Assembly (NCBI GenBank): GCA_025351325.1
Contig: JANXWE010000206.1
Coordinates: 1-35,524, forward strand
Reading direction: 5' to 3'
Source: Fimbriiglobus sp.
GTDB lineage: Bacteria; Planctomycetota; Planctomycetia; Gemmatales; Gemmataceae
DNA: 35,524 bases
Each line of letters starts with the position of its first letter. The first letter of the stretch is position 1. A program made the translations under genes and the position numbers. The notes beneath the pieces are model-generated. The model was given only the letters and a program-made list of their open reading frames with translations. It did not search any database and was not told the DNA's origin. Below are positions 1 to 35,524 of this stretch, piece by piece.

Positions 1-62
1 GCCAAGCCACAGACGGAGATGCCAAAGATGCCCGCGAGCAGTTTCCAACGCGTCAGATTCAT
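1..62 (-). CDS. Exported protein of unknown function, N-terminus only (runs off the left edge)
   Basis: Reading leftward from an ATG at 62, the first 20 codons are open and encode a typical signal-peptide start: a short positive region (N-L-T-R-W-K) followed by the hydrophobic stretch LLAGIFGISVCGL. A good ribosome binding site (GAGGTGA) lies 5 bases upstream on the minus strand. The rest of the gene is outside the window, so no function can be given. It is divergent from the secreted-protein gene at 334, and the 271 bases between them would hold both promoters; no clear consensus promoter is visible there. The signal peptide plus ribosome binding site make a real gene more likely than a chance frame. 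Confidence 0.55.
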   Translation of the reverse strand, partial: MNLTRWKLLAGIFGISVCGL

Positions 63-333
63 GAGATCACCTCAACCGGGAGGGTGGGGGGTTCCACCAG
101 TTCGGGTCGGTGTGTATAACTGGGGGCCGCGGGGCTGTCAGCGCCGGTTTCAGGGGAGGGAGGAGACGGCTGTGAATGTTACCATTTGCGATAGGGGTGA
201 CGTCATCGGGGTATGGACTTCGGCCATCGACAAATTTATCCGAAACAATTTGCAAAATTGGTATTGCTCGTCTGCTGCAGTTTGATTAACTTGGTATCGT
301 CCTACACCTCCTTCCTTTCTTCGGAGCACCGAA

Positions 334-816
334 ATGCACATTCCCTCCGTCCCTCCGTCCCTCCGTCCCTCCTGGGTGATCGCTAGCATCGCCCTACTTG
401 CCATGGGTGCCACGCAAGACCGGGCCACTGCTCAATTCGTCACGGTCAACTCCGACTACGCAGCAGGCCCACCTCCCACTTCTTCGCCGTTTGGCACACT
501 AGCCGTTCCAGCCGTCAATGACTCGTGGAGAATTATCATCGAGTTTGGCAGTGCTCCTGGCGGTAATTTTGTGCTGCTCCCTCTCGTGGCGGGCGGTGGT
601 TTGCCTGCGCGACCTGCGACGTTAACTCTCCTTTTTGGAAAAGGTGGATTCGGCCTTGTAGCAGGACCCAACAACTGGCTGGTAGCGGCCATCAATTTGC
701 CAGGGTGGCCAGCTCCGGCGGCTCCGGGCACGCTCTTTGTCCGAGCTCGACTGGAGAGGTTAAATTTCCTTGGCTTATGGGTGCCAATCAACACAGCCAT
801 TAATGGATGTCCGTGA
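334..816 (+). CDS. Small secreted hypothetical protein
   Basis: A 160-residue protein with a probable signal peptide: residues 1-34 contain a hydrophobic core (WVIASIALLAMGA) and a plausible Ala-x-Ala cleavage region before QFVTV. The mature part is rich in Gly, Pro, Ala and hydrophobic residues and has one Cys near its end (NGCP). I recognise no family. The ATG at 334 has a GGAG sequence about 8 bases upstream. Codons 4-13 are written by a tandem 8-base repeat that is not a multiple of three. The DUF1559 gene starts 60 bases downstream in the same direction, so the two may be co-transcribed. An exported location is inferred only from the signal peptide. Confidence 0.6.
   Translation: MHIPSVPPSLRPSWVIASIALLAMGATQDRATAQFVTVNSDYAAGPPPTSSPFGTLAVPAVNDSWRIIIEFGSAPGGNFVLLPLVAGGGLPARPATLTLLFGKGGFGLVAGPNNWLVAAINLPGWPAPAAPGTLFVRARLERLNFLGLWVPINTAINGCP
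343..372 (+). repeat. Tandem 8-base repeat, three full copies plus a partial one
   Basis: The unit CCCTCCGT occurs at 343-350, 351-358 and 359-366, followed by CCCTCC at 367-372. It lies inside the signal-peptide coding region of the gene starting at 334. Gain or loss of one unit would shift the reading frame. Confidence 0.9.
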
Positions 817-876
817 ACACGGGGGAACTCGGTGACAATCCTACGTCCTTCCGGACGGGCGCAAACGGAGCCAATC

Positions 877-1821
877 ATGCGTGGTCGAACAGGAATTTCG
901 CTCATCGAACTGCTCGTGGTCTTCGCGATTCTCGCCATTCTTATCGGCCTGCTATTGCCGGCCGTTCATAAGGTGCGTGAGACAGCAAACCGGATGAAAA
1001 GCGCCAACAACCTTAAGCAAATGACTCTGGCCACCCACGATGCTGGGAGCCAGCTCGACGGTTTTGTCGGCGGTTACACGGAACCCAATCCCCGAACCAT
1101 CAAGCGGAATTTGGCGTACTATGAAGCCAACCCGTATCAAGCCAATCCCCATGTCCTCCTCCAACGGCACATCGATGGGATTCCGTTTACCGACAGTACG
1201 GCTACATTTCCTCCTCGGTCGTATTTCGTCTCCCCGTCAGATCCGACTACCATCGACGAGAATTTGCTCGGGTCAACAGACGGCGTCACGGGTAGGAAAG
1301 TTTACGCCCACGGTGGCATGACCAGTTACGCGTTCAACATGATCGGCTTCAAAGGTCCGATCAAGTTTCCGCTCGGGATCACCGATGGCACGTCGAACAC
1401 AATCGCCTTCGCAGAGCGGTACTTCCAGCGCTACTACCCTCCCTTCGACGGGGAATATAACCCGTTTTGGTCGCACATGCTCTACGCCGAATGTAGTCCC
1501 GCCTTCGAAGGGTTCCTTCCGGGATCGGGCTTGTCGCATGCCGGCGAACGCCGACCGTCGTTCGCCGATGCCGGTTGGGACGACATCGTGCCCGTCACTT
1601 CGTCAGCTAACATCACCCGACCGTCAGTCTCTAGAATCACGTTTCAAATCCGGCCCACGCCGACCCAAGCCGATGCCCGGCAGCTCCAGACCCCGTACAC
1701 CGGCGGATTACTCGTGGCGATGTTCGACGGAAGTGTTCGCATGATTCGAGCCGGTGTTGACGAAACGGTCTTTTGGGCCTCTGTTACCCCGTCCGGTGGC
1801 GAAGTCGTCAATTTGGATTGA
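877..1821 (+). CDS. DUF1559 family protein with type IV pilin-like N-terminus
   Basis: A 314-residue protein of the DUF1559 group that is greatly expanded in planctomycetes. The N-terminus is a prepilin-type signal: G6-I7 with Glu five residues into the mature part ([10 protein letters not shown]), followed by a hydrophobic helix to about residue 29 and the family-typical region K-V-R-E-T-A-N-R-M and N-N-L-K-Q. I chose ATG 877 because GGAG lies 6-7 bases upstream and the prepilin leader is then short; an earlier in-frame start at 832 would add 15 unlikely residues. Near the C-terminus the family's H-x9-DG motif is present as Y-x9-DG ([12 protein letters not shown]), so the His is replaced by Tyr. 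The role of the family is unknown; a cell-envelope location and prepilin peptidase processing are inferred. Confidence 0.85.
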
Positions 1822-1833
1822 ATCCTTCAACTT

Positions 1834-1872
1834 GTCGACACGCTTCGCAGAAGGAGGGGTTGGCGTGTCGAC
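1834..1872 (+). terminator. Perfect 10-base-pair hairpin after the DUF1559 gene
   Basis: GTCGACACGC (1834-1843) and GCGTGTCGAC (1863-1872) are exact inverted repeats with a 19-base loop, beginning 13 bases after the DUF1559 stop. No strong T tract follows, so this may be a factor-dependent terminator or an mRNA 3' stabiliser rather than a classical intrinsic terminator. Confidence 0.45.
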
Positions 1873-1976
1873 TGACTTTGGCCGAAGAACCGATTTCCCA
1901 TCTCCGGCCAAATGCGCAATCTGAAGTCGAACCTGTCTCCGACGGTCTTTGCCGAATCCCTTCTCGGTCGAATCGG

Positions 1977-2005
1977 TTGGCCCAGTCGGGGTTTTCTGCT
2001 ACATT
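1977..2005 (+). promoter_or_regulatory. Possible sigma-70-type promoter of rpsB
   Basis: TTGGCC (1977-1982) and TACATT (2000-2005) are separated by 17 bases; each matches 4 of 6 consensus bases. It would give an rpsB leader of about 100 bases. Found by eye only. Confidence 0.35.
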
Positions 2006-2015
2006 AGCCTACTTG

Positions 2016-2064
2016 CACCCCAGAAACCGTGTTGGGGGTGATTTCGTTCACACCTGCGGGTGAA
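2016..2064 (+). promoter_or_regulatory. Two small hairpins in the rpsB leader
   Basis: CACCCC at 2016-2021 can pair with GGGGTG at 2035-2040. TTCAC-A-CC at 2047-2054 can pair with GGGTGAA at 2058-2064 with one bulged A. They sit 50-100 bases before the rpsB start, where several bacteria carry an S2-binding autoregulatory leader. A regulatory role is inference. Confidence 0.3.
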
Positions 2065-2113
2065 GCGCAACGCCAGTCCGGGCTAGCCTTTACGCCGGAA
2101 ATGGAGGCATTCA

Positions 2114-3040
2114 GTGGCATTAGTCGATGTTAAAGATCTTCTCGAAGCCGGGGTACACTACGGGCACCGCGCCAGTCGTTGGAATCCGAAAATGCGGCCG
2201 TACATTTACGGCAAGCGGAATTTAATTCACATCATCGATCTCCGGGAAACCGTACGCGGATTGCTCCGTTCGTACCGGTACCTGTCGCAGGTCGTCGGTA
2301 AAGGCCAGCTTGTGCTGTTCGTCGGAACCAAGCGCCAAGGCAAAGAAATCCTCGCGGCCGAAGCGACCCGCTGCGGCATGCCGTTCGTCAACGAGCGTTG
2401 GCTCGGGGGCACTCTGACCAACTTCAAGACGATCCGCAACCGGCTGAACCGGTTGAAGGAACTCGAGTCGATGTGGTTGGCCGAAGGCGATCGCCACGAC
2501 CGCCAAGACATGAATAAGTACATCGCCACGATGATGACCGAAGCCGGCAAGCTCGATCAGAACAAGGCCCCGGAAACGGCGACGATTCACCGCTACAGTA
2601 AGAAGATGGTCTCGAACTTGAACCGCGAACTGCTGAAGATTCGCCGGAACTTGTCGGGCATCCGCGAGATGAACCGCCTGCCGGACGCTCTCGTGATCGT
2701 CGATCCGAAGCGCGAACACATCGGCATCAAAGAAGCCCAGCGAATGGGCATCACGACGATTGCCCTCATCGACACCGACAGCGACCCCGATCCCGTCGAT
2801 CTGCCGATTCCGGGCAACGACGACAGCATCCGGGCCATCGAAGTGATCGTGTCGAAATTGGCCGACGCCGTGCTGGAAGGCCGGGCTGCGTTGCCGCCGG
2901 AACAACAGACGCAAATGCGTGGTGCCGCCAGCGCCGGTGGTGGTGGTCGCCAAGATCGCGGCCCGGGGCCAGCTCCGGCACCCCGTGGCCCACAAGCCGC
3001 ACCCGTGGTGAACCAACCCGCCCCCGCGACTGTCGGTTAA
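2114..3040 (+). CDS. rpsB: 30S ribosomal protein S2
   Basis: A 308-residue S2 protein of the small ribosomal subunit. The start [20 protein letters not shown] and the later stretches [44 protein letters not shown] and the acidic [11 protein letters not shown] motif are diagnostic. The start codon is GTG at 2114 with GGAGG 6 bases upstream. It is longer than the usual 230-260 residues because of a low-complexity C-terminal tail of about 45 residues rich in Gly, Pro, Ala and Gln (from about residue 262), and a lengthened helical region around residues 120-150. It heads a cluster with tsf, rpsT and a gmhB-like gene. Long basic or Ala/Pro-rich S2 tails occur in other phyla; this one looks disordered. 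Confidence 0.97.
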
Positions 3041-3050
3041 ATAGAATTTT

Positions 3051-3180
3051 CACCACAGAGTCACAGAGAACACAGAGTCAAGACGAGAAGATCTATCGAC
3101 GGGATGAGACGAAAAGATTCCAACTCGTCTATTTTTCCTCACTCGGTTTTTTTCTCGGTGCTCTCGGTGACTCTGTGGTG
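3051..3180. repeat. Interspersed-type inverted repeat between rpsB and tsf
   Basis: CACCACAGAGTCAC (3051-3064) and GTGACTCTGTGGTG (3167-3180) are a perfect 14-base inverted repeat. Pairing continues inward imperfectly to about 3077/3154, giving arms of roughly 27 bases around a 76-base centre. The theme of alternating CACAGAG is one I associate with repeats dispersed in planctomycete and other genomes. It occupies nearly the whole rpsB-tsf gap. Confidence 0.7.
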
Positions 3181-3230
3181 GTGATTGTTTCCTTCTCCAA
3201 ATGAATCGAATCGAGAGTATCGAGAACGCT

Positions 3231-4082
3231 ATGAGCACGATTTCCGCCGCGTCGGTCAACGAACTCCGCAAAATCACCGACCAGCCGTTGATGGACTGCA
3301 AACGCGCCCTCACGGAAGCGGGCGGCGACATTCAAAAAGCAGTCGACATTCTCCGCCTCCGCGGCAAGAACGTCGGCGTGAAGCGCGAAGGTAATGAAAC
3401 CGCCGAAGGCCGCGTCGGCGTGAACATCGATTCGGCGTCGGCCATTGCGGCCATCGTCGAGTTCCGTTGCGAGTCGGCCCCGAGTGCGAAGAACGACCGC
3501 GTTCTTTCACTCGTCGACGATTTGGCGAAAGCCGTCGCCACCACGAATCCGACCGATGTGGCTGACCTGATGACCAAGCCGTTCGGCACGGCCACGGTCA
3601 GTGATCGCTTGACGGATGTCGTTAGTGTCATCCGCGAAAAGATGATCGTCCAACGCTTCGCCCGGCTGTCGGGTGGCGTGTTCGGCCAGTACGTTCACCA
3701 CGACGGCTCCGTCGGGGCGTTGCTCCAGTGCACGGGCACGGGGAGCCACGACGAACTGCTGCGAGACATCTGCGCTCACATCGCGGCGTTGAATCCGCAG
3801 TACATGGTCGCCACGGAAGTGCCGGCCGAGGTGATGAACAAGGAGCGCGATTTCTTGGTGAACCAGATCAAGGACGATCCCAAGAACGTCGGCAAGCCGG
3901 TCAACATCTTGGAAAAGATCGCTGAAGGCAAGCTGAAGAGCTGGCTCTCGGAAATGGTGCTGTTCGAACAGCCGATGGCCAACACGGCGAAGTACCCGAG
4001 CACCACGGTCGGGGCCGCCCTGACCAAAGTCGACCTGAAGTTGGCCAAATTCATCCGCTATAAAGTCGGTTCGACTACCTGA
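3231..4082 (+). CDS. tsf: Translation elongation factor Ts
   Basis: EF-Ts is the guanine-nucleotide exchange factor for EF-Tu in the cytoplasm. The N-terminal UBA-like domain is visible (residues 5-45: VNELRKITDQPLMDCKRAL, then EAGGDIQKAVDILR), with the usual TGAGMMDCK signature changed to TDQPLMDCK. The core has VREKMIVQRFARL, and the C-terminal part has the typical E-R-D-F and LSEMVLFEQP stretches. I chose ATG 3231 (283 residues), which gives the family-like start MSTISAASVNELRK; the in-frame ATG at 3201 would add ten residues without family resemblance. Neither start has a strong ribosome binding site. It lies downstream of rpsB as in most bacteria, but the gap holds a repeat element, and rpsT rather than pyrH follows. 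Confidence 0.95.
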   Translation: MSTISAASVNELRKITDQPLMDCKRALTEAGGDIQKAVDILRLRGKNVGVKREGNETAEGRVGVNIDSASAIAAIVEFRCESAPSAKNDRVLSLVDDLAKAVATTNPTDVADLMTKPFGTATVSDRLTDVVSVIREKMIVQRFARLSGGVFGQYVHHDGSVGALLQCTGTGSHDELLRDICAHIAALNPQYMVATEVPAEVMNKERDFLVNQIKDDPKNVGKPVNILEKIAEGKLKSWLSEMVLFEQPMANTAKYPSTTVGAALTKVDLKLAKFIRYKVGSTT

Positions 4083-4121
4083 TATTTTGATTCTGAACCC
4101 CGAACACCCACTGAGGACATC

Positions 4122-4409
4122 ATGCCGCATACGAAAAGCGCGTGGAAGCGACTGAAGCAAGCCGAGAAACGCCAGAAGCTCAACCGCCGCGTGTTGAAGC
4201 TCGTGAAGATTCAAACCAAGGAACTCGCCGCGACGATCAAGACCGGTGACCCGGCCAAGATCATCCCGGTCATGAGCGCCACCGCGAAGAAGCTCGATCA
4301 AGCCGCTGCGAAAGGGTACATCCACCCGAACAAGGCCGCCCGGTTGAAGTCGCGTGCCGCGAAGAAGCTGCACATCCTTCAGAAGGCCACGCCGACCGTC
4401 AAGGCGTAA
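4122..4409 (+). CDS. rpsT: 30S ribosomal protein S20
   Basis: A 95-residue, very basic, Ala/Lys-rich helical protein with the S20 signature: MPHTKSAWKRLKQAEKRQKLNRR at the start and the late segment IHPNKAARLKSRAAKKL. S20 binds 16S rRNA and helps assemble the small subunit. ATG 4122 is preceded by GAGGA at a suitable distance. It lies 39 bases after tsf and its stop is 4 bases before the GTG start of the phosphatase gene. In many bacteria rpsT is monocistronic, so its place behind tsf is a local arrangement. Confidence 0.95.
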   Translation: MPHTKSAWKRLKQAEKRQKLNRRVLKLVKIQTKELAATIKTGDPAKIIPVMSATAKKLDQAAAKGYIHPNKAARLKSRAAKKLHILQKATPTVKA

Positions 4410-4413
4410 GCCC

Positions 4414-5028
4414 GTGACCGAGCCACCGATTGCCCACGAGCCGTCGCCGAACCTGATCGCAGGTCGGGCGCCGGCTCTGTTTTTGGATCGCGACGGCGTG
4501 CTGATCGAGGAGGTCGAATACCTCGCCCGGCCGGCACAAGTGAAGTTGATCGCAGGTGCGGCTGCGTGCATCCGAGCCGCGAACGTGGCGGGTTGGAGGG
4601 TCGTGGTGGTCTCGAATCAATCGGGTGTGGCCCGTGGGCTTTTTCCCGAAAGTGTGTTGCCGGATGTGCACCGGGTGATCGCCGAGAAATTGGGAGAAGC
4701 CGAGATCGATGGCTTCTATTATTGCCCGCATCATCCGACACACGGGCAGGGGCACTATCGCATCGACTGCGACTGCCGGAAGCCGAAGCCGGGAATGTTA
4801 GTGCAAGCGGCGCGGGAGTTGGGCATCGACTTGGCGAAGTCGTGGTTGATCGGCGACCGACTGACCGATTTGCAAGCCGGAGCCAGTGCCGGCTGCCGGA
4901 CGATCTTGGTGCAGACGGGCTACGGCTTGGCGACCACTATCAGGAGTCCTAATCCGAGCCTGAATTTGCTCGCTGTGGTGCCTTCGATTGCGGAAGCGAT
5001 CCCCTTCGCACTTCTTCATTCGCATTAG
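4414..5028 (+). CDS. gmhB: HAD-family D-glycero-D-manno-heptose-1,7-bisphosphate phosphatase-like protein
   Basis: A 204-residue HAD phosphatase of the GmhB/histidinol-phosphatase group. Motif I is FLDRDGVL with nucleophile D25 and acid D27; motif II is VSNQSG (67-71); the Lys is in CRKPKPG; motif III is IGDRLTD with D148. The zinc loop of this subfamily is present: CPHHP (C104) and C-x-C (C119, C121). GmhB removes the 7-phosphate from heptose bisphosphate on the way to ADP-heptose for lipopolysaccharide. The reading frame extends upstream into rpsT, but the sensible start is GTG 4414, four bases after the rpsT stop, suggesting coupled translation. Its last 80 bases overlap the end of the convergent glycosyltransferase gene. 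The substrate is not proven; related enzymes act on histidinol phosphate. Confidence 0.85.
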   Translation: MTEPPIAHEPSPNLIAGRAPALFLDRDGVLIEEVEYLARPAQVKLIAGAAACIRAANVAGWRVVVVSNQSGVARGLFPESVLPDVHRVIAEKLGEAEIDGFYYCPHHPTHGQGHYRIDCDCRKPKPGMLVQAARELGIDLAKSWLIGDRLTDLQAGASAGCRTILVQTGYGLATTIRSPNPSLNLLAVVPSIAEAIPFALLHSH

Positions 5029-8000
5029 CCCGTGCGGCGATGGCCGAAAAGAGTCGCTCCCGTTCCGCAAGTGTTTCCGGGGAGTTGATCCGCTGGGCCG
5101 TGGCCCAAGCTCGCTCGGTACGGGCACGGGTTTCATCCTTCATTTCCAAAGTGCGCTGGATGGAGTTGGCGAGTCCGACCGCGTCGTCGGGATCGACGAA
5201 GAGGACGTTTTCACCCGACCCGCTGAAAGCATCGACGACCGGGAGAATCGCCGAGGCGACCACCGGCACACGGGCCAGAGCCGCACGGGTCACATCGCGG
5301 ACGGCGTCTCCACCCCAGCGCGGCACCACCACCGAAAGGCAGGCCCGCATTTCCAAAGAGTGGCGCCGAGCTTCGCGCAAAGTCGGGATCAGAAACAGAT
5401 TTTTCCCTTTCACCAACCCCAGTGAATTCAGCGATTTATAGGTATCGATTTCGACCCGATCGCTCGAACGGCCCGCGGCACTCGATTTGATGATTTCGGT
5501 CAAAACGAGTGCCGGCAACTCGACACCGCGACGCATCAAGATCCGGATGGCTTGGAGGAGCAGCCAACTATTCGGGTTGGTTCGTTTGGAATAATAGCCG
5601 ATCAAGTAACTCTCCGGGAGCCGGTACTTGGTGATGGTGTGTTTCGTGATGGGAACTGGCCCGTTCGGGATTCCTCCCATCAGCGTGAGCGTCGGTAGAA
5701 TCGAAGTTCGTTTCGGATCGAGGCGGTAGCGCCGGATGGCCAAATCGCGATCGCGGCCACTGGTGAACACGGCGTGTTCGGCGACCCGGCACCAGAGCAT
5801 CGCCTCCCGACAGGCCGAGGAAGTAAATGGGCCGCAAGCGTCTTCCGTTTCCCATGCGAGATGGCTGAACCCGACGATCAATTTCTGCCGTTCGATACCC
5901 TTGATCGGCAGATTGGGGTCGAGTAAACCAACGGGGTCGAGGGTGAAATTCCAGCGATCCGTTTTCAGAATCCGCCCGATGTCGGCGAAGTCCAGATTGC
6001 ATTCGATGTTCTCATGCAATGTCCGATCCGGCGGCCCGAGTGCCAATTTGTTCAAATATTGGGCGTCGAGTTCCACAGGGCTCAACGGCATCGGAATGAC
6101 CGTCGGGGCGACGATGCACAACGGGGCTGGAGCGACGTGATGATTCGATGGTGGAACGGGCCGCCGCATGGTTCGCTTCAAGAATTTCATCCCGCTGAAT
6201 ACGACGCGCGCTGAAGAACGCAACGGTTTGGGAATGAGCTCACGGATCCGTTGCTTCGGCGAGAGCGGTTCCGGAGGGGCGTGGATGAAAACGTGAGGAG
6301 CGGTCGTCGCAAGCTCCGTTGTTCGACGCCAATCATTCCGCTTCAATTCTCGAAACGGCACCCGGACGAGACTCTGCGGGATATCGGTGATAGCGCGGGT
6401 CTGAATCGTGAACGGTGACAAGCTCGGCAGATCGTTGATGCATGATTCGGACATGACATCGCCGCTGTAAACCTCGGACCACGCCGCCAAATTGTAATCG
6501 GGTAAGAAGACGCCGAGGATCGACTTCTGACTTTTTTGGATGGCGGCGATCAACGCGGTGTCACCGTCGAGAATCCGCCGGAGTTTCTCGTGCGCTTCCG
6601 AGTCGGTTTCGCACGCACCCGCCTGGCTCCCGGTGTCGAAGTGTTCCATGAGGCCGCCGCGCATGTAAACCACGGGCATGCCGACGGCGATGGCTTCCAA
6701 AGGATGGTAGTGGATGTGCCGGGGTTCGCGGCTGTGGTAATACATCACACGCAGATCGGCCAAAATGTGATGGAACTGCTCTTCGGTCAAGAACCCCGTG
6801 ACGTTCGGATCGTCTACAGGTACGGATTGAGCCCCACCGACGAGGTACGGGAGATCGCCGTAGAGCTCCCGAAACCGTTCGTAGATTACGCCGTAATATT
6901 CCGCGGCCGAGTGGATGCTCGGACAGACGAAAAAGACCCGGCGATCGCTTCCGACCCATTGTTTGCTCATCCTCAACGTCCGTGCGGGCAAGGCGACCGG
7001 CAAGATCACCGAGTTATGATTCAACAGTGCGGGTTCGTGCGGGGGGATTTGCTCGTAGCACGCCGCGATCCAAAATCGGTGACTGATTTGCCAGAGCCGT
7101 TTCCACATCCAGTCCTCGGCGAAGTGTCCGAAGTATTCGCCGTAGGTGCGGGGCGCTTCCAATCCGAAAGCGCGAATCAGAATCCGACCGCGATAAGTTT
7201 TCACCAGTTGTCTGAGAAGGAGCCCATACGCCGCAGAAATGACGGTGCCGAAGTACGCTTCCAGGATGCAGGTCATCTCGTGGCTCAGTTCACTCTGGTA
7301 AAAATTGCAGGCGTTCATCGCCTGCAACACGTCGGTCGGCAGCGTGCTGTCGTCGTCCCACGAGAAGTCGGCGCTCCCGCTCCGGTAATCTTCCCCCGTC
7401 GGGAGAACCTTGTTCGTGTAGACTTCGTAGCCGAGCTGGCGCAGGAGCGGGATTTCCGCATCGCGCAGCGTCGTGTGGCTGATCAGCCAAGCCACACGCT
7501 GATCGCGCGGGCGCGCCGGCCGCACGGGCGGGTAGGAAATGGGGTACCGATCTTGAGACTGCTCAGTAAGAATCGCGTGCAGCGTTTGCGCATTCGAATT
7601 CGATCGGTGGCGACTCGCTACGTCGGCCCGACGGTTCGCTTCCCGACGATCCTTGCAACAATCCCGGATGGCGCTCGCCAGGGAGTCAGCCGATTGGGGA
7701 TCGTAAGGGAACGTCCGATCCGGGTCGGAATCGTAACCGACGACTGTCGGATTGATCAACGGCACCAGGGATTGGCTCGCCGACAGCGTATGCCAATTCG
7801 GCCCAGTACCACGGCGACCATTGCCGACGAATCCGGAGGCACCCGCGAGCACCGCTTGGAGTTCTTGCGGCTCCGAATGGTGCATTTCGAACCAGTCGCG
7901 GCCCAGTTGCATTCCTGCTTCTTCCAGTTTGGCCCGACAGTCGCGACCTTGTTGAAGTTGGAGCATCCCGACCAGCGGCGGATGGTCGATCCCTTCGGAG

Positions 8001-8719
8001 AGATTCACAAACGGGTAGGGCAACTGGCCTCGGCGGAACAGTTGGGCGACGGCTTCCGCGGTGACCGAAGATTCTTGGCTCGGTCGATCCCAGCCGACCG
8101 TCAGGAGGTATTGTTCGGGCAATCCCAACGCACGCACTTGATCGGGACTGGAATAGACCCGAGTGCCGCTATCTGGCACCACGCTGGTGCGATGGGTCGG
8201 AATGGCATACCGCTGAACGGCTGCGGATTGCAACGCGGGCGTCGAAAAGAGGAAATGCTGGGCGAATTGGCTCAATCGCGCCATGTCTCGACGGAATCGA
8301 TCCGTCCGAGCGCCCGAATCGACGATGTCGAAATCGATGTGGGGAATTCCGAGCACCACGGGGATCGACAGTTGGAGCCGGCAATCGGAAGGGAGTGCTC
8401 CGAACGGCTGCGGGATCCAGACGACGTCGTGCTTTTCGGCGAGATCCGTCAGTTGTTGGAAGGCGTCGCCGGAACCTTCCGGCGAGGCACGAGGCTCCAA
8501 TTTCGACGGGGGCAGCACCCGCGCGAACAGCGTCCGAGCTCCCGGCCAGTAGACCGGCTTGCCGATGAGATCGATCGACGTGGCCAGGATGGTCAGCTCG
8601 TCGCCATGGTCGGAACAGACCGATCCCAACTCTTTGGCCAGCGCGACAATTTTGAGCGCGGTGTCATCGGGCCAAATGACGGGAACATAGAGAAGAATCC
8701 GTTTCCGTCGTTCCGCCAT
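4949..8719 (-). CDS. Very large glycosyltransferase-like protein with three GT-B-type modules
   Basis: A 1256-residue cytoplasmic-looking protein with no signal peptide or clear membrane helix. Three glycosyltransferase-like modules appear in tandem. Module 1 (about 5-385) has RILLYVPVIWPDD at the start, YLLTVGW at 204-210 and an acceptor-end region with TVVGYDSDPDRTFPYD. Module 2 (about 405-755) has RVFFVCPSIHSAAEYYG and the GT-B C-terminal pattern HYHPLEAIAVGMPVVYMRGG at 670-689. Module 3 (about 885-1235) has SYLIGYYSKRTNPNSWLLLQA and the GT4-like end ARVPVVASAILPVVDAFSG, then NVLFVDPDDAVGLANSI at 1149-1187. The ATG at 8719 has only a weak AGAG-type ribosome binding site. It probably transfers sugars in a surface polysaccharide or protein-glycan pathway, which fits the neighbouring heptose phosphatase, but donor and acceptor are unknown and module 1 looks divergent. 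Confidence 0.7.
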   Translation of the reverse strand: MAERRKRILLYVPVIWPDDTALKIVALAKELGSVCSDHGDELTILATSIDLIGKPVYWPGARTLFARVLPPSKLEPRASPEGSGDAFQQLTDLAEKHDVVWIPQPFGALPSDCRLQLSIPVVLGIPHIDFDIVDSGARTDRFRRDMARLSQFAQHFLFSTPALQSAAVQRYAIPTHRTSVVPDSGTRVYSSPDQVRALGLPEQYLLTVGWDRPSQESSVTAEAVAQLFRRGQLPYPFVNLSEGIDHPPLVGMLQLQQGRDCRAKLEEAGMQLGRDWFEMHHSEPQELQAVLAGASGFVGNGRRGTGPNWHTLSASQSLVPLINPTVVGYDSDPDRTFPYDPQSADSLASAIRDCCKDRREANRRADVASRHRSNSNAQTLHAILTEQSQDRYPISYPPVRPARPRDQRVAWLISHTTLRDAEIPLLRQLGYEVYTNKVLPTGEDYRSGSADFSWDDDSTLPTDVLQAMNACNFYQSELSHEMTCILEAYFGTVISAAYGLLLRQLVKTYRGRILIRAFGLEAPRTYGEYFGHFAEDWMWKRLWQISHRFWIAACYEQIPPHEPALLNHNSVILPVALPARTLRMSKQWVGSDRRVFFVCPSIHSAAEYYGVIYERFRELYGDLPYLVGGAQSVPVDDPNVTGFLTEEQFHHILADLRVMYYHSREPRHIHYHPLEAIAVGMPVVYMRGGLMEHFDTGSQAGACETDSEAHEKLRRILDGDTALIAAIQKSQKSILGVFLPDYNLAAWSEVYSGDVMSESCINDLPSLSPFTIQTRAITDIPQSLVRVPFRELKRNDWRRTTELATTAPHVFIHAPPEPLSPKQRIRELIPKPLRSSARVVFSGMKFLKRTMRRPVPPSNHHVAPAPLCIVAPTVIPMPLSPVELDAQYLNKLALGPPDRTLHENIECNLDFADIGRILKTDRWNFTLDPVGLLDPNLPIKGIERQKLIVGFSHLAWETEDACGPFTSSACREAMLWCRVAEHAVFTSGRDRDLAIRRYRLDPKRTSILPTLTLMGGIPNGPVPITKHTITKYRLPESYLIGYYSKRTNPNSWLLLQAIRILMRRGVELPALVLTEIIKSSAAGRSSDRVEIDTYKSLNSLGLVKGKNLFLIPTLREARRHSLEMRACLSVVVPRWGGDAVRDVTRAALARVPVVASAILPVVDAFSGSGENVLFVDPDDAVGLANSIQRTLEMKDETRARTERAWATAQRINSPETLAERERLFSAIAARANANEEVRRGSLPQSKAPQRANSGSD

Positions 8720-8919
8720 CGATACTTACTCTGTTGCGATTCCGTCGATCGGTCAAAGTCGGACCAAGTTAAACCAACGAGTGGAAGCAATCAACTCGAA
8801 GTGGCCAGTGTAGCAACGGCTCTCGCCTGCGAAACACAATGGACGAAATCGTTTTATACGCTCATTTTCCCGGCTTGCAAGAGCTTGCGAGACGACCGGA
8901 GATGGGGTTCCGAATCGGA

Positions 8920-10254
8920 TTACTGAGTCGTCGGAAGGATGACGCGGAACGTGCTCCCCACTCCCGGGATGTCGAATTCGATGCGGCCACCGTGGGCTTC
9001 GACGATCCCTTGCAAACGGCCGGCCCGAGTCCGCACCCACCCGCCGAGAAGGTTGTAGCGGATGGCATTGGAAAGGAGGTTGCCGAATAGCTGCCCCGGT
9101 GCAGTTTCATCCCCGGACACCGTTGCCGGTTCGGTCGTGAGTTCGATCTGAACCTGCTTTTCATCCGCCAGCGTGACCAGCTGGGCGACTACCTCCTCCG
9201 CCACTCGATCCAGTTCCACCGGTTCGTGGTGGAGCACGGCTTCTCCGGTGTCCGCCCGGGCGAGTTGAAGCAGTTGTTCGGCCAGGTGGGTCATTCGCTC
9301 GGTCATCCGCAACGTCACGTCGATGGTCTTGCGGAGTTCATCCCCAGTTCGGGGCTGGGACAGTGCCAACTCGGCGTGGGCACGGATCACCGCCAGCGGG
9401 GTACGGAGTTCGTGGGACGCGTCGGCCGTGAACCGCACTTGGCGGTCGAATGCCGACTCCAGCCGGTCGAATGCAGCGTTGAGTACGACCGCCAGTCCGG
9501 TCAGCTCCAGTTCGACAGACGCCGGGTCGATCCGTTCGGAAAGGTTCGTCTGAGAGATGCGCGATGCGGCGTCGGCGATCCGGGCCACCGGTCGGAAGAT
9601 ACTGCGAGAAATCACCCAGACACCCGCCAACCCGACCGCGAGAACCGCTGCGCCGGTGCCGAATAGCAGCCACGCGAAGTGGGTGAGTTCGGCCTCCACC
9701 CTCCCGAGTGGGCGACCTACCAGAATGACCGTGCGCTGGGGCCCGAACACGAGTACCTCTCGGTTCGGGCCACGTGTGGAGTGTACGGGCTGAGACGACG
9801 CCCCGATCGGGGATGACGAATCCCGGGTCATCCCGACTGACCGGATCTCGGTGCCGTTCGTCCGCCAGACACCGAAATAGATGGCGTTCGGGTCTCCGGG
9901 GCAGAGCGGCCCACTGGGCGGGTTGAGCGGCATCGGCTGGCGTGAGCGGTCACGACCGGGTGGGGTGGGTCTTGTGCCGGGTCGCTCTTTCGGAACCCGA
10001 TCCGGCTTGGGCGGGGCGAACTCGGGCGATTCATTCGGGGGCGGATCTTCGCCGGTCAGTTCCTGCGTGGGGAACAGCCGTAATGAGGCCTCCAACCCGG
10101 CTGCCACCGTGTCTAATTGACCGTCCAGCTCGGCCAGACGGGCTGCCCGCACTTCGTAGTACAGCATGGCCGCGTAGCCACTCAGCACGGCCATCAACAC
10201 GGCCGCACACCAGACGACCATTCGCAGTCGGATCGACCTACCGATCAACCACAT
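8920..10254 (-). CDS. OmpR-partner sensor histidine kinase with a damaged ATP-binding domain
   Basis: A 444-residue membrane sensor: TM1 about 13-33, a Pro-rich exported loop of about 160 residues, TM2 about 195-215, a HAMP-like segment to about 270, and a HisKA domain with H281 in FTADASHELRTPLAVIRAH. The ATP-binding domain is abnormal. The N-box is present (FGNLLSNAIRYN, 390-401), but the next residues run straight into IVEAHGGRI and PGVGSTFRV. About 50 residues carrying the G1 (DxGxG) and F boxes are missing, and the G2 box (GGCGLG, then AVCKG) is readable only in another frame at about 9010-9043. ATG 10254 is preceded by GGGGGATGGG and overlaps the end of the response-regulator gene by 17 bases. 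It probably cannot bind ATP normally; it may be a pseudogene or a non-kinase sensor. Confidence 0.85.
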   Translation of the reverse strand: MWLIGRSIRLRMVVWCAAVLMAVLSGYAAMLYYEVRAARLAELDGQLDTVAAGLEASLRLFPTQELTGEDPPPNESPEFAPPKPDRVPKERPGTRPTPPGRDRSRQPMPLNPPSGPLCPGDPNAIYFGVWRTNGTEIRSVGMTRDSSSPIGASSQPVHSTRGPNREVLVFGPQRTVILVGRPLGRVEAELTHFAWLLFGTGAAVLAVGLAGVWVISRSIFRPVARIADAASRISQTNLSERIDPASVELELTGLAVVLNAAFDRLESAFDRQVRFTADASHELRTPLAVIRAHAELALSQPRTGDELRKTIDVTLRMTERMTHLAEQLLQLARADTGEAVLHHEPVELDRVAEEVVAQLVTLADEKQVQIELTTEPATVSGDETAPGQLFGNLLSNAIRYNLLGGWVRTRAGRLQGIVEAHGGRIEFDIPGVGSTFRVILPTTQ

Positions 10255-10891
10255 AACCCATCCCCCGAATTGTGTGGATGAACTCGCGGCCGAGCTTCTT
10301 CCGGACGTTCGAAACATGCACCTCCACTAGGTTAGACAGGGTGTCGTCCGTCTCGTCGAAGATGTGTTCGTAGATTTGGGTTTTGGACACCACCTGACCG
10401 CTGCGGTGGGCCAGCAGTTCCACAATGGCATACTCGCGGGCCGTGAGTACCACTGGCTGCCCGCAACGAAATACCGTCCGCCGGACGGTGTTGATCGTGA
10501 CATCGTGAAGGGTGAAGGTGGCGTCGGGACGACCCACGGCCCGGCGAATGAGTGCCCTCACCCGGGCGAGTAATTCGGTTAGGTTGAACGGTTTGAGCAG
10601 GTAGTCGTCTGCGCCGATGTCAAGCCCGCGAACCCGGTCGGAGATCGCGTCGCGGGCAGTCAAGATGAGTACCGGGGTCGTCTTTTTCGCCCGGAGCCGA
10701 CGGAGTATTTCCCAGCCGTCCAACCCGGGGATCATCAGATCGAGCAAGATAGCGTCGTAATCCCACTCGGTTGCCTTGTACAATCCGTCGGTTCCGCTGT
10801 CGGCTTCATCGACCGCGAACCCACCTTCCCGCAACGCCTGGGCGAGTGCGGAAAGGAGATCCGGTTCGTCTTCAATCACGAGTACCCGCAT
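10238..10891 (-). CDS. OmpR-family two-component response regulator
   Basis: A 217-residue DNA-binding response regulator. The receiver domain has the acidic pocket (E7, D8), the phosphoacceptor D51 in ILLDLMIPGLDGW, T78 in LILTAR and K100 in GADDYLLKPF. The C-terminal winged helix-turn-helix (about 125-215) has VVLTAREYAIVELLAHRSG, the recognition-helix region LVEVHVSNVRKKLG and the final HTIRGMGYVV. It appears complete. The ATG at 10891 is 49 bases after the stop of the peroxidase gene on the same strand, and the kinase gene overlaps its end, so the three may form one transcript. As the partner kinase seems to lack part of its catalytic domain, phosphorylation may come from another kinase or from small phosphodonors; that is inference. 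Confidence 0.93.
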   Translation of the reverse strand: MRVLVIEDEPDLLSALAQALREGGFAVDEADSGTDGLYKATEWDYDAILLDLMIPGLDGWEILRRLRAKKTTPVLILTARDAISDRVRGLDIGADDYLLKPFNLTELLARVRALIRRAVGRPDATFTLHDVTINTVRRTVFRCGQPVVLTAREYAIVELLAHRSGQVVSKTQIYEHIFDETDDTLSNLVEVHVSNVRKKLGREFIHTIRGMGYVVDR

Positions 10892-10940
10892 CGCGCACGC
10901 CCCTCAGAGTGGTATTCTGAAAGTCACGCTGGCAGTGCGA

Positions 10941-12971
10941 TTACCGCCGCCGCACAGGCTGTAAATTGACATCGACTCCGTTCAGCGTGAAGAAGTCCGC
11001 CGCCATGAAACCCGGATTCGACGCAGGTGGTGCGACGGTCAATCCGGCAGGCGGACCCTTCGGTCGACCGGGAGGTGGGAGCAAGAAATCAACCTTGTCA
11101 TAATTCATATCCCCACGGGTGATTGAGAGCGTTCTACTTGGCGGTACGGCCTGATTGACCAACCGCACTTGGTAGTCCCCGGTTCGTACGTCATCAGCGA
11201 CGCCGAAGTGATAGAACCCGCGTGCATCCGTCGTCACGGTCGCGAGTACCAAACTGGTCGTGAGATCCCACAGTTGGACTTGAACTCCGACTGCGGGCGG
11301 ATCGAGGCGGTCGAGCCGACCGTCGCGATGGCCATCAATCGCCACTCGCCCGCTGATGTCGGCCCGGAAGAAGAAGACGTTGTTCTGCATATTCGAGGTC
11401 GTCGAGTTTCGGCGGATCAGGCTACTCAAAGTGGTAGACTCCAACTCGCGTAAGTCATTGCCGGCGAACTCACGCTGGTACCAGAACCGGTCACCTTCCC
11501 GCAGCCGGGAGAATTGATCGTTCATGATCGCCTTCACTGTCATGCCGACACTTCCGCCTCGGATGTGATCTTCGGCCAGTGCCCCGACCCAGAGATCGAT
11601 GTTGTTTACCGACCCGTACAACGCCTGCAACTTCGCCTGCGTGTCGACGTTCGAGGTGATTTGGGCGAAACTGGTCACCTTCGGCAGACCGAAGGCCACG
11701 CGGGTGGCGTTGTAGTCGGCCAACCCATGATCCCGGCCCCGTTGGATGTTCAAGCTCGCCAGATCGAGGCCGCCCGCTCCCGGTGCTCCGAACAGGAAGT
11801 TCCGGACGCTGTCCACCACATGGGTGTCCACTTCGTTCGACGGATCGGATGCCAAATACTTGATCAGCGATTCGACGCCGTGCGCCTTCACCAGACCGGG
11901 GTTGTTGAACGCTTCCGCCAGCGAAACCCCGTCGGCAATCGACTTGCCGTTGTTGTCGAGGAACTGGATATCGTCGGCGAGCAGACTGTGCCCAAATCGG
12001 AATCCTGCGGTCGCAAACTCGTTCGAAATCCCGCCGTTCACCGTCGCATTGTACCCTTGGTACCGCGGGAGATTCTGGCCAGTGAGTGCGGGCAACCACT
12101 CGTTGTACGTGATGGCTTGGATCTCCGCGGTCACCCATTCCTTGGCTCGCTGGTAGACCTGTTCGTCGGACAGTGCAGGGTTCGCTTTGGCGATGCGCTC
12201 TGCCACTCGATTGTGCTCGCGGACAAAAAGGGTTTGCAGACTGGTCAACTCTGGGTTTTCGTTCACCCGCGCGTCGCCGGCCATGAAGTTCCCGCTCGCG
12301 TCCATCGGCAGCATGTCGCCGGGACTGGTCTTCATCTTTCCGCCCTGGAACGTCCGGAGAGATGCGGCGGTGGTGGCATCCGACCCGTACACCATCGACC
12401 CATCAATCCAAGAGGTCACGGAGTTCACCTGTTGCCGTGGGTTGGCGACGGAAGTACCGGTGGCCGTATCGTAAAAAGTGCGGGTGAGCGGGATCACCTT
12501 GGTACCGGTGCTGGCGGGGTCGAACGACGGGTCGCCGGTTGGCACGGCGATGTCAAACCGCTGCCCCGTACCCGTTTTCGACAGGTCCATATCGTGGTCG
12601 ATGAACTGGCCCCAAGCGTACACCATGGCCGACATCATCCGGTCGTTCGTCCCGGTCACTCCGGTCTGATCCGACAGGGAATTGCTGATCTCACGGGCAC
12701 TCGGCCGGGTCGTTCCGGCCGGGGTGGATACCCCGTCCGCGTAGTCAGCCTGGGCGATCCGGAGGAAGTCGGTGCCGGCGGTGCCCCACGTCAAATTGGT
12801 CAGGTTGTTGCCGGATCCGTCGATGGATCGGAACCCAAAAGAGGCGGGAACTGTACGGTCTTCAAGTTGTTCATACCTTAGCCGACCACTGGTTGACCGA
12901 GTCGTGATGGTCACGGGTCGGCTGGAAAATAGACGGCTAACGAGAGCCTGGAACGGGTTCATACGCTTCAT
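10941..12971 (-). CDS. Exported animal-type heme peroxidase with a C-terminal SdrD/Cna-B-like domain
   Basis: A 676-residue protein of the animal heme peroxidase superfamily (peroxidasin/myeloperoxidase type). Key residues are visible: the distal His in AWGQFIDHDMDL (H126) with the neighbouring calcium-site Asp, the catalytic Arg in LFVREHNRVAE (R251), and the proximal His in AGFRFGHSLL (H328); NIQRGRDHGL is also typical. Residues 31-43 (LRYEQLEDRTVPA) match the LExR-type N-terminal motif seen on many planctomycete exported proteins. About 550-620 form a beta-sandwich-like domain (SGRVAIDGHRDGRLD ... TTDARGFYHFGV ... GDYQVRLV) resembling SdrD-B/Cna-B repeats. ATG 12971 has AGAGG upstream; a TTG at 12989 is less likely. 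It probably oxidises halides or phenolic substrates at the cell surface; the substrate is unknown. Two-component genes follow on the same strand. Confidence 0.9.
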   Translation of the reverse strand: MKRMNPFQALVSRLFSSRPVTITTRSTSGRLRYEQLEDRTVPASFGFRSIDGSGNNLTNLTWGTAGTDFLRIAQADYADGVSTPAGTTRPSAREISNSLSDQTGVTGTNDRMMSAMVYAWGQFIDHDMDLSKTGTGQRFDIAVPTGDPSFDPASTGTKVIPLTRTFYDTATGTSVANPRQQVNSVTSWIDGSMVYGSDATTAASLRTFQGGKMKTSPGDMLPMDASGNFMAGDARVNENPELTSLQTLFVREHNRVAERIAKANPALSDEQVYQRAKEWVTAEIQAITYNEWLPALTGQNLPRYQGYNATVNGGISNEFATAGFRFGHSLLADDIQFLDNNGKSIADGVSLAEAFNNPGLVKAHGVESLIKYLASDPSNEVDTHVVDSVRNFLFGAPGAGGLDLASLNIQRGRDHGLADYNATRVAFGLPKVTSFAQITSNVDTQAKLQALYGSVNNIDLWVGALAEDHIRGGSVGMTVKAIMNDQFSRLREGDRFWYQREFAGNDLRELESTTLSSLIRRNSTTSNMQNNVFFFRADISGRVAIDGHRDGRLDRLDPPAVGVQVQLWDLTTSLVLATVTTDARGFYHFGVADDVRTGDYQVRLVNQAVPPSRTLSITRGDMNYDKVDFLLPPPGRPKGPPAGLTVAPPASNPGFMAADFFTLNGVDVNLQPVRRR

Positions 12972-13153
12972 GGTGACGATCCTCTTCAAGACGTGACAGG
13001 AGCAGTGGCGTGTAGAAAATCATCGACACGCAACCCCCGCAGAATAATCCGCCAAGCTGAAGTGAACGTGAAGCCGACAAGGATTTTTCAGATTGGTCAA
13101 GATTTGCTGTGGGAGGTGCGGTGTTGCCAGACTTGTTTTGAATGTTTGGAGGT

Positions 13154-13196
13154 TTTATTGTTGACATGCTTTGGGCGATGGTGTATTATTGTTCAA
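13154..13196 (+). repeat. Promoter-containing direct repeat, copy 1
   Basis: This 43-base segment aligns without gaps to 13447-13489 with about 10 mismatches. Both begin TTTATTGTTGA, share ATGGTG in the middle and end TTATTGTTCAA. The two copies flank the palindromic element at 13272-13410. Confidence 0.6.
13161..13189 (+). promoter_or_regulatory. Near-consensus sigma-70 promoter
   Basis: A perfect -35 TTGACA (13161-13166) is followed after exactly 17 bases by TATTAT (13184-13189), five of six matches to the -10 consensus. The nearest rightward gene starts at 13643, so a transcript would carry a long leader that includes the palindromic element, or would encode a small RNA. Confidence 0.55.
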
Positions 13197-13271
13197 GTAA
13201 GGATTGTCCAGCTGTCGAGGGACTTTGGTTTCGAACACTCGACTCATTTGGTCTGCAAATGGGTTTTGTAG

Positions 13272-13410
13272 GAGTTCAACCTTAAGGTTGTGCCACTTAG
13301 GTCGCAGAGTGTCGATGGCTTAGGCCGAGCCGAGTCTGGGAAGCCCGACTCTCGCCTTCGTCGGAACCTCGAAGACTCGTTCCGACGAAGGCAACCTGAA
13401 GGTTGAACTC
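13272..13410. repeat. Nested palindromic (REP/MITE-like) element
   Basis: The outer arms are 19 bases, at 13272-13290 and 13392-13410, inverted with one mismatch; each arm is itself partly palindromic (CAACCTTAAGGTTG). Inside, GCCTTCGTCGGAAC (13354-13367) and GTTCCGACGAAGGC (13379-13392) form a perfect 14-base-pair stem with an 11-base loop. A further small hairpin, GAGTCTGGG with CCCGACTC, lies at about 13332-13352. No open frame of note occurs within it. Confidence 0.7.
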
Positions 13411-13446
13411 GAACGAAATAAGACATCACGGAAATCGTTCGTTGGA

Positions 13447-13489
13447 TTTATTGTTGATTTGCTCCAGGTTATGGTGGTTTATTGTTCAA
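13447..13489 (+). repeat. Promoter-like direct repeat, copy 2
   Basis: The partner of 13154-13196. At the position of the first copy's -35 it has TTGATT (13454-13459), and 18 bases later TTTATT (13478-13483), so it is a weaker promoter match. Confidence 0.55.
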
Positions 13490-13571
13490 ATGATGACTGT
13501 GATCACTCGAAGACTACTGGCAACCATAGCGGTTGTGAAGAGTGTCGTGGTTTAATCGTTTTCCGTATCGG

Positions 13572-13600
13572 TTACTGCGAACCTTGGTAATGGGTATAAA
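13572..13600 (+). promoter_or_regulatory. Possible promoter of the TIGR02391-like gene
   Basis: TATAAA (13595-13600) is preceded after 17 bases by TTACTG (13572-13577). The -10 is good and the -35 weak. The gene start follows 42 bases later. Confidence 0.3.
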
Positions 13601-13642
13601 CTCATTCATCAAACGTTAGATACCGCTTCTGGAGATCGCAAC

Positions 13643-14443
13643 ATGTCATTTTCGATTTTTAATGAGAACTCCTTACGCAAGATCGCTGAATTGCTCGCCG
13701 ATGCCGCTACTCACGGCGAACTTGGCGAGATCCTGCAAGCAACTGGAATTGCCGAAAATGGTGGAACACCAAAGTGGCAGCGAATTCTTTTCGCACTCAC
13801 TTCCAAACAAAAGCAAGACCAGTGCGGAAACAATGTAGGTGGATTTATTCAGGCGATGATGGAGCCGGTTCGATATGTAAACCGCAATGCAAACTTTGAA
13901 GACCTTCGACTCAAGCTCAACAAGATTCTTTCTTTCTCGGGATTGCAGCTTGGGGAGAATGGAAAACTTCACCCCGTTAGCCATGTCGAAACCCTTAGTG
14001 AAGCAGATGAAAAAGCTGGCCAACTTAAGAGCGAACTTGTTCGTAGAAAAGTCCATCACGACGTGTTGGCATTTTGCCGCGCTGAACTTCTCGAAGAAAA
14101 CTATTTTCACGCCATACTTGAGGCGACTAAGAGTGTCGCCGATAAATTGCGTGTCCGTACAGGACTCACCAATGACGGTGCAGCACTTGTCGATTCAATA
14201 TTCAACATCACTCGTCCACTGCTCGCCCTAAGTGCCTTGACGACCGAAAGCGAAAAATCTGAGCAAAAAGGCTTTGGCAGCATGCTCAAGGGGATGTTTG
14301 GAATTTTTCGAAACCCGACCGCTCACGCACCCAAAATCCGAAAAATCTACTCCGAACAGGAAACACTTGATTTGCTAACTCTCGTTTCGTTTCTACACCG
14401 TACGATAGATGTTTCAATTCGGACACCGTTTGCTGTGGAGTAA
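13643..14443 (+). CDS. TIGR02391/Ymh-like protein with a HEPN-type R-x4-H motif
   Basis: A 266-residue soluble protein. The C-terminal half (about 110-258) resembles the TIGR02391 (Hypoth_Ymh) family: a helix with Y-F-H-A-I-L-E-A, then DGAALVDSIFN, RPLLALSAL, SEQKGFGSMLKGMFGIFRNPTAH and a last helix with LVSFLHRTID. The stretch RNPTAH fits R-x4-H (R223, H228), the signature seen in HEPN ribonuclease domains, so RNA cleavage or an abortive-infection-type role is possible. ATG 13643 has GGAG 8 bases upstream. The 110-residue N-terminus is helical and unrecognised. It overlaps the ankyrin gene behind it by 35 bases. Codon choice looks more A/T-ending than in neighbouring genes, hinting at acquired DNA. 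Function is inferred only from motif resemblance. Confidence 0.7.
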   Translation: MSFSIFNENSLRKIAELLADAATHGELGEILQATGIAENGGTPKWQRILFALTSKQKQDQCGNNVGGFIQAMMEPVRYVNRNANFEDLRLKLNKILSFSGLQLGENGKLHPVSHVETLSEADEKAGQLKSELVRRKVHHDVLAFCRAELLEENYFHAILEATKSVADKLRVRTGLTNDGAALVDSIFNITRPLLALSALTTESEKSEQKGFGSMLKGMFGIFRNPTAHAPKIRKIYSEQETLDLLTLVSFLHRTIDVSIRTPFAVE

Positions 14444-14894
14444 ATCTACTTTGGAACAGCGAAAACGAGTAACTGAGCCGTCGGTGCCTGATCCCGTTGC
14501 GTACAGCGAAGGCTTTCTCCAGCAAGACTACGAGCGAGTCGTTTCGTCGTTGAGGGAAGATCCCAGCCAAGCGTTGCTGAGTTTCAGCTCGCTTCACACG
14601 ACATTGCTTCACGCAGCCTGTTATGACGGCCGAGCCGACATTGCAGAGTTGCTCATCCAACTTGGGGCTGATGTCCATGCTTCAGAGGTAAGTGGGCGAA
14701 CGCCGATGCATTTCGCCGCAAACAATGGGCACTTGGATGTGATCGAAGTGCTGATTCGCCATGGTGCAAGGCTGGATGTCCGAGATAACGGGGGCATGAC
14801 TCCACTCATGTGGGGCGAGATCAGCAGGTCGGGTCGCGGTTCGGAGACCGTCGCCAAGCTGCAGTCTTACAGGGCGAGCAGCAGGCCGAACTAG
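14409..14894 (+). CDS. Ankyrin-repeat protein
   Basis: A protein of up to 161 residues with two clear ankyrin repeats and a third partial one (about 62-140): TTLLHAACYDGRADIAELLIQ, then GRTPMHFAANNGHLDVIEVLI, then GMTPLMWG. Such repeats bind partner proteins. There is no signal peptide, so it is probably cytoplasmic. The ATG at 14409 lies inside the end of the previous gene and has no good ribosome binding site; TTG 14451 and GTG 14484 are alternative starts that would remove the overlap while keeping all repeats. The overlap suggests translational coupling with the TIGR02391-like gene, so the two may act together, for example as effector and regulator, but nothing in the sequence proves this. 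Confidence 0.8.
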   Translation: MFQFGHRLLWSKSTLEQRKRVTEPSVPDPVAYSEGFLQQDYERVVSSLREDPSQALLSFSSLHTTLLHAACYDGRADIAELLIQLGADVHASEVSGRTPMHFAANNGHLDVIEVLIRHGARLDVRDNGGMTPLMWGEISRSGRGSETVAKLQSYRASSRPN

Positions 14895-14942
14895 GTGCAT
14901 CAGCTGACGGAGGCACGTGCTACCTGTTCACGGACGTTCCTC

Positions 14943-15320
14943 ATGACAAACCAATCATCCCCAGAAATCCACTTGTTGACCGCCGCATACACGGCCTTCA
15001 ACGCCCGCGACATTGACGCTGCACTCGCCACCATGGCCCTAGACGTGGCTTGGCCGAAAGCATTCAAAGGCGGCTGCGCCCGTGGCCATGATGAAGTCCG
15101 GGCGTACTGGACGGAACAGTGGTCCGATATCGACCCGCACGTGGAGCCGGTCTCGTTTCATCCGGAAGGTGCTGGGCACATTTTGGTGAATGTGCATCAA
15201 GTCGTACGCGACCTGTCCGGAACCGTGCTGGCCGATGTACACATCGGTCATCGTTTCACAATTGTGTCCGGGTTGATCCAAGCCATGGATGTGTGTACCC
15301 TCCTGTCGTCCGAATTCTGA
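14943..15320 (+). CDS. SnoaL/NTF2-like small protein
   Basis: A 125-residue protein with the pattern of the SnoaL-like/NTF2-like cone fold: an N-terminal helical part LLTAAYTAFNARDIDAALATM, the DVAWP strand, a G-x-x-E/D-V-R-A-Y-W segment (GHDEVRAYWTEQW) and C-terminal strands ending HRFTIVSGLIQAMDV. Members are enzymes, such as isomerases, or ligand-binding proteins, so the activity cannot be named. I chose ATG 14943; the frame opens at GTG 14895, but the added 16 residues do not look family-like. The ribosome binding site is weak. It lies 48 bases after the ankyrin gene and 26 before the DUF6624 gene. No signal peptide is seen. Confidence 0.75.
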   Translation: MTNQSSPEIHLLTAAYTAFNARDIDAALATMALDVAWPKAFKGGCARGHDEVRAYWTEQWSDIDPHVEPVSFHPEGAGHILVNVHQVVRDLSGTVLADVHIGHRFTIVSGLIQAMDVCTLLSSEF

Positions 15321-15346
15321 TTCACTCACTTCCAACGAGGTCTGGC

Positions 15347-16171
15347 ATGTTACCGCTGTTGTTGCTTGCCATTTTCGCTCCCGAACCCGATGTCAAAGAT
15401 TCCGCACTGCGCAAAGAACTCCTCGCCCGTGTTGAGACGGATCAGGCCGCGCGGACGAAGTTGATCGATGCTGGCACCGCGCCCCCGGCCGATCTGGTCA
15501 AAGCGGTCGGAGACGCGGACGACAAAAACCGAACTTGGCTCAAGGGCGTGATTGAGAAGCAAGGCTGGCCCGGCAAATCGCTCGTCGGCGAAGATGGGGC
15601 GCACGCCGCTTGGCTGTTGGTGCAGCACGCCGACGCCGACATCAAATTTCAGAAGGAGTGTCTGAATCTCCTGGAAGTCGCCGTCAAAAAGAGTGAGGCC
15701 GCAGGCACCGACTTGGCGTACCTCGCGGATCGCGTGCTCGCTGCGGAAGGGAAGAACCAACGGTACGGCACGCAACTGGAACAGAAGGACGGGAAGTTAG
15801 TCGCTCGGGCCGTGGATGACCCCGATGCGCTGGACACTCGTCGCAAGGCCATCGGCATGATGCCGATGGCGGAGTATGTCGTGTTCGCCGAAAAAATGTA
15901 CAAACTCCGGCCCGCAATCCCCGAACGTAAAGCGGAAATTGAAGCTGTCATCGTGAAAGTGGTTCCAAGCACCGAGGGAGACAAAATGGTGTTAGCGACT
16001 CTGTTCCTGAAAGGGCGAGAGGAAGGCCTGCCGATCAGAAAGACGACAGTCGTGCACAAGCAAACGGGTAAACTGTTCCCAGCCGCGACGGTGGAGGATC
16101 TGAAGGTCGATGTGAAGATCCGCGTGTGGTTACTGAACGACAAAGCGGAATCGGTGTTGATTTTACCCTAG
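15347..16171 (+). CDS. DUF6624 family protein with a C-terminal extension
   Basis: A 274-residue protein. The part from about 20 to 150 shows the DUF6624 pattern: helices with R-x-E-L-L-A-R, WPGKSLVGEDGAHAAWLLVQHAD, FQKECLNLL, LAYLADRV and the signature QRYGTQ. The start MLPLLLLAIFA may be a short signal peptide, so it may be exported. ATG 15347 has GAGG 8 bases upstream; the frame extends to 15119, but only through bases that code for the NTF2-like gene in another frame. After the family domain comes a helical stretch (IGMMPMAEYVVFAEKMYKL) and a basic, beta-rich end of about 65 residues I do not recognise. Function unknown. Confidence 0.8.
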   Translation: MLPLLLLAIFAPEPDVKDSALRKELLARVETDQAARTKLIDAGTAPPADLVKAVGDADDKNRTWLKGVIEKQGWPGKSLVGEDGAHAAWLLVQHADADIKFQKECLNLLEVAVKKSEAAGTDLAYLADRVLAAEGKNQRYGTQLEQKDGKLVARAVDDPDALDTRRKAIGMMPMAEYVVFAEKMYKLRPAIPERKAEIEAVIVKVVPSTEGDKMVLATLFLKGREEGLPIRKTTVVHKQTGKLFPAATVEDLKVDVKIRVWLLNDKAESVLILP

Positions 16172-16181
16172 AAATGACTGA

Positions 16182-16217
16182 GGCCGGAGCATTTCTGCCC
16201 CGGCCCGCATCACTTTT
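16182..16217. terminator. Bidirectional-type hairpin between the DUF6624 gene and tRNA-Asp
   Basis: GGCCGG (16182-16187) pairs with CCGGCC (16200-16205), with an inner GCA/TGC helix, and CTTTTC follows at 16212-16217. It is 10 bases after the rightward gene's stop and beyond the 3' end of the leftward tRNA, so it could end both transcripts. Confidence 0.55.
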
Positions 16218-16223
16218 CACCGA

Positions 16224-16297
16224 CGAGGGCGGCGGGGGTCGAACCCGTAACCTCCGGAGCGACAGTCCGGTGCTCTAACCAATTGAGCTACGCCCCC
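16224..16297 (-). tRNA. tRNA-Asp (anticodon GUC)
   Basis: The minus strand folds as a full cloverleaf. The acceptor stem GGGGGCG pairs with CGCCCTC (one G-U). The D arm is GCTC/GAGC with loop AATTGGTTA. The anticodon stem is CCGGA/TCCGG with loop CTGTCGC, giving anticodon GUC. The T loop is TTCGACC on a CGGG/CCCG stem, with an A-C mismatch at its base. The discriminator base is G, as expected for Asp. The CCA end is not encoded. Length is 74 bases. Confidence 0.96.
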
Positions 16298-16307
16298 AAC
16301 ACATTTA

Positions 16308-16313
16308 AATATA
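16308..16313 (-). promoter_or_regulatory. Possible -10 box of tRNA-Asp
   Basis: On the minus strand TATATT lies 10 bases before the first base of the tRNA, within an A+T-rich island in otherwise G+C-rich DNA. No clear -35 is seen in the C-rich sequence upstream. Confidence 0.3.
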
Positions 16314-16538
16314 TAGTGCCGGCGGGGAAGGGGAAGAGGAGATTTCCAGGAAGAGTCGGGTCGTGTGGTTCGGTCACATGCGTACAATTCCGGCAAGTCG
16401 GAATGGGACGGTTCTGAGGAACCCGAAACCTGAATCCTGAAAGTCGGCGCTTGCGAACTCTCCCCGGTCGGCTAAAGTTAGGTAAATTGAGTGAGTTGGC
16501 GGATTTCCTATCGTCCTCGGTCGGCGTGAGTACACACC

Positions 16539-18023
16539 ATGGCGCAGACGTACACCCTTGACGAAGCCGCAAACAAACTCGGGATCTCTCCCGAGGAATT
16601 TAAGCGGAAACTCAAAGGCGATTGGAAGTCGTTGAAGTCGTTCCGCGATGGCCCGACGCTCCGATTCCGTTCCGCTGACATCGACGAACTCGCCCGGACA
16701 CTCGGCCAAGCCAGTGACCCCGGCCTCCAACCTGGTGATGCGTCAGCACTCGGCGACTCCTCCGACGAAATCGGGTTGGATGTCCCACTGACGCCCCCGC
16801 CAAAGCCTCGAAAATTGACCGCTGAGAAACCGCTTTCGTTCGATGACAGCGATGACGATATTCTCTCGCTGCCCAGCGACTCGGGTGTTTCGAAAAAGAA
16901 ACCGAAGACCAGTGGCGACAGCGACGTCCGGCTGGACAAAACACCTTCGAAAAAAGCAGCTACCGCCAAGGAACTCACTGAAGAAATCTCGCTCGATCTT
17001 TCTGGCCCGCGTAGTGGCGTTCTGAAATCTCCGAGTTCCAAGAAATTGACGGGTGGGAAGCTCAAAGCCAACGATTCTGCAAAAATCCCCGGCCCGAAAG
17101 GTCAGCCGGCCTCGGATGACAGTAGCAGTGAATTCGAGCTGAGTCTCGATTCGGATAGCGATTCTTTCGAACTGCAACTCAACACGGATAGCTCCGAAGA
17201 AGTCGAGCTGGGCGGGGCGATTCCTTCGGGAACTCGCGGTGGTCAGAGCGGCATCAACTTGCGTAAACCGGTCGACAGCGGCGTATCACTCGAAAAAGAT
17301 AAATCGGACAGCGAATCGGATCTCGATTTCGAGCTTTCCCTCGATGCACCCGGGGCGGCATCCGGACGGATTGGCATGGCGAAGTCTGGCGGGAAACGAC
17401 CGAACGATTCCGACAGCGAATTCGAACTGAGTCTGGACGACAACTCCGGCGTCACCGATGCGATCGCCGATGATATGAATTCCGAAAAAGGGGACATCTT
17501 CGAAACCGATTTCGAATTGCCCGTCGTCTCGGACGAAGAATCTGGTTCGGAAGTCGTCGCCATTGACTCGGCTGACACGGATCTGGAGAATTCGGACTTC
17601 GACATCGCCATCAGCGATGAAGATGCACCCGCCGAAGACGAAAGCGCCAGTCAAGTGTTACTGGTCGATGAAGACGATGTGGTGCCTGCGGCTCGAAAAG
17701 GGAGCAGTCGCCGAAGTACCCTGGCCAATGATGACATGATGGACGACCTGGAAACCGATGAAGGAGTATCGGCGAGTTCGGCGATGCGAAGAGCCAGCTA
17801 CGACGAAGACGATACTCCCGTACGAACTGTTGTGGCCAAGCCGGTGTCTTGGGGGCCGCTGCCAGCTGTGGTGCTGATGCCGTGCTTGATTGTGGTGCTC
17901 ATCGGCGGAATGATGAGCTTTGAAGTGCTGCGGGGGATGTGGGGCTACCAACAGTCGACCAAGACGAGTGATTCTTTGGTTCGCGGGGTGGCCGGTACGT
18001 TGGGGATCAAAGTCAGCGAGTAA
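16539..18023 (+). CDS. Membrane-tethered helix-turn-helix protein with acidic repeats
   Basis: A 494-residue protein of unusual build. Residues 3-55 (TYTLDEAANKLGISPEEFKR, then FRDGPTLRFRSADIDELAR) resemble a MerR/excisionase-type helix-turn-helix. Residues about 60-430 are highly charged, rich in Asp, Ser and Glu, and likely disordered, with a recurring FELSLD motif: EFELSLDSDSD, FELQLNTDS, DFELSLDAPG, EFELSLDDNSG and DFELPVVSD. A single hydrophobic helix (about 440-460: VVLMPCLIVVLIGGMMSF) is near the C-terminus, leaving a tail of 34 residues. The order suggests a DNA- or protein-binding domain held at the inner membrane by a long acidic linker. No cleavage or phosphorylation site can be assigned, though the acidic Ser motifs resemble kinase targets. 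The ribosome binding site is weak. Confidence 0.75.
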   Translation: MAQTYTLDEAANKLGISPEEFKRKLKGDWKSLKSFRDGPTLRFRSADIDELARTLGQASDPGLQPGDASALGDSSDEIGLDVPLTPPPKPRKLTAEKPLSFDDSDDDILSLPSDSGVSKKKPKTSGDSDVRLDKTPSKKAATAKELTEEISLDLSGPRSGVLKSPSSKKLTGGKLKANDSAKIPGPKGQPASDDSSSEFELSLDSDSDSFELQLNTDSSEEVELGGAIPSGTRGGQSGINLRKPVDSGVSLEKDKSDSESDLDFELSLDAPGAASGRIGMAKSGGKRPNDSDSEFELSLDDNSGVTDAIADDMNSEKGDIFETDFELPVVSDEESGSEVVAIDSADTDLENSDFDIAISDEDAPAEDESASQVLLVDEDDVVPAARKGSSRRSTLANDDMMDDLETDEGVSASSAMRRASYDEDDTPVRTVVAKPVSWGPLPAVVLMPCLIVVLIGGMMSFEVLRGMWGYQQSTKTSDSLVRGVAGTLGIKVSE

Positions 18024-18048
18024 ATTGGCTTCGAGAACCGAATTGCCT

Positions 18049-18075
18049 ACAGCGAGAATTCCCCGCTGTTTACGT
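18049..18075. terminator. Hairpin between two converging genes
   Basis: ACAGCG (18049-18054) pairs with CGCTGT (18064-18069), followed by a T-rich run (TTTACGTTT, 18069-18077). It lies in the 52-base gap between the HTH-membrane gene and the converging arfB and could serve both. The stem is short. Confidence 0.4.
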
Positions 18076-18498
18076 TTAATCGTGCAACGATCCGGGGTTG
18101 CGACGGGCTTTCCGGTCAGAGTTGAGTCGCTTATCGGCGACGCGACGTCTCTTGGACGACCGGGTCGGTTTCGTGGCGAACCGCGCCTTCGGGGGAACGA
18201 GTGCCGTCCGCAGGTACTCCGTCAATTTTTGCAAACACAATTCTTTGTTCCGGCCCTGATCACGAGTCTCTTGCGAAGTAATCAGGAAGTACCCGTCGAG
18301 TGTCAGGCAACTGGGATGGGCTTTTCGCAAGCGCTCTTTCACGGTGTCCGTCACGGCCAACGTGCCCTCGAGAAACCACGAAAGCTGAGCTTTCGAGGCG
18401 ACTTTATTCACATTCTGGCCTCCGGGGCCACCGGAACGCGAGAATGTCCAACTGAATTCGTCGTCGCTGATGGCGATGGTGTCGGTGATTTGCAGCAT
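18076..18498 (-). CDS. arfB: Peptidyl-tRNA hydrolase ArfB-like ribosome rescue factor
   Basis: A 140-residue class I release-factor-like protein. The catalytic GGQ loop is in RSGGPGGQNVNKVASK (GGQ at 26-28), followed by the RF-1 fold and a basic C-terminal tail (KPTRSSKRRRVADKRLNSDRKARR). In ArfB (YaeJ) such a tail enters the empty mRNA channel of stalled ribosomes while GGQ releases the peptide. It lacks the codon-recognition domains of RF1/RF2, as expected for this family. I chose ATG 18498 because the protein then starts directly with the family-like MLQITDTIAI; a TTG at 18510 with a better AGGGA site is a real alternative that adds four residues. It converges with the HTH-membrane gene and diverges from the GT39-like gene. 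Confidence 0.92.
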   Translation of the reverse strand: MLQITDTIAISDDEFSWTFSRSGGPGGQNVNKVASKAQLSWFLEGTLAVTDTVKERLRKAHPSCLTLDGYFLITSQETRDQGRNKELCLQKLTEYLRTALVPPKARFATKPTRSSKRRRVADKRLNSDRKARRNPGSLHD

Positions 18499-18539
18499 GG
18501 CTCGGCTCAATATTCCCTAGGACGCGGTGAATGCCCGTC

Positions 18540-18569
18540 TTGACGCATCGATACGCAATATCTTAGCAT
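18540..18569 (+). promoter_or_regulatory. Possible promoter of the GT39-like gene
   Basis: TTGACG (18540-18545, five of six) and TAGCAT (18564-18569, four of six) are 18 bases apart in the divergent gap upstream of the gene starting at 18610. Confidence 0.35.
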
Positions 18570-18609
18570 CTTAACAGTTGGTTGCGTCATGACCCGAGGA
18601 TGCTGAGCG

Positions 18610-20292
18610 ATGTCGACCCATGTAGGCGGACGGATGGAAACCGTGGCCCCGATCCGCGTCACGGATCGGTCGGATCGCGTGCGCCTCCTCGGCCTCGTGC
18701 TGATCGCGTTGCTGCTGCATGTTTGGTTGATCCGGAACAGCGCGATGACGGCCCGGGATAGCCTCGGGTTCGCGCAGCTGGCTTTGAATTTGGCCCATCC
18801 ATCGGGCGACCCCGCGAAACCGGTCGTACGGACGTTGCCCGACGTGCTCAAAGAAGCCAAGCAGCCCCCGGCTTACCCGGCGACGATTTACGCCACCTAC
18901 TACATCCTCCACCGGATCGACCCACCGGAAAATCCTTCCGAGTTCTCGATCAATCTGCTTTTGCGGGCCGCACAGGTCGCCGCGGCCGGCGCCATGATCC
19001 TCGCCGTTTTCCCGATGTACTGGCTCGGCCGAATGCTGCTCGATAAGAATCGAAGTTTCGGAGCGGTGTCGCTATTTCAATTTTTGCCGGTGGCTGCCCG
19101 CGACACGAGCGACGGGCTGAGCGAGGGGCTGTATTTCCTCGGATTTGCCACCGCGTTGGCGCTCGGCGTCGCGGGGATTCGCAAAGAAAGTATCGGCCGA
19201 TTATTGCTGTGCGGGATCGCATCGGGGCTGACCTATTTGGTCAGGCCGGAAGGGCTGGCTGTCACCCTCGGCGTGGCAATCGTGTTGGTCGGCTTGGCGG
19301 TTGTGAAGTGGCGGCCGCGCGTGAATATGCTCGCGTGTACTGCCGCGGTCCTCGTCGGCACCGGGATCTCGGCGGCGCCATACATGTTGCTCATCGGCGG
19401 GTTGACCAACAAGCCGTCCGGGAAACAAGCGATCGAAGGGGCACCCTCGGGGCCGATGCGACCCGGTTTCGGCCAAAATGCTGTGAACGGCCCGATTTTC
19501 GCCGAACACAACACCGATCCGGATCGGGGTTCCGGTTTGCAAAAGGCATCGGCGGTCGGGTTGACCATGACGCGCGAGTACCTGCAAGCCTCGCATTATG
19601 GCATCGGAATTTTGGGAATCCTCGGCTGCGTGTTGATTCGCAAACGATTCCGAACCCAGCCCGAATGGATCATTCTCCTGGCGACGGTCGGTGTCCACTT
19701 GGTGGCATTGTCACGCGTGGCCTATTCGCAAGGGTATGCGTCTGAGCGGCACTTGCTCACGGCGACATTCGTGGCCACGTACTTCACGATGGCCGGTCTC
19801 GAGCCGCTATTTGCTTGGCTCGCTCGTCGACCGCTCGGCGGATTTTATCGCCAGCCTGCCGCAATGTGGGTCTGGGTGGCGGTTCTGATTGCGGCTTGCA
19901 TACCCAGTTTGTTGAAGCCGATGCACCAAAATCGGATCGGATTTAAACAGGCCGGGGAGTTTCTCGCGGATGTGATCCAACCGGAAGATCGGCTCACCGA
20001 TCCGTATGAATGGTCTCAGTATTACGCCAAGCGAACGACGTATCAACCACCGATTGCGGAAGAACGGTTCGTGGAATATGCCGTGTTGAGAAACGGTGGC
20101 GACGTGGAAGATAAACGGCTGAACCAAGATCTGGTGGAACAAGCCAAGAGGGTGGCAGTCGATCCGCGTTCGAAACAAGTTTGGCCGACCGATGAAAACG
20201 GTGTTCCCATCGAAGACGCGAAAATCAAAGTCTATCGGTTCGACAACCGCCTTGCACTGGGGGCGATTTTCGGCGGCGCCAGCTACCGCTGA
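18610..20292 (+). CDS. Membrane glycosyltransferase of the GT39/PMT/ArnT type (GT-C fold)
   Basis: A 560-residue integral membrane protein with about ten or more hydrophobic helices (for example LLGLVLIALLLHVWLI at 26-41, AAQVAAAGAMILAVFPMYWL, VTLGVAIVLVGLAVV, GILGILGCVLI and WVAVLIAACIPSLL). After the first helix comes the short exported loop with ARDSLGF (D50), where GT-C enzymes keep their catalytic acid, and PPAYPATIYATYYIL resembles the P-P-x-Y/W region of the family. The soluble C-terminal part (about 430-560) follows the last helix. These enzymes move sugars from polyprenyl-phosphate carriers to acceptors outside the membrane; the acceptor here is unknown. ATG 18610 is supported by GAGG upstream, with an ATG at 18634 as an alternative. 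Its last 10 bases overlap the end of the converging QW-repeat gene. Confidence 0.8.
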   Translation: MSTHVGGRMETVAPIRVTDRSDRVRLLGLVLIALLLHVWLIRNSAMTARDSLGFAQLALNLAHPSGDPAKPVVRTLPDVLKEAKQPPAYPATIYATYYILHRIDPPENPSEFSINLLLRAAQVAAAGAMILAVFPMYWLGRMLLDKNRSFGAVSLFQFLPVAARDTSDGLSEGLYFLGFATALALGVAGIRKESIGRLLLCGIASGLTYLVRPEGLAVTLGVAIVLVGLAVVKWRPRVNMLACTAAVLVGTGISAAPYMLLIGGLTNKPSGKQAIEGAPSGPMRPGFGQNAVNGPIFAEHNTDPDRGSGLQKASAVGLTMTREYLQASHYGIGILGILGCVLIRKRFRTQPEWIILLATVGVHLVALSRVAYSQGYASERHLLTATFVATYFTMAGLEPLFAWLARRPLGGFYRQPAAMWVWVAVLIAACIPSLLKPMHQNRIGFKQAGEFLADVIQPEDRLTDPYEWSQYYAKRTTYQPPIAEERFVEYAVLRNGGDVEDKRLNQDLVEQAKRVAVDPRSKQVWPTDENGVPIEDAKIKVYRFDNRLALGAIFGGASYR

Positions 20293-21278
20293 TAAATCGG
20301 CAAGTAGTGCGAGGGGATGGACAAAATAAGAATCGCGATTGCGGTTTGATAATCTGGGCCGACGTGCCCTTCTTTCGAGTCTTTCCACGACCCATTGGTT
20401 TGTTGACTCGCTAAGAGTTTAGTCTTCATCTTCTCGTAGAAGTTTTCCCAATCTTTGCCACCGATTTGGTGGTAAGCGTGGGCCGCGTAGTACGCTCCGT
20501 ACCAGTAGTGCTGGCGATCGTCGCCGGTGTTGTCCAAATACTTCAATGCCCCCGCGATTTCTTTCTTGTCGTACTCGCCGCAAAGTTGCAGCACGCACAC
20601 GCCGGCGGCGGTGCGAGCGTAACCGGCCGGGCCACCACCGATTTGGTAGCGGTAGCCACCGGTGCGGGCATCGTAGCATTTGTTGATGTAGCTGATCGCG
20701 TTCTTCATTTTTTCGTCGGGGACGTACAAGCCGCTATCCTTGGCACCCCGCAGAGCCATCACTTGCATAATGGTGACGGAGATATCTGCCCCGGTCGGTT
20801 GGGGTTCGTAGCGCCAACCACCTTCGTGGTTTTGCGTTTTGCAGATCAAGTCAATGGCTCGCTTCAGAACCTTTTTCACCTCTTCGTCGCCGGTCATCCC
20901 CCAAACTTGCGATAGGGCGAGCGTGGCCATGCCGTGGGCGTACATGTTGCCACCGGTATTGCCGACGAGATAGCCGTCGGATTCCCGTGCCCCGGCCACG
21001 AGATTGCGAACGGCCTTGGCCACCTCGGGGCCATATTTTCCTTGCCCCGGAACATGTCCCTGCGAGAGGTACGCGAGTAGTGCGAACGATGTGATCGCCG
21101 AATTGTTCCCCCAGCTTCCATCTTTCTTTTGGGTGTCTTTCAACCAATCCAAAGCCTGCTCCATTGCTTTCTTGGTCTTCTCGTCGATTTTGACTTTCTC
21201 TTCCGCTGCGGGTGTCCGTGCGGTGGTACCGACCCCGATGAGTAAAGCCAACATCAGTAAAGAAGCGAGAATACGCAT
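20283..21278 (-). CDS. Secreted prenyltransferase/squalene-cyclase-like repeat protein
   Basis: A 331-residue protein with a signal peptide (MRILASLLMLALLIGVGTTA, cleavage about 25). The rest is an alpha-barrel-type repeat with QW-like motifs: QKKDGSWG, QNHEGGWRY, TGGYRY and QQTNGSWKD. This resembles the squalene-hopene cyclase/prenyltransferase repeat superfamily, but I see no DxDD catalytic motif of hopene cyclases and it is half their length, so it is probably a binding or structural protein in the periplasm. It is the last gene of the MoxR/VWA train, 39 bases after the coiled-coil gene. The Gly/Trp/Tyr-rich motifs and the position suggest it works with the exported coiled-coil protein; that is inference. 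Confidence 0.8.
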   Translation of the reverse strand: MRILASLLMLALLIGVGTTARTPAAEEKVKIDEKTKKAMEQALDWLKDTQKKDGSWGNNSAITSFALLAYLSQGHVPGQGKYGPEVAKAVRNLVAGARESDGYLVGNTGGNMYAHGMATLALSQVWGMTGDEEVKKVLKRAIDLICKTQNHEGGWRYEPQPTGADISVTIMQVMALRGAKDSGLYVPDEKMKNAISYINKCYDARTGGYRYQIGGGPAGYARTAAGVCVLQLCGEYDKKEIAGALKYLDNTGDDRQHYWYGAYYAAHAYHQIGGKDWENFYEKMKTKLLASQQTNGSWKDSKEGHVGPDYQTAIAILILSIPSHYLPIYQR

Positions 21279-21317
21279 CGGAAGTCGCCTAGAGAATGAA
21301 ATCGAAGCGTGCAGAAG

Positions 21318-24300
21318 TTACTTGTTTCCGGCTTTCGGTGGAGTCGGTTTCGTGGCATTTTTGATGTTCAAGTTATACTGCTTGATCAACTCGCGGAACT
21401 CGGCGGGGAAGGCCGATTCGGTGGCCTGCTGCACCTTGTCGCGCTCTTGCTTTTGAAGTTCAATGAACGATCCGTTGCCCTTGGCGGCTTTCCCGCTCGA
21501 CTCCGTCTTTTTGTTCTCGCCAACCGCTTGCCGATCTCCCGTGCCGTTTTGGCCATCGTTCTTCTCTTGGCCTGGCCCCATTCCTTTGCCAATGCCCGGG
21601 GCTTTCCCAGGCGTCATTCCCATGCCGGGGGTCATTCCCATTCCCATGCCTTCACCCATTCCCATTCCCATTCCTGGGTTGGCTTGAGCTTGTTGATTTT
21701 GCCCTGGCTGAGCGGGCTGTTGGCCTTTGCCTTGCGCCGCTTGGTTCAACGCACCCAGTGCCTCTTGGAGCTTATCGGTGGCTTGTTGTTGAGCTTGTTG
21801 CGCCTGGGCCGGTTGACCGTCCTTCAATTGCTGTTGGGCCTGTTGAAGTTGCTGTTGGGCTTGTTGAAGCTGCTGTTGAACCGCCATGGGTGCCTGGGCT
21901 TGGGCTTGATCGACAGCCGCTTGGGCCGCCATCGTCGCCTGCTGCGATTGCTGGAGCGCTTGCGTCGCCTCTTTGAGCTTCTGCTGCTCCTTGGAAAGTT
22001 GGCCTGAATCCTTGGCGTCTCCCGGCATCGGCTCGCCCATCCCCATGCCGTCACCTTTCATCGGGTCGCCTTTCATCGGGTCGCCCTTCATCGGGCTTGC
22101 CTTGGCGGCTTCGTTCAGTTTGTCAATCGCTTTTTGCTGCTGTTCAACCGCTTTAGGAATGTCACCCATTTCAATCGACTTCGCCGCGTCTGCTGCATCT
22201 TTGGCGGCTTCGGGCTGCATCAGCTTTTCCGCTTGCGCGGCAACTTGTTTTTGAAGTTCACTCAGGTTCTTTTTGGCGTCGCCCGGTTTCATCGGTTCGC
22301 CGTCCATCGGCTTCTGACCCAGTTGGTCGGCCGCTCTCTTGGCCTCGTCGGCGGCCTTCGTCGCTTCTTCAATGGCTTTCGCCACTTGCTGTGCCGTCTG
22401 GGCCGGATCGACCTTGTCTGGCTGCAAGGCCGCTTGGTCGGCGATCTCTTTGGCCTTCAAATCGTCCAGCTTCTTGTTCACTTCGTCTTTGGCTTTCGCC
22501 AAATTCTCGGCGGCCATCTTGGCTTCGTCGGCGGCGGGCATCGGCATGTTTTTGTCGAGGTCGGCCTTGGCCATGTCCTGGTTCTTGGCCGCATCGTCGA
22601 TCTTCTTGGCGGCCTCGGGCGCGGCATCCTTCACCTGCTCGCCCACTTCTTTGGTCGGTGGCTTGAGGTCATCTTGTTTCTTGGCAATGTCATCGGTCTT
22701 CGGGGCTTTGTCTTCGTTCTTCGCCACCTTAGTCGCGTCGTCGGCGACTTTCTTTTCATCCTTCACGAGCGCGTCGAGCTTCTTCGCCGCATCTTCGAGC
22801 TTGGCGATGTCATTACGACGTTTTTCGATGGCGGCGATTTGCTCATCGAGTGCTTTCTTCGCGTCCTTCAAGGCGTCGAGGGCCGCATCCTGCTTCGGCT
22901 TGGCTTCAGCAGGATCTTTCTTAGCCAGATCCTCGGCGGCCTTCTTCGCTTGGTCGTTGGCCTTCTCGAGTGCGTCCTTCACCGCCTTGTTGTCCGGCAG
23001 CGGTAAGTTCTTGATCTCCTCGGTCTTCTTGGCGACTTCCTTCTGGGCATCGGCGGCCGGTTTGAGCGCGTCCGGCTTCTTCTCGTTCTTTTCGGTGAGC
23101 GCTTTCGCGGCGGTTTGATCCTGAATGGCTTTCTCAATTTCTTCAGACGCCTTTTTCGCCGCGGCGAGTGCGTCCGACTTTTCCTTCTCGGCAGCGGCAA
23201 TCATTTTGTCGAGCTGATCCTTCGCCTCAGTCAAGCGATCTTCGGCATTCTTCTGGGCTTCGACCGCTGCTTTTGCTTCAGGGTTCTTGCGAAGATCCTC
23301 TTGGGCGCGGCGCATCTCGGACTCGGCAGGGGTGATTTTCGCAGCGACCTCCTTGGCCGTCTGTTCCAACGCCTTCCGCACTTCGCGGGTCTCGAATTCG
23401 AGCTTCGCTTGTTTGTCGGCAATTTGGTTGGCCAACTCTTTGGCCGCATCCGGCAACTTGGTTCTGGGAGTCTCTTTGACGTCGGGCTTCTTTTCCGTTT
23501 CCTGCTTGATGGCGTTCTGCGTCAGGATCGCTTGCGCGATTTTCTCGCGGGCGTCTTTGAGCGCCGCAATTTTGTCGCGCGGAGTTCGCAGTGCCACGGC
23601 GAGGGCTTGCAACTCTTTCGAAATCGCCAGTTCACGCTCGGCAGCGCCTTTGAAGTCGCCGTTGTTGAGCGACATCCGCGCGAGTTCCATCTCAGCGATG
23701 AGGCGACCGCCGCGGCTCGCCACTTCGGCTGCTTCGTAACGTTCCTTTTGTTCCGGGGTCAGCTTCGATTTCAAAATGACCGTCTGCTTCAAGAAGTTCG
23801 TCATGTTCGCGCGGAGTTCGCTTTGGGCGTCGGCTTGCTCCTCGCGATCGTCCAGCGGCTTTTTGACGTTTCTCGGTTTGGGGCCGGCGGATTCGGTGCG
23901 AACGAACTTCAAGTGCAAGTCGAACTCATCACGGGCCATCCGGTCGAGTTTCTCGGCGGCATGGTCGAGCGACTTCAAGGCGTCGACTTCGCTAAGAAGT
24001 TCCCGCAGTGTGCTCACGATGCGCTTATGTTGCTCGTAGGCCGCCCGCTGTTCGGCCGTCGCGGTGTCGGCGTCCGGTGCCTTGGCGACATTGTCGAGGT
24101 GAACTAAGACCGCCTGCATCTGATCTTGAGACAGTCCCGTGAGCTGGCCCGAAATTCTTTTGAGCAACTCCTTTTCCTTCACCGCATCGACATTCTGATA
24201 TTCCAACACCCGCAGCGACGTGGTGATCCGGCGGGCTGTCTGTTCCAGATCGGCAATGGCCTTTTGCTGCTGCTTCTTTTGCGCGGCCGGATCGAGGTCG

Positions 24301-24377
24301 ACGGCTCGGACTGCCGGCATCATCGACGAGGTGATAGCAGCTGTGAAAAGAGTCGCGGCCAGTTGGCGGAGGGTCAT
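21318..24377 (-). CDS. Giant secreted coiled-coil protein with low-complexity repeats
   Basis: A 1019-residue protein with a signal peptide (about 1-25, ending AVRAVD). Most of the chain (about 30-760) is Ala/Lys/Glu/Asp/Gln-rich heptad-like sequence, strongly predicted by eye to be helical and coiled-coil, with no Trp or Cys. Then come three MKGDP/G units (about 761-776), a Gln-rich stretch with repeated QQLQQAQ (about 833-851) and a Met/Gly-rich stretch (about 900-922). The C-terminal end (FPAEFRELIKQYNLNIKNA) looks like a small folded or docking segment. ATG 24377 has GAGGTG 6 bases upstream; GTG 24386 is in frame but less likely. It follows the DUF4175-like gene after 108 bases and precedes the QW-repeat gene. 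It may be a periplasmic spacer or scaffold for the VWA system; no enzyme motif is seen. Confidence 0.8.
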   Translation of the reverse strand: MTLRQLAATLFTAAITSSMMPAVRAVDLDPAAQKKQQQKAIADLEQTARRITTSLRVLEYQNVDAVKEKELLKRISGQLTGLSQDQMQAVLVHLDNVAKAPDADTATAEQRAAYEQHKRIVSTLRELLSEVDALKSLDHAAEKLDRMARDEFDLHLKFVRTESAGPKPRNVKKPLDDREEQADAQSELRANMTNFLKQTVILKSKLTPEQKERYEAAEVASRGGRLIAEMELARMSLNNGDFKGAAERELAISKELQALAVALRTPRDKIAALKDAREKIAQAILTQNAIKQETEKKPDVKETPRTKLPDAAKELANQIADKQAKLEFETREVRKALEQTAKEVAAKITPAESEMRRAQEDLRKNPEAKAAVEAQKNAEDRLTEAKDQLDKMIAAAEKEKSDALAAAKKASEEIEKAIQDQTAAKALTEKNEKKPDALKPAADAQKEVAKKTEEIKNLPLPDNKAVKDALEKANDQAKKAAEDLAKKDPAEAKPKQDAALDALKDAKKALDEQIAAIEKRRNDIAKLEDAAKKLDALVKDEKKVADDATKVAKNEDKAPKTDDIAKKQDDLKPPTKEVGEQVKDAAPEAAKKIDDAAKNQDMAKADLDKNMPMPAADEAKMAAENLAKAKDEVNKKLDDLKAKEIADQAALQPDKVDPAQTAQQVAKAIEEATKAADEAKRAADQLGQKPMDGEPMKPGDAKKNLSELQKQVAAQAEKLMQPEAAKDAADAAKSIEMGDIPKAVEQQQKAIDKLNEAAKASPMKGDPMKGDPMKGDGMGMGEPMPGDAKDSGQLSKEQQKLKEATQALQQSQQATMAAQAAVDQAQAQAPMAVQQQLQQAQQQLQQAQQQLKDGQPAQAQQAQQQATDKLQEALGALNQAAQGKGQQPAQPGQNQQAQANPGMGMGMGEGMGMGMTPGMGMTPGKAPGIGKGMGPGQEKNDGQNGTGDRQAVGENKKTESSGKAAKGNGSFIELQKQERDKVQQATESAFPAEFRELIKQYNLNIKNATKPTPPKAGNK
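21614..21680 (-). repeat. Met/Gly-coding low-complexity repeat
   Basis: Tandem short units built on CCCAT and TTCCCAT encode repeated Met-Gly in the coiled-coil protein (about residues 900-922). Confidence 0.75.
21825..21880 (-). repeat. Gln-rich coding repeat
   Basis: Two to three copies of a unit of about 21 bases built on GTTGCTGTTGGGC and TTGTTGAAG encode repeated Q-Q-L-Q-Q-A-Q. Confidence 0.75.
22051..22095 (-). repeat. Three tandem 15-base units encoding MKGDP/G
   Basis: Units at 22051-22065, 22066-22080 and 22081-22095 differ by one or two bases (each ends TTCATCGGG). The 15-base length keeps the frame, so copy number can vary without breaking the protein. Confidence 0.85.
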
Positions 24378-24485
24378 GGGAATCACCTCAAAGGTACGTC
24401 GATCCAGATCGGCGGGTATGAATTAGTATTGATTAATTTGAAGCCATTCGCAATCGAAAAGTTCCGGGGACGCGAGGCGAAGTTA

Positions 24486-26441
24486 TCATTTCGGGTCGCC
24501 CGGTTTGAAAACACCCCGTTGGAGTTCTTCCAATCTCCTTAGCCGTTCGCGGCTCTCGGATCGCCGGCGGCTCCATTCTTCGAGATCCGTTTGCGACACC
24601 ACATCCTTGATCCGCGATTCCGAAGTTCCCGGTTTCCGTCCCGGTGCGTTGCGGTCGTTCGGCGGCTGCTGCAACCGGCGTCGATCCTCGTCTTTGACCA
24701 ACGCGAATTTGCGGTCGTAACAAGCGACATAATACTCAACCTGATCGCCGAGTTCGAGTTCCGTGCGGGTCGACCCGTCCGTACTCGGTTTGCTCAGACT
24801 GGCCGTGAGGAACCCGTACCGACCCCCGGCCACGAGGCCCGATGGTACCGAGTCGGAATCGGTCGTCGGCAACAAATAAAATTCCACCGATTGCAAATGG
24901 TCGTACTGTTCGAAGACGCCGAGTTCCGGAATGAACTTGCCCACGTCGGGCCGCGATTCGTCCGCATCGACCCGTTTCAACGGGAGGAATTGCCAAGTCG
25001 TCCAATCTTTCATGTTGCGGTCGTAAACGCGGTAGACGATCCAGGCACTCGAAATACCAAGCGGCGATTGGGCCGCATACGCGATCTGCATGCGGCCATT
25101 TTTGGTCAACGGCATCCCTCGGACTTCATAATCGTCGAGCGGGCCGGACTCTTTGGGCGACTTCGACACTTCGTCGAGCAGACGAACATCGGGTGCCCGA
25201 TCCGGGCTGATGGAGATGCCCCGCCGCGGTGGGCTGAGGTTCGGGAAGTCGTTGTCGTCGAGCATTTCGATGCTGTACCCTGTCGGAAATTTCGCGAGGT
25301 CGAACGTCGCCTCGGCCGTTTGCCGATCTTCGGAAAGTGCCATGGCCGGACGAGTGAGGACGGTTTCCACTCCTTTCGGATCGCGAGCGAAGAGCACCAG
25401 CGTGGCGGCTTTGAGCGGCTTCGACGCCGCCACCGAAATGCGAACGGTGCAATCCGGGTGGGCGACCACTTCCCCCTGTGTGGCAATTTGTTCGTAAACG
25501 CGCTGGCCTTCGGGGTCGACATACTGCGGCAGCCGCACCCAGGCGTTCAACTCTTTGACCGACGGTCGAGGCTCGAAGCGGACTTCGCCGACATCCCGGA
25601 GCCGGCCGTCGCCGAAGCGTGCTTTGTAGGTGAACGGCTCCGACGAAGGTGGCAAACTGGCCGTGAAAATGGCCGCGCCGTCCGGGGTGCGTTCGAGGAA
25701 TTTGCCAGGGTACTTTTCGCGTGGTTGGCCCGTCGGGTAAACGAAGACCGTGCCAGTACTTTCTTCTGAGATTGGCCCCAGTACGCGGAAGCGCAATTCC
25801 ACGGCATCGCCGCTGGGCCAAAGTGATTTGCTATCGTTGACGACTTGGATTTCGCGCGGGATGTCAACGTTCAACAATGCCTGACGTTGCAACAACACCG
25901 ACGTGATCCCCGAAGCGAAGGCGAAGATAGCTCCGCAGAATATCAGTACCCCGAAGAACAGGCCCATAGCCCAATACAAGCGATTCGGGTTCGCCAGCCG
26001 ACTGAGTCGGTGCGACTTCAGCATCTCCCCGGCTTCCCGTTCGACGGCGGCGATCAACTGCGCCGACATTCCCTCGGTCTGAGCGTCGGATCGAGTCAGT
26101 TGCAGCGTGGTGACCAAGCGGTGATCGAACTCGGGGATCGCCGATTCGGCCCGCCCGGCCAGTGCGACCAAAGACGGCCGGCGCACGCGCAACACCAATA
26201 GATACGCAGCCCCGGCGAAGAGAATGAGCTGACCCACTGTGAGGATGACACGGAACCAGTAGGGGGTACTCGTGGCCTCTTCCGAGACGTTGTCGATGTA
26301 CCGATCCAGGTAAAAATCGACGAAGCAGGCCAACGTCAACGAGGCGGCGACGAGCACGAGGAGCCACGCTGCACCGCGGGCCGTCGCGTAGACCCACTCG
26401 CGGAATTGCCAAGCACGGAGTTGTCGAGTGAGCACAGACAT
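24486..26441 (-). CDS. DUF4175-like membrane protein of the MoxR/VWA operon
   Basis: A 651-residue protein. Three N-terminal hydrophobic helices are visible (about 24-44, 62-86 and 155-180), followed by a large probably exported part (about 190-600) made of beta-rich, Ig-like segments and an Arg/Glu-rich C-terminal helix (EEWSRRRSESRERLRRLEELQRG). The pattern, including LVALAGRAESAIPEFDHRLVTTLQL between helices 2 and 3, is that of the DUF4175-like proteins that accompany VWA genes in planctomycetes. ATG 26441 is two bases after the stop of the preceding VWA gene, so translation is probably coupled; the open frame further upstream only shadows that gene. It may anchor or scaffold the complex; no enzyme motif is seen. 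Confidence 0.75.
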   Translation of the reverse strand: MSVLTRQLRAWQFREWVYATARGAAWLLVLVAASLTLACFVDFYLDRYIDNVSEEATSTPYWFRVILTVGQLILFAGAAYLLVLRVRRPSLVALAGRAESAIPEFDHRLVTTLQLTRSDAQTEGMSAQLIAAVEREAGEMLKSHRLSRLANPNRLYWAMGLFFGVLIFCGAIFAFASGITSVLLQRQALLNVDIPREIQVVNDSKSLWPSGDAVELRFRVLGPISEESTGTVFVYPTGQPREKYPGKFLERTPDGAAIFTASLPPSSEPFTYKARFGDGRLRDVGEVRFEPRPSVKELNAWVRLPQYVDPEGQRVYEQIATQGEVVAHPDCTVRISVAASKPLKAATLVLFARDPKGVETVLTRPAMALSEDRQTAEATFDLAKFPTGYSIEMLDDNDFPNLSPPRRGISISPDRAPDVRLLDEVSKSPKESGPLDDYEVRGMPLTKNGRMQIAYAAQSPLGISSAWIVYRVYDRNMKDWTTWQFLPLKRVDADESRPDVGKFIPELGVFEQYDHLQSVEFYLLPTTDSDSVPSGLVAGGRYGFLTASLSKPSTDGSTRTELELGDQVEYYVACYDRKFALVKDEDRRRLQQPPNDRNAPGRKPGTSESRIKDVVSQTDLEEWSRRRSESRERLRRLEELQRGVFKPGDPK

Positions 26442-26443
26442 AT

Positions 26444-28873
26444 TTAACTCAGGCTGTTGAATTTGCGGATGAACCATTCCACAGAGAACGTGGCGATCAG
26501 CAGGATCAAGGCTGGCCAACCCCAAATAACAATTTCGTTGCGCTGCAACAGCGGTGGACCATCTTTCGATTGCACGTTTCGCACCAGCGTGTGCAACTGC
26601 TCTTCGCGGTAAAAGCGACCGGGGTTGCTCTCGTCGCCGGTCTTCGCGGCCAGCTCTTGCATCTCCCCTTCCGCCAGCCCGCCCGGTGCGAGTTCGTGCC
26701 CCGGCGGCAAGTTCACACGGTATTCCAGCGCGGCCGTCTCGGTGGCATTCTCGACTTTCAACGCGAAGCGACCGAGCCGGTTGAATGGGATCGTCGCCAC
26801 GTATTCCCCCGGCTGTCCTGGCAGCGATTTCAATTCCACGGGGAACGAACGATCCTTGTCGTCCGCATCGACGTCGATCCGTTCGACCCGGGCACCGATG
26901 CGGTCGGTGACCAGCGGTTTTAAATCTTGGCTGTACAACCGGGCGTAAACTTGGGCCGTCTTGCCGAAGGTCGGCTCCGCCGTGTCCAACGACAGTTGCG
27001 TGAGCTTGGTGCCGAGCGTGCGGGGCACACCGGCTAGGTAAACTGCTTGTGTCCAGAAGCGGCCGAAGAGTTGTTCGGCCGTGTTGTAGCGCCAGCGCCA
27101 CGTTTCGTCGATGCCGGAATAGAGCACGAAGCCCTTGCCGTAGTAGTGGGTCGCCAGCAAGGGCATCGGTTTGTCGTCGGTCGTTTTGGCCGTCGGGTGG
27201 ACGAGATAGACCTCCGACGCGGGCTTGAGTTTCTTCACCGGGTAGTGCCAGTAGAGTTCGGGCAGCGTCGTCCAGAGTCGCTTGTTCTCTTCGGCGTTAT
27301 CTTCCAAACTCATCAGCAGCGAACGTGAGCCGTGCGGCGAAACGACGGGGCGGAACCCTTCCGTACGTTTGCCGGAGTCGGTGACGAACGTGGCTTTATC
27401 AAATTCGACGGGCAGGATGTCGGCGAGCGCCGTGCCGAGCCACGACGACGGCCCGTTGCCTTTGCCGGCGATGTGGATCATGCCGCCACCTTCGCTGACG
27501 AAGTCGCGGATCGACTCTTGCTGTTCCCGTGTGAAGTACGCCGCCGGTACGTCGCCCAGAATCAGCAGGTCGTAATCGGCGAGCTTCTGGCGGGATTCGG
27601 GGAAGGCCGCTAAAAACGGGTGTTCTTCGCTTTCCGAACGCATCGCACGCGGGTCACCTTCGGTGAGGATGAATTTCGCCTGCACGCGGCGGTCGCGCAT
27701 CAGCCCGCGTTGGATGAACTTGAAATCCCAGCGCGGTTGGGAATCGACCATCAGCACTTTCACTTTGCGATCCACGATGCGCACCGACTTGGCCAGTTCG
27801 TCGGTGAAGACTTCTTCCGAGCCACCGGCACGCGGCACGCGCACTTTCACGCTCGTCACCAAGTCTTGCTTGCCGGCGATGGCGTCGCCTTTCGTCGGCA
27901 CGAACGAAAGCATCTCGCGGATGTCGTCGCCTTCTTTGAGGTCAATCGATTTCGAGATCACCTCTTTGCCGTTGAGTTTCACGCTGAACTCGACCTTGGC
28001 ACCGGCTTCGAATCCTTTGGCGCGGAACCGCACGGGGATCACCGAACTGTCGTCGACGAATAAGTTCTCTTGGGTCTGCACGTCGCGGATTTGGAGTTGG
28101 CCAAATGCGGAACTTCCGACTCCGTAAATGTGCAGCGGCACTTTCAGTTCGGCGCAACGCCGGGCCAGTTCGGCCAAGCTCCTCCCGCTGGCATTCTCCC
28201 GACCGTCGGTCATCAATATCACGGCGGCGGGGAGTTCGCTGTCATCGCGGTTCAGCAAGTCGAACAGACCATCGACGAGCGCAGTTTGGTCGTCTTTGCC
28301 GTCGAGTTTGTCGAGCCAGTTCGCGGTACGCGGATCGAGTGCCGACCGCTTCGAACCGAAGCTGGCGACTTCGAGCGGGCCTTTGATACGCAGCTGTTCG
28401 AGCAAGTTCAGCCGGGGGTTTTCGAGTGCTGTCTTAGCCAATTCCAACCGACTCGGTTTCTCGGGCAAGCTCGACGGCAAGGTCACCATGTCCGTCGGAA
28501 TCGGCCCGTCGGGCGCGACCAAATCGTAGGCCACGGCGACGCGGAATCGGTCGGCCACGTTGGTTCGCGCGTCCTTGTTCAACATGCTTTGGCTATTGTC
28601 GATCAGCACCGCAATGGGCCGGGCGCGGGCGGCTGTGGTTTGTTCGACCCAGGTGGGTCTCAGCAGCAAAAAGAGAATGAACGCGAGGGTGAAACAGCGC
28701 AGGCTGGCCAGCACCAACCGCACGAACAATGGCACGCGTTTGGATTCGCGGATGTAGAGTGCCAGCACCAGTGCACAGGCCACGAGACCCAGTACCAGCG
28801 CGACCGGCCAGGGGAACCAGCCGCGGAGCTTGAGTGGGAATTCCAACGTCGCAAATAGCATCGAATCGGTCAT
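26444..28873 (-). CDS. VWA-domain membrane protein (second BatA/BatB-like component)
   Basis: An 809-residue inner-membrane protein. Two N-terminal helices (about 22-40 and 50-71) are followed by a von Willebrand A domain with the metal site D-N-S-Q-S (92-96, in VLIDNSQSML), a central TALVDGLFDLL and VILMTDGREN. Then comes a beta-rich region and a glutamine-amidotransferase-like segment (VKVLMVDSQPRWDFKFI ... YDLLILGDVPAAYF ... FVSEGGGMIHIAGKG), and one C-terminal helix (WGWPALILLIATFSVEWFI). ATG 28873 has AGGGA 3 bases upstream. The gene lies 31 bases after the BatA-like gene and two bases before the DUF4175-like gene. With MoxR, such VWA proteins probably form an envelope chaperone or assembly machine; the target is unknown. 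Confidence 0.85.
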   Translation of the reverse strand: MTDSMLFATLEFPLKLRGWFPWPVALVLGLVACALVLALYIRESKRVPLFVRLVLASLRCFTLAFILFLLLRPTWVEQTTAARARPIAVLIDNSQSMLNKDARTNVADRFRVAVAYDLVAPDGPIPTDMVTLPSSLPEKPSRLELAKTALENPRLNLLEQLRIKGPLEVASFGSKRSALDPRTANWLDKLDGKDDQTALVDGLFDLLNRDDSELPAAVILMTDGRENASGRSLAELARRCAELKVPLHIYGVGSSAFGQLQIRDVQTQENLFVDDSSVIPVRFRAKGFEAGAKVEFSVKLNGKEVISKSIDLKEGDDIREMLSFVPTKGDAIAGKQDLVTSVKVRVPRAGGSEEVFTDELAKSVRIVDRKVKVLMVDSQPRWDFKFIQRGLMRDRRVQAKFILTEGDPRAMRSESEEHPFLAAFPESRQKLADYDLLILGDVPAAYFTREQQESIRDFVSEGGGMIHIAGKGNGPSSWLGTALADILPVEFDKATFVTDSGKRTEGFRPVVSPHGSRSLLMSLEDNAEENKRLWTTLPELYWHYPVKKLKPASEVYLVHPTAKTTDDKPMPLLATHYYGKGFVLYSGIDETWRWRYNTAEQLFGRFWTQAVYLAGVPRTLGTKLTQLSLDTAEPTFGKTAQVYARLYSQDLKPLVTDRIGARVERIDVDADDKDRSFPVELKSLPGQPGEYVATIPFNRLGRFALKVENATETAALEYRVNLPPGHELAPGGLAEGEMQELAAKTGDESNPGRFYREEQLHTLVRNVQSKDGPPLLQRNEIVIWGWPALILLIATFSVEWFIRKFNSLS

Positions 28874-28904
28874 TCGTCCCTTTCGCGTGTCGCTCGTTTC
28901 TCGG

Positions 28905-31142
28905 TCACTTCGCCCGGCCGCAATTCCACGCCCAGGCCGCTTCCAGCACCGCCACGGCAAACAACAGCATCAGCAAATAGACGGTCAGTTCTCGGCGGTC
29001 GCGTTCGCTTCCCACCAACGAATCGGCTTCGTTACCGGCGGTCACCAGCATCGGCTTGAAACCGATGGCATCCGCGACCGCGTCGTCGGTCATGCTGTCG
29101 AGGTCGTACGATTCCCGTTGATCCGGATTCACCGCGAAGCGTGGCCCCGTCATCGACGATTCGTCTTCGTAGCCCATCTGGTAAACCCCGGCCACGAAGG
29201 CGTCGGTGGCGGTCACACTCGGCTTGCCACCGGCGCTGGCGACGACGGCTTTGCCGAGTTTCGTCCGAGTTTTATTTGGCCGCATCAAGTCGACCACTCG
29301 GGCTGCTTCCGGCGGCGTCCAAGCGAACGTTTCCCCGGCGACGCGGTTCGTTCCCGGTGGCACTCGCCCCGTGAAGTGCGAGAGCACCATCTGCACGATC
29401 GATAGGTACGAACCGGATTTGGAAGACCAGTTCGTCCAGGTGGCATCTAGGGAAGTCAGCAGGAAAAGCACTTCGCCTTCGCCGACGTTTTTGGCGACCA
29501 AGATCGGTTTGCCGTTGGTAAGCCGCATGATGACCCGGCCGCTGTTCGCGCTCGCTTCGTTCGTGCCGAGGTACGACCAGATGTCCACATCGGCCGTCAC
29601 GTTGGCGTACGATTCTTCGCGCAGCCGCATCAGGAACGATGGCGTCTCGGTGGTGTCGGGAGCCGGTTTGAAGGGGGTTTCGGGCTTCGTCGTCTCGGCG
29701 GCGCCCAGTTCGAACGGCAGCAAACCCAACGGTTTGAAGACTTCGTTGTAGCCCTTCGGCATCGTGAACTCGCCGGCTCCGATCAGTAATCCGTGTCCTT
29801 CACGCACGAATTTTGCCAAGCGTTCCACGAAAGGTTGACTCAACCCGGGGATGCCGGGGCGATCCCGATCCGACGCGGGCACGTTGGCGAGGATGCAGAA
29901 ATCGGAATCGTTCAACAGGGCCGGGGTCGCTTCGTCCGGTGTCACATCCGTGACTTTGACAAAGTAGTCCGGCAGCGAGATTTGAGTCACGGGCAGCAGC
30001 GCGGTTTTGATGTAATGCCCCGACGACTCGACCGGATCGCGCGGGTCGCGGTTGCCGTCGACCAATAGCACGCGGACGCGATCCCGAACCAGAATCAATT
30101 TGTCGAAGCGGTTGTCGCCGGGTAAGTCGTCGGGCGTGCTGGTGACAACGGGTTGTCCGGGCGGGGCGTCGGTGGACGCCTCGCCGATCTTCGCCGTCAG
30201 CAGGCTGGTGCCGGGCTTCGATAGCAAACCGGTGAGCGTGACAGGGAACGTTTGCCCCGGTTCAATCCGGGGTGCGATACCACTGTCGATGTTCTGCAAT
30301 TGGCCGTCCACTTCCAATGTCACCGCGACGTTCAGCACCGGGTTTTTGCCCGTGTTCTTGAGCAACACTGTGAAAGGTAACCGGGTATTTGTGTGCGGGA
30401 TGCCACCGGGGAAGACAATGTCGGACACGAGCACGTTGTTCACCGGGCGATCGGGATTCCCGCAGCGAACAATGATCAGCGTGGCCCGCTTCTGAATCTC
30501 CTTCGCCTTCTCTTTGAGCGCGGCCGCCTGGCGTTCCCAGCCATTCTTTTGAAGATCACTGAAGATGTACAACTCTTTATTCGTCCCCTCGGCACGGTCG
30601 AGTGCGGCGTCCCCTTCGATCAAGCCCGGTAAGATATCACCGGTCAAACTGCTGAGTTCGATGCTGCGAACCACGTTACGTGCTTGGTCGAGATTCGTCG
30701 GTGTGAACGGCATTTGAGCCGTGCGATCCGTGCAAGTAAAAATTTGCACCGACGAGTTGCGTGGCAGGCTCTCGATGATCGAAAGTGCCGCTTCCTTTGC
30801 ACGGTCGAGCCGATTTTTGTCTTGGTCTTTCGCCCCCATGCTGTAGGAGGTGTCGAACACAAAGACAGCCGCAACGCTATCGCCACGCCCCGAGCGGGCA
30901 CCGGTGCTAAAGCTGAATCGGGCGAGCGCCAATGCCAGTAAAATCAGAGCGAAGCAGCGAAGGGCGAGGAGGATCCATTCTTGGAACTTCAACCGTCGGC
31001 TGGTCTGCTCGATGCTCTGACGCAGGAACTCCATGGCCGCCCAGGGCAGCGGCCGGTGGCGGGCTTTGTAGAAGAAGTGCAGCGCCAACGGGATGCCGAC
31101 CGCCAGCCCGCCGAGCAACAAGAATGGAGCGAGGATGCCCAT
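28905..31142 (-). CDS. BatA-like protein with N-terminal membrane pair and VWA domain
   Basis: A 745-residue protein. The N-terminus fits the aerotolerance-regulator/BatA domain: a first helix (ILAPFLLLGGLAVGIPLALHFF), the motif RHRPLPWAAMEFLRQS, and a second helix (WILLALRCFALILLALALARF, about 56-76). The VWA domain follows with a metal site D-T-S-Y-S (97-101) and LYIFSDLQ. Later parts hold a CARDB-like beta domain (FTVLLKNTGKNPVLNVAVTLEVDG) and a glutamine-amidotransferase-like region (VRVLLVDGNRDPRD ... FVREGHGLLIGAGEF), closed by a C-terminal helix (VYLLMLLFAVAVLEAAWAW). ATG 31142 is 13 bases after the small lipoprotein gene; AAGG upstream is a weak ribosome binding site. In Bacteroides the related bat genes affect aerotolerance; the role here is inferred from that family. 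Confidence 0.88.
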   Translation of the reverse strand: MGILAPFLLLGGLAVGIPLALHFFYKARHRPLPWAAMEFLRQSIEQTSRRLKFQEWILLALRCFALILLALALARFSFSTGARSGRGDSVAAVFVFDTSYSMGAKDQDKNRLDRAKEAALSIIESLPRNSSVQIFTCTDRTAQMPFTPTNLDQARNVVRSIELSSLTGDILPGLIEGDAALDRAEGTNKELYIFSDLQKNGWERQAAALKEKAKEIQKRATLIIVRCGNPDRPVNNVLVSDIVFPGGIPHTNTRLPFTVLLKNTGKNPVLNVAVTLEVDGQLQNIDSGIAPRIEPGQTFPVTLTGLLSKPGTSLLTAKIGEASTDAPPGQPVVTSTPDDLPGDNRFDKLILVRDRVRVLLVDGNRDPRDPVESSGHYIKTALLPVTQISLPDYFVKVTDVTPDEATPALLNDSDFCILANVPASDRDRPGIPGLSQPFVERLAKFVREGHGLLIGAGEFTMPKGYNEVFKPLGLLPFELGAAETTKPETPFKPAPDTTETPSFLMRLREESYANVTADVDIWSYLGTNEASANSGRVIMRLTNGKPILVAKNVGEGEVLFLLTSLDATWTNWSSKSGSYLSIVQMVLSHFTGRVPPGTNRVAGETFAWTPPEAARVVDLMRPNKTRTKLGKAVVASAGGKPSVTATDAFVAGVYQMGYEDESSMTGPRFAVNPDQRESYDLDSMTDDAVADAIGFKPMLVTAGNEADSLVGSERDRRELTVYLLMLLFAVAVLEAAWAWNCGRAK

Positions 31143-31155
31143 GGTTGGAGGAGCC

Positions 31156-31305
31156 TTATTCCTTGTTCGGTTCGACGGCGGATCCGGTCGGTTTGGTCAC
31201 GGTCGGTGGTACGCTCCAGCCTGTTGGCGGGGTCGTCGATTCGGACTTCTTGTCGCAGCCGAGTGCCAACACGACTAATCCGCATATCAGCAGTCCGCGC
31301 ATCAT
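31156..31305 (-). CDS. Small 49-residue lipoprotein inside the MoxR/VWA operon
   Basis: A short gene that is easily missed. From ATG 31305 it reads MMRGLLICGLVVLALGC, a lipoprotein signal with the lipobox Cys at residue 17, followed by a charged then Pro/Thr-rich tail (DKKSEST..., ending EPNKE). GGGGA lies 4 bases upstream. Its start overlaps the DUF58 stop in an ATGA arrangement (31302-31305), and its stop is 13 bases before the BatA-like gene, so it is very likely part of the same operon. The lipobox (A-L-G-C) is slightly off the L-A-G-C consensus. It would be a membrane-anchored periplasmic peptide of about 33 residues. A partner role with the VWA proteins is inference. Confidence 0.75.
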   Translation of the reverse strand: MMRGLLICGLVVLALGCDKKSESTTPPTGWSVPPTVTKPTGSAVEPNKE

Positions 31306-32192
31306 CGTTTCCCCATCTGAAGGCGTCGAACTAAGTATTCGCCGAGTGCCGACCCGAGCGAACGATCAGTAGGCATCCGGACATATTCCACCCGACAACC
31401 GTCGCAGGCCCGCTGAAGTTTCTCAAGATAGGCGTTCACCGCCTTGAGGTATGCCGGCTTGAGTAAGTGCGGGCGGGCCATCAGCTGCTCGGCCCCTTCC
31501 AAATTCATGAACCGCACATTTCCTTCGAGCGTGAAGTCGATCTCATCGCGATGCATCACATGGAACAGGGTCACTTCATGGCCCCGGAAGCGGAGTTGTC
31601 TTAGGCCCGTCATCAAGTCATCGACGTCGTCGAAGCAGTCCGAAATCAGGAAGACCAATCCCTTGCGGCCGACCTGATCGGCGAAGCGTTCGAGCAGCGG
31701 CGCGATCTTGGTTTTGTCGGCGGCGCCGGTGTCTTCGAGTGTTTTGCAGACGGCGTTGATGTGCCCCATTGAACCACTGGCCGGGAGTTCGGCACGCCAG
31801 CGGTCGTCGAACATCCGCAGCGTCACGGAGTCGCGTTGCTTCACGATGGTGTAAGCCAACGAGGCTGCCAAGAGCTTGGCATACTCAAGCTTGTTTTCCG
31901 TCCCTTCACCGTACCGCATGCTGTTGCTGGAATCGACGAGCAGGTGCCCGACGAAATTGGTTTCCTGTTCGTACTGCTTGATGGTGTACCGTTCCGAGCG
32001 ACCGTAACCCTTCCAATCGATGTGTCTAATGTCGTCGCCGGGCACGTACTCGCGGTGCTGGACGAACTCGACGGAAAAGCCACGGAAGGGGGACTTGTGA
32101 TCCCCGACGCGTAAGCCTTCGACGACCTGACGCGCGGCGAGTCCGAGCGCTTCCGCACGGGAGAGGATGTCAGTTTGAAGCAATCGGTTCAT
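31302..32192 (-). CDS. DUF58-domain protein
   Basis: A 296-residue cytoplasmic protein with the DUF58 signature REYVPGDDIRHIDWKGYGRSERYTIKQ (about 48-73, given here in part: V-P-G-D-D-x-R-x-I-D-W) followed by a VWA-like core with D-S-S-N-S (LLVDSSNSMRYG), LVFLISDCFDD and VTLFHVMHRDEIDF. DUF58 proteins regularly sit next to MoxR ATPases and are thought to be their adaptor or substrate-linked partners. I chose ATG 32192, two bases after the hicB-like stop, since it gives the family-like start MNRLLQTDILSRAEAL; upstream codons in the same frame only shadow the toxin-antitoxin genes. Unlike the usual order, it is separated from moxR by the HicAB pair. It overlaps the small lipoprotein by 4 bases. 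Confidence 0.92.
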   Translation of the reverse strand: MNRLLQTDILSRAEALGLAARQVVEGLRVGDHKSPFRGFSVEFVQHREYVPGDDIRHIDWKGYGRSERYTIKQYEQETNFVGHLLVDSSNSMRYGEGTENKLEYAKLLAASLAYTIVKQRDSVTLRMFDDRWRAELPASGSMGHINAVCKTLEDTGAADKTKIAPLLERFADQVGRKGLVFLISDCFDDVDDLMTGLRQLRFRGHEVTLFHVMHRDEIDFTLEGNVRFMNLEGAEQLMARPHLLKPAYLKAVNAYLEKLQRACDGCRVEYVRMPTDRSLGSALGEYLVRRLQMGKR

Positions 32193-32194
32193 GC

Positions 32195-32413
32195 TCAAGC
32201 CACTTGGTAGATTGCCGGGCGAAACGCCGGGAGGGGAATCGGGCGACCTTCCGCCGCGGCCGTCGCCAGCCACGCCGCCTTCGCGATCAACAGTTCGTTC
32301 AAGGCTTCTTCGGGAGTTTCGCCGAATGCCGAGCAGCAGGCCAAATCCGGCACGTCGGCGACGTATCCGGCGTCTTCGACACTGGCGAAGATGTTGATGT
32401 GATAATCCTTCAT
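32195..32413 (-). CDS. HicB-like antitoxin, short form
   Basis: A 72-residue protein of the HicB type: a partial RNase H-like fold beginning with MKDYHINIFASVEDAGYVADVPDL, then CSAFGETPEEALNELLIAKAAWL. HicB binds and blocks the HicA toxin. The usual C-terminal ribbon-helix-helix or helix-turn-helix DNA-binding domain is absent, so it is unlikely to repress its own promoter alone; that fits a gene placed inside a larger operon. Its start overlaps the hicA-like stop by 4 bases (ATGA) and its stop is 2 bases before the DUF58 start. Stand-alone short HicB proteins also exist as orphan domains, so antitoxin activity is inferred from the pair. Confidence 0.85.
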   Translation of the reverse strand: MKDYHINIFASVEDAGYVADVPDLACCSAFGETPEEALNELLIAKAAWLATAAAEGRPIPLPAFRPAIYQVA

Positions 32414-32670
32414 GCGTCCCCTCCCAATCTGAGATTATGCCTTTCCACCAACCGGAGAAGCTGGCGAACTTGATACGCTTTGGCCTGCCCGCCGACTTCT
32501 TGAAGATTGAGCAACTCGACGATTTCCGGGTGAATGAACAAGTGATGACTTCCAGTAACGCGGGCCAACCGGAATCCGAAGGCCTCCGCCAAACGGCGAA
32601 CGTCATCGAAACGGGCGTTGGCGGGCGAAGCCAGCAATTTCTTGAGCATTTTCCTGGCATTCACGCGCAC
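32410..32670 (-). CDS. HicA-like toxin (mRNA interferase family)
   Basis: An 86-residue basic protein of the HicA/YcfA type: the alpha/beta dsRNA-binding-like fold with VRRLAEAFGFRLARVTGSHHLFIHP, where the GSHH segment carries the catalytic His, and the end AYQVRQLLRLVERHNL. HicA cleaves mRNA in the cytoplasm. The likely start is GTG 32670, 12 bases after the moxR stop; GTG 32664 and ATG 32649 are in-frame alternatives. It overlaps the hicB-like gene by 4 bases, with toxin first as in many hicAB loci. The catalytic His appears intact, so an active toxin is plausible. Lying between moxR and the DUF58 gene, it would share their transcript. Confidence 0.85.
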   Translation of the reverse strand: MRVNARKMLKKLLASPANARFDDVRRLAEAFGFRLARVTGSHHLFIHPEIVELLNLQEVGGQAKAYQVRQLLRLVERHNLRLGGDA

Positions 32671-32682
32671 CCCAATCCCGGA

Positions 32683-33690
32683 TTACGCCGTCACCGCCGA
32701 TGCTGCACTCCGCACCAATCGTCGGATCACTTCGTCGACCGTGATTCCTTCGCTCTGGGCCGAGAAGTTCAGAATCAACCGGTGCCGTAAGATCGGCGTG
32801 GCCACGGCGACAACGTCGTCTCCAGAAACATGGTTCGAGCCGCGAAGCACGGCGTGGGCTTTCGCTGCAAGGATCAAGTTCATGCTGGCCCGCGGGCCGG
32901 CGCCCCACGTCAACCACTTCGTGGCGAAGTCGGCACCTTCGGGAGTGCCCGGACGACTCAATCGGGTGATTCGCTTGGCGAAGTGGAACACTTTGTCCGA
33001 CACCGGAACCCGGCGAACGACATGTTGCAACCCGATGATGTCCTCAGCGTTCAGCACCGGATTGATCTTGGCCTTCGTGTCCGACGTGCCGAGACGCATG
33101 ATCTGCTCTTCTTCCTCGTCGGTCGGGTAATCGACCTTGATGAGAAACAAAAAGCGGTCGAGCTGGGCTTCGGGCAGGGGGTAAGTTCCTTCTTGCTCGA
33201 TCGGGTTCTGGGTGGCGAGCACGAAGAACGGATCACGCATCGGGTAGTCAACGCCGCCGATGGAGCACTTGCGTTCCTGCATCGCTTCGAGCAGGGCTGC
33301 TTGCGTCTTTGGCGGCGTCCGGTTGATTTCGTCGGCAAGCACAATGTTGGCGAAGATCGGCCCAGGCAGGAACTTGAACATCCGCTGACGCGTGGCGGGA
33401 TCGTCCTGGATGACTTCGGAACCGGTGATGTCCGAAGGCATCAAGTCCGGGGTGAACTGAATTCGCTTGAAGCCGAGTTCGAGCGCTTGGGCCAGCGTCG
33501 AAACCATCAGCGTTTTGGCGAGCCCCGGGACACCCATCAGGAGAGCGTGGCTGCGGCAGAAGATCGCCATCAGCAATTCGTCCACGACCTTGTCTTGGCC
33601 GATGATGACTTTGCCGATTTCTTTTCGGAGTTTGGTGTGAGCATCCCGGACTTTTTGAATCAACTCAACGTCGTTATCGGCGGCGATCAT
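32683..33690 (-). CDS. MoxR-family AAA+ ATPase
   Basis: A 335-residue ATPase with Walker A GVPGLAKT (53-60), Walker B VLADE (117-121), the family stretch EINRTPPKTQAALLEAMQE, sensor 1 FVLATQNPIEQEGTYPLPEAQ with its Q-L-D-R-F-L, and the C-terminal lid (GADFATKWLTWGAGPRASMNLI). MoxR proteins act as chaperone-like ATPases that activate or assemble complexes together with VWA proteins. I chose ATG 33690; the frame extends to a TTG at 33732, which lacks support. It is the first gene of the train moxR, hicA, hicB, DUF58, lipoprotein, two VWA genes, DUF4175-like, coiled-coil, QW repeat. An inverted repeat overlapping a -10-like sequence lies 57-89 bases upstream of the start. All key ATPase residues are present. 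Confidence 0.95.
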   Translation of the reverse strand: MIAADNDVELIQKVRDAHTKLRKEIGKVIIGQDKVVDELLMAIFCRSHALLMGVPGLAKTLMVSTLAQALELGFKRIQFTPDLMPSDITGSEVIQDDPATRQRMFKFLPGPIFANIVLADEINRTPPKTQAALLEAMQERKCSIGGVDYPMRDPFFVLATQNPIEQEGTYPLPEAQLDRFLFLIKVDYPTDEEEEQIMRLGTSDTKAKINPVLNAEDIIGLQHVVRRVPVSDKVFHFAKRITRLSRPGTPEGADFATKWLTWGAGPRASMNLILAAKAHAVLRGSNHVSGDDVVAVATPILRHRLILNFSAQSEGITVDEVIRRLVRSAASAVTA

Positions 33691-33746
33691 GAGATGGTCT
33701 CGAATCCGAAATTTGGGCGGGTGGGAAGGCAAGCAATCAACAGCAA

Positions 33747-33779
33747 TCCGATAGCATTCTACACTTAAACGCTATCGGA
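33747..33779 (-). promoter_or_regulatory. Inverted repeat around a -10-like box upstream of moxR
   Basis: TCCGATAGC (33747-33755) and GCTATCGGA (33771-33779) are a perfect 9-base inverted repeat. On the minus strand the 15-base centre contains TAGAAT (33756-33761), a five-of-six match to a -10 box; no good -35 is seen at 16-18 bases. It could be an operator covering the moxR promoter, or a hairpin ending the sigma-factor transcript (no T tract follows). Confidence 0.4.
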
Positions 33780-33830
33780 CGGCCAGAGTTCCGTTACTTG
33801 TGAAAAATTCATGATCCATCAACAAAAATC

Positions 33831-35504
33831 TTACTCGTCTTTCTTTTCTTCTTTCGGCACCGGTGGTACCGCAAACATCCTGTTGATCGTGCGCCGATCC
33901 GTGGCGAAGCGGGCCACCACTGGCATATCCGGTTTGAGATCAGCCAGCGCGATGTCCTTCCCAACGAGTCGGAACTTCGCATCGGCAGTCACACTGAAAC
34001 TGAGATCCACATGCCGCTCGTCTCGGATCCCCGCGATTTTCACACTGAGGATCACCGTTTTGTTCGGCACATCCACCGATTTCACGACGGCGGGCAGGTC
34101 GTCCTTCGACCCTTCGGCGAGTACCCCGAGCACCGTCTTCTTATCGAGTGCGAATTCCACCTGCACTTTGGAACCGGCGGCCAAGTCTCCCAAGCCGACC
34201 GCCAGTCCTTCCAGTTCGATCTTCGCGTCGGCGGCCACGGGCAACGGCACTTCGAACTCGAAGCCGTTGTTCCCTTCCGTTTTGATAATCAAGATATTTT
34301 TCGCAGCGTCCGATCCCTTCACAATCGTGTCGAGTCTGGGCCAGAACGCCTCCAGTTGAAACGCTTTTTTTTCCACCCCTTTGAATGAAGCCCCCGCTCG
34401 CATTCCAACGGTCAACTCGCCGATTTTGACCGGCCGGCGGGCGACGACGATTTCCACCTTCGGCTCCAGTTCCACCGTCAAATCGAAGTTGTCATCCAAG
34501 GTGATCACCAGTTTGTTTCCGTTGCCATCCACCGACTTGATCACCCCTTCGCGGCGATCAATTTTCACTTCATCTTCCGTCCGTGTTTCTTTAAAGATCG
34601 GCGATTCATCGACTGTATTCGCTCGCGGAGCGTTCGGGGCCACGGTTGTAGGCTGTTGAGCTTGCGTCGACTGGAAGGCGACCCCGGCGGTGAAGAATCC
34701 GCCCACGAGGGTCATCGAGAACAGAGCAATCCATTGAAATTTCGTTCGAACCATGGTGGCAAGTACCTCTTGAGTGAGTGTGAATGCGGGAGCAGAAACG
34801 ACAGTCGACCAAGTTCCATTCGAAACGGCGCCGATGCCTTGAGCCAAGGTCGTTTTCAATACTGTTGAGAGTGCGGTGGACTTCGTTGCGGTGAGGGCAA
34901 TCGCCAGGGCTGAAAGACTGAGGGCCACGCCGCGCTGTGTCAGTCGTTCCCGCAATTTTTCACGCCCCCGGTGGAGCCGACCGCGCAGTTGACCTTCGCT
35001 GATGCCCAATTCCTTGGCCGCGTCGTCCACCGTGTGCCCTTGCAAATGACACAGCACGATGGCATCGCGGTAAGCGGTCGGGAGGTTGCGCAGTTCCTCA
35101 TCGAGAATACCAGACAGTACCGACGCGGCGGGTTGCTGGGGCTGAACCGGCTCCACGCCATCGGGGAGCGGGCGAAGCGGCTGACGCACCAGCTTGACCA
35201 ATGCTTTGCGACAGACGTTTTGCGAAACCATGTAGAGCCAGCCGCCGAGGGAATCCTGCCAACGCACCGCTCCGGCTTTCTTGGCCAAGATGAAGAACGT
35301 AGCCTGGAAGGCATCGTCGGCAGCGTGGGTGTCGCGCAACACCCGACGACAAGCCCCGAGCACCATGGCACCGTGGCGATCCACGATCGCGGCAAATGCG
35401 GCTTCGTCTCGGCTCCGGTGGAAGCGAGCGATCAATTCCCGATCCGTCGCCGGATCGGCGTAGGGTTTTCCCAATCGGGCGAACTGGTTCACGAGCGACG
35501 ACAC
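33831..35504 (-). CDS. ECF sigma factor fused to a membrane helix and three exported beta repeats
   Basis: A 557-residue fusion. Residues about 25-100 are sigma region 2 (DEAAFAAIVDRHGAMVLGACRR, DDAFQATFFILAKKA) and about 132-190 region 4 (LRNLPTAYRDAIVLCHLQG, then the DDAAKELGISEGQLRGRLHRGREKL helix-turn-helix). A weakly hydrophobic stretch (192-250) precedes a clear membrane helix (about 258-277: WIALFSMTLVGGFFTAGVAF). The rest is likely exported and made of three similar beta-rich units (about 318-385, 390-462 and 468-545), each with a V-x-S-V-D/N-K-x-V-I-type start and an L-x-x-L-K/A-x-G/D-x-x-V-type end. This suggests a sigma factor that senses the envelope directly. GTG 35504 has GGAG 6 bases upstream; the frame is open to the window edge, so an earlier start is possible. 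The MoxR operon follows after 140 bases. Confidence 0.85.
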   Translation of the reverse strand: MSSLVNQFARLGKPYADPATDRELIARFHRSRDEAAFAAIVDRHGAMVLGACRRVLRDTHAADDAFQATFFILAKKAGAVRWQDSLGGWLYMVSQNVCRKALVKLVRQPLRPLPDGVEPVQPQQPAASVLSGILDEELRNLPTAYRDAIVLCHLQGHTVDDAAKELGISEGQLRGRLHRGREKLRERLTQRGVALSLSALAIALTATKSTALSTVLKTTLAQGIGAVSNGTWSTVVSAPAFTLTQEVLATMVRTKFQWIALFSMTLVGGFFTAGVAFQSTQAQQPTTVAPNAPRANTVDESPIFKETRTEDEVKIDRREGVIKSVDGNGNKLVITLDDNFDLTVELEPKVEIVVARRPVKIGELTVGMRAGASFKGVEKKAFQLEAFWPRLDTIVKGSDAAKNILIIKTEGNNGFEFEVPLPVAADAKIELEGLAVGLGDLAAGSKVQVEFALDKKTVLGVLAEGSKDDLPAVVKSVDVPNKTVILSVKIAGIRDERHVDLSFSVTADAKFRLVGKDIALADLKPDMPVVARFATDRRTINRMFAVPPVPKEEKKDE

Positions 35505-35524
35505 GAGCGACTCCGTTGGCGTTC

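Follow-up and report, generated by a model that had tools for sequence, protein, structure and literature searches.

Results

A membrane-anchored winged-helix protein encoded at 16539-18023

The DNA analysed here (the window) is a stretch of 35,524 nucleotides from a Fimbriiglobus genome of the class Planctomycetia. The ORF lies at exactly 16539-18023 on the forward strand, the place given by an earlier note on this DNA; it starts with ATG and encodes 494 aa. The gene is isolated, flanked by a tRNA-Asp gene (16222-16298, reverse strand) and an RF-1-domain gene (18076-18510, reverse strand), which encodes a short, ribosome-rescue-like protein of 144 aa. The window also encodes a protein that combines an animal haem peroxidase domain with an SdrD B-like domain (10941-12989, reverse strand), a Hypoth_Ymh (PF09509) protein (13643-14443, forward strand) and a DUF6624 protein (15119-16171, forward strand) whose true start probably lies downstream of the listed one. 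In its own 5.1-Mb genome the gene at 16539-18023 is single-copy, and no paralogues were found there.

The product consists of a winged helix-turn-helix (wHTH) head, an acidic disordered arm, a single transmembrane (TM) helix and a short tail. AlphaFold2 prediction with 24 orthologues gave a confident wHTH at residues 1-55 (pLDDT about 90; order strand-helix-helix-strand-strand-helix), pLDDT below 50 at nearly all of residues 66-429, and two further helices, one at 441-470 and a short one at 476-488. The earlier description holds: the protein has an HTH, one C-terminal TM helix and, between them, a long disordered acidic arm in which FELSLD-type motifs number at least five. Beyond HTH_17, no Pfam domain scored above cut-off in the window protein or the orthologues tested, and no Pfam or NCBIfam model covered the arm or the TM part.

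The TM helix (residues 441-470; 17859-17948, forward strand) contains the one hydrophobic segment of the protein (441-459; mean Kyte-Doolittle 2.47) and has conserved flanks, W438-G439 and [ED]LxRxMWGY. Its conservation across the class supports membrane anchoring, as the earlier note had supposed. The N-terminus is probably cytoplasmic, and the tail (residues 471-494; 17949-18020, forward strand), which includes the short predicted helix 476-488, is probably periplasmic.

Distribution of the family

A search for loci related to the window found only one close relative, a Fimbriiglobus MAG contig. With the full-length protein, orthologues were found in 33 of 41 relatives; order names used below for relatives (Pirellulales, Gemmatales and Planctomycetales) were assigned by inference. 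A profile of the C-terminal TM region matched 280 of 298 class genomes, representing 149 of 155 genera, nearly always once per genome. A profile broadened with members of other orders matched all 40 class genomes of a phylum draw, including three missed formerly, and gave no convincing match in 352 genomes of the phylum outside the class. Eleven weak matches outside the class (E at least 0.0014) were considered as evidence of a wider phylum family and rejected: the seven inspected were unrelated membrane proteins with no HTH or arm.

Distant members, taken from 19 further families of the class, had the same order of HTH, acidic arm, TM helix and short tail. The architecture is not a peculiarity of one genome. 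Arm length varies: one member (L174) has an arm of about 950 aa with many DSDVRL/DSGISL repeats, and another (L120) one of about 1296 aa. Two genera (g71 and g90; loci L168 and L172) carry second family copies with a divergent HTH start and long DSGLSLD-type runs. No description of the family was found in the literature searched, including PMC10632474, PMC8567305 and PMC3444138. It is apparently a previously undescribed class-core family and a new form of membrane-anchored wHTH protein.

Conserved motifs in the acidic arm

The arm (residues 66-430; 16734-17828, forward strand) is a Ser-rich stretch of 365 aa with a net charge of -45 and 39% D/E/S. The pattern [ED]F[ED][LI]x[LIV] occurs in it five times (residues 198, 263, 294, 324 and 353), a count reached in 0 of 300 composition shuffles (0.0 expected). 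Alignment of 24 proteins revealed conserved motif islands within the variable arm, and about a dozen short motifs are selectively constrained; all those listed here are on the forward strand. Alignment and conservation marked TEEISLDL (147-154; 16977-17000), SFELQL (209-214; 17163-17180), LDFELSLD (262-269; 17322-17345), DIFETDFELP (319-328; 17493-17522), TDLENSDFDIAI (347-358; 17577-17612) and ESASQVLLVDED (368-379; 17640-17675). Codon pattern additionally marked SSEFELSLD (196-204; 17124-17150) and DSEFELSLDD (292-301; 17412-17441). DSDVRL (127-132; 16917-16934) is class-wide, as is the DSGIxL type represented by the double motif SGINLxxPxDSGVSLE (237-252; 17247-17294), and SGSEVVAID (335-343; 17541-17567) appears as SGSQVIALD in many other orders.

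Identity to the window protein over 23 orthologues was 62% for motif residues, 54% for the wHTH and 22% for spacers, and dN relative to the nearest orthologue was 0.043 in motifs vs 0.278 in spacers; this contrast is partly circular because the motif set was picked from the alignment itself. The FELSLD-type sites, which the earlier note had named beforehand, showed the same contrast (0.58-0.72). FELSLD-like motifs were present in 28 of 28 proteins of a Gemmatales set (which includes two f3 proteins) and in 12 of 20 others. The corresponding counts were 22/28 and 20/20 for DSGIxL-like motifs, and 23/28 and 18/20 for SDVxL-like motifs. In this wider protein set, too, motif counts were far above those of shuffles. 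The conservation expected of FELSLD therefore held within Gemmatales; other orders mostly have sister motifs instead. FELSLD is mainly a Gemmatales motif, and the DSDVRL and DSGIxL motifs span the class.

Chance origin of the motifs was ruled out by the shuffles and by conservation. An artefact of DNA-level tandem repetition was likewise ruled out, the gene having only two 2-copy 9-base repeats. The strict codon pattern for [S][DE]FEL[S]L occurs three times in the 5.1-Mb genome, twice in the window gene; the third match does not closely encode the motif.

In all arm motifs an acidic or Ser flank precedes [VIF]-x-[LIV], a pattern suggestive of short beta-strand docking peptides. Motif residues are far better conserved than spacers, as would be expected of constrained docking sites, and of the two roles proposed earlier for the repeats, docking and phosphorylation, the former gains support. 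Docking of partners by the arm is our reading of this conservation. If the arm were instead a phosphorylation platform, its acidic Ser-rich motifs would be substrates of the Ser/Thr kinases of the class and would then be bound by FHA or similar readers. Runs of Ser, Asp and Glu do flank the motifs, and PMC11032199 is a paper on how Ser/Thr kinases have expanded in the phylum. However, the fixed part of the motifs is the hydrophobic V/F/I-x-L, which fits direct docking better, and our literature search gave no phosphoproteome of a class member. We consider such a platform very unlikely.

The wHTH head has largely lost its DNA-reading face

The head (residues 1-58; 16539-16712, forward strand) has an HTH_17/MerR/Xis fold with an acidic recognition helix. 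The window copy itself scored 15.9 bits against Pfam HTH_17 (PF12728), below the curated cut-off of 27, and its match to the TIGR01764 excise model was weak (E 0.029). Eight of nine orthologues tested passed the HTH_17 cut-off (27.8-38.1 bits; the ninth scored 25.4). Membership in HTH_17 is thus secure via the orthologues and not via the window copy. The nearest structures in Foldseek were BldC on DNA, phage Xis, RacA on DNA, NmlR and CbpM; E-values were no better than 0.02, yet probability was near 1. A PDB sequence search with the HTH profile yielded designed repeats and weak matches but no true relative. The excisionase-like HTH of the earlier note is accordingly right as to fold, the wHTH lying near BldC, Xis and RacA; the Pfam and excise matches of the window copy remain weak.

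BldC contacts DNA through Lys26, Thr27, Thr29, Arg30, Lys33, His46, Arg47 and Arg48 (PMC5859096). After the BldC sequence was checked against 6ama, these contacts were mapped by by-eye alignment to wHTH positions 19, 20, 22, 23, 26, 40, 41 and 42. Among 49 orthologues, position 19 (equivalent to Lys26) is D/E in 86% and position 20 (Thr27) in 73%. Position 23, the arginine of YpG and the equivalent of Arg30, is K/R in 39% and D/E in 27%, and position 41 is Trp or Leu. Wing residues 42 and 44 are basic (K/R in 88% and 94%, respectively). The first 52 residues of the orthologues have a median net charge of 0. Ten other HTH_17 domains of the window's genome range from +2 to +8, and 29 control HTH_17 domains, most of them from relatives, have a median of +4; Thr occupies the equivalent of position 20 in 19 of 22 controls. 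The conserved recognition-helix contacts and basic surface of DNA-binding MerR, BldC and RacA wHTH domains are thus not found in this family. An acidic recognition helix in a non-basic domain, unlike the control HTH_17 domains, means that DNA-binding residues are largely absent from the orthologues, a finding that the earlier note had set beforehand as evidence against its reading. Its suggestion of DNA tethering is weakened accordingly.

The fold is kept and the DNA-reading face mostly lost; the basic wing residues may still allow some DNA affinity. CbpM has a MerR fold with no DNA-binding residues and binds the J-domain of a CbpA co-chaperone (PMC4063869), a precedent indicating that the wHTH fold can be reused for protein binding. 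The acidic recognition helix and neutral charge likewise argue for a role other than DNA binding, and the wHTH is likelier to bind proteins than to read specific DNA sequences. CbpM differs from the window protein in being soluble, in dimerizing by a parallel coiled coil and in having no arm or TM helix.

These data bear directly on a nucleoid-membrane tether of the RocS or RacA type, in which the wHTH would bind DNA, the arm would act as both flexible spacer and recruiter and the TM helix would fix the chromosome to the membrane. RocS, a chromosome partitioning protein of Streptococcus pneumoniae, likewise has an N-terminal wHTH that resembles RacA and binds DNA, a long linker and C-terminal membrane attachment (PMC11500499), and by analogy is the nearest working counterpart in order of parts. 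A tether would also accord with the BldC-DNA, Xis and RacA-DNA complexes among the top Foldseek matches, the HTH_17 scores of most orthologues, the basic wing and the status of the gene as a single-copy core gene of the class. However, beyond the acidic equivalents of Lys26 and Thr27, the scarcity of basic residues at the Arg30 equivalent, the neutral charge and the modest Foldseek E-values, an arm of net charge -45 would repel DNA, and neither a coiled coil nor a dimer interface was apparent. The linker of RocS is a coiled coil with DUF536, a domain that Pfam did not report in the window protein or the orthologues tested, whereas that of the window protein is disordered, acidic and motif-rich. 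RocS is anchored by an amphipathic helix and the window protein by a real hydrophobic TM helix. RocS binds DNA, whereas the DNA-contact residues of the window family are mostly absent. Because RocS differs in its linker, its kind of anchor and its DNA residues, we did not class the window protein as a RocS or RacA member. A tether of this kind seems to us improbable, although it is the strongest of the rival explanations.

The family head shares its fold and the HTH_17 membership of its orthologues with BldC, Xis and RacA, but differs from them in its acidic recognition helix, its neutrality and its fusion to an arm and TM helix. MerR family regulators have a coiled coil and an effector domain after the wHTH, whereas residues 66-429 of the window protein are disordered.

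Gene surroundings and the exported protein F1

In Pirellulales-type orders a conserved cluster runs from F1 (a gene for a small exported protein) through the family gene to an OmpA-family lipoprotein gene and another that is lipoprotein-like, followed by ResB and genes for cytochrome c assembly (loci L107:8288-19247 and L108:3727-19317); the cluster also includes an aroC-like gene, and MotA/ExbB-like genes are nearby. F1 has about 112 aa and the consensus VIDPxxRVMAVYHVDxxTGxIxLKSVRN; examples from the F1 alignment are L108:8570-8905 and L136:10717-11205. The member tested had no Pfam or NCBIfam match. F1 was present in 74 of 149 class genomes, upstream of the family gene in Pirellulales-type and f3 families; among the same 149 genomes it was not found in the window's genus or family or in f4, and order f2 gave one weak match only (E 0.002). 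F1 lay directly upstream of the family gene, on the same strand, in 44 of the 45 pairs compared, an arrangement which suggests that it is a periplasmic partner. It cannot be a universal one, because neither the window's family nor f4 has it. In the orders that have F1, the cluster probably ties the protein, at its membrane end, to the envelope.

HTH, linker and single TM helix in this order, together with the operon-like linkage in other orders to F1, an OmpA-type lipoprotein and ResB/CcsA-type cytochrome c assembly genes, would also suit a membrane-bound one-component regulator like CadC or ToxR, whose tail, perhaps with F1, would sense an envelope signal and whose wHTH would regulate promoters. 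However, CadC and ToxR use another HTH family, and only about 24-36 residues follow the TM helix in the window family, with no periplasmic sensor domain. Moreover, the DNA-contact residues are degenerate, the conserved arm motifs would be left without a role and the window's genus has no F1. A regulator is quite unlikely on these grounds.

Discussion

In the reading that we favour, and to which we give about an even chance, the protein is a core inner-membrane scaffold specific to the class, with a single membrane pass and an arm that collects soluble partners through multivalent binding; the DNA-membrane tether, the membrane-bound regulator and the phosphorylation platform follow in descending order of probability. 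In the scaffold, the motifs DSDVRL, DSGISL, SEFELSLD and SGSEVVAID would serve as docking peptides for one or a few soluble partners. The wHTH would be a second head, more likely protein-binding, having taken the route that CbpM took from the same fold. The periplasmic tail would contact an envelope partner, which in many orders may be the F1 encoded upstream. Overall, such a scaffold would bring cytoplasmic machinery together at the membrane, and chromosome-associated proteins may be part of it.

A bolder version, which we regard as unlikely, is a class-specific tether that organizes the nucleoid or division. Here the motif arm would stand in for the coiled-coil linker of RocS- or RacA-like proteins, and the protein would connect a DNA- or chromosome-associated partner, across the membrane, with one in the envelope.

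Planctomycetes of this class have an unusual cell organization and lack FtsZ, and to our knowledge many essential genes of the class have no known function. A class-restricted core membrane protein, nearly always single-copy and bearing strongly conserved putative docking motifs, offers a handle on this obscure machinery, with the motif arm as a direct bait for partners. As far as sequences can tell, it would also be a clear example in bacteria of short linear motifs arrayed multivalently on a membrane-anchored arm. If the tether reading were true, the protein would bear on chromosome or division organization in bacteria that divide without FtsZ.
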